This document shows, one piece after another, positions 1 to 64,000 of a stretch of 64,000 bases of DNA. Position numbers and translations under genes: made by a program. The stretch is from NCBI GenBank assembly GCA_003553795.1, contig PWFH01000026.1:1-64000 (forward strand), in the 5' to 3' direction. Under the pieces are notes generated by a model. It searched no databases. It had not been told where the DNA came from and saw nothing but the letters and a program-made list of their open reading frames with translations. Position 1 is the first letter of the stretch; every line of letters starts with the position of its first letter. The stretch comes from Egibacter sp. (GTDB lineage: Bacteria; Actinomycetota; Nitriliruptoria; Euzebyales; Egibacteraceae).

Positions 1-64
1 CGCAGCCAGCCGCGAGGATAGCAACGCCCCGCGGCCGCGGCAACGTCCTGCGCGCCCCCTCGTC

Positions 65-574
65 CTAGCGGCGGTCCTTCTTGGCCGGCACGACGACGAC
101 CGGGCACGGGCTGTGCTGGGAGACCTGCTGGCTCACCGAGCCGAGCAGCAGGCCCTTGAAGCCGCCCCGGCCCCGGGAGCCCACGACGATGAGGTCGGCG
201 GTGCGGGCGTAGTCGAGCAGGACGCGCGCGGGCTTGCGGTCGGAGACGATGACGGGCTCGACCTCGATGCCGGTCGTGTCGAGCTCGGTCACCATGCGGT
301 TGACCTCCTGCTCGGCGCGCATCCGGGCGTGCTCCCAGTTGAGCTCCCGCTGACGCTGGGCCTCGGCGCTGAGCTGCGGGTTCTGCGTCGCCCCGACGTA
401 GGAGGGCGAGTACGCCAGCGACGTCGCCATCGACGGCGTGGCCGGCTCGGTCGGGGGTTCGTAGACCCGCACGGCGACGAGTCGGGCGTTGCGGTTGCGG
501 GCCTCCTGGGCTGCCCACTCGAGAGCCCGACGTGAGTGCTCCGACCCGTCGATCCCGGCGACGATGACCTCCAT
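65..574 (-). CDS. Universal stress protein (UspA family)
   Basis: Single-domain universal stress protein of about 169 residues. The N-terminus has the Usp strand VIVAGIDGSEHSRRALEWAA, and the C-terminus carries the nucleotide-binding pattern G-x2-G-x9-G-S (GSRGRGG...LLLGSVS), so ATP binding is likely. A flexible insert of about 40 residues rich in Pro, Gln and Arg lies in the usual variable loop. The ATG at 574 is preferred because GAGGGG stands 8 nt upstream; a GTG three codons earlier has its ribosome-binding site too close. It is divergent from the acetyltransferase at 865, and Usp-acetyltransferase neighbourhoods are common in actinobacteria. The stress that triggers it cannot be read from the sequence. 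Confidence 0.9.
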   Translation of the reverse strand: MEVIVAGIDGSEHSRRALEWAAQEARNRNARLVAVRVYEPPTEPATPSMATSLAYSPSYVGATQNPQLSAEAQRQRELNWEHARMRAEQEVNRMVTELDTTGIEVEPVIVSDRKPARVLLDYARTADLIVVGSRGRGGFKGLLLGSVSQQVSQHSPCPVVVVPAKKDRR

Positions 575-722
575 GCCTTCCACCCCTCGGTGTTGCTGCT
601 CTCGTTGGCGTCGTGCTCGTACGGTGCGGGTGGGGTGACCGCTCGTCGCCCCACGTCGTATCTCCTTCCCAATCCTCCCGCTTCGTATGGGACCCTTCTT
701 CTGGAGAATCGGCAGCCGGTCG

Positions 723-741
723 GGTGGGGACAGTCCTCACC
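723..741. promoter_or_regulatory. Inverted repeat between divergent usp and GNAT genes
   Basis: GGTGGGGAC (723-731) and GTCCTCACC (733-741) form a nearly perfect 9-bp inverted repeat (one mismatch) around a single A. It lies in the 290-nt divergent region between usp and the acetyltransferase. It could be an operator half-site pair or a hairpin; no regulator is encoded next to it. Confidence 0.3.
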
Positions 742-828
742 GGCACGCTTTCCCGGGACGTTCGGCCGTGACAGTGGGACACGGGGGTGCCGGCAAGCCC
801 GGGAGGCTGGCTTGACGGCCGCGTCACG

Positions 829-864
829 TTGACGGTGTCGACGCGGTGGGTCACGCTCGGGACC
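829..864 (+). promoter_or_regulatory. Putative promoter of the GNAT gene, possibly leaderless
   Basis: TTGACG (829-834), 17 nt, then CACGCT (852-857), followed 7 nt later by the ATG at 865. The -10 box is imperfect. If used, the mRNA would start at or next to the start codon, which agrees with the lack of a Shine-Dalgarno sequence before 865. Confidence 0.35.
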
Positions 865-1746
865 ATGGCTCGCGACGTGGTCGAGGTCGAGTTGCGCGAT
901 GGCAGTCGCGCGCTCGTGCGGCCGATCCGCCCCGACGACAAGGAGCGGCTGCGGGTCGGGCTCGCCAAGCTCTCGCCGCAGTCGCGCTACCTGCGCTTCC
1001 ACACGCCGGTGGTCGAGCTCACCGAGGAACAGCTGCGCTACCTCACCGAGGTGGACTTCAAGACGCACGTCGCGTGGGTGGCCATCGACCCCTACGCGAT
1101 CGACGAGCCCGGGATGGGCGTCGCGCGCTACGTGCGCCTCGACGACGACGAGACCGTCGCCGAGGCGGCGATCACCGTCGCCGACGCCTACCAGGGCCGG
1201 GGGGTCGGCTCGCTGCTGCTCGGCATCCTCGCGCGCACCGCGCGCGAGAACGGCATCGAGACGTTCCGCAGCTACGTCCTCAGCGAGAACACGCCGATGC
1301 TGCGGATCTTCCAGCGGCTCGGGGCATCGATCATCACCCCCGAGGAGGACGCGAGCCTCGACGAGGGCGTGACGCGCATCGACCTGCCGCTGCCCGAGGA
1401 GGCCTCCGGGGTCGACGACGAGGTGCTGCGCAAGGTCCTGCGCCACGCGGCGACGCGTGACCTGCCACCGCTGCCGATCATCTCGCGACCGATCTGGCGT
1501 GAGCTGCGCCCTGCCGGCCTCGGCTCGGCCACGGCCAAGCGCCGTGGGGAGGGCTCGCGCAAGGAGACCGCGCAGGACGACACCGACGCGCAGGACGCCG
1601 ATGGCGAGCAGGGCCGCGACGACGGCCCGGTCGGCGAGCAGGCCCACGACCGTCGCTCTGACAGCGGTGACGCGGACGCGGGGGAGACGCCGGCCTCGTC
1701 AGCCGAGGACGACGAGGCCACCAACGCCTCCTCGGGGCCCGCCTAG
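865..1746 (+). CDS. GNAT-family N-acetyltransferase with acidic C-terminal tail
   Basis: About 293 residues. The GNAT fold occupies residues 1 to about 170: the acetyl-CoA loop is visible as YQGRGVGSLLLGILARTARENGI (Q/R-x-x-G-x-G/A motif), followed by the FRSYVLSENTPMLRIFQRLG strand-helix typical of GNAT enzymes. The last 90 or so residues are low-complexity, rich in Asp, Glu, Ala and Arg, and probably disordered. No cyclic-nucleotide domain is present, unlike the mycobacterial Pat enzyme. The substrate, small molecule or protein lysine, is not evident. The ATG at 865 is chosen because upstream in-frame starts give a non-conserved leader. The stop codon overlaps that of the convergent membrane gene within the tetranucleotide CTAG. 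Confidence 0.85.
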   Translation: MARDVVEVELRDGSRALVRPIRPDDKERLRVGLAKLSPQSRYLRFHTPVVELTEEQLRYLTEVDFKTHVAWVAIDPYAIDEPGMGVARYVRLDDDETVAEAAITVADAYQGRGVGSLLLGILARTARENGIETFRSYVLSENTPMLRIFQRLGASIITPEEDASLDEGVTRIDLPLPEEASGVDDEVLRKVLRHAATRDLPPLPIISRPIWRELRPAGLGSATAKRRGEGSRKETAQDDTDAQDADGEQGRDDGPVGEQAHDRRSDSGDADAGETPASSAEDDEATNASSGPA

Positions 1747-2132
1747 CCCGCCGGGGGATCGAGTGAGCCGCGCACGCCGGGCAGGGCGAGCGCGATGAGC
1801 CCCGCGGCGGCGAGCCCGATGCCGAGGAGGCTTCCGGCTCCCCGGAACGGCACCGCCGCGGCGAGCAGCGTGGCGGTGAGGACGACGAGGCCGAGCGCCC
1901 ATCCCCAGCGGCGGGCCCGCAGCAGTCCGACGGTCGCGGCGCCGAAGCCGGCGGCGGCCACGGCGAAGCCGATCGCGGCTTGCGGGACGACGGTGTCACC
2001 ACCGGGGCCGATCGCGTCGAGCAGCGGCACCGCCACGCCGGTGTGGGCGACGGCCATGAGGGCGGTGCCGACGGCGAGGACGGCGAGCAGGGCGACGGCG
2101 GTGCGGCGGGCCGCGCGGTCACGGGGACCCAT
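1743..2132 (-). CDS. Small four-helix integral membrane protein
   Basis: Hypothetical protein of 129 residues with four predicted hydrophobic helices (about residues 10-35, 50-70, 75-95 and 100-122) separated by short Arg/Gly loops. No catalytic motif is seen and I do not recognise a named family. It starts 26 nt after the stop of the cold-shock-like gene on the same strand, so the two probably form a short operon. Confidence 0.6.
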   Translation of the reverse strand: MGPRDRAARRTAVALLAVLAVGTALMAVAHTGVAVPLLDAIGPGGDTVVPQAAIGFAVAAAGFGAATVGLLRARRWGWALGLVVLTATLLAAAVPFRGAGSLLGIGLAAAGLIALALPGVRGSLDPPAG

Positions 2133-2158
2133 GGGCACGTGGCGGGTCGGCGTGGGGC

Positions 2159-2365
2159 TCAGAGGCTCACCAGCTGCAGCGCGGTGACCCGGCGCTGCTC
2201 GCCGCTGCCCTCGACGCTCACCCGGACGCGCTGGCCGAGCCGTAGGTCCCACAGGTGGGAGGCCGCGAAGGTCGCCGCGTCGAAGGAGAACTCCTCCTGG
2301 GAGTCGAGCAGCAGCGAGCCGCTGCCGGTCTGGGGATCGAAGTCCTTGATCGTGCCCTGCGGCAT
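2159..2365 (-). CDS. Cold-shock-domain-like small protein
   Basis: A 68-residue protein beginning MPQGTIKDFDPQTGSGSLLL, which matches the first strands of the OB-fold cold-shock domain (G-x-I/V-K-x-F...G-x-G). The second RNP motif (VFVH in classical Csp) is degenerate here (EEFSFDAATF), so nucleic-acid binding may be altered. The start is fixed by GGAGGG 4 nt before the ATG. A likely role is RNA or DNA chaperone or translation modulator; this follows from the family and is not shown by the sequence. Confidence 0.65.
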   Translation of the reverse strand: MPQGTIKDFDPQTGSGSLLLDSQEEFSFDAATFAASHLWDLRLGQRVRVSVEGSGEQRRVTALQLVSL

Positions 2366-2390
2366 GCTGCCCTCCTCGCTCGGCGAGCGC

Positions 2391-2396
2391 AGGCTA
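2391..2396 (-). promoter_or_regulatory. Putative -10 box of the cold-shock-like gene
   Basis: On the minus strand TAGCCT lies 25 nt upstream of the ATG at 2365, leaving room for a short leader with the GGAGGG site. No clear -35 box is seen. Confidence 0.4.
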
Positions 2397-2447
2397 GCGC
2401 AAGCGCGGCAACCTGGCCCGGGCGGTCGGCGGGCTCGCCGTGGGGAG

Positions 2448-2453
2448 TAGACT
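2448..2453 (+). promoter_or_regulatory. Putative -10 box of ddl
   Basis: TAGACT, matching the TAnnnT pattern seen upstream of many genes in this window, 29 nt before the ddl start. No recognisable -35. Confidence 0.4.
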
Positions 2454-2482
2454 CCCGCGCGTCCGACGTCGACGGGAGGCGT

Positions 2483-3589
2483 ATGCCCGCAGACCGGCTC
2501 AGGGTGCTCCTGCTCTACGGTGGGCGCTCCGCCGAGCACGGGGTGTCCTGCCTCTCGGCGCGGCACGTGCTCGACGCCGTCGACCGGCAGCGCTACGAGG
2601 TCACGACGGTCGGGATCACCCGGCAGGGTCGCTGGACGCTCGTCGACGACGCCCCGCTGACGGCCAACGGGGCGTTGCCCGAGGTGACCGAGGAGGGCGA
2701 GACCGTCGCGCTCGTGCACACCCGGCAGGGACCGCGGCTCGTGGCCTTCCGCGATGGGCTGACGGGCACCGAGCTCGGCCCCGTCGACGTGTGCTTCCCC
2801 GTCCTGCACGGCCCCTACGGCGAGGACGGCACGGTCCAGGGGCTGCTCGCGAGCCTCGGCGTGCCCTACGTCGGCGCCGACGTCGCCTCGAGCGCGGTGG
2901 GCATCGACAAGCGGCAGATGAAGAACGTCTTCAAGGCCCGGGGGCTACCGCAGACGTCCTACCTCGCCGTGCGGCGAGCGGCCTGGGAGCACGACCGGGG
3001 CCTGGTCCTCGAGGACGTCGAGGCTGCCCTCGACTACCCGGTGTTCACGAAGCCGAGCCGCCAGGGCAGCTCGATCGGCATCACGAAGTGCCGGAGCCGC
3101 GAGGATCTCATCGCCGGTGTCGAGGAGGCCTTCGCCCACGATCGCGTCGCCATCGTCGAGGCGGGCGTCGTCGGTGCGCGCGAGCTCGAGTGCGGGGTCC
3201 TCGGCAACGCCGAGATCGAGGTGACGCTGCCCGGCGAGGTCCGCACCTCGAAGGACTTCTACGACTTCGAGGGCAAGTACCTCGACGCCGGCCTCGAGCT
3301 CGACTGCCCCGCCCGGGTCGACGACGAGGTGCTCGAGACCTGCCGGAGCTATGCCCGCGAGGCCTATCTCGCGATCGGGGCCCGGGGGATGGCGCGCGTC
3401 GACTTCTTCTACCTCGAGGACACCGGTGAGGTCCTCGTCAACGAGATCAACACCATTCCGGGGTTCACCCCGGCGTCGATGTTCCCGCGGGTGTGGGCCC
3501 AGCAGGGGCTCGACGGCCCGGCCCTCGTCACCCGCCTGCTCGACCTCGCCTGTGAGGCTGCCGAGACCGATGCCCGCTTCGCCCCGTGA
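2483..3589 (+). CDS. ddl: D-alanine--D-alanine ligase
   Basis: ATP-dependent ligase making D-Ala-D-Ala for peptidoglycan. The 368-residue length is normal. Visible signatures are the N-terminal GGRSAEHGVS (family GGxSxEhEVS; the E equivalent to E. coli DdlB Glu15 is kept, the next acidic residue is Gly), HGPYGEDGTVQGLL, the ATP-grasp segment KPSRQGSSIGITK, and the metal-binding C-terminal NEINTIPGFTPASMFPRVW. The start at 2483 follows GGGAGG with short 3-nt spacing; longer in-frame extensions lack family similarity. It is convergent with the RAM-domain gene, only 7 nt away. Confidence 0.95.
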   Translation: MPADRLRVLLLYGGRSAEHGVSCLSARHVLDAVDRQRYEVTTVGITRQGRWTLVDDAPLTANGALPEVTEEGETVALVHTRQGPRLVAFRDGLTGTELGPVDVCFPVLHGPYGEDGTVQGLLASLGVPYVGADVASSAVGIDKRQMKNVFKARGLPQTSYLAVRRAAWEHDRGLVLEDVEAALDYPVFTKPSRQGSSIGITKCRSREDLIAGVEEAFAHDRVAIVEAGVVGARELECGVLGNAEIEVTLPGEVRTSKDFYDFEGKYLDAGLELDCPARVDDEVLETCRSYAREAYLAIGARGMARVDFFYLEDTGEVLVNEINTIPGFTPASMFPRVWAQQGLDGPALVTRLLDLACEAAETDARFAP

Positions 3590-3596
3590 GCCGGTG

Positions 3597-3830
3597 CTAG
3601 AGCCGCACGATCGGACAGGTCAGGGTCCGATCGATGCCGTCGACCGCTTGGATGCGCGCCACGACCATGCGCCCGAGCTCGTCGACGTCGGCTGCGTGGG
3701 CCCGAACGATGACGTCGTAGGGCCCGGTGACGTCCTCGGCGGCCTCGACGCCCTCGATCTGCGCGATCTCCTCGGCGACCTTCGCGGCCTTGCCGACCTC
3801 GGTGAGGATGAGGATGTACGCCGCGACCAT
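3597..3830 (-). CDS. Stand-alone Lrp/AsnC ligand-binding (RAM) domain protein
   Basis: A 77-residue protein consisting only of the RAM fold of Lrp/AsnC regulators (AYILILTEVGKAAKVAEEIAQ...VTGPYDVIVRAHAADVDELGRMVVARIQAVDGIDRTLT). There is no helix-turn-helix, so it cannot bind DNA alone. Stand-alone RAM proteins bind amino acids or partner with full-length Lrp regulators. It commonly sits near thiL in actinobacteria, as here. GGAGG with 5-nt spacing supports the ATG at 3830. Confidence 0.9.
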   Translation of the reverse strand: MVAAYILILTEVGKAAKVAEEIAQIEGVEAAEDVTGPYDVIVRAHAADVDELGRMVVARIQAVDGIDRTLTCPIVRL

Positions 3831-3878
3831 GCCGTCCTCCTCGCTGTCGTGCCGCCGCGTGCGCGGCGCCTGCCGTCC

Positions 3879-3894
3879 ATCGTAGGGATCGTAG
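3879..3894. repeat. Short direct repeat between divergent genes
   Basis: ATCGTAG occurs twice (3879-3885 and 3888-3894) in the gap between the divergent RAM-domain gene and the phosphoribosyltransferase. Read on the minus strand each copy contains TACGAT, which fits the local -10 pattern, so it may be a promoter with a duplicated core. Confidence 0.3.
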
Positions 3895-3940
3895 AGCCGG
3901 ACCGATCGTGTCAGCCCCGCCTCGCCCTGGAGCCTGCCCC

Positions 3941-4597
3941 ATGATCTTCACCGATCGCACCGACGCCGGCCGTCAGCTCGCTGACGCGCTCGCCGAGGAA
4001 CCCGCCATCCGCGATGCGGACCGTGTCCGCGTGCTCGCGGTGCCGCGGGGCGGCCTGCCCGTGGCCGTCGAGGTCGCCCGCGCGCTCGGCGTGCCGCTCG
4101 ACGTCTCGGTGGCGCGCACCCTGCGCGCGCCCCACGACCCCGACATCGCCTTCGGCGCGGTCGCGGCCGACGGCTACGTCCACATCGACGAGGACGAGGT
4201 CGAGCGCCTCGGGCTGAGCCGCGAGGAGATCGACGCCGAGGTCGAGGACCGCCGGCGGCGCATCTCGCGGCGCATGGGGATCTTCCGCGAGGTCCTCGAC
4301 CCCGTCGACCTCGAGGGGGCGATCGTCATCGTCGTCGACGACGGCATCGCCACGGGAGCGACCGCGATGATGGCCTGCGGCATGGCGCGTCGCGCCGGCG
4401 CGGCGGAGGTCGTCGTCGCAGTGCCCGTCGCTCCCGAGGACGCCGAGGACCGGCTGGCCGAGTGGGCCGACCGCACCCTCGTGCTCACGACCCCGGCGGA
4501 GTTCCTCGCGGTGAGCCAGGCCTATCAGGACTACACCCAGCTCACCGACGAGGAGATCCTCGACCTCCTCGCCTCGGCTGCCGCGGTGGGGTCGTAG
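3941..4597 (+). CDS. Phosphoribosyltransferase family protein
   Basis: Type I phosphoribosyltransferase fold, 218 residues. The PRPP-binding loop is clear (VIVVDDGIATGATAMMA, about residues 128-144), and the N-terminal half holds the PRGGLPVAVEVARALGVPLDV segment seen in predicted PRTases of this class. The base acceptor is not identifiable. The ATG at 3941 is preferred over a GTG at 3908 because GGAG lies 8 nt upstream. It has no obvious operon partner upstream; thiL follows after 64 nt. Confidence 0.85.
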   Translation: MIFTDRTDAGRQLADALAEEPAIRDADRVRVLAVPRGGLPVAVEVARALGVPLDVSVARTLRAPHDPDIAFGAVAADGYVHIDEDEVERLGLSREEIDAEVEDRRRRISRRMGIFREVLDPVDLEGAIVIVVDDGIATGATAMMACGMARRAGAAEVVVAVPVAPEDAEDRLAEWADRTLVLTTPAEFLAVSQAYQDYTQLTDEEILDLLASAAAVGS

Positions 4598-4661
4598 CCG
4601 CGATGCCCGGGGGGCGGGCCCGCGAGGCGCTCGATGCCAGGTCCCCACGGGTCGCGGCCGC

Positions 4662-5699
4662 GTGATCGCCGAGTTCGCCCTCATCGAGCGTCTCGGGCGC
4701 TGGCTCGCCGGCCGCGGTGACGGCGTCGAGGTCGGTCACGGCGACGACGCCGCCGTGCTCGCGATCGACGGCCAGGCCGTCCTCGCCGTCGACGCCCTCG
4801 TCGAGGGTCGCCACTGGGATCCGGCGATCTCCTCGCCCCGCGACGTCGGCTGGAAGGCCGTCGCGGTCAACGTCAGCGACGTCGCGGCGATGGGTGCGAA
4901 GCCGGTCGCCGCCGTGGTCGCGCTGCACGAGCCGGCCCCGGTCGCGCTCGCCGAGGTCGAGGCGTGCTACGAGGGCATGGCCGAGGCTGCGGCCCGCTGG
5001 GGCGTGGCCCTCGTGGGCGGCGACACCGTCGAGGCGCCCTGCCGGGCCGTCGACCTCGCGATCCTCGGCGAGGTCGCGCCGGGTGCGGCGGTGACGCGGG
5101 GTGGGGCCGCGCCGGGGCAGCGGCTGGTCTGCGTCGGCGCGCTCGGGGCCGCCGCCGCGGGGCTCGCGCTCGCCCGGGCGGGCCTCGCGCCGCCGGCGGG
5201 CGCCGACCGGGCCGACGCCGCCTCGGGGGGCACCTCGCTGCCGCAGGCCGCAGGGCTGCTCGCGGCCCATCGCCGGCCACGGGCGCTGCCGGCGGCCGGT
5301 GCGGCCCTCGCCGCGCACGGCGCGACGGCGATGCTCGACGTCTCCGACGGGCTCGGCGCCGACCTCACGCGGCTGTGCGTCGCCTCGGGGGTCAGCGCGC
5401 GCCTCGAGGCCGAGGCTCTGCCGATCGCCGAGGGGGTCGCTGCAGCGGCGCGGGCCCTCGGCGTCGATGCGCTCGACCTCGCCTGCCGGGGCGGGGAGGA
5501 CTTCGCGCTGCTCGCAGCGCTTCCCGCTGAGCGTGCCGAGGCGGCCGTCGCCGCGGCGGCCGAGGCCGAGGCGGGCGTGCCCGCGGCGGTCATCGGCTGG
5601 CTCGGCAGCCATGATCCGGAGACGCCGGTGCGTCTCGTCGTCGACGGCGTCGAGCGTAGGCTCGGCACCTCGGGCTACGAGCACTTCACGCCGAGTTGA
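4662..5699 (+). CDS. thiL: Thiamine-monophosphate kinase
   Basis: ThiL phosphorylates thiamine monophosphate to the active cofactor thiamine diphosphate using ATP. The 345-residue protein has the AIR-synthase-like fold. Visible features are VGHGDDAAVL near the N-terminus (Mg/ATP binding), VDALVEGRHWD, the NVSDVAAMGAKP signature (about residues 71-82), GGDTV, and the C-terminal LDVSDGLGADLTRL with GGEDF. A low-complexity Ala/Gly stretch sits in the middle. The GTG at 4662 gives the family N-terminus. Confidence 0.93.
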   Translation: MIAEFALIERLGRWLAGRGDGVEVGHGDDAAVLAIDGQAVLAVDALVEGRHWDPAISSPRDVGWKAVAVNVSDVAAMGAKPVAAVVALHEPAPVALAEVEACYEGMAEAAARWGVALVGGDTVEAPCRAVDLAILGEVAPGAAVTRGGAAPGQRLVCVGALGAAAAGLALARAGLAPPAGADRADAASGGTSLPQAAGLLAAHRRPRALPAAGAALAAHGATAMLDVSDGLGADLTRLCVASGVSARLEAEALPIAEGVAAAARALGVDALDLACRGGEDFALLAALPAERAEAAVAAAAEAEAGVPAAVIGWLGSHDPETPVRLVVDGVERRLGTSGYEHFTPS

Positions 5700-5787
5700 C
5701 CCCCTGCGTGGCCGGGCGGCTGCGCGGGCAGGCTCGCCGCCACGCCACGCCGGCAGGCCGAGGGAGGCCGGGCGAGGACAAGGAGGC

Positions 5788-6477
5788 ATGGTGCAGGGTT
5801 CATCGAGTGCGTTGCGACGGCGCTGGCGCGGCCTGGCGCGCCACCTGGGTGCGACGTCGACCGGCGCCGACGCGATCCTCGGGATGCTCGTCAGCCGCTA
5901 CACCGAGCCCCACCGGCGCTACCACACCCTTCACCACGTCAACGACGTCCTCGACGGCATCGACCGACTCGGCGGGGCGGGCGAGCCCCTCGAGCATCCG
6001 CACGCCACCGCGCTCGCGGCGTGGTTCCACGACGTGATCTACGAGCCCGGTGACCCACACAACGTCGCGCGGTCGGCGCAGCTGGCGACCGAGGCGCTCG
6101 CGGGCGGTGGGGTCGACGGGCCCATCGTCGAGCGCACCGCCGCGCTGGTGCTCACCACCGAGCACCACATCCCCGACGGCCCCGATGCCGCGGTGCTCTG
6201 CGACGCCGATCTCGCCGTGCTCGGCCGGGAGCGTCGCGCCTATCTGCGCTACGCCCGGCAGATCCGCGAGGAGCACGAGCACCTCGACGACGTCGCCTAC
6301 CGCGCCGGGCGCCGGGAGGTGCTGCGCAGCCTGCTCGAGCGGCCGCTGCCGTACCACACCGCGACGATGCGCGAGGAGCGCGGCGCGCGCGTGCGGCCCA
6401 ACCTCCTCGACGAGCTCGAGCGGCTCAGCGACGACGGGCGCCCGGTCGGCGAAGCCCTGCGCGACGTAGCGCGCTGA
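5788..6477 (+). CDS. HD-domain phosphohydrolase (COG4339 type)
   Basis: Predicted metal-dependent phosphohydrolase of 229 residues. The pattern YHTLHHVNDVL, then AAWFHDVIYEPGDPHNVARSA (about residues 75-95), then LTTEHH and CDADLAVLG, matches the stand-alone HD proteins of COG4339; the His and Asp residues supply the metal ligands. The substrate is unknown. AGGAGG (5781-5786) is only 1 nt from the ATG and 4 nt from the following GTG, so either codon may start translation. Its 3' end overlaps the antisense DUF4031 gene by 53 nt. Confidence 0.85.
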   Translation: MVQGSSSALRRRWRGLARHLGATSTGADAILGMLVSRYTEPHRRYHTLHHVNDVLDGIDRLGGAGEPLEHPHATALAAWFHDVIYEPGDPHNVARSAQLATEALAGGGVDGPIVERTAALVLTTEHHIPDGPDAAVLCDADLAVLGRERRAYLRYARQIREEHEHLDDVAYRAGRREVLRSLLERPLPYHTATMREERGARVRPNLLDELERLSDDGRPVGEALRDVAR

Positions 6478-6691
6478 CGAGCTGGCGGCTGCTCACCGGG
6501 GTCGCGCCGAGGGAGAGCGCGTGAGCACGCAGCTCGCTGGGGACGTCGTAGTGGTCGCCCTGGAAGTGCTCCCGACGCAGGCCGAGCCGGGCGGCGAAGT
6601 CATGGAGCTCGCCGTGGCTCACGTCGCTCGCGAGGTGGGCCCAGCGCCGGCCGCGCCATCGCCAGACCGCAGGGTCGACGAGGACGGCCAA
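6425..6691 (-). CDS. DUF4031 domain protein
   Basis: An 88-residue protein that matches the DUF4031 pattern: VLVDPAVW...GRRWAHLASD near the N-terminus, then GDHYDVP, and LGATPVSSRQLVSALRRAGLR at the end. Function is unknown. The start is a TTG 7 nt downstream of the rpmB stop, so it is probably translated by coupling to rpmB, its operon partner. No other start lies between the two genes. Confidence 0.75.
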   Translation of the reverse strand: MAVLVDPAVWRWRGRRWAHLASDVSHGELHDFAARLGLRREHFQGDHYDVPSELRAHALSLGATPVSSRQLVSALRRAGLRRPGARRR

Positions 6692-6698
6692 GGCGGCC

Positions 6699-6902
6699 TC
6701 AGGCGGTGCGCTGCGGAGGGCGCTGCACCTTGCCGGCCTTGAGGCAGGAGGTGCAGACGTTGGCGCGGCGCACTCCGCCGTTCTCCCAGATGCGGATGCG
6801 CTGCACGTTGGGGCTCCAGCGACGCTTGCTGCGGCGGTGCGAGAAGCTCACCTGGTAGTTGAAGGTCGGCTTCTTCGCGCAGATCTCACAGACGGCAGGC
6901 AT
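6699..6902 (-). CDS. rpmB: 50S ribosomal protein L28 (zinc-binding form)
   Basis: L28, 67 residues, a basic large-subunit protein. CEIC near the N-terminus and CTSC near the C-terminus give the four cysteines of the zinc-binding (C+) paralogue. HRRSKRRWSPNVQ is the family core. Zinc-binding ribosomal proteins are often paired with zinc-free copies controlled by Zur; no Zur box is evident here. Divergent from recG. Confidence 0.95.
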   Translation of the reverse strand: MPAVCEICAKKPTFNYQVSFSHRRSKRRWSPNVQRIRIWENGGVRRANVCTSCLKAGKVQRPPQRTA

Positions 6903-7016
6903 GGCGTGGCATCCCTCGGTTGGCGCAGCGTCGGGGCTCGGTGCTCCTCGTCTGCCGTCTCGGGGCGCCCGGCGCAGGCACGCGTCGGGACTGGCCGCTC
7001 GAGCGGCAACCCGCGC

Positions 7017-7022
7017 AGCGTA
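7017..7022 (-). promoter_or_regulatory. rpmB: Putative -10 box of rpmB
   Basis: TACGCT on the minus strand, about 115 nt upstream of the rpmB start. It fits the window-wide TAnnnT pattern; no -35 box is clear. Confidence 0.3.
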
Positions 7023-7092
7023 GCCCGTCACGACGCGCGGTGCCACCTGCGCGGCGCGCCCGGGCCTGCCGATCGTGCGCGGCGTCGCGCTC

Positions 7093-7098
7093 TACACT
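7093..7098 (+). promoter_or_regulatory. recG: Putative -10 box of recG
   Basis: TACACT, predicting transcription start near 7105. This is downstream of the in-frame GTG at 7040, so that GTG would not be on this transcript. Confidence 0.4.
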
Positions 7099-7153
7099 GC
7101 CGCCCAGCCCGCCCCTGCGAGCCACCGGCCGCTCTCGACCGAGGAGGCCCACG

Positions 7154-9267
<2,114 letters not shown>

Positions 9268-9268
<1 letters not shown>

Positions 9269-9879
9269 TGCCCCGGGTCATCGCCGGCGCGCTCGGCGGG
9301 CGGCGCTTCGCCGCCCCCTCCGGCGAGGCCACCCGTCCCACCGCCGAGCGGGTGCGCGAGGCGCTCTTCAGCGCGCTCGCCGCCGACCTGCCCGACGCCG
9401 TCGTCCTCGACCTCTTCGCCGGCTCGGGGGCGCTGGCGATCGAGGCGCTCTCGCGCGGGGCCTCCCGCGCGGTCCTCGTCGAGTCGGGTCGGCGCGCCGT
9501 CGCGGTGATCCGGCGCAACCTCGGCGACCTCGGCCTCGACGAGCCCGCGGGTCGCGCGCTCGTGCGCGGCGTCGCTGCGCGGGCGTTCTGCGCCGCGCCG
9601 GAGGGCGGGCCCTTCGACGTCGTGCTCGCCGATCCGCCCTACGACCTGCCGGCCGAGGCCCTGGCCGCCTGCGTCGGCGACCTCGCCGCGGCGGGTGCGC
9701 TGCGCCCTGGCGCGCGCGTCGTGCTCGAGCGCGACCGCCGGGGGGTCGAGGCGCTCGAGGCCGCCCGGCCGCCTGCGGTGGCGCCCGAGCGGGTCCGGGC
9801 CTACGGTGACACCGTGCTCGTGTGGTGGCGCGCGAGCGACGAGGTCCCAGGCGAAGCGAGGGGAGACCCGCCGACGTGA
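9268..9879 (+). CDS. rsmD: 16S rRNA (guanine-N2)-methyltransferase RsmD
   Basis: RsmD makes m2G966 in 16S rRNA using S-adenosylmethionine. The 203-residue protein has the Rossmann motif VLDLFAGSGALAIEALSRGA and the catalytic LADPPYD motif. The family start IAGALGGRRF is present. It is translationally coupled to recG by TGATG, and its end overlaps coaD by GTGA. The recG-rsmD-coaD order is common in actinobacteria. Confidence 0.94.
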
Positions 9880-10352
9880 CGACCGCGGCCTGCCCCGGCA
9901 GCTTCGACCCCATCACCAACGGCCATCTCGACGTCATCGAGCGGGCGGCGGCGAGCTTCGACGAGCTCGTCGTGGCCTGCACCCGCAACGCCGGCAAGCA
10001 CGACCTCTTCTCCCTCGAGGAGCGCGTCGGCATGATCGAGGAGGTCACCGGCCACCTCGGCAACGTCACCGTCGCGTCGTTCGACGGGCTGCTCGTCGAC
10101 TTCTGCGCCGAGCGCGGCGTCCGCGTCATCGTCAAGGGCCTGCGCGCGGTCAGCGACTTCGAGTACGAGCTGCAGATGGCGCAGATGAACGGCCGACTGG
10201 GCGAGGTGGAGACGCTGTTCCTCACGACCAGCCCCGTATATTCGTTCCTGTCCTCCTCGTTGGTGAAGGAGGTCGCCCGCTTCGGCGGTGACGTCTCGGA
10301 CTTCGTGCCGGAGACCGTCGCCCGCCGCCTCACCGCCCGACTCGCCCCGTAG
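9876..10352 (+). CDS. coaD: Phosphopantetheine adenylyltransferase
   Basis: CoaD transfers AMP to 4'-phosphopantetheine in coenzyme A synthesis. The 158-residue length is typical. The nucleotidyltransferase motif GSFDPITNGHLDVI (T/HxGH class) is at the N-terminus. The conserved KGLRAVSDFEYELQMAQMN and YSFLSSSLVKEVARFGGDV segments follow. The GTG at 9876 overlaps the rsmD stop. Confidence 0.96.
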   Translation: MTTAACPGSFDPITNGHLDVIERAAASFDELVVACTRNAGKHDLFSLEERVGMIEEVTGHLGNVTVASFDGLLVDFCAERGVRVIVKGLRAVSDFEYELQMAQMNGRLGEVETLFLTTSPVYSFLSSSLVKEVARFGGDVSDFVPETVARRLTARLAP

Positions 10353-10376
10353 CCGCTGCGCAGCAAAGGACCCCCC

Positions 10377-10931
10377 GTGGATGTGGAGGCGTACCTCGAC
10401 CGGATCGAGCAGCTCGTCGCCCAGGGTCGCCCCGTGCCGTTGTCGGCCTCGGTCATGGTGAGCAAGGCTGAGCTCGAGGAGGCGATCGCCGGGCTGCGCG
10501 CCGAGCTGCCCGAGGAGATGCGCCAGTCCCGCTGGGTGCTCAAGGAGCGCGACGAGGTCATCGACCAGGCGCGCCGGGAGGCCGAGCGCGTCCTCGCCGA
10601 CGCTCGTGCCGAGGCCGAGCAGCGCGTGAGCGAGACGGAGGTCGTCAGCGCCGCGCAGCGCGAGGCCGAGCGCATCCTCGAGGAGGCCCGCGAGGAGGCC
10701 CGGGTGCTGCGACTCGAGGCCGAGGACTACGTCGACAACAAGCTCGCGAACTTCGAGATCGCCCTGCACAAGACCCTCGAGGCGGTGGAGAAGGGGCGCG
10801 AACGGCTCCGCGGCCGGCTCGTCTCCGACGAGCTCACGCCCGAGGACGACGAGCCGGTGCCCGGCGAGGGCGAGGGCGAGGGCGAGGCATCGACGTCGCG
10901 CTCGCAGCTCTACGACCACGAGGGCGGGTAG
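10377..10931 (+). CDS. SepIVA/DivIVA-like coiled-coil protein
   Basis: A 184-residue protein with a short N-terminal segment (YLDRIEQLVAQGRPVPLSASVMVSK) followed by a long heptad-rich Glu/Arg/Ala coiled coil (about residues 50-145) and an acidic tail. Both architecture and position (coaD upstream, DUF177-rpmF-rnc downstream) match the mycobacterial cell-division regulator SepIVA, a DivIVA-domain protein. A role in polar growth or division is inferred from that. GTG at 10377 has AAAGGA 6 nt upstream. Confidence 0.75.
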   Translation: MDVEAYLDRIEQLVAQGRPVPLSASVMVSKAELEEAIAGLRAELPEEMRQSRWVLKERDEVIDQARREAERVLADARAEAEQRVSETEVVSAAQREAERILEEAREEARVLRLEAEDYVDNKLANFEIALHKTLEAVEKGRERLRGRLVSDELTPEDDEPVPGEGEGEGEASTSRSQLYDHEGG

Positions 10932-11008
10932 CCCGGCCCCCGCTGCGCTGGGCCGGGGCCGACCGCGCCCGGCCCTCGTCGGCCGGGCGTCGGGCCACGG
11001 GGGCGTGA

Positions 11009-11014
11009 TAGGCT
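11009..11014 (+). promoter_or_regulatory. Putative -10 box upstream of DUF177-rpmF-rnc
   Basis: TAGGCT in the 153-nt gap after the SepIVA-like gene, 70 nt before the DUF177 start. No -35 match. Confidence 0.35.
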
Positions 11015-11084
11015 TCCCGCTCCGGACGTGGGGTCTGTCGTCATGCCCGACGATCCCTAGCCGCGCCCTCGCTGGAGCCCTGTT

Positions 11085-11621
11085 GTGCTCATGACCGCCC
11101 CCCTCGATGACCTTACGGTGAAGGTCAACGACCTCGTCGACCGCCCGGGAGCCTCCCGCGCGGTCGACCTCGCGCTGCCCGTGCCCGACGGCTTCGACCT
11201 GCCGTTGGCCGCGGTGGGGGCGCCGGTGCGCCTCGAGGGCCTCATCGAGAGCGTCGTCGACGGACTGCTCGTGCGCGGGCGCCTCGACGCCCAGATCGTG
11301 CTGTCGTGCGCGCGCTGCCTCACGCCGATCGTCCACGACGCCGGGGTCGACGTCGTCGAGCTCTTCGCCGATCCCGTGCAGGTCGACCCCGACGACGAGG
11401 TCGAGCCTGGCTACGAGCTCCTCGACGGGCATCTGCGCCTCGACGCGCTCGTGCGCGACGGCCTCGCGACGACGATCCCCTTCCAGCCGCTGTGCGAGGG
11501 CAGTTGTCGCGGCCTCTGCGCCCAGTGCGGCGCCGACCTCAACGAGGTCACGTGCAGCTGCGCCGATGACGAGCTCGACCCCCGCTGGGAGGGCCTGCGC
11601 GGCCTGCGACTGCCGGAGTGA
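11085..11621 (+). CDS. DUF177 / YceD family protein
   Basis: A 178-residue YceD/DUF177 protein, conserved upstream of rpmF across bacteria and implicated in large-subunit rRNA or ribosome metabolism; its molecular role is not settled. Four cysteines are arranged as C-x2-C (CARC, near residue 72) and a C-terminal cluster (CEGSCRGLCAQCG...CSC) that likely binds metal. The family motif FQPLCEGSCRGLCAQCG is clear. GTG at 11085 has GGAG at 7-nt spacing. Confidence 0.92.
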   Translation: MLMTAPLDDLTVKVNDLVDRPGASRAVDLALPVPDGFDLPLAAVGAPVRLEGLIESVVDGLLVRGRLDAQIVLSCARCLTPIVHDAGVDVVELFADPVQVDPDDEVEPGYELLDGHLRLDALVRDGLATTIPFQPLCEGSCRGLCAQCGADLNEVTCSCADDELDPRWEGLRGLRLPE

Positions 11622-11674
11622 CCCGCCGGCGACCCTGACATCCTTCGAGCCCCCCGAGACCAGGAGCGACCACC

Positions 11675-11857
11675 GTGGCTGTCCCCAAGCGCAAGACCTC
11701 GCGAGCCCGCACGCGCCACCGCAAGGCGCAGTGGATGCGGCGCTCCCGCCCGACCGAGGCGACGTGCCGGCGGTGCAAGTCGCCGGTGCGTCCGCACACG
11801 GTGTGCGGCACCTGCGGCTACTACGGCGGCCGGCAGGCCGTCGCCAGCGACGACTGA
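11675..11857 (+). CDS. rpmF: 50S ribosomal protein L32
   Basis: L32, 60 residues, begins [20 protein letters not shown]. Four zinc-ligand cysteines are present (CRRC and CGTC). It has a GTG start. Downstream, its TGA overlaps an ATG that opens a seven-codon reading frame ending inside the rnc start codon. Confidence 0.97.
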
Positions 11858-11876
11858 TGCCGCGTCCGTCGCGCCG

Positions 11877-12581
11877 GTGACCACCGCGGAGGCGAGCGCC
11901 CTCGAGCACGCCCTCGGCGTCGACTTCGCCGACGGGGCGCTCCTCGACCTCGCCCTCGCGCACCGCAGCTGGGCGTTCGAGGCGGGAGGCCAGCCCACCA
12001 ACGAGCGGCTGGAGTTCCTCGGCGACGCCGTCCTCGGCCTCGTCATCACCGACCGTGTCTACCGGGCGCTGCCGGAGGCGCCCGAGGGCCGGCTGGCGAA
12101 GCTCCGGGCGGCGACGGTGAGCGCGACGACGCTCGCGAGCGTCGCCCGCGGCCTCGGCGTCGGCGAGGCGGTCAAGCTCGGGCGTGGTGAGGAGCAGTCC
12201 GGGGGGCGGGACAAGGACTCGATCCTCGCCGACACCCTCGAGGCGCTCATCGGGGCGGTGTACCTCGACCGCGGGCTCGACGCGGCGACCGCGCTCGTGC
12301 ACCGCCTCTTCGACGGCATCGTCGACGAGCTCCAGAGCGCGAAGGGGGCCCTGGACTTCAAGACCGCGCTGCAGGAGCTGTCCGCGGCCGAGCTGAGCAC
12401 CCTGCCGGCCTACGAGCTCAGCGAGGAGGGACCCGACCACGAGAAGCGCTTCACCGCCGTCGTGCGCGTCGGTGGCGAGTCGCTGGGGTCGGGGCAGGGA
12501 CGCAGCAAGAAGGAGGCTGAGCAAGCCGCGGCCCGGCGGGCGCTCGACGCCCTCGCCACGCGGCCGGGCGCGGCGGAGTAG
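11877..12581 (+). CDS. rnc: Ribonuclease III
   Basis: RNase III cleaves double-stranded RNA in rRNA processing and mRNA control. The catalytic signature [13 protein letters not shown] (about residues 41-53) and the second acidic patch [20 protein letters not shown] are present. A double-stranded RNA-binding domain occupies the last 70 residues ([21 protein letters not shown]). Length is 234 residues. The GTG at 11877 lacks a Shine-Dalgarno sequence and is probably reached by coupling from rpmF. It may act on the hairpins seen before pnp in this window. Confidence 0.95.
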
Positions 12582-12650
12582 CCCCGCCGGACGCGGCGGC
12601 GCAGCACCCAGGTCAGGCACGGCGGCGGCCGTCGAGAACGGAGGAGCACG

Positions 12651-13490
12651 GTGTCCCACCTTCCCGAGGTCGAGGTCCTGCGCAAGGACCTGGAGAAAGA
12701 GGTGGTCGGCAAGCGCGTCAAGGACGTCAGCGTGAAGACCGCGAGGACCGTCGGACGTCACCGCCACCGCCCGGACTTCATCGCCGCGCTCGACGGCCGC
12801 AAGATCGAGGCCGTCCGACGCCGCGGCACCTGGCTGCTCTTCGACCTCGACGAAGGGGCGACGCTGTGCGCCCACCTCGGCGACCAGGGCGTCGTGACCC
12901 GGGAGACCGCCAAGGCCGAGTCGGGTCCGCACACCCAGGTCGTCGTGACGTTCACGACCGGTGGGGCGCTGCACCTCGTCGACCCGGAGAGGACCTCGCG
13001 GCTCTTCGTCGCGCCGACCGATGGCGTCGAGCAGCTCGAGGAGCTCGTGCCAGGTGGCATCGACCCGCTGTCGGGCACGTTCACCTGGCACGCCTTCGCG
13101 CGCTACCTCGCCGGCCGCCACGCGGCGCTCAAGGCCCTGCTCGTCGACGAGAGCTTCATCCTCGGGCTCGGCGACCTCTACGCCGACGAGATCCTGTGGT
13201 CGGCGGGCCTCGCGCCCGACCGTCGCTCCGATGCGCTGTCGAGCCAGGAGGTCCGGCGGCTCTACCGGGCGCTCTTCGAGGTGCTCTACGAGGCGATCAA
13301 GCAAGGCGGCACCGCCGACCTCGACGCCGAGGGCGAGCACACCGACCTCTTCGGCGAGCCCGGCGACTACGGCTCGCACCTCAACGTCCACGGGCGGGCG
13401 GGCGAGCCGTGCCCGCGCTGCCGGCGTCCCGTGGTCCACACCGAGGTCGAGGGCGTCGGCGCCTACCACTGCTCGTCCTGCCAGGGCTGA
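12651..13490 (+). CDS. Fpg/Nei-fold zinc-finger protein lacking catalytic residues
   Basis: A 279-residue homologue of formamidopyrimidine-DNA glycosylase (MutM/Fpg) in the usual rnc-smc neighbourhood. The fold is clear: LPEVEVLRKDL at the start, HLG, a GLGDLYADEILWSAGLAPDR helix-two-turn-helix, and a C4 zinc finger (C254, C257, C274, C277). The catalytic N-terminal Pro-Glu is Ser2-His3. The lysine of the RRxKYL motif is Thr60, the HLGM Met is Asp78, the conserved Asn of GVGNIYA is Asp175, and the zinc-finger Arg is missing. GGAGGAG 4 nt before the GTG supports this start. It is probably a DNA-binding non-glycosylase, or an enzyme with a changed mechanism. The name mutM should not be transferred without a test. 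Confidence 0.85.
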   Translation: MSHLPEVEVLRKDLEKEVVGKRVKDVSVKTARTVGRHRHRPDFIAALDGRKIEAVRRRGTWLLFDLDEGATLCAHLGDQGVVTRETAKAESGPHTQVVVTFTTGGALHLVDPERTSRLFVAPTDGVEQLEELVPGGIDPLSGTFTWHAFARYLAGRHAALKALLVDESFILGLGDLYADEILWSAGLAPDRRSDALSSQEVRRLYRALFEVLYEAIKQGGTADLDAEGEHTDLFGEPGDYGSHLNVHGRAGEPCPRCRRPVVHTEVEGVGAYHCSSCQG

Positions 13491-13502
13491 CCGCCCCGCG
13501 GA

Positions 13503-14171
13503 TCAGAACAGGCGCGCGTCGACCCAGAGCGTCGCGGCGACCGCGAGGACGCCGGCGGCTGGCGTGAGCCACCACGGCAGCGCGGGTGGCGGCAGGCCGA
13601 TGCGGGCGAGCCGACGCCGGCGCCCCTGCGACCAGCCGGCGCCCCAGCCAGCGACGAGGCCGACGAGCTGGGCGAAGCCGGTCGGTACGCCCAGGAGCCG
13701 CGCGGCGGCGAGGGCGACGCCGATGCCGGCGAGCGAGCCGAGCATGGCCAGGACGAGCCACTGCAGCATCGCGACGGCCTCGGCGGCGGAGCGTCGGGCG
13801 CGCAACGCGGCGCGCTCGGCGGCGCGGCGCACCAGCCGTCGCCGTCGCGACCACCAGCGACCCGCCCAGCGTCCCGCGTCGCCGACCATCTCCTCCCAGC
13901 GACGCGCGAGGTCCTCCTGGGCCGCCCGCGAGGCCGTCGCGCGCTCGCGCCGCAGCGCGTCGTAGGCCGCCCGGGACTCCGGGTCGCGGACGAGGCCGTA
14001 GGCGACGTTGATGCGCTGCACGCGCCGGGTCGCCGCGGCCCGCTGCTCGGGGGCGACGAGGTCGGGATGGTGCCGGCGCACGAGGCGGCGGTGCGCGGCC
14101 TTGAGCTCGGCCTGCGAGGCGGTCGGCGCGACCCCGAGCACCGCGTAGGCGTCGAGGTCGGCCTCAGCCAT
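13503..14171 (-). CDS. Membrane-anchored J-domain (DnaJ-like) protein
   Basis: A 222-residue protein with an N-terminal J domain (about residues 5-70) that keeps the HPD motif (RRHHPDL), so it should stimulate an Hsp70 ATPase. A basic linker follows, then two or three hydrophobic helices in the C-terminal 100 residues, placing the J domain on the cytoplasmic face. There is no Gly/Phe or zinc-finger region. The start overlaps the end of the upstream hydrolase gene by 8 nt, so the pair is translationally coupled. The partner Hsp70 and client are unknown. Confidence 0.85.
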   Translation of the reverse strand: MAEADLDAYAVLGVAPTASQAELKAAHRRLVRRHHPDLVAPEQRAAATRRVQRINVAYGLVRDPESRAAYDALRRERATASRAAQEDLARRWEEMVGDAGRWAGRWWSRRRRLVRRAAERAALRARRSAAEAVAMLQWLVLAMLGSLAGIGVALAAARLLGVPTGFAQLVGLVAGWGAGWSQGRRRRLARIGLPPPALPWWLTPAAGVLAVAATLWVDARLF

Positions 14172-15189
14172 CGGCGCGGCGGGCGTGCACGTCGGCGATG
14201 GCCTCCCGCAGCACGGGCACGACGAGCTCGGGCTTGGCGAGGTGGCCGTCGTGGTCGACGTCGACGTCGTAGCGCCGGGCGGTGGGGATGCGCGCGGCCA
14301 GCGCGGCCTGCGAGTCGGGTGGCACGAGCCGGTCACGGGTCGAGCGCACGACGGCCGTCGGCACGTCGACGGTCGCGAGCCACCCCCGTGCGTCGTAGCG
14401 GCCGAGCTCGCGACCGGCCTCGGCGATGTCCTCGGGGCTACCGCGGGCGAACTCGGCGATCATCCAGCCGAGGCGGTCGAGGACCTCCCTGGGGGTCTCG
14501 CGGGTGATCATCCGGGAGACCTGCAGCGGCAGCCGTCCGGCGGCCTGGGCGAGCAGCAGGCGCTCGAGGGTCTGGCGGGGGACGAGGCGCAGCGCGAGCT
14601 GGAGCGCGCCCATCGAGCGCCACAGGGCCCGCCGCGCGGGCGTCTCGCCGAAGCTCGCTGCCGTCGACACGAGCACGAGCCCGGCGACGACGTCGGGATG
14701 GCGCTGCCAGACGAGCTGGGCGACGGGCCCGCCGAGGGAGTGGCCGAGCAGGATGACCGGGCCGGTCTCGAGCGCGGTGCACAGCGCCGCGACGTCGTCG
14801 GCGACGTCGGCGAGGCGGAAGGGCTCGGGCGGGCGCGGGGCGCGGCCGTGGCCGCGGAGGTCGACGGCGAGCACGTGGGCGTCGACGGCGAGGGTCTCGA
14901 GGATCCGCCACCAGTAGACGTCGGCGGGGTACATCCATCCGTGGACGAGGACGAGCGTCGGCCCGCGCCCGCGTCGGCCCGCCTCGCGGACCACCTGCTC
15001 CCCGCGCGCGCCGAGGTCGACGACGCGCGCGCCCGGCAGCGGCGGCGGCGTGGCGTCGAGGCTGTCGGGGGGCGCAGACCGCGGGCGCGAGGCCGCCCAC
15101 AGCAGCGCGGCCACGGCGAGGGGGGCGGCCCAGCCGAGCCGGCGCGACGGGGCGGCGCGTGGGCCTCGCGAGGGGGAGGGCGGGGACAT
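14164..15189 (-). CDS. Membrane-anchored alpha/beta-fold hydrolase
   Basis: A 341-residue alpha/beta hydrolase. An N-terminal hydrophobic stretch (about residues 19-35) anchors it to the membrane. The fold is shown by LVLVHGWMYPADVYWW (oxyanion region), the nucleophile elbow GHSLGG, and the C-terminal His in VDHDGHL, with a probable acid at STRDRLVPP. The substrate is not predictable. Its promoter looks leaderless: TACCCT then 6 nt then ATG. Operon with the J-domain gene. Confidence 0.85.
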   Translation of the reverse strand: MSPPSPSRGPRAAPSRRLGWAAPLAVAALLWAASRPRSAPPDSLDATPPPLPGARVVDLGARGEQVVREAGRRGRGPTLVLVHGWMYPADVYWWRILETLAVDAHVLAVDLRGHGRAPRPPEPFRLADVADDVAALCTALETGPVILLGHSLGGPVAQLVWQRHPDVVAGLVLVSTAASFGETPARRALWRSMGALQLALRLVPRQTLERLLLAQAAGRLPLQVSRMITRETPREVLDRLGWMIAEFARGSPEDIAEAGRELGRYDARGWLATVDVPTAVVRSTRDRLVPPDSQAALAARIPTARRYDVDVDHDGHLAKPELVVPVLREAIADVHARRADG

Positions 15190-15195
15190 GGGCGC

Positions 15196-15201
15196 AGGGT
15201 A
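15196..15201 (-). promoter_or_regulatory. -10 box of a leaderless promoter for the hydrolase gene
   Basis: On the minus strand TACCCT is followed by exactly 6 nt and then the ATG at 15189; no Shine-Dalgarno sequence intervenes. Confidence 0.5.
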
Positions 15202-15266
15202 GCGCCGGGGTCGTGGCCGAGCCGCGTGCTCCGGGAGCCATGGCGGGCGCCGCCGGGTGGGCGTCC

Positions 15267-15295
15267 TTGTGGGCGGTCGCCGGCTTCGCTATCGT
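15267..15295 (+). promoter_or_regulatory. Putative promoter of the 65-residue coiled-coil gene
   Basis: TTGTGG (15267-15272), 17-nt spacer, TATCGT (15290-15295). It would give a leader of about 150 nt to the start at 15450. Confidence 0.4.
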
Positions 15296-15449
15296 GCGAA
15301 GGAGAACGCGGGGGCGCCGCGCGATTTCGCGTGTGCGCCCCGAGAGCCCGCCCCCGGCGCCCGGCCGGTACGACGCGGATCCGCCCGCGGCCGGCCGTCA
15401 CCCCGCGCAAGGGCCGGCCACGACGACGCAGCCGTAGGAGGAGCACCGC

Positions 15450-15647
15450 ATGAAGGCCCTCGTCGGCTCCTGGGAGCACCGCCCGTACCAGCTCCTCGCG
15501 GAAGTGACGGCCCTGCGCACGAGGGTGCGTGAGCTCGAGGAGGCCCTCGAGAAGGCCGAGCATGAGAACGCCCGGCTGCGGGAGGCCATCGACGCGGGCC
15601 TCGCCGCGGCGAGCGACGACGAGGCGTCGGCGCTGAGCCGTCGCTGA
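15450..15647 (+). CDS. Small coiled-coil protein upstream of smc
   Basis: A 65-residue protein of unknown function. Residues 17-50 form a heptad-patterned Leu/Glu/Arg coiled coil (LLAEVTALRTRVRELEEALE). AGGAGG 8 nt before the ATG makes translation likely. Its size and charge resemble small coiled-coil proteins common in actinobacteria. It lies 203 nt upstream of smc with its own apparent promoter; a functional link with SMC is not shown. Confidence 0.7.
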   Translation: MKALVGSWEHRPYQLLAEVTALRTRVRELEEALEKAEHENARLREAIDAGLAAASDDEASALSRR

Positions 15648-15733
15648 GGACGAGCGTGGCCACCGCGGTGCGCCCTGCGCGCCACCCGTCCCTGGCGGCG
15701 CGGGACGTGCGCCGGGGATGCGGCCCCGGACGG

Positions 15734-15739
15734 TAGACT
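15734..15739 (+). promoter_or_regulatory. smc: Putative -10 box of smc
   Basis: TAGACT, leaving a leader of about 105 nt before the smc start at 15851. The same hexamer lies before ddl and ffh. Confidence 0.4.
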
Positions 15740-15850
15740 GCCGCGCCGTCGCTCCCCGATGATCGAAAGGCCGTGCCGCATGTCGTCGCGCGCTCCCGCG
15801 GTGCGTCGCCGTGCGGCGCCGGCGTGCGCGGCAGCGCCCGGGAGGCCGTC

Positions 15851-18800
15851 GTGTACCTGAGCTCGGTCATCCTCCACGGCTTCAAGTCCTTCGCCGACAA
15901 GACCGTGCTCGACCTCGAGCGGGGCATCACCGTCGTCGTCGGCCCGAACGGCTCGGGCAAGTCCAACGTCGTCGACGCGCTCACCTGGGTGCTCGGCAGC
16001 CACAGTGCGAAGTCGCTGCGCGGTGGGCAGATGGCCGATGTGATCTTCGCCGGCTCCCCGGAGCGGCGCGGCTTCGGGCGCGCGAGCGTCGAGATCGTCA
16101 TCGACAACGCCGCCGGCACCCTGCCGGTCGACTACAGCGAGGTGCGCGTCAGCCGGTCGATGTTCGCCTCGGGCGAGACCGAGTACGCGATCAATGGCGA
16201 GGCCTGCCGTCAGCTCGACATCGCCGAGCTGCTCAGCGACACCGGCCTCGGCCGCGAGCACCACCAGATCGTCGGCCAGGGCCGGCTCGAGGCCATCCTC
16301 TCCGCCCGTCCCGAGGACCGCCGCGCCTTCATCGAGGAGGCCGCGGGCATCCTCAAGCACCGGCGGCGCAAGGAGCGCAGCCTGCGCAAGCTCGCCCAGA
16401 CCGAGGCGCACCTCGAGCGGCTCACCGACGTGCTCGGTGAGGTCAAGCGCAGCCTCAAGCCGCTCGAGCGCCAGGCCCGCCTCGCCGAGCAGCACGAGTC
16501 GCTGTCTACCGAGCTCGCCGGGGTGCGGCGCGCCCGCGCGCTGCGCGAGCTCGACGGGTTGCTCGTGCGCCTCGACGGCGAGCGCGAGGAGCGCGCGAGC
16601 GCCGACGCCGCGCTCGCCGGCCTCGAGGAGCGCGCGCGGGCGGCCCGCGAGGAGGAGGCCGGCGTCGAGCAGGCCGTTGCCGCCCTCGCGCCACAGGTCG
16701 AGGCCGCCGCGGCGACGCACTTCCGCCTCGCCAACCTCGTCGAGCGCTACCGCGGCCTCGAGGCGCGGATCGAGGAGCGCCGGCGCGGGCTCTCCGAGGC
16801 CGTCGAGGAGCCGGTCGCCGGGCGCGACCCCGAGGCGCTGCGGGAGGAGGCCGTCGAGGAGCGTCTCCGCCTCTCCACCCTCGAGAGCGAGGTCGACGAC
16901 GCCGCGCGCACGCTCGAGGAGGCCACCGCCGAGCGCGAGGAGGCCGAGCGGCGTCGCCGGGCCCACGAGCAGGCCGCCGCCGCCGAGGCGCGGCGGCGCA
17001 ACGAGGCACGCGAGCGCCACCTGCGCTGGGAGGGGGAGGTCGCCGCGCTGCGCAGCGCCCTCGCGCAGGCCGCGAGCGAGCAGGGGCGCCTCGCGAGCCA
17101 GATCGACGGGTTGACCGCCCGCCGCGGCGAGCTCGCCCGCGACGTCGACGCCGTCCAGGCGGAGATCCAGCGCCTCGACACCGAGGCCCCGGAGGTCGCC
17201 GAGCGCCACGCCGCCGCCGAGGCGCTCGTGCGCCGCCGCGCGGACGCCGCCGCCGAGGTCGCCCGCGAGGAGCGCGACCTCGAGCGTCGTCGGGCCTCGC
17301 TCGAGGCCCGCGCCGACGCGCTCCGCGCCGCCTCCGAGGAGGCCACCGGTGGGCAGGCCGCGCTGCTCGAGGCCGTCGATGCCGGCCGGGTCGCCGGGAT
17401 CCGGGGGCCGCTCGCCGAGCAGATGCGCGTCGCCGACGGCATGGCGCAGGCGGTCGCCGCCGCGCTCGGCGCGCTCGGCGACGCCCTCGTCGCCGACTCC
17501 GCGCGGGCCGCGGCGGGCGCGGTCGGCTTCGTGCGCGAGGAGGGCTCGGGGCGCGTGCTCCTGCTCGCCGCGGGCGCCCCGTCGCCGCCGCGCGACGCCG
17601 AGCGCGACGCCCGCCTCGCCGCCGAGCGGGCGAGGCCGCTCATCGAGGCGCTCGAGGCCGACGGCGAGGTCCTCGCCGGGCTCGCCGCCGCCCTCGCCGA
17701 CGTCTATGCCGTCGGGGAGCACGAGACGGCCTGCCGCCTCGCCGAGGCCGAGCCCGGCTGCGCGTTCGTCACCCCCAGGGGCGAGCTCGCCGGCGCCCTC
17801 GGCTACGCCGGCGGATCGGCGGCGCCCTCGAGCGCGGTCGTCTCGCGGGCCGCCGCCGAGCAGGCCGAGGCGGAGCTCGAGGAGGTCGGCCGGGAGCTCG
17901 CAGTGGTGCACCGTCGCGTTGGCGACGCCGACCGTGAGCTCGAGGCCGCCCGCGGCGAGCTCGACGCCGCGACCGCCGCCCTGCAGGAGTCCGACGCGGC
18001 GATCACCGCCGCCGCCGAGCGCCTTGGCCGGCTGCGCAAGGAGCTCGCCGCCGCCGAGCGCCAGCTCGCCGAGCGCGAGGCCGAGGCGGGCGAGCTCGAG
18101 GGCACGATCGCCGAGCGCCGCGACCGACTCGAGGTCCTCGAGGCGCGTGGTGCCGACGATCTACCGCCCGACGACGCCGAGGAGGGCCCCGACCTCGAGG
18201 CCGAGCGCCTCGATGACGCCCTCACCCGGGCGCGCGAGGCCGAGGTGCAGGCACGGCTCGAGGCGAGCGCGGCCACCCAGCGGCGCAACGAGCTCGCCCG
18301 GCGCATCGACGCCCTCGTCGAGGAGGCCCAGGCCGTCGAGGCCCAGGTCGCCGAGCGTGAGCGCCGTCGCGAGGCGCGGCTCGCCGGTATCCGCCGCTGC
18401 GGGGAGCTGCGCGCCGTGGCCGTCGAGGGGCTCGCCCGTGCGGAGCGCTCGCTCGCCGAGGCCGCGAGCGAGCGTGGCCGCCTCGAGGAGGCCCGCGCCG
18501 GTCGGCAGGGTGAGCTCGGCGTGCTGCGGGCCCGCCTGCGCGAGGTCGAGGCCGAGCTCACCGAGGCGCGCGACGCCCGACACCGTGAGGACCTCGCCCG
18601 GCGCGAGCTCGAGCTCGCCGCCGAGGAGGTCCGCCGTCGCCTCGTCGAGGACCTCGGCGTCGAGCCGGACGCGGCGCTCGCCGAGGCGCGCGAGGCCGGC
18701 GAGGATGGCCCCCTCGCCGGCGGGGACGACGCCGACGCCGCGCTGGCCGAGGAGGAGCAGCGCCTCGCCCGCAAGCTCAACCTCCTCGGCGCGGTGAACC

Positions 18801-19402
18801 CGCACGCCCAGCGCGAGCACGCCGAGCTCTCCGAGCGCCACGACTTCCTCGAGTCCGAGCTCGCCGACGTCCGCCGCTCCCGCGCCGACCTCGCGAAGGT
18901 CATCGACGCCGTCGACGGCCGCATCCGCAGCGTCTTCGCCGAGGCCTTCCACGACGTCGCCGAGGCCTTCGCCGAGCTCTTCCCCCGCCTCTTCCCCGGC
19001 GGCGAGGGTCGTCTCGTGCTCACCGACCCCGACGACCTCCTCGACACCGGCGTCGAGGTCGAGGCCCGCCCGCCGGGCAAGCGGGTCAAGCGCCTCTCGC
19101 TGCTCTCCGGCGGGGAGCGCAGCCTCACCGCCCTCGCGATCCTCTTCGCGATCTTCCGGGCGCGTCCCTCGCCGTTCTACGTCCTCGACGAGGTCGAGGC
19201 GGCGCTCGACGACGTCAACCTCCAGCGCTTCCTCACCGTCGTCGCGGAGTTCCGGGAGACGAGCCAGCTCATCCTCGTCACCCACCAGAAGCGCACGATG
19301 GAGGTCGCCGACCTCCTCTACGGCGTGTCGATGCACTCGAGCGGTGTCTCGCGGGTGATCTCCCAGCGCATGGGCGAGCAACCCAGCGCCGCCGCGAGCT
19401 GA
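15851..19402 (+). CDS. smc: Chromosome segregation ATPase SMC
   Basis: SMC forms the condensin-like complex with ScpA and ScpB that organises the chromosome. The 1183-residue protein has the N-terminal Walker A motif GPNGSGKSNVVDALTWVLG, a first long coiled coil (about 170-490), a hinge (about 500-650), a second coiled coil to about 1010, and a C-terminal head with the ABC signature LSLLSGGERSLTALAILFA and Walker B FYVLDEVEAALDD. The GTG at 15851 is fixed by GGAGG with 5-nt spacing. A 26-codon reading frame preceded by GAAAGG ends across this start codon. Confidence 0.96.
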   Translation: MYLSSVILHGFKSFADKTVLDLERGITVVVGPNGSGKSNVVDALTWVLGSHSAKSLRGGQMADVIFAGSPERRGFGRASVEIVIDNAAGTLPVDYSEVRVSRSMFASGETEYAINGEACRQLDIAELLSDTGLGREHHQIVGQGRLEAILSARPEDRRAFIEEAAGILKHRRRKERSLRKLAQTEAHLERLTDVLGEVKRSLKPLERQARLAEQHESLSTELAGVRRARALRELDGLLVRLDGEREERASADAALAGLEERARAAREEEAGVEQAVAALAPQVEAAAATHFRLANLVERYRGLEARIEERRRGLSEAVEEPVAGRDPEALREEAVEERLRLSTLESEVDDAARTLEEATAEREEAERRRRAHEQAAAAEARRRNEARERHLRWEGEVAALRSALAQAASEQGRLASQIDGLTARRGELARDVDAVQAEIQRLDTEAPEVAERHAAAEALVRRRADAAAEVAREERDLERRRASLEARADALRAASEEATGGQAALLEAVDAGRVAGIRGPLAEQMRVADGMAQAVAAALGALGDALVADSARAAAGAVGFVREEGSGRVLLLAAGAPSPPRDAERDARLAAERARPLIEALEADGEVLAGLAAALADVYAVGEHETACRLAEAEPGCAFVTPRGELAGALGYAGGSAAPSSAVVSRAAAEQAEAELEEVGRELAVVHRRVGDADRELEAARGELDAATAALQESDAAITAAAERLGRLRKELAAAERQLAEREAEAGELEGTIAERRDRLEVLEARGADDLPPDDAEEGPDLEAERLDDALTRAREAEVQARLEASAATQRRNELARRIDALVEEAQAVEAQVAERERRREARLAGIRRCGELRAVAVEGLARAERSLAEAASERGRLEEARAGRQGELGVLRARLREVEAELTEARDARHREDLARRELELAAEEVRRRLVEDLGVEPDAALAEAREAGEDGPLAGGDDADAALAEEEQRLARKLNLLGAVNPHAQREHAELSERHDFLESELADVRRSRADLAKVIDAVDGRIRSVFAEAFHDVAEAFAELFPRLFPGGEGRLVLTDPDDLLDTGVEVEARPPGKRVKRLSLLSGGERSLTALAILFAIFRARPSPFYVLDEVEAALDDVNLQRFLTVVAEFRETSQLILVTHQKRTMEVADLLYGVSMHSSGVSRVISQRMGEQPSAAAS

Positions 19403-19457
19403 CCCGCTCGTCCACGCCCCCGCCTCGTCGATCGGGTGAGGGCGGCGCGCCGCGCGG

Positions 19458-19463
19458 TACGGT
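19458..19463 (+). promoter_or_regulatory. ftsY: Putative -10 box of ftsY
   Basis: TACGGT in the 121-nt gap between smc and ftsY, 60 nt before the ftsY start. Confidence 0.3.
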
Positions 19464-19523
19464 GATCCCAGCCCGGTGGGCCCGGGCGCCCGCCTCCCGA
19501 ACCCCGCTGACCGGAGTGCCTGC

Positions 19524-20747
19524 ATGACCGAAGAGCTCATCGTCGTCGTCCTCGCCGCGGTCCTCGTCCTCGGTGGCGGCGGGGCCCTGCTGCTGCGGCG
19601 CCGCGGGGGTCCCCCCGAGGCCCCGCCGACCGAGGCGCCGCCGGTCGAGGAGGTCGAGCCCGAGGCCCCGCCGGTCGAGGAGGTCGAGCCCGAGGCCCCG
19701 CCGGTGGAGGAGGTCGAGCCCGAGGCGCCGCCGGTGCAGGAGGTCGAGCCCGAGGCCCCGCCGGTGGAGGAGGTCGAGCCCGAGGCCCCGCCCGAGCCCG
19801 ACCTCACCCCAGCGCAGCGCTTCAGGGCCCGGCTCGGCCGCGCACGGGAGAGCCTCGGCACGAGCGTCGCGGCGATCTTCGGGCGTGGGCTCACCGAGGA
19901 GGCCTGGGAGGAGCTCGAGGAGTCGCTCATCGCCGCCGATGTCGGCGTCGAGGCGACGATGGAGCTCGTCGAGGGGCTGCGGGAGCGTTGCCAGCAGGAG
20001 GGCGTGCGCACCGGCGAGGAGGCGCTGGCCCTGCTCAAGGAGGTGCTCCGACTCGAGCTCGGCACGGCCGACCGCGAGCTCGCCCGCCGGCAGGAGGGCA
20101 CGACGGTGTGGCTCGTCACCGGGGTCAACGGCACTGGCAAGACGACCTCGATCGGCAAGCTCGCCGCGCGCCATACCCGCGAGGGCGAGCGTGTCGTGCT
20201 CGCTGCCGCCGACACCTTCCGCGCCGCCGCCGCCGACCAGCTCGAGCGCTGGGGGCAGACCTCCGGGGCCCGCGTCGTGCGTGCCGGCGAGGGTGCCGAC
20301 CCCGCCTCGGTGGCCTTCGACGGCTACGCCTCGGCCGCCGCCGCCGACGCCGACCTCCTGCTCGTCGACACCGCCGGGCGCCTGCAGAACAAGACCGCGC
20401 TCATGGACGAGCTTCGCAAGACCAAGCGCGTGCTCGAGCGCGAGGCCGGGCCCTGCGACGAGGTGCTGCTCGTCGTCGACGCCACGACCGGGCAGAACGG
20501 GCTCTCGCAGGCCCAGGCCTTCCTCGACGCCGTCGATGTGAGTGGGGTCGTGCTCACCAAGCTCGACGGCACCGCCCGCGGCGGCATCGTCATCGCGATC
20601 CAGCGGCAGCTCGGCATCCCCGTCAAGGTCGTCGGGCTCGGCGAGTCCGTCGACGACCTCGCCCCCTTCGACCCCGACGCCTTCGTCGACGCGCTCTTCG
20701 CCGAGGTCGCCCAGGACGTCGACCTCGAGGACGACGAGACCGGATGA
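19524..20747 (+). CDS. ftsY: Signal recognition particle receptor FtsY
   Basis: FtsY is the SRP receptor GTPase that docks ribosome-nascent chain complexes at the membrane. The 407-residue protein starts with a hydrophobic helix (residues 4-24), then a Pro/Glu linker made of five 10-residue repeats of EAPPVEEVEP, then the NG domain. NG motifs: TGVNGTGKTTSIGKLA (G1), DTFRAAAADQL, DTAGR (G3), TKLDGTARGG (G4 region) and GLGESVDDLAPFD. The ATG at 19524 has GGAG 7 nt upstream. Its end overlaps the WYL gene by ATGA. Confidence 0.96.
   Translation: MTEELIVVVLAAVLVLGGGGALLLRRRGGPPEAPPTEAPPVEEVEPEAPPVEEVEPEAPPVEEVEPEAPPVQEVEPEAPPVEEVEPEAPPEPDLTPAQRFRARLGRARESLGTSVAAIFGRGLTEEAWEELEESLIAADVGVEATMELVEGLRERCQQEGVRTGEEALALLKEVLRLELGTADRELARRQEGTTVWLVTGVNGTGKTTSIGKLAARHTREGERVVLAAADTFRAAAADQLERWGQTSGARVVRAGEGADPASVAFDGYASAAAADADLLLVDTAGRLQNKTALMDELRKTKRVLEREAGPCDEVLLVVDATTGQNGLSQAQAFLDAVDVSGVVLTKLDGTARGGIVIAIQRQLGIPVKVVGLGESVDDLAPFDPDAFVDALFAEVAQDVDLEDDETG
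19632..19781 (+). repeat. ftsY: Five tandem 30-bp repeats in ftsY
   Basis: Five contiguous in-frame 30-bp units encode EAPPVEEVEP (one has Gln for Glu). Third-position differences (gcg/gcc, gtc/gtg) are few, suggesting recent expansion by slippage or recombination. A partial sixth unit follows. Confidence 0.9.
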
Positions 20748-21628
20748 TCGACGTCGGGCGGCTCAGCCACGACGCGGTGCGCGAGGCGCTGCGCCTGCAC
20801 GGCGAGGAGGAGCCGCCCGCCCATCGCGGTGCCGCCGGTCGCGTCCTGCGGGAGCGCTTCGCGACCCCCGGCGCGGTGCGCGCGCTGCTCGCCGACGCGC
20901 CCGAGGGCGCCCGCGCCGCGTTCCTCTCGCTGTGCGAGGACGGGGCGAGCAGCGTCGAGGCGCTGCTCGGCCGCGGCTGGTGGGGCCGCGGCCTCCTGCC
21001 GCCACCCCTCGACTGGCTCCAGCGCCGCGCGCTCATCGCCGTCGGCGACGACGGCCTCGTCCACCCCGTCGAGGAGGCCGTCGAGGGCTTCGCCGCGCTC
21101 ACCCTCGACCTCGCCGATCAGGCCGGGTCACCGGCGCCGGTGCGGGTCGAGGAGGCCGGCGCGATCGTCGTCGCCGACGACCCGGCGATGCTCGACCGTA
21201 GCGTCGCGGTCGCCGCGGCGGGCCTGCGGGCGGTGGCACCGACCGTCGCGGTCTCGCGGCGCCCGGCCGAGGCGGTGACCGCTGCGCTGCGCGCCGCGGG
21301 CGTAGCACTCGCCACCGACGAGGTCGTGCGCGCCGAGCCGGGCGCACCCGCGCTGCCGCGCACGCCGGAGGACGCGGTCGGCCCACGGGCGATCCGCGCG
21401 CTGCTCTCGCGCGCCGTCGAGGAGCAGCGCCAGGTCCGCCTGCGGTACTTCGCCTCCTCGCGCGGCGGCGCGCCAACCGACCGTGTCGTCGATCCGTGGC
21501 GCTTCGCTGATGACCTCCTCGTCGGCTACTGCCACCTGCGCCACGGCGAGCGCACCTTCGCCGTCGACCGCGTCGGCCAGGCCCGCCTGCTCGGCTCCGC
21601 GGTCGACCATGCCCCGCCCCAGGCCTGA
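20744..21628 (+). CDS. WYL-domain protein coupled to ftsY
   Basis: A 294-residue protein with a WYL domain at the C-terminus (about residues 212-288: IRALLSRAVEEQRQVRLRYFAS...DPWRFADDLLVGYCHLRHGERTFAVDRV). WYL domains sense ligands such as nucleotides or oligonucleotides in regulators. No standard N-terminal winged helix is obvious. The middle part (RSVAVAAAGLRAVAPTVAVSRRP) resembles the region found in actinobacterial XPB-like helicase-associated proteins, a weak similarity by eye. Its ATG overlaps the ftsY stop (ATGA). Confidence 0.7.
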   Translation: MIDVGRLSHDAVREALRLHGEEEPPAHRGAAGRVLRERFATPGAVRALLADAPEGARAAFLSLCEDGASSVEALLGRGWWGRGLLPPPLDWLQRRALIAVGDDGLVHPVEEAVEGFAALTLDLADQAGSPAPVRVEEAGAIVVADDPAMLDRSVAVAAAGLRAVAPTVAVSRRPAEAVTAALRAAGVALATDEVVRAEPGAPALPRTPEDAVGPRAIRALLSRAVEEQRQVRLRYFASSRGGAPTDRVVDPWRFADDLLVGYCHLRHGERTFAVDRVGQARLLGSAVDHAPPQA

Positions 21629-21634
21629 GCCCGA

Positions 21635-21656
21635 CACGTGGTGGTCACACCATGTG
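21635..21656. promoter_or_regulatory. 9-bp inverted repeat after the WYL gene
   Basis: CACGTGGTG (21635-21643), loop GTCA, CACCATGTG (21648-21656); as RNA all nine pairs form with one G-U. It sits between the WYL gene stop and the DUF5658 gene start. No U-run follows, so it may be an operator or a non-canonical terminator. Confidence 0.4.
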
Positions 21657-21711
21657 GGTAGGGTGGCAAGCGGCGACGACGCGAGGCTCGACCCAGGGGG
21701 GCGGTACCGCG

Positions 21712-22164
21712 GTGCCAGCGCAGGAGCAGGCCGGGGACCCGCGACGGGCGACCGCCGGTGACGACGTCGTCATCGACCTCACCGACGCGACGGTCGACCG
21801 CGTCGGCGGCGCACGGCTCGATGCCGCAGGGGTGGAGGTGGCGCTGCGCCCTGCGCCGCGGGTCGCGGCGTCCTGGCGCCAGCGGCTCACGAGCCCCCTC
21901 GGCCTCCTGCTCGTCGTCAACGTGCTCAACGTCGTTGACGCCGTCCTCACGGTGCTGTGGATCGAGCTCGGCATCGCGCGTGAGGCCAACCCGATCGTCG
22001 ACGCGATCGGCTTCCCCGCGAAGATCGTCGGCGTCGCCATCCTCAGCGCGGCCGCCGCCGTGCTGCGCCCCCGCGCGCTCCTCGTGCCGATCGTCGCCCT
22101 CGCGCTCGTCGTCGTCTACCACGTCGTCGGGGCGGGCGTCGTCCTCCTGACCGCCGGAGGCTGA
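21712..22164 (+). CDS. DUF5658-type integral membrane protein
   Basis: A 150-residue protein with a soluble, acidic N-terminus of about 60 residues and three hydrophobic helices. The motif NVLNVVDAVLTVLWIELGIAREANPIVD matches the DUF5658 pattern (N..D...T...N-P). Function is unknown. GTG at 21712 is preferred over the ATG at 21652 because AGGGGGG lies 10 nt upstream and the earlier ATG is within an inverted repeat. Confidence 0.7.
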   Translation: MPAQEQAGDPRRATAGDDVVIDLTDATVDRVGGARLDAAGVEVALRPAPRVAASWRQRLTSPLGLLLVVNVLNVVDAVLTVLWIELGIAREANPIVDAIGFPAKIVGVAILSAAAAVLRPRALLVPIVALALVVVYHVVGAGVVLLTAGG

Positions 22165-22170
22165 GCCGCC

Positions 22171-22186
22171 GCCGGCGACCGCCGGC
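22171..22186. terminator. Hairpin between convergent genes
   Basis: GCCGGC-GACC-GCCGGC forms a 6-bp stem in the 70-nt gap between the convergent DUF5658 and antiporter genes. It has no U-run. An identical 16-mer lies in the rpsP leader. Confidence 0.4.
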
Positions 22187-22234
22187 GCGCGGCCGGTGCG
22201 GGCACCGCCACGGCCGCCCGCCCCCGGCGCGTGC

Positions 22235-23935
22235 TCACTCGCCGGAGCGCTGGCGGACGTTGCGCCGGTCGCCGTTGCCCGGCTGCATGAGGTCGAGCCG
22301 GTCGGCGGCATCCTCGGCGGCGTCCTGCCAGGGGAAGGCGACGAAGTGGGCGTCGGTCTGCTCGAGGACCTCGAGGTCCTCCTCGGTGCGCGCGGTGACC
22401 ATGACCCCGCAGCGGTAGCCGGCCTCGTGGATGGCCTGCAGGGTCGTGAGCGTCGCGTCGAGCTCGGGCACGGTCACGACGATCCAGCGCGCGTGGTCGA
22501 CGGGGAGGTGCTCGAGGAGCTCGGGGTCACCGGCGTCGCCGTAGAGCGCGAGGTGGCCGGCCTCCTTGGCAAGGCGCACCACCTGGGGGTCGTCGTCGAC
22601 GGCGAGGACGCGCCGCCCGCGCAGGCGCAGGTGCTCGGCGAGTCGTGAGCCGAAGCGGCCGAGGCCGAGGATGATGATCTCGGCGTGCGGTGCGGCGTCG
22701 GCGTCGGACAGCGAGCGCTCGCGCAGGCTCGAGCGCTCGAAGACGCCGAGGAGGTGGCCGAACCGCTTCCACAGCGGCTTGGAGTAGAGGATGAGGTAGG
22801 TCGACAGGCCGATCGTGATGACGCCGACGATGGTGATGAGCCCGACGTGGGTGTCGGTGATGTGGCCGACCGCGAGGCCGAGGGCGGCGAAGATGAGGCT
22901 GAACTCGCTGATCTGGGCGACGGTCACGCCGGTGAGGAACCCCGTGCGCGCGCGGTAGCCCATGACCCCCATGATCGTCATGACGATGAGCGGGTTGCCG
23001 ATGAGCACGAAGAGGCTCAGGACGATCGCGGGCACGATCTGCTCGCCGGCGTCGGCGAAGTCGAGGCCGACGCCGAGGTTGACGAAGAAGAAGAGCAGGA
23101 GGAAGTCGCGCACCGACAGCAGGCGTCCGCCGATGGCCTCGCGGTAGCCGGTCGAGGCGAGCGACACCCCGCCGACGAAGGCGCCGACCTCCTGGCTGAA
23201 GCCGAGGATCTCCCCGCTCGCGGCGAGGGCGATCGCCCAGGCGATCGCGAAGAGGATGAGCAGCTCGCGCTCCTCGGCGAGGCGCTCGAGCAGCGCGGGC
23301 AGCACGTAGCGCATGAGCAGGCCGATGACGGCGACGAAGAGCACGGCGCGCACCCCGGTGAGGGCGAGCTCGACGCCGATGCCGCCGGCGGCCTCGTCGG
23401 CGCCGCCGAGGGCCGACAGCCCGATCATCACGACGACCACGACGATGTCCTGGACGATGAGGATGCCGAGGGCGATCTTGCCGTGGGTCTCCTCGACCTC
23501 GTGCTTGTCGGAGAGGAGCTTGACGATGATGATCGTCGAGCTGAACGTGAGCGCCACGGCGATGTAGAGCGCGGGCAGGGGGGCGAAGCCGAGCCCGAGC
23601 GCGATGCCGAAGCCGACGAGCGACGTGAACGCGACCTGCCCGAGGCCGGCGACGAGCGCGACGGGCCCGACCGAGCGGATGAGGTGGAGGTCGAGCTTCA
23701 GTCCGACGAGGAAGAGCAGGAGCGCGATGCCGATCTCGGCGAGGAGCTCGAGCTCGTCGGACTCCTGGATGAGCCCGAACCCGACGGGGCCGAGGGCGAT
23801 GCCCACGGCGATGAAGGCGACGATGAGCGGCTGGCGCAGCCGCGCTGCGAGGGCGCCGACGACGACGGCGATGAGGAGCACCGCGCCGATCTCCTGGAAG
23901 ACGTTGTCGAACGCGGTCGTCGCGAGGTACTCCAC
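22235..23935 (-). CDS. KefB-type cation:proton antiporter with TrkA-N domain
   Basis: A 566-residue CPA2 (monovalent cation:proton antiporter-2) family protein. About 12 transmembrane helices fill residues 1-400, with family landmarks ALGPVGFGLI, LFLVGLKLDL, LTFSSTIIIVKLL and FFFVNLGVGLDF. Residues 420-540 form a cytoplasmic RCK/TrkA-N Rossmann domain (IIILGLGRFGSRLAEHLRLRG), which binds NAD(H) or another ligand to gate transport. Potassium or sodium export against protons is the likely role. GTG start with GGGGAG 4 nt upstream. No regulator gene is adjacent. Confidence 0.9.
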   Translation of the reverse strand: MEYLATTAFDNVFQEIGAVLLIAVVVGALAARLRQPLIVAFIAVGIALGPVGFGLIQESDELELLAEIGIALLLFLVGLKLDLHLIRSVGPVALVAGLGQVAFTSLVGFGIALGLGFAPLPALYIAVALTFSSTIIIVKLLSDKHEVEETHGKIALGILIVQDIVVVVVMIGLSALGGADEAAGGIGVELALTGVRAVLFVAVIGLLMRYVLPALLERLAEERELLILFAIAWAIALAASGEILGFSQEVGAFVGGVSLASTGYREAIGGRLLSVRDFLLLFFFVNLGVGLDFADAGEQIVPAIVLSLFVLIGNPLIVMTIMGVMGYRARTGFLTGVTVAQISEFSLIFAALGLAVGHITDTHVGLITIVGVITIGLSTYLILYSKPLWKRFGHLLGVFERSSLRERSLSDADAAPHAEIIILGLGRFGSRLAEHLRLRGRRVLAVDDDPQVVRLAKEAGHLALYGDAGDPELLEHLPVDHARWIVVTVPELDATLTTLQAIHEAGYRCGVMVTARTEEDLEVLEQTDAHFVAFPWQDAAEDAADRLDLMQPGNGDRRNVRQRSGE

Positions 23936-24001
23936 GGGGCTCCCCTCGGGGTCGGTCGCGCGCGTGGCTCGCGCACGAGGGCCACGGGCTCCGGCGCTGC
24001 G

Positions 24002-24007
24002 AGCCTA
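24002..24007 (-). promoter_or_regulatory. Putative -10 box of the antiporter gene
   Basis: TAGGCT on the minus strand, 66 nt upstream of the GTG at 23935; no -35 match. Confidence 0.35.
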
Positions 24008-24080
24008 TCGCCGGACGCGCGCGCCACGGTGATCGACCGACCGACGTCGCGCTCACGCCTCGGCGCCGCCTGGGCGCCGA

Positions 24081-24086
24081 TAGACT
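24081..24086 (+). promoter_or_regulatory. ffh: Putative -10 box of ffh
   Basis: TAGACT, 35 nt before the ffh start; no -35 match. Confidence 0.4.
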
Positions 24087-24121
24087 CGGGAGGCCCTTCG
24101 TCAGCGACCCGGAGCCCCTGC

Positions 24122-25636
24122 ATGTTCGATGCGCTCAGCGACCGCCTCGAGGCGGTCTTCGGTGGTCTGCGCGGCCGCGGCAAGCTCTCCGAGGAGCAGG
24201 TCGACGCCGCGCTGCGCGAGATCCGCCTCGCCCTGCTCGAGGCCGACGTGAACTTCAAGGTCGTGAAGACCTTCGTCGGCCGTGTGCGCGAGCGCGCCGT
24301 CGGCAGCGAGGTCGCCGAGGCGCTCAACCCCGGCCAGCAGGTCACGAAGATCGTGCACGAGGAGCTCGTGCGCATCCTCGGCGAGCAGTCCGCCCCGCTC
24401 GACCTCGGCAGCGCGAGCCCGGCGGGGATCATGCTCGCGGGGCTGCAGGGCTCCGGCAAGACGACCGCGGCAGGCAAGCTCGCCTCCCTGCTCAAGCGCA
24501 AGGGCCGCAGCCCGCTGCTCGTGGCCTGCGACCTCCAGCGCCCCGCTGCCGTCGAGCAGCTCAAGGTCCTCGGGGAGCGCGCCGGCGTGCCGGTCTACGC
24601 GCCCGAGCCCGGCAGCGACCCCGACGCCGACCCGGTGGCCGTGGCACGGGGCGCCGTCGACGAGGCCAAGCGCCTGGGTGCCGGCGTGCTCATCGTCGAC
24701 ACCGCCGGGCGCACGAACGTCGACGACGTCCTCATGCAGCAGGCCGCCGACATCAAGGCGACGATCGATCCCGCCGAGACGCTCTTCGTCATCGACGCGA
24801 TGATCGGCCAGGAGGCGGTCACCGTCGCGAAGGCCTTCCAGGAGGCCGTCGACTTCACCGGGGTCATCCTCTCCAAGCTCGACGGCGACGCCCGCGGCGG
24901 CGCGGCGCTGTCGGTGGCCGAGGTCACCGCCCGGCCGATCAAGTACGCCTCGCTGGGGGAGGGGCTCGAGGAGTTCGAGGCCTTCCACCCCGACCGCATG
25001 GCCGGGCGCATCCTCGGCATGGGCGACGTGCTCACGCTCATCGAGAAGGCCGAGGAGGCCTACACCGAGGAGCAGGCCGCCGACCTCGAGAGCAAGCTGC
25101 GCGAGGACGCCTTCACCCTCGAGGACTTCCTCGAGCAGCTCCAGCAGCTGCGCAAGATGGGGCCGCTGCAGAACCTCGTCGGGATGATCCCCGGCGTGGG
25201 CAAGCAGCTCGAGGACGCCGACCTCGACGAGGGCCAGCTCGTCCGCGTCGAGGCGATCATCCAGTCGATGACCCGCGCCGAGCGCCACGACCCCGACCTC
25301 CTCAACGGCAAGCGCAAGAAGCGCATCGCCGCGGGGTCGGGTCGCAGCGTCCAGGAGGTCAACGAGCTCCTGCGCTCCTACGGTGAGATGCGCAAGCTCA
25401 TGAAGCAGATGGGCGGGGGCGGCGCGCGCGGGGGCGCGAAGGCGGCGCGCCAACTGTCCCGCGAGGGCGGCGACCTCTCCGCGCTCGGCGCGGGCGGCCT
25501 CGGTGGCGCCGGCGCGCCCGGCGGGGGCCTGCCGGCGGGGATGCAGGCCGGCGGGCTGCCCGGCGGCGGCCCGGGAGGCGGCAAGCCCCGCGGCAAGCAG
25601 GTGCCCAAGCGCAAGAAGAAGAAGCGGAAGCGCTGA
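24122..25636 (+). CDS. ffh: Signal recognition particle protein Ffh
   Basis: Ffh binds 4.5S RNA and signal peptides and pairs with FtsY. The 504-residue protein has the NG GTPase domain: GLQGSGKTTAAGKLA (G1), CDLQRPAAVEQL, DTAGR and SKLDGDARGGAALS. A Met-rich M domain follows from about residue 300, with the RNA-binding segment GKRKKRIAAGSGRSVQEVN. The C-terminal 60 residues are Gly/Pro-rich and end in a polylysine/arginine tail. Upstream in-frame sequence overlaps the antisense antiporter gene and is not coding. Confidence 0.96.
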   Translation: MFDALSDRLEAVFGGLRGRGKLSEEQVDAALREIRLALLEADVNFKVVKTFVGRVRERAVGSEVAEALNPGQQVTKIVHEELVRILGEQSAPLDLGSASPAGIMLAGLQGSGKTTAAGKLASLLKRKGRSPLLVACDLQRPAAVEQLKVLGERAGVPVYAPEPGSDPDADPVAVARGAVDEAKRLGAGVLIVDTAGRTNVDDVLMQQAADIKATIDPAETLFVIDAMIGQEAVTVAKAFQEAVDFTGVILSKLDGDARGGAALSVAEVTARPIKYASLGEGLEEFEAFHPDRMAGRILGMGDVLTLIEKAEEAYTEEQAADLESKLREDAFTLEDFLEQLQQLRKMGPLQNLVGMIPGVGKQLEDADLDEGQLVRVEAIIQSMTRAERHDPDLLNGKRKKRIAAGSGRSVQEVNELLRSYGEMRKLMKQMGGGGARGGAKAARQLSREGGDLSALGAGGLGGAGAPGGGLPAGMQAGGLPGGGPGGGKPRGKQVPKRKKKKRKR

Positions 25637-25643
25637 GGCGGGA

Positions 25644-25660
25644 CCGGCGCGCAACGCGCC
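25644..25660. terminator. Hairpin between convergent ffh and zincin genes
   Basis: CGGCGCG-CAA-CGCGCCG, a 7-bp perfect stem with a 3-nt loop in the 31-nt gap between the two stops. No U-run on either side; probably a bidirectional GC-rich terminator. Confidence 0.45.
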
Positions 25661-25667
25661 GACACGC

Positions 25668-26012
25668 TCACCCCCAGCCGAGGTCGTGCAGCTCGTCGTC
25701 GTCGATGCCCATGTGGTGGGCGAGCTCGTGGACGACGGTGACGCGGACCTCCTCGACGAGCTCGTCCTCGTCGGCGACCATCGCGCACAGCGGCAGCCGG
25801 AAGATCACGATCCGGTCGGGCAGCACGCCGCCGTACTCGTCGCGCTCGGTCAGCGGCACCCCGTCGTAGACGCCGAGGAGATCGGGCTCGTCGGGGTCGA
25901 CGTCCTCGGTGACGACGGCGACGTTGTCGAGGTGGGCCCACAGCTCGTCGGGGATGCCGTCGAGGGCGTCGTCGACGAGCACGGCGAAGCGCTCGTGGGG
26001 CACGGGATCCAT
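25668..26012 (-). CDS. Zincin-like metallopeptidase family protein
   Basis: A 114-residue protein of the minimal zincin family (formerly DUF1025). The zinc-binding motif HELAHHMGIDDDELHDLGWG (HExxHxxGxxD) closes the chain. Upstream RIVIFRLPLCAM is the family beta hairpin. The catalytic residues are complete, but no substrate is known for this family. The leader holds GAGGAG before the ATG. Confidence 0.88.
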   Translation of the reverse strand: MDPVPHERFAVLVDDALDGIPDELWAHLDNVAVVTEDVDPDEPDLLGVYDGVPLTERDEYGGVLPDRIVIFRLPLCAMVADEDELVEEVRVTVVHELAHHMGIDDDELHDLGWG

Positions 26013-26055
26013 GCCGGCGGACAGCTCCTCGTGTCGTGGCGGCGGACGGGCCGAT

Positions 26056-26061
26056 AGCGTA
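26056..26061 (-). promoter_or_regulatory. Putative -10 box of the zincin gene
   Basis: TACGCT on the minus strand, 44 nt upstream of the ATG at 26012; no -35 match. Confidence 0.35.
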
Positions 26062-26146
26062 GCGACGATGCCCCACGTGTCCTCCCGGACCCGTGGGCGG
26101 CAGGGCAGGTCGAGGCGGGACGCGCCCCCGCGGCGAGGGAGGACCG

Positions 26147-27073
26147 ATGCGCGACGTCGCAGCGCTGCTCGTCGGCCTCGCGCTGCTCACCGTCGCCGCC
26201 GACCGCTTCGTGCTCGGCGCCGCGCGGCTGTCGGCGGCGCTGCGGGTCTCCCCGGTCATCATCGGCGCGCTCGTCATCGGCGCGGGCACGAGCGCGCCGG
26301 AGCTCCTCGTCACCGTGCTCGCCGCGGTGCAGGGCGTGCCGGACCTCGCCGTCGGCAACCTCATCGGCTCGAACACCGCCAACATCGGCCTCGTCCTCGG
26401 GGCGGCCGCGCTCGTCTCGCCGATCGCCATCGGTCAGGCGACGCTGCGCCGTGAGGTCCCGCTCATGCTCCTCGCCGTCGTCGCCCTCGCCAGCGTGGCG
26501 GCCGACGGGACGCTCGGACGCGTCGACGGCGCGGTGCTGCTCGCCCTCGGCGCCGTGGCGATCGCCGTCGTCGTCGCCTTCGCCCGGGCCGATCAGCGCA
26601 GCGCCGCCAACCCGCGGGTCGGGCGCGCCGAGCCGGTGTGGCGCCCCGCGGTCCTCGCGCTCGCGGGCCTCCTCGGCACGATCGCCGGCGCGCAGCTCCT
26701 CGTCAGCGGCGCGAGTGGACTCGCGCGCGCGCTCGGGGTGAGCGAGGCGGTCGTCGGTCTCACCGTCGTGGCGATCGGCACGAGCCTGCCCGAGCTCGTC
26801 ACCGCGGTCGCCGCCGCGCGGCGGCGCGAGGCCGACCTCGTCGTCGGCAACGTCCTCGGCTCGAACCTCTTCAACTCCCTGCCGGTGGCGGGGGTCGCCG
26901 GGGTCCTCGGGGCGGCCGGCCTCGAGCCCGCGTTCGGTCTGGCCCTGGCCGGGATGGTCGCGATCTGCGGCCTCGCTGCGGTCTTCCTCTTCACCGGGCG
27001 TCGCCTCGCCCGTGTGGAGGGCGCGGTCCTGCTCGGGCTCTTCGCGCTCATCGTCGGCGCGACCGTGGCGTAG
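26147..27073 (+). CDS. Calcium/cation antiporter (CaCA family, YrbG-like)
   Basis: A 308-residue integral membrane exchanger with two inverted repeats of about five helices. Each repeat carries the cation-binding alpha motif: [21 protein letters not shown] (about residues 40-60) and [19 protein letters not shown] (about 205-223), plus [11 protein letters not shown] and [10 protein letters not shown]. It probably exports Ca2+ or Na+ in exchange for protons or Na+. GGGAGG 4 nt before the ATG sets the start. Divergent from the zincin gene. Confidence 0.92.
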
Positions 27074-27094
27074 CGGCCGGGTCCGGCGCTGCGC

Positions 27095-27100
27095 TATCCT
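27095..27100 (+). promoter_or_regulatory. rpsP: Putative -10 box of rpsP
   Basis: TATCCT, close to consensus, giving a start near 27107 and a leader of about 175 nt before rpsP. -35 not recognised. Confidence 0.5.
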
Positions 27101-27106
27101 GCCGGC

Positions 27107-27127
27107 AGCGCCCGCGCTGCGGGCGCT
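27107..27127 (+). promoter_or_regulatory. rpsP: 5'-terminal hairpin in the rpsP leader
   Basis: AGCGCCCGC (27107-27115), loop GCT, GCGGGCGCT (27119-27127): a perfect 9-bp stem at the predicted transcript start. A second hairpin (GCCGGC-GACC-GCCGGC, 27225-27240) follows 43 nt before the start codon. It could stabilise the mRNA or form part of a ribosomal-protein leader. Confidence 0.4.
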
Positions 27128-27282
27128 TGGTGCGTGCGATCTGCCGGACCCGCACACCCGTCCACAGACCGAGGTGGGCGCGTCGGGCGCCGCCCTGCGG
27201 CGACATCGAAGCCCGACGGCACCTGCCGGCGACCGCCGGCCCGCGGCACGCCCCGGCCGTGCCTCCAGAAAGGCAAGTCCCC

Positions 27283-27804
27283 ATGGCCGTGAAGATGCGC
27301 CTCCGGCGCGAGGGCAAGAAGAAGCAGCCCTTCTACCGCGTCGTCGTCGCCGACGTCCGCTCGCCCCGAGATGGGCGCTTTATCGAAGACATCGGCTACT
27401 ACCACCCGCTCGCCGACCCGTCGGTGATCTCCATCGACCACGACCGCGCGCTCTACTGGCTGCGCCAGGGCGTCCAGCCCTCCGACGCCGTGCGCAAGCT
27501 CCTGCGCATCGAGGGCGTGTGGGAGCAGTTCAAGCCCGGCGACCCCGGCAAGGACCGCAGCCGCAAGCACGCGCAGCGCGCCGCGCGCAAGGCCGAGCAG
27601 GACGCCAAGCGCACCGAGGCCGAGGCCGCGGCGAAGGCCGCGCAGGAGGCCGAGCAGGCCGCCGCGGCCGAGCAGGCCGCCGCTGAGGAGCCGCCCGCCG
27701 CTGAGGAGCCGCCCGCGGAGGAGCCGCCGGCCGAGGACCCCGCCGATGACGTGGCCTCCGCGGAGCCCACGGCGGCCGAGGACGAGGAGGAGTCGCAGGC
27801 GTGA
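27283..27804 (+). CDS. rpsP: 30S ribosomal protein S16 with long acidic tail
   Basis: S16 is an early small-subunit assembly protein. Residues 1-90 match the family ([33 protein letters not shown]). A C-terminal extension of about 80 residues follows: a basic Lys/Arg/Ala stretch, then Glu/Ala/Pro repeats ([13 protein letters not shown]). The start ATG has GAAAGG about 10 nt upstream. Its last codons overlap the KH-domain gene. Confidence 0.96.
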
Positions 27805-28040
27805 TGGCCGTCGACGTACTCGAGTTCATCGCCCGCAACCTCGTCGATCACCCCGACGACATCGAGATCACCGAGACCGAGGACGACGACGGCGAGGTCG
27901 TCCTCGAGCTCAAGGTCCACCCCGAGGACATGGGCAAGGTCATCGGCAAGCGCGGACGCACCGCCAAGGCGATCCGCACGATGGTCAAGGCCGCCTCGAC
28001 GCGTGACGGCCAGCAGGCCACCGTCGAGATCGTCGAGTAG
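27801..28040 (+). CDS. khpA: KH-domain RNA-binding protein KhpA
   Basis: A 79-residue single KH domain protein with the GxxG loop in [21 protein letters not shown]. KhpA proteins bind small RNAs and mRNAs, often with KhpB/EloR, and lie between rpsP and rimM as here. Either GTG 27801 (GAGGAG 8 nt upstream) or ATG 27804 (TGATG with the rpsP stop) may be used. Confidence 0.93.
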
Positions 28041-28050
28041 CGCGCTGGCG

Positions 28051-28551
28051 ATGGGCGAGGCCTCCGTCGTCGTCGGTGCCGTCGGCAAGCCGTTCGGCGT
28101 GCGCGGCGAGGTCTACGTCCACCCCGACCCCGACCTCGACCACGAGTTCGCCGCGGGCGCACGCTACGCCGCACAGGGCGGCGTGCTCACCGTCGAGCGC
28201 GCCCGCGCCCACGGCGGGCGGCTCGTCGTGAAGTTCGAGGAGGTCGCCGACCGGGCCGGGGCCGAGGGTCTGCGCGGCACCGTCCTCTCGCTCGACAAGG
28301 ACGAGATCGCCCTCGACGACGGGGCGGTCTGGCTCGACGAGGTCCTCGGCGCCGAGGTCGTCGACGGTGACGGCGCGCTCATCGGCGTGCTCGAGGGCGT
28401 CCTCGACGCCCCCGCCCACGACCTGCTCGTCGTCGCCCGACCCGACGGCGGCGAGGTGCTCGTGCCCGCCGTGGACGAGTTCGTCGAGCTCGGGCGCGAG
28501 CGCATCGTCGTTCGGGCGATCCCCGGTCTGCTCGGCGACGACGAGGCCTAG
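28051..28551 (+). CDS. rimM: Ribosome maturation factor RimM
   Basis: RimM aids 30S head assembly and 16S processing and binds S19. The 166-residue protein has an N-terminal RimM barrel ([20 protein letters not shown]) and a C-terminal PRC-barrel ([34 protein letters not shown]...[11 protein letters not shown]). The ATG at 28051 lies 10 nt after khpA. Directly followed by trmD with no gap. Confidence 0.94.
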
Positions 28552-29292
28552 GTGCGCCTCGACGTCCTCACGATCTTCCCCGGCTACTTCGCCGGGCCGC
28601 TCGAGACCTCGCTGCTCGGCCGCGCCGCCGAGCGCGGGCTCGTCGACGCCCGGGTGCACGACCTGCGGCGCTGGACCCACGACGTCCACCGCAGCGTCGA
28701 CGATGCGCCCTACGGCGGTGGCGCCGGCATGGTCCTCAAGCCCCAGCCCTTCTTCGACGCCGTCAGCGAGCTCTACGGCGACCTCGACGCGCGGCCGCGC
28801 ACGATCGTGCTCACCCCCCGGGGCCGGCTGCTCGACCAGCGCCTCGTCGCCGAGCTCGCCGCCGAGCCGGCCATGCTCCTGCTCTGCGGGCGCTACGAGG
28901 GCATCGACGAGCGGGTCCACACCCGCCTCGCCCACGACGAGGTCTCGATCGGCGACTACGTCCTCGCTGGCGGGGAGGCCGCGGCCTGCGTGCTCATCGA
29001 GGCGGTGACCCGCCTGCTGCCCGGCGTCATGGGCAACGCCGAGAGCGCGACCGACGAGTCCTTCGCCGACGGGCTCCTCGAGCACCCGCAGTACACCCGC
29101 CCGCCCGAGATCGAGGGCCTGGCGGTGCCCGAGGTCCTGCGCTCGGGCGACCACGGCGCGGTCGAGGCGTGGCGCCACGAGCAGGCGCTGGCGCGGACCG
29201 CCGAGGTCCGCCCCGACCTCCTCGCGCGCTGGCGCGAGCGCCGCGCGGCGGCCCGGCAGGATCCGATGGGGGAGGATCCGCGCGTCGATTGA
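28552..29292 (+). CDS. trmD: tRNA (guanine-N1-)-methyltransferase TrmD
   Basis: TrmD makes m1G37 in tRNAs and prevents frameshifting. The 246-residue protein shows the trefoil-knot SAM-binding motifs [13 protein letters not shown] and [12 protein letters not shown], the family start [12 protein letters not shown], and [11 protein letters not shown] start immediately after the rimM stop. The stop codon overlaps the -35 box of the rplS promoter. Confidence 0.96.
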
Positions 29293-29318
29293 CCCCCGGC
29301 ACGCGGGAGGGCTATGCT
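29289..29318 (+). promoter_or_regulatory. rplS: Promoter of rplS
   Basis: TTGACC (29289-29294), 18-nt spacer, TATGCT (29313-29318): the best sigma70-type match in the window. The -35 box overlaps the trmD stop. It gives a leader of about 70 nt. Confidence 0.6.
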
Positions 29319-29396
29319 GGTCCATCGGGCCGCGCGCCCTGCGTCTGCGTGCTGCCGGCCCCGACACCGCCCATCGCCAGTGGAGAGCGCCGCGCC

Positions 29397-29756
29397 ATGA
29401 AGCCCACCGACCTCGTCGACATCGAGAGCCTCCGTGACGACGTGCCCGCGTTCCGCGCGGGGGACACCGTGAAGGTGCACGTCAAGGTCACCGAGGGCAA
29501 CCGCACCCGCGTGCAGGTCTTCGAGGGCGTGGTCATCGCCCGCAAGGGCAGCGGGATCAGCGAGACGTTCACCGTGCGCAAGATCAGCTTCAACGGTGTC
29601 GGCGTCGAGCGGACCTTCCCCGTCCACGCGCCCGTCATCGAGCGCATCGAGGTGGCCCGCCGCGGTCGCGTGCGCCGCGCGAAGCTCTACTACCTGCGCG
29701 ACCGGGTCGGCAAGAAGGCGCGCGTGCGCGAGCGCCGGGAGGCCGCAGGCGCCTAG
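29397..29756 (+). CDS. rplS: 50S ribosomal protein L19
   Basis: L19 lies at the 30S-50S interface. The 119-residue protein shows [45 protein letters not shown] and [17 protein letters not shown]. The start has GGAGAG 9 nt upstream. It has its own promoter, so it can be expressed apart from rpsP-trmD. Confidence 0.97.
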
Positions 29757-29777
29757 GCGCCCGCGGATGAGGCGGCT

Positions 29778-30692
29778 GTGACCGACCGCCGCGACCCCGC
29801 AGAGGACGTCCGCGCCCCCACGCCCGTGCGCGACGCCGACGAGCCCGGTGCCGACGCCGCGAGGGCGGCCGTGGGCGGCCCCGCCCCTGGGCACGGCCAC
29901 GACGGTCCCGCCGAGGGCGGCGCGCCGGCCCATGACGCAGCCGGCGCCGGTGGGCCCGGCAACGGTGCCGGTAGCGACGACGGTCGCGACGGCCAGGACG
30001 CCGGTGGCGCTCCATCGGGCGGGGGGCGCAGGCAGCGCTCCTTCCTCGTCGAGCTGCCGGTGCTCGTGCTCATCGCCTTCGTCCTCGCGCTCCTGCTCAA
30101 GACCTTCGTCGTGCAGGCCTTCTACATCCCCTCTGAGTCGATGCTGCCGACGCTCGCGGTCGGCGACCGCGTCCTCGTCAACAAGCTCGTCCACGACGTG
30201 CGCGACCCCGAGCGGGGCGAGGTCGTCGTCTTCACCCACGACGACGACGTCCCCGGGGCGGCGGCGGCCGAGGGCCTGCTCGACCAGATCCTCGACACGA
30301 TCGCGGGCGGCTTCGGCGCCTCGTCGGGCACCGAGAAGGACTTCATCAAGCGCATCATCGGCCTGCCGGGGGAGACCATCGAGATGCGCGACGGCGTCGT
30401 CCTCGTCGACGGTGAGCCCATCGCCGAGGCGCCGGAGGCCGAGGGTGGCTACCTCTCGCGGCCCGACGTCGTCGACTTCGGGCCCACGGAGATCCCCGAG
30501 GGGGAGTACTTCATGATGGGCGACAACCGCCCGAACTCCTCCGACAGCCGCTCGCTCATCGAGACCGTGCCCGAGGAGGACCTCGTCGGTCGCGCCTTCG
30601 TCGTCATCTGGCCACCCGGGCGGCTGAGCACCCTGCCGCTGCCGGACTACGACGATCCGCCGGCCGGCTCCGAGGCTGCGGCGACCCCGTGA
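29778..30692 (+). CDS. lepB: Signal peptidase I
   Basis: LepB cleaves signal peptides on the outer membrane face. The 304-residue protein has a disordered Asp/Gly/Pro-rich N-terminus of about 85 residues, one transmembrane helix (about 90-112), and the catalytic dyad: Ser in FYIPSESMLPTL and Lys in FIKRIIGLPGETIE. Box E GDNRPNSSDSR is intact. GTG start 21 nt after rplS. Confidence 0.95.
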   Translation: MTDRRDPAEDVRAPTPVRDADEPGADAARAAVGGPAPGHGHDGPAEGGAPAHDAAGAGGPGNGAGSDDGRDGQDAGGAPSGGGRRQRSFLVELPVLVLIAFVLALLLKTFVVQAFYIPSESMLPTLAVGDRVLVNKLVHDVRDPERGEVVVFTHDDDVPGAAAAEGLLDQILDTIAGGFGASSGTEKDFIKRIIGLPGETIEMRDGVVLVDGEPIAEAPEAEGGYLSRPDVVDFGPTEIPEGEYFMMGDNRPNSSDSRSLIETVPEEDLVGRAFVVIWPPGRLSTLPLPDYDDPPAGSEAAATP

Positions 30693-30714
30693 GCACCCGG
30701 CAGAGGAGCCCGCG

Positions 30715-31023
30715 ATGAGCGCCGAGGACCTCGAGCGCTACGAGGCGGAGATGGAGCTCGCGCTCTACCGCGAGTACCGCGACGTCGTGCGGATGTTCGC
30801 CTACGTCGTCGAGACCGAGCGGCGCTTCTACCTCGCCAACGACGTCGACGTCGCCGTGCGCGGCGAGGGCGAGGACACGTACTTCGAGGTCACCCTGTCC
30901 GACGCCTGGGTCTGGGACATGCACCGCCCCGCGCGCTTCGTCTCGCACGTGCGCGCCCTGACGTTCCGCGACGTCAACGTCGAGCGCGTCGCGGCGAGCG
31001 ACGACCCGCCGCTGCTCGAGTAG
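30715..31023 (+). CDS. DUF2469 protein
   Basis: A 102-residue actinobacterial signature protein (SAEDLERYEAEMELALYREYRDVVRMFAYVVETERRFYLAN...VWDMHRPARFV). Function is unknown. In most actinobacteria it follows rnhB; here rnhB is absent and lepB precedes it directly. GAGGAG is positioned before the ATG. Confidence 0.93.
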   Translation: MSAEDLERYEAEMELALYREYRDVVRMFAYVVETERRFYLANDVDVAVRGEGEDTYFEVTLSDAWVWDMHRPARFVSHVRALTFRDVNVERVAASDDPPLLE

Positions 31024-31026
31024 CCC

Positions 31027-31143
31027 GTGCGCTTCCGCTCGCCGTTCCGCCGCGGCGACGCCGACGTCGTCGACATCGTCATGCTGCTCGCCGCCCTCGC
31101 GGTCATCGGCGTGCTCGTCGCCTGGGCCGCCGGGCTGCTCTGA
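31027..31143 (+). CDS. 38-residue single-pass membrane microprotein
   Basis: A short reading frame (GTG start, 3 nt after the DUF2469 stop) encodes MRFRSPFRRGDADVVDIV followed by a hydrophobic helix (about residues 17-38). A basic N-terminus before a single helix suggests an inner-membrane microprotein with N-in topology. No family is recognised. Tight spacing implies it is in the lepB-DUF2469 operon. Confidence 0.5.
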   Translation: MRFRSPFRRGDADVVDIVMLLAALAVIGVLVAWAAGLL

Positions 31144-31150
31144 GGGCGTC

Positions 31151-31210
31151 GTCCACAGGCCCGCGGGGCGGATCGGGCCGGGCGCAGGTCGCCGCTCCTA
31201 GCCTCGCGCC
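31151..31210 (+). promoter_or_regulatory. Leaderless promoter of yraN with GTCCACAG element
   Basis: TAGCCT (31199-31204) is followed by 6 nt and the ATG at 31211. GTCCACAG (31151-31158) stands 40 nt upstream of the -10 box; the M23 gene has the same element at 41 nt. Confidence 0.45.
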
Positions 31211-31585
31211 ATGTCGACCTCCAGCGATCGCCTCGGGCGGCTCGGCGAGCGGCTCGCCGCCCGCCACCTCCGCGCCGGCGGCTACGAGATCCTCGAGCGC
31301 GGCTGGCGCCACGCCGGCCCGGACCTGCGTGGCGAGCTCGACCTCGTCTGCCGCGACGGCGCGACGATCGTCGTCTGCGAGGTCAAGGCGCGCCGCCGCG
31401 CCTGGCCCGAGGAGGCCGCCGAGGGCGTCGACGCCCGCAAGCGTCGGCAGCTGCGCCGCCTCGCCCTGCGCTGGCTCGACGAGCACGGCTGCCGGGGCAC
31501 GCCGCTGCGCATCGACGTCGTCGCGGTGGCCTGGCCGCCCGGTGGCGGTGCCGCGGCGATCTGCCACCTCGAGGGCGTGGCGTGA
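31211..31585 (+). CDS. yraN: UPF0102 (YraN) family protein
   Basis: A 124-residue predicted nuclease-fold protein. The endonuclease-like motif GELDLVCRDGATIVVCEVKARR (D...E-x-K) is intact. YraN is widely conserved next to yifB and dprA; a role in DNA repair or uptake is inferred from the fold and context. Its last codons overlap yifB (GTGA). Confidence 0.93.
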   Translation: MSTSSDRLGRLGERLAARHLRAGGYEILERGWRHAGPDLRGELDLVCRDGATIVVCEVKARRRAWPEEAAEGVDARKRRQLRRLALRWLDEHGCRGTPLRIDVVAVAWPPGGGAAAICHLEGVA

Positions 31586-33093
31586 GCCGGGCGCGGGTGA
31601 CGTGGGCGCGGACGGTCGCCCAGGTCGGCCTCGAGGCCCGGGAGGTCACCGTCGAGGTCCACGTCTCGGGAGGCCTGCCGGGCTTCCACGTCATCGGCTC
31701 CTCCGGTGCGCCGGCGCGGGAGGCCGCCGACCGGGTCCGCACCGCGCTGGCCGCGAGCGGCCTCGCCGTGGGCAGCCGCAAGGTGCTGATCTCGCTCGCG
31801 CCCGCCGACGTGCCCAAGCTCGGGGCGCGCTTCGACCTGCCGACGGCGCTCGCGGTGTGCGCCCAGCTCGAGGTCCTCGGCCAGGAGGCGCTGCGCGACG
31901 TCGTGCTGCTCGGCGAGCTCGCCCTCGACGGGACGGTGCGGCCGGTGCCCGGGGTCCTGCCTTCAGCGGTCCACGCCGCGAGGACCGGCGTCAGGCGTCT
32001 CGTCGTCGCACGCGGCAACGCCGCGGAGGCGGCGCTGGCCTCCGGGGTGGACGTCGCGGCCGTCGCCGACCTCACCGAGGCCGTCGCCGTCCTCGGCGGC
32101 GCACCCGCCCGCCCGATCGAGCCGCCCGCCGCGCCGCCGTCGCCGCGCGCCCGTGGGGACCTCGCCGAGGTCCGCGGGCAGCTCGAGGCGCGCAGGGCGC
32201 TCGAGATCGCCGCGGCGGGGGGCCACCACCTCCTGCTCATCGGCCCCCCGGGATGTGGCAAATCGATGCTCGCGTCGCGTCTGCCCACGATCCTGCCGCC
32301 CCTCGACGATGCCGCCGCGCTCGAGCTCGCGGCGATCCGCTCGGTCGCCGGCCTGCTCGACGGGGTCACGCTCGACCGCACCCCGCCCTTCCGCGCACCG
32401 CACCACTCCGCCTCCGCCGCGGCGCTGCTCGGCGGCGGTGCCGGGGTGGCCAGGCCCGGCGAGGTGAGCCTTGCGACGCACGGCGTGCTCTTCCTCGACG
32501 AGCTCCTCGAGTGGCCCCGTCGGCTGCTCGATGCGCTGCGCGAGCCGCTCGAGGAGGGCGTCGTGCGCATCGCGCGCTCGCGCGCGAGCGTCGCCTACCC
32601 CGCAGCGGCCCAGCTCGTCGCCGCGGCCAACCCGTGCCCCTGCGGCGGTGGGCGCCGCTGCGTCTGCCGTGAGGCCGACGTCGCCCGCTACCGCGCGCGG
32701 CTGTCGGGACCGCTGGCCGACCGCATCGACCTCGCCCCGACGGTCACCCCCGTCGGCGCGGCCGACCTGCTCGCCGCCGAGGAGGGCGAGCCCAGTGCGG
32801 CGGTCGCCGCCCGGGTCGCGGCGGCGCGCGAGGCCAGCGCGCTGCGGCAGGGCCGGGGGGTGCGCAACGCCGAGGCCGACGCCGTGACGCTGCGCGCGAG
32901 CGCGCGCCCCGCCGCCCTCGCCCAGCTCGCCGCCGCGGTCGACGCCGGCCTGCTCACCGCCCGGGGTCATGACCGCGCGCTGCGGGTGGCGAGGACCTGC
33001 GCCGACCTCGGGGGCGTCGACGCGATCGACGCCGATCATGCCGCCGAGGCGCTCGGGCACCGCCTCGCCCTGCCCGAGGCGGTCGCGGGGTGA
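31582..33093 (+). CDS. YifB/ComM family AAA+ Mg-chelatase-like ATPase
   Basis: A 503-residue ComM/YifB protein. The N-terminal Lon-like fold (VHVSGGLPGFHVIG) precedes the AAA+ core with Walker A IGPPGCGKSMLASRLPTILP and sensor region FLDELLEWPRRLLDALREPLE. A small Cys cluster (CPCGGGRRCVC) is typical. In naturally transformable bacteria ComM is a helicase aiding branch migration during recombination. It sits in an overlapping yraN-yifB-dprA operon. Confidence 0.94.
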   Translation: MSRARVTWARTVAQVGLEAREVTVEVHVSGGLPGFHVIGSSGAPAREAADRVRTALAASGLAVGSRKVLISLAPADVPKLGARFDLPTALAVCAQLEVLGQEALRDVVLLGELALDGTVRPVPGVLPSAVHAARTGVRRLVVARGNAAEAALASGVDVAAVADLTEAVAVLGGAPARPIEPPAAPPSPRARGDLAEVRGQLEARRALEIAAAGGHHLLLIGPPGCGKSMLASRLPTILPPLDDAAALELAAIRSVAGLLDGVTLDRTPPFRAPHHSASAAALLGGGAGVARPGEVSLATHGVLFLDELLEWPRRLLDALREPLEEGVVRIARSRASVAYPAAAQLVAAANPCPCGGGRRCVCREADVARYRARLSGPLADRIDLAPTVTPVGAADLLAAEEGEPSAAVAARVAAAREASALRQGRGVRNAEADAVTLRASARPAALAQLAAAVDAGLLTARGHDRALRVARTCADLGGVDAIDADHAAEALGHRLALPEAVAG

Positions 33094-34184
33094 GCTCGGG
33101 TCGCGCGCCGACGCGGCTGCACCGCGACGCCCTGGCCCTCGCCGCCGCCGGCGTCGAGGGCGCGGCGGTCAGCCGCGCCTGTCGGGAGGCCGGTCCGCGG
33201 GCCGGCCCCGGGGAGGTCGCCGCGCGCCTCGCGCGCCGCGCGGCGCGTGCCCCCGGTGACCCCGACGAGGTCGCGCACCGCCTCGCCGCGCTCGGGGCGA
33301 GGGTGGCTGTCGTCGGTGACGATGCCTACCCGGCCCGGCTCGCGGCGTCGTGGCCAGAGCTCGGTGCACCCCTCTGGCTCTTCATCGCCGGCCCCGCGGG
33401 GCGGTTGCCGGACGCGCCCTCGGTCGCGATCGTCGGCACCCGGCGACCGAGCCTCGACGGTCTCACCGTGGCCCGCGAGCTCGCCGAGGCCGCGGCGCAG
33501 GCCGGGGCGGTCGTCGTCTCCGGTCTCGCCCGCGGCGTCGACGAGGCCGCGCACGAGGGGGCCCTCGCCGCCGGTGGCGCGACGGTCGGGGTGCTCGGCA
33601 GCGGCCTCGGCGTCGACTACCCCCGCGGCAGCGCGGCGCTGCGCGCCCGCGTCGCCGAGGCGGGCGGGCTCGTGAGCGAGTACGTCCCGGGCACGCCGCC
33701 GCGTCCGCACCGGGTGCTCGAGCGCAACCGGATCATCGCCGGCCTCGTCGACGCCGTCGTCGTCGTCGAGGGTGGGGCCCGCAGCGGCGCGCTCACGACC
33801 GCGCGGCTCGCGCTCGAGCAGGGGCGCGACGTCCTCGCCTGCCCGGCGGCGCTCACGAGTCCGCAGGCCGCCGCGCCGCTCGCGCTCATCCGCGACGGCG
33901 CGCAGGTGGTCACCGCGCCTGACGACGTCGTCGACGCGCTCGGGCTGTTGCGGCTCGGCGACCGCGGCGGGGCGCCGAGGCCTGGGGCGGAGCCGGCCGG
34001 GCGTGACCTCGGCGGCCTCGCCGGGGAGCTGGCGACCCTGCTGTCGGCGACGCCGCGCACCATCGACGCCCTCGCCGGCGCGACGGGCCGGCCCGCGTCG
34101 GCGGTGCTCGCCGCGGTGGTCGAGCTCCTCGCCGCGGGCCTCGCCGAGCGCCGCCCGAGTGGGGTCGTGCGGGTGCCGCGGTGA
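33090..34184 (+). CDS. dprA: DNA processing protein DprA
   Basis: DprA loads RecA on incoming single-stranded DNA. The 364-residue protein has the Rossmann-type core: VAIVGTRRPS, VVSGLARGVDEAAHEGAL, TVGVLGSGLGVDYP, RNRIIAGLVDAVVVVEGG and GALTTARLALEQGRDVLACP. A winged-helix-like region lies at the C-terminus. GTGA overlap with yifB. Presence of dprA alone does not prove competence. Confidence 0.95.
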   Translation: MSSGRAPTRLHRDALALAAAGVEGAAVSRACREAGPRAGPGEVAARLARRAARAPGDPDEVAHRLAALGARVAVVGDDAYPARLAASWPELGAPLWLFIAGPAGRLPDAPSVAIVGTRRPSLDGLTVARELAEAAAQAGAVVVSGLARGVDEAAHEGALAAGGATVGVLGSGLGVDYPRGSAALRARVAEAGGLVSEYVPGTPPRPHRVLERNRIIAGLVDAVVVVEGGARSGALTTARLALEQGRDVLACPAALTSPQAAAPLALIRDGAQVVTAPDDVVDALGLLRLGDRGGAPRPGAEPAGRDLGGLAGELATLLSATPRTIDALAGATGRPASAVLAAVVELLAAGLAERRPSGVVRVPR

Positions 34185-34191
34185 GGCTGGG

Positions 34192-35169
34192 TCAGGTCCC
34201 CGGCACGCGCTCGAGCAGCTCCTCGAGCCATCCGAGCGGGTCGAGCTCGCCGAGGGCGTCGAGCGAGGGGTCGAGCTCCGCCTCGGCGTCGGGGGCGGTG
34301 ATCTCCACCGGCATCCCGAAGTCCTCGAGCTCGATCGTCGTGCCGAGGCGCACCTCGGCGAGCCCGGCGAGGTCGACGAGGCCCTCGTAGTCGATCCGGC
34401 GGAGGAGGTCCTCGTCGTCGATCCAGACGTCGACCGGCAGCTGGCCGTCGGGGTGGAGCCTGCGCAGCGCCGCGATGAGGTCGGCGGACTCCTCGCCGAG
34501 CTGCGCGCCGACGGCGTCGAGGTCGACCTCGACGCGGTAGCGGGTCGTGGCCACCCCGTCGAGGACCTCGTCACCGAGCTCCTCGGGCGTAGTCTCGACC
34601 GCGCGCAGCAGGCTCACGATCGCGAGGGGGTTGGCCACGCCCGGACCGGTGGTCGCCGGGTCGCGCTCGTCGGGGTCGGGCTCGCCGGTCAGGCGCACCC
34701 AGCCACGGTCGAGGTCGACGGGCGCGCGCAGCCACGCCCGGTCCTCGACGAAGACGAGCTCGACGAGCCCGACCTCCCCGAGCCCGGGGATCGGCAGGCC
34801 GTCGAGGAAGGGCACCTCGCGCTCGAGCCGGGCGGCCTCCGCCTCGAAGTCGAGCTCGCCCTCGGCCACCGACAGCTGCACGTCGCCGACGACGGGGACG
34901 TCCGAGGCCGTGCCGGTGACGGTCACGCCGGCGCTGCCGGCGTCGAGGGTCGTCTCGACCGCGCGGGCCAGGCGCGCGCCGGGGGTGTCGAGGACGAGCA
35001 CGACCACGACGGCGATCGCCGCGAGCGCCGCGACCGCACCGCCGGCGATGGCCCAGATGCGCGCCCGCGACGGGGCGCCCTCGGCGGTCGGCGCGGGGCT
35101 CGCCCCGGACTCCGCGTCGGGGGCGGACGGGGCGTCCGGCTCGGCGGGAGGGTCGTCGTGGTGGGCCAT
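34192..35169 (-). CDS. LppX/LprG-like membrane-anchored protein
   Basis: A 325-residue protein with an acidic cytoplasmic N-terminus (residues 1-35), one transmembrane helix (about 38-60) and an extracytoplasmic domain. The domain has repeated strands such as VTVTGTASDVPVVGDVQLSV and VATTRYRVEVDLDAVGAQL, typical of the LppX_LprAFG half-barrel fold used for lipid carriage in mycobacteria. No lipobox cysteine is present. Function in lipid transport is inferred from fold only. Expressed from a leaderless-type promoter; convergent with dprA. Confidence 0.7.
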   Translation of the reverse strand: MAHHDDPPAEPDAPSAPDAESGASPAPTAEGAPSRARIWAIAGGAVAALAAIAVVVVLVLDTPGARLARAVETTLDAGSAGVTVTGTASDVPVVGDVQLSVAEGELDFEAEAARLEREVPFLDGLPIPGLGEVGLVELVFVEDRAWLRAPVDLDRGWVRLTGEPDPDERDPATTGPGVANPLAIVSLLRAVETTPEELGDEVLDGVATTRYRVEVDLDAVGAQLGEESADLIAALRRLHPDGQLPVDVWIDDEDLLRRIDYEGLVDLAGLAEVRLGTTIELEDFGMPVEITAPDAEAELDPSLDALGELDPLGWLEELLERVPGT

Positions 35170-35175
35170 GGCTGC

Positions 35176-35181
35176 ACGGTA
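35176..35181 (-). promoter_or_regulatory. -10 box of a leaderless promoter for the LppX-like gene
   Basis: Minus-strand TACCGT, then exactly 6 nt, then ATG at 35169. No Shine-Dalgarno site. Confidence 0.5.
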
Positions 35182-35291
35182 CCCACCCGCGCGGACGCTC
35201 GCCCGTGCGGCGTCGTTGACCTCGCCTCGCCGGTGGGCCACCCTCGCTGCGGGGGCAGGCTGCCGCCGCAGCGGCGAGGAGGAGCGAGGTC

Positions 35292-36212
35292 GTGGAGCTG
35301 CCCGAGGTGCTGCCGCCGGCCTGGCAGGACGCGCTCGACGAGCTCGCGGGGCACCTCGCCGACGAGCGCGGCCTCGCGCCCCGCTCGGTCGATGCCTACC
35401 TGCGCGATGCGCGGCAGCTCGCCGGCTTCTGCGCGGGGTTCGCCATCACCGACCCCGACGAGGTCGCCCCGCTCGTCCTGCGTCGCTACCTCGCCGCCCT
35501 GCACGCCGAGGGCTACGCCCGTGCCTCGCTGCAGCGCAAGACGACCGCGCTGCGCCAGCTCTTCGCCCTGCTCGCGCGCCGCGATCGCGTCGACGTCGAT
35601 CCCGCCGCGAGGCTCGCGAGCCCCAAGTCCGCACAGCGCCTGCCCAAGGCCCTGCGGCCCGCGCAGGTCGAGGCGCTGCTCGCGGCCCCCGACGTCGACA
35701 CGCCCCGGGGCCAGCGCGACCGCGCGCTCCTCGAGCTGCTCTACGCCAGCGGCGCGCGGGTGGGGGAGGCCGTGGGCCTCGACGTCGACGGCGTCGACCT
35801 CGCGAGCGGTCGGGTGCGGCTGCACGGCAAGGGCGACAAGGAGCGGCTCGTCCCGCTGGGGGAGCCCGCCTGCGTCGCGCTCGAGCGCTGGATCGGCGAC
35901 GGGCGCCGGCGCCTCCTCGCCGAGGCGGCCACCGCCGGGCCCGCAGTGTTCTGCGGGGTACGGGGCGGGCGCCTGAGCGACCGCGAGGCGCGCACGATCG
36001 TCGGCCGGCACGCCCGCGCCGCGGGCCTCGAGGGGGTCAGCCCCCACGCGCTGCGCCACAGCTACGCCACGCACCTGCTCGAGGGGGGCGCCGACGTCCG
36101 CGCGGTCCAGGAGCTCCTCGGCCACGTTGCCCTGCAGACGACGCAAACCTACACTCACCTCACCCAGGACCACGTTCGGAGGAGCTATGAGCGAGCGCAT
36201 CCCCGGGCGTGA
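35292..36212 (+). CDS. xerC: Tyrosine recombinase XerC/XerD
   Basis: Site-specific recombinase that resolves chromosome dimers at dif. The 306-residue protein has the N-terminal SAM-like DNA-binding domain (about 15-105) and the catalytic domain with Arg in GARVGEAVGL, Lys in GKGDKERLVP, HALRHSYATHLL, LGHVALQTTQ and the nucleophile Tyr in TYTHL. Single-copy position before whiG and rpsB marks it as housekeeping. GTG start with GAGGAGGAG upstream. XerC versus XerD assignment is uncertain. Confidence 0.92.
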   Translation: MELPEVLPPAWQDALDELAGHLADERGLAPRSVDAYLRDARQLAGFCAGFAITDPDEVAPLVLRRYLAALHAEGYARASLQRKTTALRQLFALLARRDRVDVDPAARLASPKSAQRLPKALRPAQVEALLAAPDVDTPRGQRDRALLELLYASGARVGEAVGLDVDGVDLASGRVRLHGKGDKERLVPLGEPACVALERWIGDGRRRLLAEAATAGPAVFCGVRGGRLSDREARTIVGRHARAAGLEGVSPHALRHSYATHLLEGGADVRAVQELLGHVALQTTQTYTHLTQDHVRRSYERAHPRA

Positions 36213-36243
36213 CCGATCACAGGCGCTGGCCCGAGGCTGACCA

Positions 36244-37065
36244 TTGACGCCACCGGCCGCAAGCGCGAGCGGATCGACCCGGGCCCCAACCCGGACGGTG
36301 TCGTCGGACCCTGCCGTGGTCGAGCTCTGGGAGCGCTTCAAGCTCAACGGCGACGCCAGCGCGCGCGAGCGGCTCATCCTCCAGTACGCGCCTCTCGTGA
36401 AGTACGTCGCCGGCCGCGTCTCGGTCGGCCTGCCGCCCTCGATCGAGCATGCCGACCTCACCTCCTACGGGATGTTCGGGCTCATCGACGCGATCGAGAA
36501 GTTCGACCTCGACAAGAGCGTGAAGTTCGAGACCTACGCGATCGCGCGGATCCGTGGGGCGATCATCGATGAGCTGCGCTCGATCGACTGGATCCCGCGG
36601 TCGGTGCGGTCCAAGGCCCGCGACATCGAGCGCGCGCTGTCCCAGCTCGAGCACGAGCTCCACCGCACCCCGACCGAGGAGGAGCTCGCCGACGCGCTGG
36701 GCCTCGACCTCGAGGAGCTCGGCAAGACCCTCGCGCAGGTCTCGCTGACCTCGCTCGTCGCGCTCGACGAGACCCTGCCGGGCGACGAGGGCGAGCGCCA
36801 GGCCCTCATCGACACCCTCCAGGACACGAGCGCGCCCGACCCCGAGGGGGTCTACGAGGACGCCGAGCTCAAGGCCCTGCTCGGCGAGGCGATCACCGAC
36901 ATGCCCGAGCGCGAGCGCACCGTCATCGTGCTCTACTACTTCGAGAGCATGACGCTCGCGCAGATCGGCGAGATCCTCGGCGTCACCGAGTCGCGGGTCT
37001 GCCAGATCCACACGAAGTCGGTGCTCGGGCTGCGCGCGAAGCTCCTCGAGCGCACGCGCGGCTGA
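36244..37065 (+). CDS. whiG: FliA/WhiG family RNA polymerase sigma factor
   Basis: A 273-residue sigma28-type factor. Region 2 ([41 protein letters not shown]), region 3 ([16 protein letters not shown]) and region 4 ([41 protein letters not shown], with MPE in place of LPE) are all present. In Streptomyces WhiG controls sporulation; in motile actinobacteria the homologue drives flagellar genes. Which applies here is not shown. The start is a TTG with GAGG 7 nt upstream. Confidence 0.9.
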
Positions 37066-37082
37066 CGGCGGTCCCGCCCGCT

Positions 37083-37143
37083 GTCCACAGCTCTCGGCGG
37101 GCGATCCCGGGGCGTGGGCGTCGCACCGGCCTACCGTGCCTCC
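37083..37143 (+). promoter_or_regulatory. Leaderless promoter of the M23 gene with GTCCACAG element
   Basis: TACCGT (37132-37137), 6 nt, then ATG at 37144; GTCCACAG (37083-37090) ends 41 nt before the -10 box. CTGTCCACA differs from the mycobacterial DnaA box TTGTCCACA by one base. Confidence 0.45.
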
Positions 37144-37641
37144 ATGCGCACCGCCCTCCTCCTCGCAGCCGCCGCGGCGCTCGCGCTCACCGCCAGCGCC
37201 GCCCCGCTCGTGGGCGCCGCGCCGGCAGGCGCGGGACCCTCCGCTGGCGCGCATCCCACGACCGTCGCGCCGGTGGCCGGCGAGCTGCTGCGCGACTTCG
37301 ACCCGCCCGACGAGCCGTGGGGAGCGGGGCACCGCGGGGGGTCGCTCGCGGCGGTGCCCGGCGAGGTCGTCGTCGCCGCGCGGTCGGGTGTGGTCGCCTT
37401 CTCCGGCGAGGTCGCCGGCGCCGGATGGGTCACCGTCGACCACGGCGGGGGCCTCGAGACCACCTACGGCGTGCTCGACCCGCGGCTCGTCGAGGGCGGG
37501 CAGCGCCTCGAGGTGGGAGCGCCGGTCGGGCGGCTCGCCGCCGACGCGACGCACCTGCACTGGGGCGCGCGGCTCGACGGCGAGTACATCCACCCCTTGA
37601 GCCTGCTCGCACCCTGGCGCGTGCGCCTCGTGCCCGGGTGA
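37144..37641 (+). CDS. Secreted M23/LytM-domain protein, probably inactive
   Basis: A 165-residue exported protein: a signal peptide (residues 1-26) and a LytM fold ([21 protein letters not shown]...[20 protein letters not shown]). Of the five LytM active-site positions, His63, His137 and His139 remain. The zinc-ligand Asp of HxxxD is Ser67, and the His of the YxHL strand is replaced (YGVL). It may therefore act as a non-enzymatic activator like EnvC or NlpD. The xerC-M23-rpsB position matches mycobacteria. Confidence 0.85.
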
Positions 37642-37664
37642 GCGCGGCGCCCGCGGGCCGGGTG

Positions 37665-37670
37665 TATGCT
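37665..37670 (+). promoter_or_regulatory. rpsB: Putative -10 box of rpsB
   Basis: TATGCT, the same -10 as rplS, giving a leader of about 210 nt that contains several hairpins. Confidence 0.45.
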
Positions 37671-37843
37671 CGGCGACGTCCCCGGCGGCGCGGGCGCCCT
37701 GCGCGCCTGCGCGCATGCCGGGGTCCGCGCGTCCCCGCGTCCGCCGGTGGCGCCACCCAACCACGCAGCACGTGCCGCGCGACCCGCGGTCCCGCCTCGC
37801 CGGCGGGCACGGTCGAGTGCCGGACGCGTCGACGCGACGTCGG

Positions 37844-37860
37844 CGCACCGGCCCGGTGCG
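37844..37860 (+). promoter_or_regulatory. rpsB: Hairpin in the rpsB leader
   Basis: CGCACCG (37844-37850), GCC, CGGTGCG (37854-37860), ending 29 nt before the start codon. A palindrome GGTGGCGCCACC lies further up at 37746-37757. Possible S2 leader structure. Confidence 0.35.
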
Positions 37861-37889
37861 TGCGAGGCCCAACCGCGAAGGAGCCCACG

Positions 37890-38963
37890 ATGTCCGTCGT
37901 CAGCATGCGCCAACTGCTCGAAGCCGGCGTCCACTTCGGCCACCAGACGCGCCGCTGGAACCCGAAGATGGAGCGCTACATCCTCACCGAGCGCAACGGC
38001 ATCTACATCATCGACATCCAGCAGACGATCGCGATGCTCGAGCGCTCGTACAACTTCGTGCGCGACAGCGTGGCCAAGGGCGGCAGCGTCCTCTTCGTCG
38101 GCACGAAGAAGCAGGCGCAGGAGGCCATCGAGACCCAGGCCCAGCGCGTGACGATGCCCTACGTCAACTACCGCTGGCTCGGCGGGATGCTCACGAACTT
38201 CGAGACGATCAAGGGCCGCCTCGCGCGTCTGCGCGAGCTCGAGGAGCTCATCGGCTCGGAGACCATGGAGCGCCTGCCGAAGAAGGAGGGCCTCCAGCTC
38301 CAGCGCGAGTACGCCAAGCTCGAGCAGAACCTCGGTGGGATCCGCGGCATGACGAAGCTGCCGAGCGCGATCTGGATCGTCGACACCGTCAAGGAGGAGA
38401 TCGCCGTCAAGGAGGCCAACCGCCTCGGCATCCCCGTCGTGGCCGTCGTCGACACGAACTGCGACCCCGACGTCGTGCAGTACGTCATCCCCGGCAACGA
38501 CGACGCCATCCGCTCCGGCGCGCTGCTCACCAAGCTCATCGCCGATGCCGTCGCCGAGGGCCACCAGGCCCGTGCCGCCCGCTCCGCCGACGACGTCGTC
38601 GCCGAGCAGGCTGCGGCGGCCGCCGCGGCGGCGACCGGCCCGAGCGTCGCCGAGCCCGAGGCCGAGCCGCTCACCGAGTGGGAGATCGCCCTGCAGCAGG
38701 AGGAGGCCGCCGCGGCCGCCGCCCAGGCCAGCGGGTCGACGCCCGACGTCGAGCCCGAGCCCGAGGCCGCACCCGGTGCCCAGCCCGAGCCCGAGGCCGC
38801 ACCCGCCGCCCAGGACCCCGCACAGGCCGCCCAGGACCCCGCACAGGCCGAGCCCCTCGCCGAGTGGGAGCAGGCCCTGCGCGCCGAGCAGGCCGCCAGC
38901 GCCACCGGGGAGCGCCCGAGCGAGGAGTCCGACGAGGGCTCGCCGGGCGAGCCCGACGCCTGA
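37890..38963 (+). CDS. rpsB: 30S ribosomal protein S2 with long C-terminal extension
   Basis: S2, 357 residues where about 250-270 is usual. Residues 1-225 match ([53 protein letters not shown]). The last 125 residues are Ala/Glu/Pro/Gln-rich and repeated (EPEPEAAP twice, AQDPAQA twice). AAGGAG before the ATG. Operon with tsf. Confidence 0.97.
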
Positions 38964-39027
38964 CCCCGCCCGCCAAGGCCCACCCCCCCAGCCCGACCCC
39001 CGAGCCCCCCCCTGAGGAGGAACTGTC

Positions 39028-39642
39028 GTGCCCGAGTTCACTGCCGCCGACGTCAAGCGCCTGCGCGAGGCCACCGGCGCCGGGATGATGGACTGCAAGA
39101 AGGCGCTCGTCGACGCCGACGGCGACTTCGACGCCGCCGCCGAGCTCGTGCGCGAGCGCACCGGCGCGCGCATGGCCGACCGCGTCGGCGAGCGCAGCGC
39201 GTCGGAGGGCCTCGTCCACAGCTACCTGCACAAGCCGACGCCGGGGCTGCCCCCGAAGGTCGGCGTGCTCGTCGAGCTCAACTGCGAGACCGACTTCGTC
39301 GCCAAGGGCGAGGGCTTCCGCGAGCTCGCCAACGACATCGCGATGCACGTCGCGGCGATGCGTCCGGTCGTCGTGCGTGAGGACGAGGTCGACGAGACGC
39401 TCCTCGAGGCCGAGCGGGAGTTCGCCCGCAAGCAGGCCCTCGAGGAGGGCAAGCCCGAGCACATCGTCGACAAGATCGTCGACGGCAAGGTCCAGGCCTT
39501 CTACAAGGAGAAGGTCCTGCTCAACCAGCCGTTCGTCAAGGACGACAAGCGCACCGTCGCCGACCTGCTCGAGGAGTTCCAGCGCACGAGCGGGGAGAAG
39601 GTCGTCCTCGCACGCTTCGCGCGCTTCCAGATCGGCGGCTGA
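39028..39642 (+). CDS. tsf: Elongation factor Ts (short form)
   Basis: EF-Ts recycles EF-Tu by GDP release. At 204 residues it is the short type. The N-terminal UBA-like motif LREATGAGMMDCKKALVDADGD and the core LNCETDFVAKGEGFRELANDIAMHVAA are intact. GTG start preceded by GAGGAGG. The 64-nt gap from rpsB is extremely C-rich. Confidence 0.96.
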   Translation: MPEFTAADVKRLREATGAGMMDCKKALVDADGDFDAAAELVRERTGARMADRVGERSASEGLVHSYLHKPTPGLPPKVGVLVELNCETDFVAKGEGFRELANDIAMHVAAMRPVVVREDEVDETLLEAEREFARKQALEEGKPEHIVDKIVDGKVQAFYKEKVLLNQPFVKDDKRTVADLLEEFQRTSGEKVVLARFARFQIGG

Positions 39643-39731
39643 CCGCACCGGCCGCGGTGCGTCGCCGCCGCGGCCGGCCAGCGACCCCGCACGGCGCCCG
39701 GACGGGTGGGCGCCGTGACCCCGGCGCCCGG

Positions 39732-39737
39732 TAGGAT
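39732..39737 (+). promoter_or_regulatory. pyrH: Putative -10 box of pyrH
   Basis: TAGGAT, 37 nt before the pyrH start, in a 132-nt gap. Confidence 0.4.
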
Positions 39738-39774
39738 CCTGCGAGCCACACAGCGGTGACGAAGCGAGGTCAGG

Positions 39775-40515
39775 GTGGACAGCGGCCCGAAGTACCGGCG
39801 GATCCTCCTCAAGCTCTCCGGGGAGGCCTTCGCCGACGAGGACGCGAGCATCAGCCCGGCGATCGTCCACTCGATCGCCGAGCAGCTCGCCGAGGTCGCC
39901 GCGCGCGGGGTCGAGATCGGCGTCGTCGTCGGTGGCGGCAACATCTTCCGCGGCAGCGCCCCACAGGCCTCGGGCATGGACCGCTCGAGCGCCGACCACA
40001 TGGGCATGCTCGCGACGGTCATCAACGCCCTGTCGCTGCAGGACGCCATCGAGAAGCAGGGGCTGCCGACGCGGGTGCAGTCGGCGGTGTCGATGCAGGA
40101 GCTCGCCGAGCCCTACATCCGCCGCCGCGCGATCCGCCACCTCGAGAAGGGGCGGCTCGTGATCTTCGCCGGTGGGCTCGGGGCGCCGTACTTCTCCACC
40201 GACACCGCCGCGGCGCAGCGCGCGCTCGAGATCGGCGCGGAGGCGATCCTCAAGGGCACCGGCGTCGACGGGGTCTACGACCGCGACCCCCGCGGCGATG
40301 CCGCCGCGCTGCGCTTCACCGAGCTCACCCACCTCGAGGCGCTCTCGCGTGGCCTCAAGGTCATGGACGCCACGGCGATCAGCCTGTGCATGGACAACCG
40401 GCTGCCGATCGTCGTCTTCGAGCTGCTGCTCGAGGGCAACATCTGGCGCGTCGTCGACGGTGAGCCCATCGGCACGCTCGTCCACACGCCCGTCGAGGAA
40501 GGAGCGCGATCGTGA
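39775..40515 (+). CDS. pyrH: UMP kinase
   Basis: PyrH phosphorylates UMP in pyrimidine synthesis; amino-acid-kinase fold. The 246-residue protein shows [39 protein letters not shown] and [17 protein letters not shown] start. Overlaps frr by GTGA. Confidence 0.97.
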
Positions 40516-41069
40516 TCGATGACGTCCTGGCCGAGGCCAAGCAGAAGATGACCGCCACGGTGCGCCACACCCAGAGCGAGTTCGGCAAGATCCGCACCGG
40601 GCGCGCCAACCCCACCCTCGTCGCCGATCTGCCGGTGTCGTACTACGGCACGAAGACGCCACTGCAGCAGATCGCCGGGATCAGCGTGCCCGAGCCACGG
40701 ATGCTCGCGATCAACCCCTACGACCAGTCGGCGCTGCGCGAGATCGAGCGTGCGATCCAGGCCGCCGACCTCGGGCTCAACCCCTCCAACGACGGCCAGC
40801 TCATCCGCGTGGTCTTCCCCGAGCTCACCGAGGAGCGCCGCAAGGAGTTCGTGAAGATCGCCCGGGAGCGCGCCGAGGAGGGCCGCATCGCGATCCGCAA
40901 CGCCCGACGGCAGGCCAAGTCCGACCTCGCCGACCTCACCGACGAGGGCGCGGTCACCGAGGACGACCAGCGTCGCGGCGAGCAGCAGCTGCAGAAGCTC
41001 ACCGACAAGCACATCGGCGAGATCGACGAGCTCCTCGGCAACAAGGAGCAGGAGCTCCTCGAGGTCTGA
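40512..41069 (+). CDS. frr: Ribosome recycling factor
   Basis: RRF splits post-termination ribosomes with EF-G. The 185-residue protein has the typical [46 protein letters not shown] and [15 protein letters not shown] segments. GTG start overlapping the pyrH stop. Confidence 0.97.
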
Positions 41070-41135
41070 GGCCGCAAGGGTCGGCAGGAGGCCGACGACG
41101 GCGGCGCCGCCACGGGCACTGCCCGGGCGCGCACG

Positions 41136-42074
41136 GTGAGCACGGTGAGCACGGTGGGCACGGTCGGCGAGGGGCGAGGCATCGACGGCGAGGACGAGCC
41201 GCGGAGCGACGCGGCGGGCACGCGGGACCGGGCGGAGGGCGACCCCCCGGCCGAGCCGTCGCGCCGGCGCACGGCGGGTCGCAACCTGCCGCTCGCGATC
41301 GCCTCGGGGCTCGTCCTCGCCGCTGCGCTGCTCGGCTCGCTCTTCACGAGCGCGATCCTGCTCCTCGCGTTCGTCGGCGCGCTCCTCGTCATCGCCCTCC
41401 TCGAGCTCGACGTCGCCTTCCGTCAGCAGGGGGTGCGCCCGGCGACCCCGGTGGCCGGTGGCGCCGGGCTCGTCATGCTCTTCGGCGCCTACTGGGTCGG
41501 GCCCTCCGCGCAGGTCCTCGGCCTGCTCCTCCTGCTCTTCGGCGCGGTGCTGTGGGTGTTCCTCGGCACCGACCGCGAGCGGGTCGTGCCGACGATCTCG
41601 GCGACGCTGCTCGGCGGGCTGTGGGTGCCGTTCCTCGCCAGCCACCTCGCGCTGCTGCTCGCCCGGGACGACGGTGACTGGGCGGTCCTCGCGGTCATCG
41701 CCCTCGTGGTCTCCAACGACATCGGGGCCTACGGGTTCGGCGCGGCGTTCGGGCGCCACAAGCTCGCGCCGAGGGTGAGCCCGGCCAAGAGCTGGGAGGG
41801 CCTCGCGGGCGGGCTCGCGACGGTGCTCCTGCTCGCTGCGCTCGTCACCGCCCGGCTGCCGGGCTTCGACCTGCCCACCGCGCTCCTGCTCGGCGCCGTC
41901 GTCGTGCCCGCGGCCACGCTCGGCGACCTCACCGAGTCCCTCGTCAAGCGCGACCTCGGGGTCAAGGACCTCGGCAGCATCGTCCCGGGCCACGGAGGCA
42001 TCATGGACCGGGTGGACTCCATCCTCTTCGCCCTGCCGGCCGCGCACCTGCTCCTGCTCGCCGTCGGCGGCTGA
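41136..42074 (+). CDS. cdsA: Phosphatidate cytidylyltransferase
   Basis: CdsA makes CDP-diacylglycerol, the phospholipid branch point. An acidic N-terminus of about 50 residues precedes about eight transmembrane helices. The C-terminal signature SLVKRDLGVKDLGSIVPGHGGIMDRVDS is intact. The 5' end holds four 9-nt near-repeats (GTGAGCACG, GTGAGCACG, GTGGGCACG, GTCGGCGAG), giving three in-frame GTG candidates and no Shine-Dalgarno site, so the exact start is uncertain. uppS, often next to frr-cdsA, is absent. Confidence 0.93.
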   Translation: MSTVSTVGTVGEGRGIDGEDEPRSDAAGTRDRAEGDPPAEPSRRRTAGRNLPLAIASGLVLAAALLGSLFTSAILLLAFVGALLVIALLELDVAFRQQGVRPATPVAGGAGLVMLFGAYWVGPSAQVLGLLLLLFGAVLWVFLGTDRERVVPTISATLLGGLWVPFLASHLALLLARDDGDWAVLAVIALVVSNDIGAYGFGAAFGRHKLAPRVSPAKSWEGLAGGLATVLLLAALVTARLPGFDLPTALLLGAVVVPAATLGDLTESLVKRDLGVKDLGSIVPGHGGIMDRVDSILFALPAAHLLLLAVGG

Positions 42075-42123
42075 GCGGCGGGCAGTCCCGGCAGCCGCGC
42101 CATCCCCCGGAGCCTGACCTGCG

Positions 42124-43284
42124 ATGACCGACGCCGCCACCCCCGCGACGCTCGACCCCTACGCCGCGAGCGACGAGGTGCTCTCCGCCGCGCTCGGCGA
42201 CGAGCCCCGCTACCGCCTCGTCCAGCTGCGGGCGTGGCTCGCCCGCGGCGTCGACGACCCCGAGGAGATGAGCGACCTGCCCGCGGGCCTGCGTCGCCGC
42301 CTCGCCGACGTCCTCGCCCCGCCCCCCGAGCTCGTCGCCCAGACCAGCGCCGACGGTGGGCTGACGCGCAAGGTCCTGCTGCGGATGCAGCCCTCGGGGG
42401 AGGAGATCGAGAGCGTCCTCATGCTCTACCCCGCCGGCGGAGAGCGCGAGCGGGCGCGCGCGACGGTCTGCATCTCCACCCAGGCGGGCTGTGCGATGGG
42501 CTGCCCGTTCTGCGCGACCGGGCAGGCCGGGCTGCGCGGCCAGCTCACCGTCGGGGAGATCGTGCGCCAGGTCACCGTCATGCAGCGGCTGCTGGCCTCC
42601 GGCGAGATCGCCGTGGAGGGCGCACCCGACCACGTCACCAACGTCGTCTTCATGGGCATGGGCGAGCCGCTCGCCAACGTCGCCGGCACGCTCGGCGCGG
42701 TGCGCTGGCTCACCGACGCCGAGCGCGGCTTCGGCCTGAGCGCGCGGTCGATCACCGTCTCGACGATCGGGCTCGTGCCGGCGATGCGCCAGCTCACCGC
42801 GCTCGGCCTGCCCGTGCGGCTCGCCGTGAGCCTGCACGCGCCCGACGACGCGCTGCGCGACGACCTCGTGCCCGCCAACCGCAGCCACCCCCTCGCCGAG
42901 GTCCTCGCCGCGGCGGCCGAGCACGCCGAGGCCACCGGGCGGCGGGTGACCTTCGAGTACGTCCTCATCGACGGCATCAACGACCAGCCTGAGCACGCCG
43001 AGCGCCTCGCCGCACTGCTCGCCGGGCGTGGTGCTGCGCACCTCAACCTCATCCCGATGAACCCCACCCCGGGGGTGTCGTGGACCGCGCCGCCGGTCGC
43101 CGCCCAGCGGGCGTTCTGCCGGCGCCTGACCGATGCGGGCCTGCCGGCGACGATCCGCGCGAACCGGGGCACCGACATCGACGCCGCCTGCGGGCAGCTC
43201 TACGCCACCTACCAGCTGCGCTCCGGGCGCATCCTGCCCGCGGCCATCGGCGCCGCCGAGCGGCTCGACGGGACCCGGCGATGA
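42124..43284 (+). CDS. rlmN: 23S rRNA/tRNA adenine C2-methyltransferase RlmN
   Basis: Radical-SAM methylase of A2503 in 23S rRNA and A37 in tRNA. The 386-residue protein has the CxxxCxxC cluster in STQAGCAMGCPFCATG, FMGMGEPLANV, and a C-terminal Cys in GTDIDAACGQL that serves as methyl carrier. The first 60 residues match the accessory domain. Overlaps dxr by ATGA. Confidence 0.96.
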   Translation: MTDAATPATLDPYAASDEVLSAALGDEPRYRLVQLRAWLARGVDDPEEMSDLPAGLRRRLADVLAPPPELVAQTSADGGLTRKVLLRMQPSGEEIESVLMLYPAGGERERARATVCISTQAGCAMGCPFCATGQAGLRGQLTVGEIVRQVTVMQRLLASGEIAVEGAPDHVTNVVFMGMGEPLANVAGTLGAVRWLTDAERGFGLSARSITVSTIGLVPAMRQLTALGLPVRLAVSLHAPDDALRDDLVPANRSHPLAEVLAAAAEHAEATGRRVTFEYVLIDGINDQPEHAERLAALLAGRGAAHLNLIPMNPTPGVSWTAPPVAAQRAFCRRLTDAGLPATIRANRGTDIDAACGQLYATYQLRSGRILPAAIGAAERLDGTRR

Positions 43285-44513
43285 GCCCGCGCCAGGTCAC
43301 GATCCTCGGGTCCACCGGCTCGATCGGCACCCAGGCCCTCGAGGTCCTCGACTCCAACCCCGGGGCCTTCACCGTCACCGGGCTCGCCGCCGGTCGTGGC
43401 GTCGAGACCCTCGTCGCCCAGGCCCGGGCCACCGGGGCCGGGCGCGTCGCCCTCGCCGACGCCGGGGCCGCCGCCCTCGCCCGCGAGGCGCTCGGGCCGG
43501 GCGTCGAGGTGCTCGAGGGCACCGCCGGCGTCGCCGAGCTCGCCGCCGCGCCCGCCGACCTCGTCCTCAACGGCATCACCGGCGCGGCCGGGCTCCGCTC
43601 CACCCTCGCCGCGCTCGAGGCGGGCACGCCGGTCGCGCTCGCGAACAAGGAGTCGCTCATCGTCGGCGGCGACCTCGTCCTCGCCGCCGCGGCGCGCGCC
43701 GCCGACCGCCACGGCGCGCACCCGCTCGGGGCGCGCACCCCCGGCGGGGCGCCGCCACCGCTCGGCGGTCTGCGGCACGGCTGGCTGCTGCCGGTGGACT
43801 CCGAGCACTCCGCGCTCGCGCAGGTGCTGCGCGGCACCGACCCCGACGAGGTCACCCGGCTCCTCGTCACCGCCTCGGGTGGGCCGTTCCGCGGCCGGCG
43901 GCGCGACGAGCTCGCGGGCGTGCGCGCCGCCGACGCGCTCGCCCACCCCACGTGGGACATGGGCGCGGTCATCACCGTGAACTCCGCGACCCTGGCGAAC
44001 AAGGGCCTCGAGGTCATCGAGGCGCACCTGCTCTTCGGCGTGGCCTACGACGCCATCGAGGTCGTCGTGCACCCCCAGTCGTTCGTCCACAGCATGGTCG
44101 AGCTCTGCGACGGCGCGACGATCGCGAAGCTCTCCCCGCCGGACATGCGCCTGCCGATCCAGCTCGCGCTCGGTCATCCCGCGCGCCTGCCCCACGCGCC
44201 CGCGGTCACCGACTGGGGGGTGCCGCTCGACCTGCGCTTCGAGCCGGTCGACCGCCGGACCTTCCCGATGCTCGACCTCGCCGAGGCCGCGGGCAGGGCC
44301 GGGGGCACCGCCCCGGCGGTCTACAACGCCGCGAACGAGGAGGCCGTGGGCGCGCTGCTCGCCGACGAGCTCGACGTCCTCGGCATCGACGCCGTCGTCG
44401 CGGCAGTCTTGGAGGAGCACGAGCCGGCGCCGGCAGCGGACCTCGAGACCGTTCTCGCCGCCGACCGCTGGGCCCGGCAGCGAGCCCGGTCGCGGCTGTC
44501 CACGGAGAGGTAG
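43281..44513 (+). CDS. dxr: 1-deoxy-D-xylulose 5-phosphate reductoisomerase
   Basis: Dxr (IspC) makes MEP in the non-mevalonate isoprenoid pathway. The 410-residue protein shows GSTGSIG (NADPH), LANKESLIVGG, the metal motif PVDSEHSAL, SGGPFRG, HPTWDMG and VVHPQSFVHSMVE. Compared with mycobacterial Dxr there is an insertion of about 28 residues, rich in Gly, Pro, His and Arg, just before PVDSEHSAL (about 43691-43780). It is followed by rseP and ispG, so the isoprenoid genes flank the protease. Confidence 0.95.
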   Translation: MSPRQVTILGSTGSIGTQALEVLDSNPGAFTVTGLAAGRGVETLVAQARATGAGRVALADAGAAALAREALGPGVEVLEGTAGVAELAAAPADLVLNGITGAAGLRSTLAALEAGTPVALANKESLIVGGDLVLAAAARAADRHGAHPLGARTPGGAPPPLGGLRHGWLLPVDSEHSALAQVLRGTDPDEVTRLLVTASGGPFRGRRRDELAGVRAADALAHPTWDMGAVITVNSATLANKGLEVIEAHLLFGVAYDAIEVVVHPQSFVHSMVELCDGATIAKLSPPDMRLPIQLALGHPARLPHAPAVTDWGVPLDLRFEPVDRRTFPMLDLAEAAGRAGGTAPAVYNAANEEAVGALLADELDVLGIDAVVAAVLEEHEPAPAADLETVLAADRWARQRARSRLSTER

Positions 44514-44516
44514 ACG

Positions 44517-45680
44517 ATGGCGATCGCCCTGTTCTTCGGCGTTCTCGTCCTCTCGATCGTCATCCACGAGGCCGGGCACTTCTGGACCGCCCGTCGCTTC
44601 GGGATGAAGGCCGAGCGCTTCTTCATCGGCTTCGGCCCGACGCTGTGGTCGACCCAGCGCGGCGAGACCGAGGTCGGCCTCAAGGCCATCCCCGCCGGGG
44701 GGTTCGTGAAGATCGCGGGGATGAGCCGCTCCGAGCCCGTCGATCCCGTCGACGAGCCCAGGGCCTTCTACAACCAGCCGCCCCACCAGCGTGCGATCGT
44801 CCTCGTCGCCGGGGTGGTGACGCACTTCATCCTCGCCGCGCTGCTCATCTGGGGCGGGCTGACCTTCTCCGAGCTGCCGCGCTTCGACGGGATGCAGCCG
44901 GTCGTGGGCGCCGCGGTCGGCAGCGTCGAGGAGGGCACCGCCGCGGAGGCCGCGGGCCTCCAGCCCGGCGACGAGCTCCTCACCATCGCCGGCGACGACG
45001 CCACCGACCCCGAGGCGGCGGTCGAGGCGATCGCCTCCCGCCCCGGCGAGACGATCGAGGTCGCGGTGCTGCGCGACGGCGAGGAGGAGGTCCTCAGCGC
45101 GACGCTGCCAGAGACCGACCCCGACGGCGAGGAGCGCGGGTTCCTCGGGGTGGCCATCGCGGGCCTGCCGCAGTTCGTGTCCTACGGCCCCGGCGAGGCG
45201 GTCGTCGCGACGTTCGTCGGCGACGCCTCGATCTTCGCCCAGGCCAACGCCTTCATCCGTGGCCTCGGCCAGGCGCTGAGCCCCGAGTCGCTGAGCGCGT
45301 GGCTCGCGCAGGCCGACGGCGAGACGCCGCGCAGCGACGCTGGGCCGATCAGCGTCGTCGGCATCGGCCAGGCCGTCGGGGCGCTCGGCAGCGCCGACGC
45401 CTGGTCGGGCGTGCTGCTGCTCATGATCCAGATCCAGATCGTCATCGGCTTCCTCAACATCATCCCGCTGCCGCCCTTCGACGGCGGCCACCTCGCCCAG
45501 CTCGCGATCGAATCGACGGTCAACGGGGTGCGCCGCCTGCTCGGCAAGACCCCCGACTGGGAGCTCTCCCCGGCCGTGGTCACCCCGCTCGCGCTCGCGG
45601 TGCTGCTGCTCGTCGTCGGCTTCGCGGCCACGGCGATCTACATCGACATCGTCAACCCCGTCTCCGGGCTCTTCGAGTAG
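44517..45680 (+). CDS. rseP: Site-2 protease RseP/Rip1 (M50)
   Basis: Intramembrane zinc protease that cleaves anti-sigma factors. The 387-residue protein has HEAGH in the first helix (IVIHEAGHFWTARRFGM), one PDZ domain (about 130-215), and the second zinc motif in NIIPLPPFDGGHL. Four helices are predicted. ATG follows dxr by 3 nt, with GGAGAGG 7 nt upstream. The dxr-rseP-ispG order matches mycobacteria. Confidence 0.95.
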   Translation: MAIALFFGVLVLSIVIHEAGHFWTARRFGMKAERFFIGFGPTLWSTQRGETEVGLKAIPAGGFVKIAGMSRSEPVDPVDEPRAFYNQPPHQRAIVLVAGVVTHFILAALLIWGGLTFSELPRFDGMQPVVGAAVGSVEEGTAAEAAGLQPGDELLTIAGDDATDPEAAVEAIASRPGETIEVAVLRDGEEEVLSATLPETDPDGEERGFLGVAIAGLPQFVSYGPGEAVVATFVGDASIFAQANAFIRGLGQALSPESLSAWLAQADGETPRSDAGPISVVGIGQAVGALGSADAWSGVLLLMIQIQIVIGFLNIIPLPPFDGGHLAQLAIESTVNGVRRLLGKTPDWELSPAVVTPLALAVLLLVVGFAATAIYIDIVNPVSGLFE

Positions 45681-45688
45681 CGCGCGGC

Positions 45689-45702
45689 GGCGCCCGGGCG
45701 CC
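45689..45702. terminator. GC palindrome after rseP
   Basis: GGCGCCCGGGCGCC, a 14-nt perfect palindrome 9 nt after the rseP stop; no U-run. Weak candidate terminator. Confidence 0.3.
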
Positions 45703-45775
45703 ACGTTCAGCGCGGCTTCGCCCGCGAGGCTTGCCTCACCCGGGCGCAAGGGGCGTGAGGGCCGGCCTCGGGCGG

Positions 45776-45781
45776 TACGCT
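45776..45781 (+). promoter_or_regulatory. ispG: Putative -10 box of ispG
   Basis: TACGCT, 61 nt before the ispG start. Confidence 0.35.
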
Positions 45782-45842
45782 GGCCCTTGCGGACGCGCCG
45801 CACCGCCCGCCGCACCGTCACCGACCGGGAGGCCCTGACATC

Positions 45843-47012
45843 GTGGGCACGACCTTGCCGCTCATCAACCAACCGGCCCCTGACCCCGCGCTGCCCGCCC
45901 ATCACCAGCCACCGCTGCGCCGGCCCACGCGGGCGCTGCACGTCGGCGACGTGCCGGTTGGCGGGGGTGCGCCGATCAGCGTGCAGTCGATGACGACGAC
46001 GCCGACCCACGACGTCAACGCCACGCTGCAGCAGATCGCCGCCCTGCAGGCCGCCGGCGTCGACATCGTGCGCGTCGCGGTCCCGCGCAACGAGGACGCC
46101 GACGCCCTGGCGACGATTGCCGAGAAGTCCCCGGTGCCGATCATCGCCGACATCCACTTCCAGTGGAAGTACGCGCTCGCCGCGATCGAGGCCGGCTGCG
46201 CGGGGGTGCGCATCAACCCGGGCAACATCCGCAAGCACGAGAAGGTGCGGGTCATCGGCGACGCGGCCAAGGAGCGCGGCATCCCCATCCGCATCGGCGT
46301 CAACGGAGGCTCGCTCGAGGACGTCGTGCTCGAGCGCCACGGCGGGGTGACCCCCGAGGCGCTCGTCGAGAGCGCCCTCGACGAGGCGCGCCTGCTCGAG
46401 GACGTCGACTTCCACGACACGAAGATCTCGGTGAAGCACTCCGACCCCTGGGTGATGATCCAGACCTACCGCCTGCTCGCCGAGCGCTGCGACTACCCGC
46501 TCCACCTCGGCGTGACCGAGGCCGGCCCGCCCAAGACCGGCAACATCAAGTCCGCGATCGGCATCGGCACGCTGCTCGCCGAGGGCATCGGCGACACGAT
46601 CCGCGTCTCGCTCTCCGCCGACCCCGTCGAGGAGGTCAAGGCCGGGATCGCCATCCTCGAGTCGCTGCACCTGCGCGAGCGCGGGCTCGACGTCGTGGCC
46701 TGCCCGTCGTGCGCGCGCGCCGAGGTCGACGTCTACACCCTCGCCGAGCGCGTCCAGGAGGGCCTCGACGGCCTCGACGTGCCGCTGCGCGTCGCGGTCA
46801 TGGGCTGCATCGTCAACGGCCCCGGTGAGGCCCGGGAGGCCGACATCGGCGTGGCCGCCGGCAAGGGCAAGGGCCAGATCATCAAGCAGGGCGAGGTCCT
46901 CTTCACCGTCGCCGAGGAGGACATCGTCGAGACGCTCGTGCACTTCGCCCACGAGATGGCCGACGACCTGCGGGGTGAGCGCGGCGAGGGCGCCCCCTCG
47001 GTCGTGGCCTGA
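45843..47012 (+). CDS. ispG: 4-hydroxy-3-methylbut-2-enyl diphosphate synthase
   Basis: IspG (GcpE) converts MEcPP to HMBPP in isoprenoid synthesis with a 4Fe-4S cluster. The 389-residue protein has the TIM barrel ([46 protein letters not shown]) and the cluster cysteines in [10 protein letters not shown] and [14 protein letters not shown] start with GGGAGG 11 nt upstream. The inositol-phosphatase gene starts 1 nt after its stop. Confidence 0.96.
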
Positions 47013-47013
47013 G

Positions 47014-47814
47014 GTGGCCGACGAGCTCGACCTCGCCGTCGCCGCCGCCCGCGAGGGTGGCGCCATCGCCCTCGACCACCGTCGGCGCGGCGTCCTCGCG
47101 GAGTGGAAGGGCGTCGGCGACGTCGTGACCGCCGCCGACCGCGCGGTGCAGGAGGCCGTCACGCGGGCCATCGGCGAGGCCTTCCCTGGCGATGCGATCG
47201 TCGGCGAGGAGGGCGGCCCGGCCCCCGACGAGGCGAGCCTGCGCGGGCAGCGCCGCTGGTACGTCGACCCGATCGACGGCACGACGAACTACCTCAAGGG
47301 ACGGCACTGGTGGGGGGTGTCGATCGCCTTCGCCGACGTCGACGACCGGCTCGCCGCCGGTGCCGTCCACGTCCCCGTGCTCGGCGAGACCTACGCCGCC
47401 CGGCGCGGTGGCGGCGCGCAGCGCGACGGTGAGCCGATCCGCGCCTCGTCGGTGACCGACCTCGCCGAGGCGCTCTGCAGCTCCGGCTTCCCCGGCGCGG
47501 CGTCGATGCGCGAGGCCAGCGAGGGCAACCTCGCGATCTGGCGGCGGGTGATGCGCCGGGCGCTGTCGGTGCGCGCGACCGGCGCGGTCGCGCCGGACTG
47601 GTGCTCGGTGGCCTGCGGGCAGGCCGATGGGGCGTGGACGCTCGGGGTGGGGCGCTGGGACATCGCCGCGGGCACGCTCATCGCCCGGGAGGCCGGCGCC
47701 CGGGTCACCGACCTCGACGGCGCGGACCTCGACGGGCCCGCCACGAGCGGCATCGCGGCGGCCCCCGGCGTGCACCCCGCGCTGCTCGCGCTCATCCACG
47801 GCGACGTGGAGTGA
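47014..47814 (+). CDS. Inositol monophosphatase family protein
   Basis: A Mg-dependent phosphatase of 266 residues. Metal motifs: VGEEGG (Glu), YVDPIDGTTNYLKG (Asp-Pro-Ile-Asp-Gly-Thr) and the C-terminal WDIAAGTLIAREAGARVTD. Substrates in the family include inositol 1-phosphate, histidinol phosphate and nucleotide phosphates; none can be chosen from sequence. GTG start coupled to ispG. Confidence 0.93.
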   Translation: MADELDLAVAAAREGGAIALDHRRRGVLAEWKGVGDVVTAADRAVQEAVTRAIGEAFPGDAIVGEEGGPAPDEASLRGQRRWYVDPIDGTTNYLKGRHWWGVSIAFADVDDRLAAGAVHVPVLGETYAARRGGGAQRDGEPIRASSVTDLAEALCSSGFPGAASMREASEGNLAIWRRVMRRALSVRATGAVAPDWCSVACGQADGAWTLGVGRWDIAAGTLIAREAGARVTDLDGADLDGPATSGIAAAPGVHPALLALIHGDVE

Positions 47815-47863
47815 GCCGACGATGGCGCGGTGACGCCCGCGCCTCGTAGCGCGCGATCGCCCA

Positions 47864-47892
47864 TTGCCGGGGGGATCCCGGCCTGCTACGTT
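47864..47892 (+). promoter_or_regulatory. rimP: Promoter of the rimP-nusA-infB operon
   Basis: TTGCCG (47864-47869), 17-nt spacer, TACGTT (47887-47892). Leader of about 160 nt to rimP. Confidence 0.55.
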
Positions 47893-48001
47893 CAGGCGTT
47901 GGACGGCCGAGCCGGGAGGCTCCGCCAGGCTGCGCGCGCGACGCCCGAGGCCGACGGCCCGCCGACGCGAAGCAGTCACGAGAACCGATGGTCGGTCTGA
48001 C

Positions 48002-48025
48002 AGTGGGCGTCGACGCCCACTTTTT
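48002..48025 (+). terminator. rimP: Intrinsic-terminator-like attenuator in the rimP leader
   Basis: AGTGGGCG (48002-48009), TCGA, CGCCCACT (48014-48021), with TTTTT at 48021-48025. An upstream stem ACCGA/TCGGT (47984-47988/47992-47996) ends 5 nt earlier. This is the only clear hairpin plus U-run in the window. It lies inside the transcript, 37 nt before rimP, so it probably acts as an attenuator. Confidence 0.65.
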
Positions 48026-48061
48026 CGTTCCGTCGCCGAGAAGCCTGGGAGGTGCGCTGCC

Positions 48062-48514
48062 GTGGACGACCTCGAGGAGCGCATCCGCGCGCTCGCGGAG
48101 CCGCTCGCCGACCGGGCCGACGTCGACCTCGTCGCCGTCGACGTCCGGGGCACCGGCCCCCGCCAGCTCGTCCGGGTGATGATCGACCGCAAGGGCGGCG
48201 TGACGGTCGAGGAGTGCCGGGACCTCAGCGGCGCCCTCTCCGAGGCGCTCGACGCCGCCGACCCCATCCCGCAGCGCTACGCCCTCGAGGTCACCTCCCC
48301 CGGGGTCGACCATCCGCTCGAGGGCCAGCGCGCCTTCGACCGGGTCGAGGGCCGGACGGTGCGCATCCACTGCCGGCGGGACGGCGAGCCGGCCGAGGTG
48401 CGGGGCACGGTCACCGCCGCCGAGCCCGACGCCGTCGTCGTCGACGTCGACGGCCGCGCGCAGCGCGTGCCCTACGACAGCATCGACAAGGCCGTCCAGA
48501 CCCTGCCCTGGTAG
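48062..48514 (+). CDS. rimP: Ribosome maturation factor RimP
   Basis: RimP binds 30S early and supports S9/S19 region assembly. The 150-residue protein shows the family core VRVMIDRKGGVTVEECRDLSGALSEALD and YALEVTSPGVDHPL, and the C-terminal Sm-like domain. GTG start with GGGAGG about 9 nt upstream. First gene of the nusA operon. Confidence 0.94.
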   Translation: MDDLEERIRALAEPLADRADVDLVAVDVRGTGPRQLVRVMIDRKGGVTVEECRDLSGALSEALDAADPIPQRYALEVTSPGVDHPLEGQRAFDRVEGRTVRIHCRRDGEPAEVRGTVTAAEPDAVVVDVDGRAQRVPYDSIDKAVQTLPW

Positions 48515-48535
48515 GGCGATCGAGGAGGCACGCGC

Positions 48536-49696
48536 GTGAGAGTCGAGATCGAGGCGCTGAGGTCGATCGAGCGAGAGAAGGGCATCGACTTCGAGACCGT
48601 CGTGTCCTCGCTCGAGGGCGCCCTCGCGAGCGCCTACAAGCGCGCCGGCGGGGAGGCCGAGGAGGCCCGCGTCGTCATCGACCGCGTCGACGGCACCGTG
48701 ACGGTCTACGCCCAGGAGCTCGACGACGACGGCAACGTCGTCGAGGAGTGGGAGGACCCCCCGCGCGACTTCGGCCGGATCGTGGCCCAGACCGCCAAGC
48801 AGGTGCTCATGCAGCGGCTGCGCGAGGCCGAGCGGGAGATGACCTACGGCGAGTACTCCGGCAAGGAGGGCGACCTCGTCAGCGGCACGGTGCAGATCCA
48901 CGACCGCAACCTCGTCGTGCTCGACCTCGGCAACGCCGAGGCGATCCTGCCCGCCGCCGAGCAGGTGCCCACCGAGGAGTACCGCCACGGGATGCGGCTG
49001 CGCGCCTACATCGTCGAGGTGCGGCGCTCGATCAAGGGCGTGCAGATCGTCTGCAGCCGCACCCACCCCTCCCTCGTCGAGGCGCTCTTCGCCCTCGAGG
49101 TGCCCGAGATCGCCGAGGGCATCGTCTCGATCCGCGGTCTCGCGCGCGAGGCGGGCCACCGCACGAAGATCGCCGTGGCCTCCTCCGACCCGGCCGTCGA
49201 CCCCGTCGGCGCCTGCGTCGGCGCCCGCGGCAGCCGCGTGCTCGGCATCGTCGAGGACCTCGGGGGCGAGAAGGTCGACATCATCCCCTACTCCTCCGAG
49301 CCCGCCGCCTACGTCGCCAACGCGCTGTCGCCGGCGAAGGTCAGCGAGGTGTACCTCTATCCGGAGGACGAGCCGCCGACCGCCCTGGTCATCGTGCCCG
49401 ACTACCAGCTCTCGCTGGCGATCGGGCGCGAGGGGCAGAACGCGAGGCTCGCTGCGCGGCTGACCGGCTGGCGCATCGACATCAAGAACGAGACGCAGTT
49501 CGCCGAGGAGCAGGCGGCGTTCCAGGCCGCCTACGAGCGCGGCGAGGTCGACGAGTTCGGCGCGCCGATCCCCGGCAAGGGCATCGACCTCGACGACGTC
49601 GCCGTCGCCCCGGCGGCGGTGGCCGACCCCGCCGCCGAGGTCGTCATCGCCGAGGAGTTCCGCGACGAGTCGCAGGAGAGGGGCCAAGAGGGGTAA
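48536..49696 (+). CDS. nusA: Transcription termination/antitermination factor NusA
   Basis: NusA binds RNA polymerase and nascent RNA and modulates pausing and termination. The 386-residue protein has the N-terminal polymerase-binding domain (1-125), an S1 domain (about 130-200: [21 protein letters not shown]), and two KH domains ([15 protein letters not shown]...[14 protein letters not shown] and [18 protein letters not shown]). An acidic tail follows. It may act on the attenuator upstream of rimP. It ends in TAA, unusual here. Confidence 0.96.
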
Positions 49697-49697
49697 G

Positions 49698-50021
49698 GTG
49701 GAGTCGCCAACCGGTCGAGCGACCGATCGCGTCGCGCATGCCCCCATCCGCACCTGCGTCGGCTGCCGCCGCCGCGCGGTGTCATCGCAGTTGCTTCGGG
49801 TGATCCTGCGCGACGGGTTCGCGGTCGTTGACCAGCAGCCCCGGTCACCGGGTCGTGGGGCCTACGTCTGTCGCGACGAGCGCTGCGCGCAGCGCGCGCT
49901 CCGCCACGACGGCGCGCCCCTGCGGCGCGCGCTGAGGGCCGACGCCGGCGTCGTCGTCGACGGCGAGGGGCTGCGTGCGCGAGCACGCCAGGCCCACCGC
50001 CGTGAGGGAGTGAGCACGTGA
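49698..50021 (+). CDS. ylxR: YlxR (DUF448) protein
   Basis: A 107-residue small basic protein of the nusA-infB operon. Family motif PIRTCVGCRRR near the start, then GRGAYVCRDERCAQRAL. It is thought to bind RNA; in B. subtilis YlxR is reported to affect transcription of many genes. GTG start just after nusA; end overlaps infB by GTGA. Confidence 0.92.
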   Translation: MESPTGRATDRVAHAPIRTCVGCRRRAVSSQLLRVILRDGFAVVDQQPRSPGRGAYVCRDERCAQRALRHDGAPLRRALRADAGVVVDGEGLRARARQAHRREGVST

Positions 50022-52900
50022 GCAAGGTCCGGATCTACGAGCTGGCCAAGGAGACGGGACTTCCGAACAAGGAAGTCATCCGACGCCTGGCCGAGCTCGG
50101 CGTGGAGGCGAAGTCGCACTCCTCGACCGTCGAGGCGCCTGACGCCAAGCGCTTCCGCGAGAGCCTCGGCAAGCTCGCCGAGGAGCGGCGCAAGGCCGAG
50201 GAGGAGCGGGCGCGCAAGGAGGCCGAGGCCTACGACCTCGCCGAGGTCGGCAAGCCCGCGAGCGGCGCGAAGGCCCGTCGCGTGCTGCCGCCGCACCTGC
50301 GCAAGCAGGCCGAGGAGGCCGAGCAGGGCGCCCAGCCGGCCGAGCCCGCGCGGCGCTTCCGCCCGGCGACCCAGCCCTACCGTCCCGGCGAGTCCGCGGG
50401 CGTGAGCGTCGGTGGCGACGAGACGCCCGTCGAGGCGCCGGCGCCCAGCGAGCCCGCCGAGGGCCCCGCGCAGGCGCCAGCCGCCGAGGGCCCTGCCCAG
50501 GCGCCAGCCGCCGAGCAGCGCCCCGCCGAGCAGCCCGCCGCCGAGGCGCCCGCTGCCGAGGCCGAGGCGCCGGCCGCCGAGGAGGTCGGGCAGGAGCCCG
50601 CCGAGCCGCGCACCGCCGCGGAGGCCGCGCGCGCCGGCGTGGTGCGACCCGCCGAGCAGCGCCGCGAGCCCGCGCCGACCCGCCCGGTCGAGGAGACCGT
50701 CGAGGCGCAGGGCAGCGAGGAGCCCGAGGGCGTGCCTGGCGTGCCCCGTCCGGGGACCCCACCGCGGCCCGGCCAGCCGACGCGCCCGCCGCGGCGCCAG
50801 CCCTCGCAGTCCGCCGCCACGGGCATGCCGGTCCAGCCCAAGCGCCGGGTCGAGACCAACCTGCCCCAGGAGGGCTCGGGTCGCCGGTCGATCCCGCCCC
50901 CCGTCAAGCCGGCGCCGACCCCGCAGCCCGGCGGCGCGCCGTCGCGCCCCAGCGAGCGTCCCGGCTCGGCGCCGTCGCGGCCCGCGCCCGGTGGCGGCCC
51001 GGGAGGTCCCGGCGGCCCGCCCGCAGGCGGCCGCCCAGGTCGGGGCAAGAAGGGCAAGAAGGGCAAGAAGCGTGAGCTCACCCCGCAGGAGCAGTTCGAG
51101 CAGGAGCAGCGCCCGGGCCGCAAGGCCGCCGGGCCGCTCAAGGCGCAGACCGACGGCCCCGTCGACGTCGTGCCGGGCGTGACGGTCTCCGAGCTCGCCA
51201 AGCAGATCGGCGTCAACCCCACCGACGTCGTGCGCGTGCTCTTCGGCCTCGGCGAGATGGTCACCGTCACCCAGACCCTCAGCCAGGACCTCGTCGAGCT
51301 CGTCGCCGCGGAGATGGACGCCGACGTGCGCTTCGTCACCCCCGAGGAGTTGGAGTTCGGCCCCGAGGAGGAGGACGACCCCGACAAGCTCGAGCCCCGG
51401 GCGCCGGTGGTCACCGTCATGGGTCACGTCGACCACGGCAAGACCAAGCTCCTCGACGCGATCCGCCAGACCGACGTCACCGCCGGCGAGGCCGGCGGGA
51501 TCACCCAGCACATCGGCGCCTACCAGGTGAGCAAGAACGACCGGGCGGTGACGTTCATCGACACCCCCGGCCACGAGGCCTTCACCCAGATGCGCGCCCG
51601 TGGTGCGTCGGTGACCGACGTCGCGATCCTCGTCGTCGCCGCCGACGACGGGGTCATGCCCCAGACCGTCGAGGCGATCAACCACATCAAGGCCGCCGAC
51701 GTGCCGATCATCGTCGCGGTGAACAAGGTCGACAAGCCCACCGCCGACCCCAACCGCGTGCGGACGATGCTCACCGAGCACGACCTCATCGCCGAGGAGT
51801 TCGGCGGCGAGACGACCATGGTCGACGTCTCGGCGATCACCCGTGACGGGCTCGACGACCTGCTCGAGATGGTCCTGCTGCAGGCCGACATCGTCGAGCT
51901 CAAGGCCAACCCCGACCGCAAGGCGGCGGGGGCGGTCATCGAGGCCCACCTCGACCGCGGTCGCGGTGCGGTGGCCACGGTGCTCGTGCAGGCCGGCACG
52001 CTGAGGATCGGCGACGCGCTCGTCGCCGGGCGCGCCGACTGCAAGGTCCGGGCGATGTTCGACGCCGACGGCAACCACGTCCGCGAGGCGACCCCCTCGC
52101 AGCCGGTGCAGGTCCTCGGCTGGAACGATGTGCCCGACGCCGGCGACGAGTTCCGCGTCGTCGCCGACGAGCGCACCGCCCGCGAGATCGCCGGCAACCG
52201 CCAGTCGCGGATGCGGCGCATGGAGCTCGCCGAGCAGCGCACGTCGCTCTCGCTCGAGGAGCTCTCCGGGGCGATCGCCGAGGGCGACCTGCAGACGCTC
52301 AACCTCATCGTCAAGGGCGACGTCGCCGGCTCGACCGAGGCGCTCGCCGACGCGGTGAACAAGCTCGAGCTGCCCGAGGTCAAGATCCGCATCGTCCACA
52401 AGGGCGTCGGCGCGGTCAACGAGTCCGACGTCGGCCTCGCCGAGACCTCCGGGGCGATCATCATCGCCTTCAACGTCCGGCCCGACGCCAACGCCCGCAA
52501 CGCCATCGAGGAGTCCGGCGTCGACCTGCGCCAATACTCGGTCATCTACCAGGCGGTGGAGGACATCGAGCGGGCCGTCAAGGGCATGCTCGCGCCGGAG
52601 TACGAGGAGGTCACCCTCGGCCGCGCCGAGGTGCGCGAGGTCTTCAAGGTCCCGCGTGCCGGCTACGTCTTCGGCTGCTACGTCACCGAGGGCAGCCTGC
52701 GGCGCAACGCCCAGGTGCGGGTCATCCGCGACGGCGTCGTCGTCGGCTCCGACAAGGTCGACTCCCTCAAGCGCTTCAAGGACGACGTCACCGAGGTCGC
52801 GACGAGCTATGAGTGCGGCGTCGGCCTCGACAAGTTCCAGGACGTCAAGGTCGGCGACGAGCTCGAGGCCTACGAGCGGCGCGAGGTCGCCCGCGTCTGA
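50018..52900 (+). CDS. infB: Translation initiation factor IF-2
   Basis: IF2 GTPase positions initiator tRNA. The 960-residue protein begins with the IF2N domain ([25 protein letters not shown]). A disordered linker follows (about 60-370), rich in Ala/Glu/Pro then Pro/Gly/Arg, including a near-exact 24-bp duplication (EGPAQAPA repeated). The second IF2N, GTPase G1 ([14 protein letters not shown]), [14 protein letters not shown] and domains II-IV come next. GTG start. Confidence 0.97.
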
Positions 52901-52938
52901 GGCCTCGGCGGCCCGCCCGCCTGGCACAGGAGGTCGCG

Positions 52939-53262
52939 ATGATCGCCGCGCTCGTCGTCCTCGAGCTGCACCTGCCCGGTGCGGCGTCGCTGAAGGACAA
53001 GCGCGGCCCGGTGCGCTCGCTGTCCGCGGCGCTGCGCAACGACCTCAAGGTGTCGGTGGCCGAGGTCGGCCACCACGACCTCTGGCAGCGCGCCCGTCTC
53101 GGCGTCGCGATCGCCGCGAGCTCGGAGACCGGCGCGCGGCGGGTCGCCCAGGACGTCGAGGAGCGCTGCGACCGCGACCCGCGCGTCGAGGTGCTCGCCG
53201 TGCACGTCGAGGTCGTCGAGAGCGAGGAGGATGGGGCATGGGATCGCGCATGGCGCGAGTGA
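52939..53262 (+). CDS. YlxP-like DUF503 protein
   Basis: A 107-residue DUF503 protein (VLELHLPGAASLKDKRGPVRSL...VSVAEVGHHDLWQRARLGVAI). It lies between infB and rbfA as in many Gram-positive genomes; a B. subtilis homologue (YlxP) has been linked to ribosome biogenesis. ATG with AGGAGG at 5-nt spacing. Overlaps rbfA by 25 nt. Confidence 0.92.
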   Translation: MIAALVVLELHLPGAASLKDKRGPVRSLSAALRNDLKVSVAEVGHHDLWQRARLGVAIAASSETGARRVAQDVEERCDRDPRVEVLAVHVEVVESEEDGAWDRAWRE

Positions 53263-53591
53263 ACGAGCAGCTCAAGGAGGTCCTCGCCGTCCTCGTCGAC
53301 GAGCTCACCGACCCCCGGGTCGGCTTCGTGACGATCACCGGCGTCGAGACCGCACCGGACCTCTCCCGCGCCGAGGTCTGGTACACCCAGCTCGAGGACA
53401 CCCCAGAGGCGCGGCAGGCCACCGCCGAGGGCCTCGACAGTGCCGTGCCGATGCTGCGCAGCGAGCTCGGCCGTCGCGTGCGGCTGCGCCGTGTGCCCGC
53501 CCTCGACTTCCGCCACGACCCCGCGCCCGGGGAGGGACGCCACATCGAGGCCCTGCTCGAGCAGGCCCGCGACCGCGACGACGAGCGATGA
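53238..53591 (+). CDS. rbfA: Ribosome-binding factor A
   Basis: RbfA is a cold-responsive 30S maturation factor with a KH-like fold. The 117-residue protein has RMARVNEQLKEVLAVLVDEL, DPRVGFVTITGVETAPDLSRAEVW and a C-terminal RRVPALDFRHDPAP. GAGGAGG (53224-53230) is 7 nt from the ATG at 53238, inside the DUF503 gene. Confidence 0.94.
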   Translation: MGSRMARVNEQLKEVLAVLVDELTDPRVGFVTITGVETAPDLSRAEVWYTQLEDTPEARQATAEGLDSAVPMLRSELGRRVRLRRVPALDFRHDPAPGEGRHIEALLEQARDRDDER

Positions 53592-54511
53592 GCGCAGCAG
53601 GATCGGCCGCACCCGGCCTCGAGGGCGTGCTCGTCGTCGACAAGCCCGCCGGGATGACCTCGCAGGACGTCGTGGGGGCGGTGCGTCGCGCGATCGGCGC
53701 GCGCCCGCGCAAGGGCCCCAAGGTCGGCCACGCCGGCACGCTCGACCCCTCGGCGACCGGCGTGCTCGTCGTCGCGATCGGGCGGGCGACCCGGCTCGTG
53801 CCGTGGCTGCAGGCCTCGCGCAAGACCTACGACGCGACGATGCGCCTCGGGGCGACGACCGACACCCTCGACGCCGACGGCGAGGTCCTCTCCGAGACCT
53901 CCGCGAGCCACCTCGACGAGTCGGCGGTGTGCGACGCGCTGCGCCGCTTCACCGGCGAGCTCGCGCAGGTCCCGCCGATGGTCTCCGCGCTCAAGGTCGA
54001 CGGCGAGCGCCTCCATGAGAAGGCCCGGCGTGGCGAGACCGTCGAGCGCGAGCCCCGCACCGTCGTCATCGACGACCTCGTCCTCGAGGCCTTCGAGCCC
54101 GGCGAGCGGCCGCTCGCGCGCTTCCTCGTGACCTGCAGCACCGGCACGTACGTGCGCAGCCTCGCTGCCGACGTCGGCGAGGCCCTCGGCGTCGGTGCGC
54201 ACCTCACGGCCTTGCGCCGGCTCGGCTCGGGACGCTTCGACGTCGGCGCGGCGCTGCCCCTCGACACCGCCGTCGAGGCCGCCCGGGCCGGTGCCCTCGC
54301 CGCCCACCTGCTCTCCCTGGCCGACGCCGTCGCGGACTTCCCCGCCCGGCGGCTCGACGCCGCCGAGGCGGCGGCGTTGTCCCACGGCAGGCCGCTGCCG
54401 CCGACCGGCCACGACGGCGTCGTCGCCGCGGTCGGCCCCGACGGCGACCTCGTCGCGATGATCGCCGACCGCGACGGCGCGGCGCGCCCGGAGGCGGTGC
54501 TCGCCCGATGA
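53588..54511 (+). CDS. truB: tRNA pseudouridine(55) synthase TruB
   Basis: TruB makes pseudouridine 55 in the T-loop. The 307-residue protein has GVLVVDKPAGMTSQDVV, the catalytic Asp in GHAGTLDPSATGVL, and CSTGTYVRSLAADVGEAL. A C-terminal domain of about 70 residues follows. ATGA-type overlaps on both sides (rbfA, ribF). Confidence 0.95.
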   Translation: MSAAGSAAPGLEGVLVVDKPAGMTSQDVVGAVRRAIGARPRKGPKVGHAGTLDPSATGVLVVAIGRATRLVPWLQASRKTYDATMRLGATTDTLDADGEVLSETSASHLDESAVCDALRRFTGELAQVPPMVSALKVDGERLHEKARRGETVEREPRTVVIDDLVLEAFEPGERPLARFLVTCSTGTYVRSLAADVGEALGVGAHLTALRRLGSGRFDVGAALPLDTAVEAARAGALAAHLLSLADAVADFPARRLDAAEAAALSHGRPLPPTGHDGVVAAVGPDGDLVAMIADRDGAARPEAVLAR

Positions 54512-55440
54512 CCGGCAGGATCGTCGAGGGCTTCAGGGACCTCGAGCCGGCCCCCTCGGCGGTGGCGATCGGCTTCTTCGACGGCGTGCACCGCGGGCAC
54601 CGCGCGATCATCGACCGGGCGCGGCAGCGCGCCGAGGAGCGCGGGCTGCGCAGCGTCGTCGTCACCTTCGACCGCCACCCGATGGAGGTCGTCGCCCCGG
54701 GCAGCCAGCCGCGGCTGCTGCAGACCCTCGGTCGGCGGGTCCGCACGCTCGCCGAGCAGGGGGTCGACGCCGTCGTGGTCCTGCCCTTCGACGACGACCT
54801 GCGTCACCTCGCGCCCGAGGGCTTCGTCGGCTGGGTCCTCACCGGCCCGCTCCAGGCCGCCGCGGTCGTCGTCGGGGCGAACTTCCGCTTCGGCCACAAG
54901 GCTGCCGGCGACGTCGCCACGCTCGCCGGGATCGGCGCGCGGGAGGGCTTCAGCGCCGAGGGCGTGACGCTGCTCACCGACGCTGACGGGGCGGTGATCT
55001 CCTCGACGGCGGTCCGTACCGCCCTCGACGAGGGCGACGTCGCCGCCGCCGCCCGTATGCTCGGCCGGCCCCACGCCGTCGACGGGCCCGTCGTGCGGGG
55101 CGACCGGCGCGGGTCCTCGCTGGGCTATCCCACGGCCAACCTCCAGGTGGACCCCCGTGTCGCCGTGCCCGCCCCGGGCGTCTACGCCACGCAGTTCTGC
55201 CACCCCGACGGCCGGGTCCTGCCCGCGGCGACGAGCGTCGGCACGAACCCGACGTTCGGGGGCCACGAGCTCCGCGTCGAGGCCTTCCTCCTCGACACCG
55301 ACGAGGACCTCTACGGCCTCGACGTCGCGCTGGCCTTCTGCGAGCGCGTCCGCGGGCAGGTGACCTTCGATCGCGTCGAGGACCTCATCGCCCAGATGGA
55401 CGACGACGTCGTCGCGGTGCGGCGCATCCTCGGCGCCTGA
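54508..55440 (+). CDS. ribF: Bifunctional riboflavin kinase/FAD synthetase
   Basis: RibF makes FMN and FAD. The 310-residue protein has the adenylyltransferase domain ([32 protein letters not shown]) and the riboflavin kinase domain ([32 protein letters not shown]). Overlaps truB by ATGA. Confidence 0.96.
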
Positions 55441-55443
55441 GCG

Positions 55444-55857
55444 GTGGCCGCCGCACCGAGGGGCCGCCAGCGGGCGCTCCAGCTCGGCCTCCTGCTCGCC
55501 GCGGTCGCTGCGGTCGTCGTCGCCGACCGCACGGCGAGCGCCCTGGCCCGCGCGGTCGGCAGCGGTGTGGCCAGCGCCCTCGTCTCGGTGGGCGGCCACG
55601 TCGTCGGCGGGTGGGCGCTCGGCCTCGCCCTGCGCCTGCAGGTCGCGCGCGCCTCGCGACCCGACCCCCGCGGCAGGCTGCTGCTCGGCGTGCCCGTCGG
55701 GCTGCTCGCGGCGCTGCCGATGGCGCTCGCCATCGCCCCCGGACGCCTCGTCGCGGCCCTGCCGGGCTCGCTGCTCGCCCTCCAGGTCGCGGCGCCGTTC
55801 GCCGGCGTCGCGCTCGGGCTCGTCCTCGCCCTCGCCGTCGTGCCGTCGCGCCGCTGA
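55444..55857 (+). CDS. Small hydrophobic membrane protein after ribF
   Basis: A 137-residue Ala/Val/Leu/Gly-rich protein with three to four hydrophobic helices and few charged residues. No family recognised. The GTG start 3 nt after the ribF stop suggests cotranscription. It is convergent with the PASTA-RlpA gene, 4 nt away. Confidence 0.55.
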
Positions 55858-55861
55858 GGTC

Positions 55862-56809
55862 TCAGTCGAGCACGCGCAGGGTGACGTCGACGGTGCCGCG
55901 CGAGAGCGGCGCGAGGGCCTCGAACGTCGCCCGGGACAGGTCGAAGCGCCGACCGGTCCACTCCGCGGGGCCCCAGTCGGTGGCCACGGCCTCGACCACC
56001 GCACCCGACGGGCCGGTGAGCGCCACGCGGGTGCCGCAGCGCAGCTCGCGCGTCGCGAGCGTGCGCTCGTCGGGGTCGAAGGGGTCGCCGCAGGCGGTGG
56101 ACAGGCCCTCGAAGCCGGGGCCGTACCATGAGGCCGTGCCCTCGAGGGTGAGCCCGGCGGGGGAGGCTGGCAGCACCCTCGGGCTCGTCCGCACCGGGGT
56201 GCCGGCCTCGCCGCCGCCGCGCCCGCCCGCGGCCTCCCGCTCCGCCGGCGGCGTCGAAGGGGGCCCGGGGTCTGGCGTGGCCCCGGGGTCTGGCGTGAAC
56301 CCGGGGTCACGGTCGGCTGCGGATGGCGGCTCGGGGTCGGCTTCCTGCGCGTCGCCGGCGTCGGGCGCGGCCGCCGTGGCGGGCTCGTCGGAGGGCGGCG
56401 CCGGCGGTGGTGCCGGCGGGTCGCCGAGCCACACGAGGACGGGCGCGTCGTCCTCGACCGGTGCGCCGGCGGGCGGCTGCTGCGCGGTGACCGCGCCGTC
56501 GGGGTCGAAGGCGAGCACCCGCACCCCGGCGGTCCCCGCCGCGACGAGCGCCGCGCGGGCCGCCTCGAGGTCGGCGCCGACGACGTCGGGCAGTGCCGCG
56601 GCAGTCCCGGAGTCACGCTCCTGCGCTGAGGCCTCGGGGCCGGGCGGTGCCACCTCCGGTGGGGCCCGGTCGTGGCCGCAGCCCGCGACGAGCGACGCCG
56701 CGGCGGCGACGAGCAGCGCCGCCGTGGCGATGGGGGCGAGCGGCAGGGTGCGCACCCCCTCTCCGTCGACCGTCTCGGGGGAGGGCTTGAGGTCGTCGGG
56801 CCCCGGCAT
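55862..56809 (-). CDS. Lipoprotein with PASTA and RlpA-like domains
   Basis: A 315-residue exported lipoprotein. Hydrophobic segment (residues 24-41) ends in lipobox LVAGC. A PASTA domain follows ([21 protein letters not shown]...PVLVWLG, about 70-128), then a Pro/Asp-rich linker with DPGxTPDPG repeats. The C-terminal RlpA-like double-psi barrel (about 220-315) has [27 protein letters not shown] and [15 protein letters not shown]. RlpA proteins bind or cleave denuded glycan strands and PASTA binds peptidoglycan, so a cell-wall role is likely. Confidence 0.8.
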
Positions 56810-57008
56810 GGTTGTCCGGCCGGGTGGGCCGTGGCAGACTCCATGCTTGGTCGCCCCGTCCGGCGACCGCTGTCGTGCCCGGATCCGGGTGCGCGGCCAC
56901 GAGGCCGCAGGAGAGTCGTCGGTCAGCGCGACCGAGGCCGACTCCCGACGCGCGCTGCCGCCGGCAGCGCCCCCGTCCATCCGCCGGGACCGAGACGAGG
57001 CAAGAGGA

Positions 57009-57287
57009 GTGACGTTGACGAAGGCCACCCCCCCTGACCGCGACGAGATCGTCAGGGAATACGCGACCCACGAGGGAGACACCGGTTCGCCGGAGGTGCA
57101 GATCGCGCTCATGACCGCGCGGATCACCCACCTCACCGAGCACCTCAAGACCCACAAGCACGACCACCACTCGCGTCGTGGCCTGCTGCAGCTCGTGGGT
57201 CGCCGGCGCCGGCTGCTCAACTACCTGCAGCGCAAGGACATCGAGCGCTACCGCTCCCTCATCTCCCGACTCGGCCTGCGCCGATAG
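57009..57287 (+). CDS. rpsO: 30S ribosomal protein S15
   Basis: S15 binds 16S rRNA directly. 92 residues: [58 protein letters not shown] at 57009 gives MTLTK, matching the M-x-LTK start of the family; a TTG two codons later also has GAGGAG at 5 nt and could be used. Confidence 0.96.
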
Positions 57288-57297
57288 GAACGCCCGC

Positions 57298-57320
57298 GCC
57301 GAGCCCTCCACGGGCTCGGC
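57298..57320 (+). terminator. rpsO: Hairpin after rpsO
   Basis: GCCGAGCCC, loop TCCAC, GGGCTCGGC: a perfect 9-bp stem 11 nt after rpsO. No U-run. It may be a terminator or an RNase III site in a read-through rpsO-pnp transcript. Confidence 0.5.
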
Positions 57321-57372
57321 GTCGTCGTACCGGCCCCGAGGACGTCGATGCGCTCGTCACGCTCGTCAGTTG

Positions 57373-57412
57373 CCGGTGGCGACGGCTGCGCCCGCGCAGC
57401 CGTGGCCACTGG
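57373..57412 (+). promoter_or_regulatory. pnp: Long hairpin in the pnp leader
   Basis: The 18-nt arms 57373-57390 and 57395-57412 pair at 17 positions (one G-U, one G-G mismatch) around the loop CCCG. It is the longest stem I found in the window and ends 96 nt before the pnp start. Confidence 0.55.
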
Positions 57413-57508
57413 GAGCTGGCCGCCTGTGAGACGTCGACCCGCTCGGGGCCTCCCCGCCGCGACCCGCTGCGCTCGCACGGTCGCGGCCCACGCAAAGGAG
57501 ACCCCCTG

Positions 57509-59932
57509 ATGGGAACGCTCGGCACCACAGAACGCTCTGCCCGCATCGGCGAGTCCGAGATCCGCTTCGAGGCCGGCAAGCTCGCCGGCCAGGCCGGCGG
57601 CGCGGTCGTCGCCCACCTCGGTGAGACGAGCCTGCTCGTGACGTCGACGGCCTCGAGCCGTCCCAAGGAGCACCTCGACTTCTTCCCGCTCACCGTCGAC
57701 TACGAGGAGAAGATGTACGCCGCGGGTCGGATCCCCGGCAGCTTCTTCAAGCGCGAGGGCCGCCCCTCGGAGAACGCGATCCTCACGTGCCGGCTCGTCG
57801 ACCGGCCGATGCGCCCGGCCTTCAACGACGGCCTGCGCAACGAGATCCAGATCCTCATCACGACGCTGGCCGCCGACCAGCACCACACACCCGACGTCCT
57901 CGCGATCAACGGCGCGTCGATGGCGACGATGCTCGCCGGCATCCCCTTCGACGGCCCGGTCGCCGGGGTGCGCCTGGCGATGGACCGGGCGGGGGAGTGG
58001 ACCGCCTTCCCGACGTTCGACGTCCTCGCCGACGAGGCGGTCTTCGACCTCGTCGTCGCCGGTCGGCTCAACCCCGACAGCGGCGAGATCGACGTGCTCA
58101 TGGTCGAGGCCGAGGCCACCGAGCAGGCGCTCGACCACATCGAGACTGGTGGGGTCGCGCCCACCGAGGAGCTCCTCGCCCAGGCGCTCGAGACCGCGAA
58201 GGGCTACCTCAAGGACCTCTGCGACCTCCAGCTCGAGTTCGCGGAGGCCGCCGGCACCCGTGACAGCTCCGACTACCCGCTCTACCCGGCCTACGACGAG
58301 CGGGTCTACGCCGTCGTCGAGCGCGCCGCAGGCGAGGACCTCGCGGCGCTCTACCGCGACGACAGCGTCGACAAGTCCACCCGCAACAGCCGGGCGGCGG
58401 ACCTGCGCGAGGCCGCGATCGACGCGGTCTTCGAGGAGGCCGGCGATCTCGAGTTCACCGACGAGCAGCTCGAGAGCCAGGCCAAGAACGCCTTCCGCTC
58501 CCTCGAGAAGGTCACGATCCGGCGCCGCATCGTCAACGACGGCGTGCGCATCGACGGCCGTGGACCCTCCGACATCCGCGCGCTGTCCTCCGAGGTCGGC
58601 GTGCTGCCGCGGGCGCACGGCTCGGGGCTCTTCCAGCGCGGCGAGACCCAGGTCCTCACGATCCTCACCCTCGGGATGTCGAAGGAGGCCCAGCGCCTCG
58701 ACACCATCGACCCCGAGACCGAGAAGCGCTACATCCACCACTACAACTTCCCGCCGTTCTCGACCGGCGAGACCGGCTTCATGCGCGGGCCGAAGCGCCG
58801 CGAGATCGGCCACGGCGCCCTCGCCGAGCGCGCCGTCCTGCCGGTCGTGCCGAAGGTCGAGGACTTCCCCTACGCCCTGCGCCTCGTCAGCGAGGTGCTG
58901 TCGTCGAACGGCTCGACGTCGATGGCCTCGACGTGCGCCTCGACGCTCGCGCTCATGGACGCCGGCGTGCCGATCCACGCCCCGGTGGCCGGCATCGCCA
59001 TGGGGCTCGTGGCCCAGGACGGCAAGCACACGACGCTCACCGACATCCTCGGCGCCGAGGACGCCTTCGGCGACATGGACTTCAAGGTCGCCGGCACGCG
59101 GGACTTCATCACCGCGCTCCAGCTCGACACGAAGCTCTCGGGCATCTCCGCCGACCTCCTCGGCGGCGCGCTGCGCCAGGCCCACGACGCCCGCATGCAG
59201 ATCCTCGACGTCATGACCGAGGCGATCGGCGAGCCGCGCACCGAGCTCAACCCGGCGGCCCCGCGGATCATCACCGAGTACATCCCCCTCGACAAGGTCG
59301 GGGAGGTCATCGGGCCGAAGGGCAAGATCGTCCGCGAGATCCAGGACGAGACCGGGGCGCAGGTCTCGGTCGAGGACGCCGAGGGCCGCGGGGTCGTGCA
59401 GGTGTTCGCCGCCGACGGCGAGAAGGCGCAGATGGCCCTCGACCGTGTCCGGGCGATCGCCAACCCCGTCGTGCCCCAGCCGGGTGAGCGCTACTACGGC
59501 ACGATCGTCAAGACCACCGACTTCGGCGCGTTCGTCTCCCTCACGCCGGGCAACGACGGGCTGCTGCACATCTCCAAGCTCGGGGGCGACAAGCGCCTCG
59601 GCCACGCCGACGAGGCGGTCACCGTCGGTGACAAGCTCTGGGTCGAGGTGATCGACGTCGTCGACGGCCGCAAGTTCAAGCTCGGCATCGTCGAGGACGC
59701 CGGGAGCAGCGCCCCGGCCTCGAGCGAGCCCGCGCAGGCCGAGCCCGAGACCTCCGAGGAGGAGGGCGGCGGCTCCGAGGGTGGCGGCACCGAGGGTGGC
59801 GGCACCGGCCGCTCGCCGCGCCGTGGGCGTGGCGAGGGCGGTGGCGAGCGTCAGCGCACCCGCAGCCGCGGCGGCGAGGGCGAGGGCGAGGGCGAGGGCG
59901 GCGGCCGACGCCGTCGGCGCAGCCGCTCGTGA
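57509..59932 (+). CDS. pnp: Polyribonucleotide nucleotidyltransferase
   Basis: PNPase degrades RNA by phosphorolysis. The 807-residue protein has two RNase PH domains (first: FFPLTVDYEEKMYAAGRIPGSFFKREG; second: GSGLFQRGETQVLTILTLG, SSNGSTSMASTCASTLALMDAG), a KH domain (VIGPKGKIVREIQDETGAQ) and an S1 domain (YYGTIVKTTDFGAFVSL). The last 80 residues are a Glu/Gly/Arg tail (GGGSEGGGTEGGG, then RRGRGEGGGERQRTRSR, then RRRRRSRS). Overlaps the M16 gene by GTGA. Confidence 0.96.
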   Translation: MGTLGTTERSARIGESEIRFEAGKLAGQAGGAVVAHLGETSLLVTSTASSRPKEHLDFFPLTVDYEEKMYAAGRIPGSFFKREGRPSENAILTCRLVDRPMRPAFNDGLRNEIQILITTLAADQHHTPDVLAINGASMATMLAGIPFDGPVAGVRLAMDRAGEWTAFPTFDVLADEAVFDLVVAGRLNPDSGEIDVLMVEAEATEQALDHIETGGVAPTEELLAQALETAKGYLKDLCDLQLEFAEAAGTRDSSDYPLYPAYDERVYAVVERAAGEDLAALYRDDSVDKSTRNSRAADLREAAIDAVFEEAGDLEFTDEQLESQAKNAFRSLEKVTIRRRIVNDGVRIDGRGPSDIRALSSEVGVLPRAHGSGLFQRGETQVLTILTLGMSKEAQRLDTIDPETEKRYIHHYNFPPFSTGETGFMRGPKRREIGHGALAERAVLPVVPKVEDFPYALRLVSEVLSSNGSTSMASTCASTLALMDAGVPIHAPVAGIAMGLVAQDGKHTTLTDILGAEDAFGDMDFKVAGTRDFITALQLDTKLSGISADLLGGALRQAHDARMQILDVMTEAIGEPRTELNPAAPRIITEYIPLDKVGEVIGPKGKIVREIQDETGAQVSVEDAEGRGVVQVFAADGEKAQMALDRVRAIANPVVPQPGERYYGTIVKTTDFGAFVSLTPGNDGLLHISKLGGDKRLGHADEAVTVGDKLWVEVIDVVDGRKFKLGIVEDAGSSAPASSEPAQAEPETSEEEGGGSEGGGTEGGGTGRSPRRGRGEGGGERQRTRSRGGEGEGEGEGGGRRRRRSRS

Positions 59933-61269
59933 CCGACGTCGCCGAGGCCCCGGCGCCAGCCGGGGCCGACGCCGCCCCGACGGCGGCCCTGCCCGAGGGC
60001 GTGACCGTCACGACGCTCGCCGAGGGCACCCGCGTCATCACCGAGCGGGTGCCCGGCGTGCGCTCGGTCGCGGTGGGCTTCTGGATCGGCACCGGCTCGC
60101 GTCATGAGCGCGCGCCGGTGGCCGGCGCGAGCCACTTCCTCGAGCACCTGCTCTTCAAGGGCACGAGGCGGCGCAGCGCGCGCGACATCGCCGAGGTCAT
60201 CGACGCCGTCGGCGGTGAGCTCAACGCCTTCACCGCCAAGGAGCACACCTGCGCCTACGTGCGGTGCCTCGATCGCGACCTGCCCCTCGCCATCGACGTC
60301 CTCGCCGACATGGTGACGGGCTCGCGCATCCGCAGCGCCGACGTGGAGGCCGAGCGGGAGGTCGTGGTCGAGGAGATCCACTCGCACCTCGACACCCCCG
60401 ACGACCTCGTCCACTCGGTGTTCAGCGAGGCGGTCTTCGGTGCCCACCCGCTCGGCCGCGAGGTGCTCGGCGACGAGGCGACGATCCGCGGCCTCAGCCG
60501 CGATCAACTCAACCGCTGGTACCGGCGGCAGTACGCCCCGAGCAACGTCGTCGTCGCCGTCGCCGGGGACGTCGTCCACGACGACGTCGTCGCCGAGGTC
60601 GCTGCCGCGCTCGAGGGCTGGCAGGCCGACGCGCCGAGGCCGGTGGCCCGTCGCCGGCCCGGGCGGATCGGCCAGGCCCTGGCGGTGCGCAGCCGCCCGA
60701 CCGAGCAGACCCACGTCGTGCTCGGCGGCCTCGGCATCGCCCGCGACGACCCGCGCCGCCACGCCGCCCACGTGCTCAACGAGGCGCTCGGCGGGGGCAT
60801 GTCCTCGCGGCTCTTCCAGGAGGTCCGTGAGCGGCGCGGGCTCGCCTACACGGTCTTCAGCTACCTCTCGCTGCACGCCGAGGGCGGGACCTTCGGGGTG
60901 TACGCCGGCACGGCCCCGGAGCGCGCCGACGCCGTCCTCGACGTCGTCGTCGCCGAGCTCGAGCGCGCGGCCGTCGACGGGCTCGGCGCCGAGGAGCTCG
61001 CGCGCGCGAAGGGAGCGCTGTCGGGCGCGCTCGTGCTCGGCATGGAGGACACCGGCAGCCGGATGAGCCGCCTCGGCAAGTCGCTGGTCACCGGCACGCC
61101 GCTCATCAGCCTCGACGAGCTCGTCGAGGCCATCGACGCGGTCTCCGGCGAGGACGTCCGCGCGGTCGCCGGCGCGCTCCTGTCGAGCCCCCGTTCCCTC
61201 GCGGTCGTCGGGCCCGTCAGCGACGAGCGCGCCGCCGAGCTCGCCGGGCGCGCCGACGTGGCCGCTTGA
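59929..61269 (+). CDS. M16 family zinc metallopeptidase
   Basis: A 446-residue pitrilysin-type peptidase. Inverted zinc motif HFLEHLLFKGT (HxxEH, about residues 65-69) with the distal Glu in EREVVVEEIHS. The second half is the inactive structural domain (GGGMSSRLFQEVRERRGLAYTVFSY). This single-copy gene normally follows pnp and precedes dapB. It probably degrades peptides in the cytoplasm. GTG start. Confidence 0.93.
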   Translation: MTDVAEAPAPAGADAAPTAALPEGVTVTTLAEGTRVITERVPGVRSVAVGFWIGTGSRHERAPVAGASHFLEHLLFKGTRRRSARDIAEVIDAVGGELNAFTAKEHTCAYVRCLDRDLPLAIDVLADMVTGSRIRSADVEAEREVVVEEIHSHLDTPDDLVHSVFSEAVFGAHPLGREVLGDEATIRGLSRDQLNRWYRRQYAPSNVVVAVAGDVVHDDVVAEVAAALEGWQADAPRPVARRRPGRIGQALAVRSRPTEQTHVVLGGLGIARDDPRRHAAHVLNEALGGGMSSRLFQEVRERRGLAYTVFSYLSLHAEGGTFGVYAGTAPERADAVLDVVVAELERAAVDGLGAEELARAKGALSGALVLGMEDTGSRMSRLGKSLVTGTPLISLDELVEAIDAVSGEDVRAVAGALLSSPRSLAVVGPVSDERAAELAGRADVAA

Positions 61270-61282
61270 GGAGGGGCAGAGC

Positions 61283-61999
61283 ATGACGCGCGTTGCGGTC
61301 ATCGGCGCCAAGGGGCGCATGGGCACCGTCACCTGCGAGGCGGTCGCCGCCGACCCCGAGCTCGAGCTCGTCGCCGAGGTCGACGTCGGCGACGCGCTCT
61401 CCGAGGTCGTCGACAACGGCGCCGACGTCGCCGTCGAGTTCTCCACCCCCGACAGCGTCGCGCGCAACGCCGCGTGGCTGCTCGAGCGCGGCGTCCACGT
61501 CGTTGTCGGCGCGACCGGCCTCGACGCCGACGACCTCACCGCGCTCGAGGAGCGCACCGGTCCGGCGCACTGCCTCGTGGCCCCGAACTTCTCGATCGGC
61601 GCGGTCCTCATGATGCGCCTCGCCGCGCAGGTGGCCCCCCACCTGCCCGACGTCGAGATCATCGAGGAGCACCACCCCGGCAAGGTCGACGCTCCCAGCG
61701 GCACGGCGCTGCGGACCGCCGAGCTCATCGCCGCGGCGCGTGGCGCCGCGCCGCGGGTGCCCGGCCCCGAGGGCGAGCCCAGCCGCGGGCGGCAGGCCGG
61801 CGACGTGCCCGTCCACGCGGTGCGCCTGCCCGGGGTCCTCGCCAACCAGTCGGTGCGCTTCGGCGCGGCCGGCCAGACGCTGACGATCCGCCACGAGACC
61901 GTCGACCGCACGGCGTTCATGCCCGGTGTGCTGCTCGCCGTCAAGCGCATCGCCCACACCCCGGGCCTGACCGTCGGCCTCGAGGCGCTGCTCGACTGA
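61283..61999 (+). CDS. dapB: 4-hydroxy-tetrahydrodipicolinate reductase
   Basis: DapB reduces HTPA in lysine and diaminopimelate synthesis. The 238-residue protein has VIGAKGRMG (NAD(P)H), VVGATGLDADDL, and the substrate motif EEHHPGKVDAPSGTAL. Compact actinobacterial length. ATG 13 nt after the M16 gene. Confidence 0.96.
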   Translation: MTRVAVIGAKGRMGTVTCEAVAADPELELVAEVDVGDALSEVVDNGADVAVEFSTPDSVARNAAWLLERGVHVVVGATGLDADDLTALEERTGPAHCLVAPNFSIGAVLMMRLAAQVAPHLPDVEIIEEHHPGKVDAPSGTALRTAELIAAARGAAPRVPGPEGEPSRGRQAGDVPVHAVRLPGVLANQSVRFGAAGQTLTIRHETVDRTAFMPGVLLAVKRIAHTPGLTVGLEALLD

Positions 62000-62041
62000 G
62001 CGTCGCCGGGGCGGGCCCTCGCGGTCGCCGGGCCTGCCCGC

Positions 62042-62047
62042 TACGTT
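62042..62047 (+). promoter_or_regulatory. Putative -10 box of the DUF4190-like gene
   Basis: TACGTT, 31 nt before the ATG at 62079; same hexamer as the rimP promoter. Confidence 0.35.
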
Positions 62048-62078
62048 GGCCGCCAACGGTGGAGAGGAGGGTGAAGCG

Positions 62079-62354
62079 ATGACGACGGCGCCAGGCAACC
62101 TCGAGCACCCCACCTCGGGCATCCTCAGCCTCATCTTCGGCATCCTCGGGCTCGTGGTCATCCCCGTCATCGGCGCGATCCTCGCGCTCGTCTTCGGCTA
62201 CCAGTGCCGCAAGGAGGTCGCCGCCGAGCCGGGCCGCTACCGGGACGACTTCGGCAGGGTCGGTCGCGTCCTCGGCTGGATCGGGCTCGTCCTCACCGTG
62301 CTCGGCGTGCTCGTCGTCTTGGCCTTCTTCGGGATCCTCGCGGCCTCGCTCTGA
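62079..62354 (+). CDS. DUF4190-type small membrane protein
   Basis: A 91-residue protein with two hydrophobic helices (about 13-35 and 62-90) flanking a basic loop (YQCRKEVAAEPGRYRDDFGRVGRVLGWIGL). The pattern SGILSLIFGILGLV resembles DUF4190/DUF4870 proteins. Function is unknown. ATG with a GGAGAGGAGGG purine tract upstream. Confidence 0.7.
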   Translation: MTTAPGNLEHPTSGILSLIFGILGLVVIPVIGAILALVFGYQCRKEVAAEPGRYRDDFGRVGRVLGWIGLVLTVLGVLVVLAFFGILAASL

Positions 62355-62425
62355 CCCGCCGGCCACCGCCGTCCCCCGCCCGTCGTCGCCCGCGTCCGCA
62401 CCCGTCGCAGAGGAGCGCCCGCGTC

Positions 62426-63214
62426 ATGCACGAGACCCAGCCGTCGATCTTCGTCCTGGCCCGTCCGCAGCTCGACCTCGAGGGGCTGCGCGGCTACCTC
62501 GAGGAGGTCGGGGGGGCCTCCTGGCTCGACCGGCGCCTCGACGAGGCCGACGGCGCCCCCAACCCCGGTGAGCTCCTCGTCGAGGCCGCCGGCCGGGCGT
62601 GCTACCGCTCATGGGAGCCGGGGCTCAACCCCAACGTTTCGCGCGTGCGCACCGACCAGGGGCAGTACTTCGGCAACATCCTGCGCTCCGGGCACGGCAG
62701 CGTCCTCGAGCACGCGAACTACACCCTCGCGCTGCGCGGCGTCTCGCGGGTGTTCACCCACGAGCTCGTGCGGCACCGGGCCGGCTCGGCCTTCAGCCAG
62801 GAGAGCCTGCGCTTCGTGCGCCTCGCCGACATCGGCTTCCGGGTGCCGCCGGCGCTCGAGCCGCTGCGTGAGCAGGTGCTCTCGATCGTCGAGCAGCTCG
62901 AGGAGTTCCAGCGCTCGGCCGCCGACGAGCTCGGCCTCGACGAGGAGGGCGTGCCCTTCCACGAGAAGAAGGAGGTCACCTCGGCGTTGCGACGCCTCGC
63001 GCCGATCGGCCTCAGCACCGACATCATCTGGACGGCGAACGTGCGCACGCTGCGCCACGTCATCGAGATGCGCACCGCGCCGGGCGCCGAGGAGGAGCTG
63101 CGGCTCGTCTTCGATGCGATCGCCGCGCGCATGCTCGCCGAGGCACCGGGGCTCTTCCAGGACTTCACCCGCCACGACGACGGCAGCTGGACCCCGGAGC
63201 ACCGCAAGGTCTGA
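62426..63214 (+). CDS. thyX: Flavin-dependent thymidylate synthase
   Basis: ThyX makes dTMP from dUMP using FAD and methylene-tetrahydrofolate. The 262-residue protein has HGSVLEHANYTLAL and the signature RHRAGSAFSQESLRF, with eight residues between RHR and the final Ser (RHRx7-8S). GAGGAG lies 10 nt before the ATG. dapB-thyX proximity (with a dapA gene, not seen here) is typical of actinobacteria. Confidence 0.95.
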   Translation: MHETQPSIFVLARPQLDLEGLRGYLEEVGGASWLDRRLDEADGAPNPGELLVEAAGRACYRSWEPGLNPNVSRVRTDQGQYFGNILRSGHGSVLEHANYTLALRGVSRVFTHELVRHRAGSAFSQESLRFVRLADIGFRVPPALEPLREQVLSIVEQLEEFQRSAADELGLDEEGVPFHEKKEVTSALRRLAPIGLSTDIIWTANVRTLRHVIEMRTAPGAEEELRLVFDAIAARMLAEAPGLFQDFTRHDDGSWTPEHRKV

Positions 63215-63241
63215 GGCCGCCGTGGGGCGACCGGGGTGCGG

Positions 63242-64000
63242 CTAGGCCTGCGCTGGAGGGCCGTGGTCGCGGAGCATCTCCTCGGCGACCTCGCGCAGCG
63301 TCGTGGGCGTGAAGGGCTTGGCGAGCCAGCGCGTCCGCGGGCCGGCCCCGACCACGGCCTGGTGGTAGCCGGAGATGAGCAGCACCGGCGGCTGGGCCTG
63401 CCCGGAGCGCGCGAGGCGCGCGAGGTCGAGGCCCCCGCCGTCGGTGAGGATGAAGTTCGTGATCACGAGGTCGGGCATGCCGTGGTCGGCGAGCTGCGCG
63501 GACGCGGCGGCGCAGCTCCCGGCGGCGTGCACGACGTGACCGGCGCGCTCGAGCTCGGCGGCGAGGAGCGACCGGACCTCGGGCGCGTCCTCGACGAGGA
63601 GGATCCTCGCTGACGGCGTCGGGGCGTCCGCGCGGTCGGGCGGGGTGCCCGCCGGGCTGATCGCCGGCAGGAGCACGGTGACGACCGTGCCCTGCCCGGG
63701 CGCGCTGTCGAGGTCGAGCGCACCGTCGGCGGAGGCGACGATGCCCGAGGCCGAGGACAGGCCGAGGCCGGGCGCGCGCTCCGGGCGGGTCGTGAAGAAC
63801 GGCTCGACGGCGCGCTCGCGCGTGGCGTCGTCCATGCCGATGCCGGTGTCGGCGACGACGGCGCGCACGAAGCGGCCGGCGGTGACGCCGAAGCGGGCGG
63901 CCTCCGCGGCGTCGAGGTCGACCTCGTCGGTGCGCAGCGAGAGGCGCCCGCCCTCGGGCATCGCGTCGCGCGCGTTGACGGTGAGGCTCAGCACGACCTG
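63242..64000 (-). CDS. Hybrid histidine kinase with pseudo-receiver (5' end outside window)
   Basis: The 3' part of a hybrid sensor kinase; its start lies beyond the right edge. The ATPase domain shows N box (NARDAMPEGG), G1 (DTGIGM), F box (EPFFTTR) and G2 (GLGLS). A receiver domain closes the chain: ILLVEDAPEVRSLL, LLISGYH and LAKPF are normal. The phospho-acceptor Asp is Asn (DLVITNFIL; codon AAC, complement of 63455-63457). Signal input and partner regulator are outside the window. Confidence 0.88.
   Translation of the reverse strand, partial: QVVLSLTVNARDAMPEGGRLSLRTDEVDLDAAEAARFGVTAGRFVRAVVADTGIGMDDATRERAVEPFFTTRPERAPGLGLSSASGIVASADGALDLDSAPGQGTVVTVLLPAISPAGTPPDRADAPTPSARILLVEDAPEVRSLLAAELERAGHVVHAAGSCAAASAQLADHGMPDLVITNFILTDGGGLDLARLARSGQAQPPVLLISGYHQAVVGAGPRTRWLAKPFTPTTLREVAEEMLRDHGPPAQA

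Follow-up and report, generated by a model that had tools for sequence, protein, structure and literature searches.

A gene directly downstream of rnc in Egibacter sp. encodes a MutM pseudoenzyme, a member of the Fpg/MutM family by descent that, as judged from its sequence and its relatives, is no glycosylase and has probably been retained for a non-catalytic role, with the binding of a partner as the probable form of that role. The gene lies on a 64,000-nucleotide stretch of DNA (the window) from a 3.1-Mb metagenome assembly (contig 155 there), whose closest public relatives are Nitriliruptorales metagenome-assembled genomes (MAGs), a good number of which derive from sediment; on this basis we assign it to the actinobacterial class Nitriliruptoria. 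The features on which the argument rests are as follows.

11877 to 12581, forward strand: rnc (RNase III), directly upstream of the MutM pseudoenzyme gene
12640 to 12646, forward strand: Shine-Dalgarno sequence GGAGGAG, separated by 4 nt from the GTG start, read directly from the DNA
12651 to 13490, forward strand: coding sequence of the MutM pseudoenzyme, 279 amino acids plus stop, GTG start
12654 to 12659, forward strand: codons of Ser2-His3, where MutM has Pro2-Glu3
12828 to 12830, forward strand: Thr60, aligned with MutM Lys60 (codon position computed from the start of the coding sequence)
12882 to 12884, forward strand: Asp78, aligned with the void-filling Met77 of MutM
12987 to 12995, forward strand: Glu113-Arg114-Thr115, aligned with the Arg112-x-Phe114 intercalation loop of MutM
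13173 to 13175, forward strand: Asp175 in the H2TH turn, aligned with MutM Asn174
13242 to 13304, forward strand: helix 198-218 with the clade-specific motif QExRRLYRAxxE, common to dead and active rnc-locus MutMs
13410 to 13487, forward strand: zinc finger Cys254/257/274/277 with Arg256 and Arg258; MutM Arg264 is Val269 here
15773 to 19402, forward strand: smc, as the longest open reading frame (the real start is possibly further in)

Membership in the family is clear from the domains and the fold. The window protein matches the Pfam models Fapy_DNA_glyco (86.2 bits, cut-off 25.5) and H2TH (72.4 bits, cut-off 34.7), its closest sequence matches in the PDB are MutM proteins (E 6e-45), and an AlphaFold2 model (mean pLDDT 81, with residues 220-248 poor) matches MutM structures in Foldseek with E 6e-26 and probability 1.00. 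All four Cys ligands of the C4 zinc finger are present, although they are gone in some relatives. Thus the fold and finger that the original prediction described are indeed kept. The window protein also passes TIGR00577, the NCBI curated fpg equivalog model, with 205.8 bits (cut-off 203.3), so that automatic annotation would label the pseudoenzyme as a working glycosylase; those other dead members that were scanned score lower than this cut-off.

The residues of the active enzyme are a different matter. Alignment to Bacillus stearothermophilus (Bst) MutM, which also serves as the reference for numbering, reproduced each replacement that had been listed beforehand: the N-terminal Pro2 and Glu3 are Ser2 and His3, the catalytic Lys60 is Thr60, the void-filling Met77 is Asp78, the phosphate-binding Asn174 is Asp175 and the zinc-finger Arg264 is Val269. 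Two further void-filling residues are replaced as well, Arg112 by Glu113 and Phe114 by Thr115, which the original prediction had not mentioned. Its wording that every catalytic position is changed is nevertheless slightly too strong, since Glu6, Glu8, Arg57, Gly59, Lys161, Gly172/Gly174 and Tyr177 are kept. The missing Pro does not arise from a misplaced start, which proved as firmly set as had been claimed: the in-frame stretch upstream, which begins at 12582, after the stop, and reads PRRTRRRSTQVRHGGGRRERRST, holds no start codon that would restore Pro-Glu. Because the orthologues of the whole class lack the same set and a canonical mutM is present elsewhere in the genome (both below), the loss of base-excision chemistry is strongly supported, and we would expect the purified window protein to show no catalysis in vitro.

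The position of the gene had been described as rnc-mutM-smc, of which the first half holds. The gene order is coaD, a YceD protein gene, rnc, the pseudoenzyme gene, a DnaJ-domain protein gene and an alpha/beta hydrolase gene (both on the reverse strand) and then smc, which is therefore not adjacent. The DnaJ-domain and hydrolase genes (13503-15189, reverse strand) overlap by a few bases, and similar genes lie opposite at other loci (DnaJ in L005 and L006, hydrolase in L118 and L119). Of 55 related loci checked, 53 have an rnc gene upstream in the same orientation, and the two that lack it (L114, L115) carry MutMs of other lineages. Because active MutMs of the phylum occupy the same place, the rnc-locus position is inherited and gives no pointer to function by itself. 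A PADLOC search returned no match, so an association of the pseudoenzyme gene with defence is unsupported.

Chance or assembly error as the origin of the divergent MutM can be rejected, given a 94% identical orthologue (L005) in a second assembly and conservation throughout the class. We examined 66 genomes of the class Nitriliruptoria (Actinomycetota), most of them MAGs, and found an Fpg homologue in all 66. Among the 33 high-quality genomes, every one carries a dead copy free of internal stops and 32 also carry a canonical-type MutM; likewise, all class genomes at least 90% complete have a divergent rnc-type copy, and all but one (G025) a canonical-type copy in addition. The search for orthologues showed that the same residues are missing in the whole class: the six contact residues (K60, M77, R112, F114, N174 and R264) are absent as a set, although individual ones persist in places (for instance Lys60, in 4 of the 68 dead rows, and Asn174, in a single row). 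Position 2 is Ser or Thr in families f1-f3, with one exception (L038), and the N-terminus of the large family f5 is Met-Leu-Glu-Leu-Pro-Glu, again with a single departure (L071, Met-Pro-Glu). Beyond the class, dead copies are found in families f6, f74/f70/f66, f17 and f51. Two loci of f17 (L085, L101) have a further Fpg-like gene (MPELPELDVLAENLA...), whose contact columns read K-L-G-Q-N-R; it follows rnc and precedes the dead MutM, in the same orientation.

The genome of the window contains three other Fpg/Nei genes, of which two are of the MPEG type and one is the canonical mutM that had been suggested as a thing to look for. This gene (L001) starts with MPELPEVE and keeps all catalytic residues, and therefore the repair of oxidised purines need not rest on the pseudoenzyme gene. 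The second copies fetched have the full set of six contact residues, except for two divergent ones (L142, L161).

In a tree built with the catalytic columns removed, dead and active rnc-locus copies form one clade (support 100/99), which includes the rnc-locus MutMs of other families of the phylum, some fully intact and others dead. Two dead groups are nested inside active ones (support 97/97 and 98/88), and the dead state requires three to four changes, with none of the 200 bootstrap trees requiring only one. The catalytic set was thus probably lost at least three times in the rnc-locus clade, a conclusion that is well supported, if not proven. A single origin of all dead copies is not the best tree and is absent from the 200 bootstrap trees, but an AU test on a larger, quick tree does not formally reject a single dead clade (p 0.21).

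Loss of the catalytic set goes together with possession of a second MutM. Among 45 rnc-locus copies, 25 of 27 dead ones have an intact canonical MutM from another clade beside them in the genome, versus 0 of 18 active ones (Fisher 1e-10, with related genomes counted separately); in this count, the divergent Fpg-like second copies of two active-copy genomes (L161 in G316 and L142 in G071) were scored as not canonical. Three of three phylogenetically independent pairs agree with the pairing of a dead copy and a second MutM, a number too small for significance. The two dead copies without a canonical MutM come from G287, which is 68% complete, and from G025, a 2.1-Mb genome in ten contigs with a completeness of 96%. 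In the latter the dead MutM (L117, G025:C3:82000-90000), which itself lacks the zinc cysteines, lies directly before smc, and no other Fpg/Nei N-terminal domain was found in this assembly, whose completeness is high but not full. With the caution that a 96% complete assembly demands, we regard G025 as the most telling single genome.

Although their active site is lost, dead copies experience purifying selection as strong as that on active ones. The dN/dS ratio between the window gene and its 94% identical orthologue is 0.154, compared with 0.152 for the canonical pair from the same two genomes, and it is 0.06-0.11 for the closest other pairs of dead copies. Some segments, such as LPEVEVLRKDLEKEVVGKR and QEVRRLYRA, are near-invariant, and family-wide structural residues are also kept. 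Away from the active site, D138, W146, D166, E200, R202, R206, R256 and R258 are shared by the dead and the active rnc copies; all of these eight except R256, which is usually present there, are rare in canonical MutMs. The zinc cysteines have been lost in seven rows from three groups of dead MutM (L118, L117, L104, L098, L108, L067 and L020), but R256 and R258 survive in all seven of the rnc-clade rows without them. Such clade-specific residues may mark an interaction surface, or they may form internal salt bridges of the fold of this clade.

The dead copies have also become acidic. For the two groups of the class the median pI values, 5.2 and 5.8, lie below those of active rnc copies (9.3) and canonical MutMs (9.9), and when copies are compared within a genome, the dead one has the lower value in 27 of 28 cases. 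Asp or Glu account for 31% of the substitutions at the six contact columns versus 9% at the others (column permutation p 0.016). We read this shift as a sign of selection against gripping DNA, or at least of the absence of selection for it.

The acidic shift bears most directly on the possibility, raised in the original prediction, that the protein recognises damage or binds DNA in a structural role, without catalysis. In the manner of the alkyltransferase-like (ATL) proteins, it would then bind lesions or bent DNA and recruit other repair. The retained fold and H2TH domain, and in most cases the zinc finger, would fit such a protein. Dead copies still have the glycines of the H2TH turn, Arg57, Tyr177 and, in many cases, Lys161, and therefore some DNA binding is still conceivable, as is binding to RNA. 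Moreover, mycobacterial Nei2 guards against psoralen crosslinks without a need for AP lyase activity (PMC11323726), so that Fpg/Nei proteins can act without that chemistry. However, the window protein has a net charge of about -9, versus +7 for its canonical paralogue, the phosphate-binding and intercalating residues K60, R112, F114, N174 and R264 are gone, the enrichment in Asp and Glu falls exactly on the contact columns and the HLGM loop itself is lost in f5. These properties lower the likelihood of the earlier suggestion; the pseudoenzyme is probably not a damage sensor, and we consider this role unlikely.

The regular company of a second MutM raises the possibility that the dead copy is a regulatory subunit of the canonical enzyme, by analogy with the trypanosome AdoMet decarboxylase, which is activated by a catalytically dead paralogue (PMC5201418). 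Both copies are present in almost all class genomes, dead copies elsewhere in the phylum are nearly always accompanied by an intact MutM, and the opposite charges of the two proteins would fit a complex. Against this, G025 has a dead copy and no canonical MutM, and the clade-specific residues are also found in active rnc copies of genomes without a second MutM, which makes a regulatory subunit a very unlikely explanation.

A still active enzyme, in which the N-terminal amine of Ser or Thr replaces that of Pro and acts on another substrate, appears more improbable again. Position 2 is indeed Ser or Thr, from which Met would be removable, in nearly all members of f1-f3, and NEIL3 has Val at that position (PMC11323726). 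Yet the sister family begins with Met-Leu-Glu and exposes no small residue, the phosphate-holding Asn174 and Arg264 are missing too, and Lys60 is gone, the equivalent K51A substitution in mycobacterial Nei2 having abolished both lyase and glycosylase activity (PMC11323726); action on another substrate, as the original prediction had allowed, is for this last reason unlikely. Finally, gene decay, with the copy surviving by chance or through its operon position, is hardly tenable as an explanation, for although loss of catalysis beside a second MutM is the usual setting for gene decay, the gene is intact in all 33 high-quality class genomes, its dN/dS equals that of the canonical paralogue and it has near-invariant segments.

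We therefore return to a pseudoenzyme whose retention would rest on a non-catalytic role, probably the binding of a partner. In the course of events that we propose, a vertically inherited rnc-locus MutM would have come to share its genome with a second, canonical MutM of another clade able to excise 8-oxoG and Fapy lesions. Given that second enzyme, the rnc-locus copy could have dropped both its glycosylase/lyase chemistry and its DNA-clamping contacts, while the fold and the clade-specific residues would have been kept by a second, non-catalytic job. Both the existence of such a function and its action through partner binding are inferred. The likeliest job would be to bind a partner protein, or with lower likelihood a structured nucleic acid, and the contact would involve one face of helix 198-218 (Q199, E200, R202, R203, R206, E210) together with the zinc-knuckle pair R256/R258. 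A broader proposal, to which we give somewhat less than an even chance, is that the rnc-locus MutM lineage of Actinomycetota may always have had this second function besides base excision, and that it was exposed by at least three independent losses of chemistry after another MutM took over and by one reduced genome with the dead protein only. If a retained function is the correct reading, a very well studied repair enzyme has an unnoticed moonlighting role, and nature supplies several separation-of-function versions of it, which makes the question directly testable.

A different change of the N-terminus is seen at the same locus in families f12, f48 and f59 (L091, L096, L163-L182), in which the Pro2 codon is deleted. 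The gene starts with ATG or GTG followed by GAG, so that the N-terminus is Met1-Glu2-Leu-Pro-Glu in all 22 loci, and in L177, L179, L180 and L181 the codon just ahead of the start is an in-frame stop, which shows that Pro2 is truly gone. All six contact residues are kept in L091 and L096, the two that were aligned in full, and in 10 of 13 genomes of this type the search turned up no second MutM-like gene with a similar score. Since an initial Met followed by Glu generally stays on the protein, the amine of Met1 would take the place of that of Pro2, and these proteins are possibly Met1-amine glycosylases.

In the open-licence literature on catalytically dead MutM paralogues we found Nei2, Fpg2 and AlkD2 but no description of the dead rnc-locus clade. 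With the active Fpg/MutM glycosylases (TIGR00577, PF01149+PF06831) the window protein shares its fold, its length, the N-terminal LPEVE helix, the H2TH domain, the C4 finger and an rnc-linked position as in other Actinomycetota, but it lacks Pro2-Glu3 and all six of the chemical and DNA-contact residues tested, and it is acidic rather than basic. Mycobacterial Nei2 (PMC11323726) has the Fpg/Nei fold and a role in vivo that is independent of AP lyase chemistry; unlike the window protein, it has Pro2 and Lys51 and is active both as a lyase and as a glycosylase. Mycobacterial Fpg2 (Rv0944) is a degenerate second Fpg copy in an actinobacterium. It is N-terminally truncated in M. tuberculosis and a pseudogene in M. 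leprae, while M. smegmatis and M. avium have it at full length (PMC2734929), but in mycobacteria the rnc-linked copy is the active Fpg1 (PMC2734929). AlkD2 of Streptococcus mutans is a divergent glycosylase paralogue that co-occurs with an active one, excises no bases and binds DNA weakly (PMC4433238). The window protein likewise has an intact paralogue beside it and is under purifying selection, although AlkD2 has an unrelated, HEAT-like repeat fold and misses a DNA-binding helix rather than the whole catalytic set.
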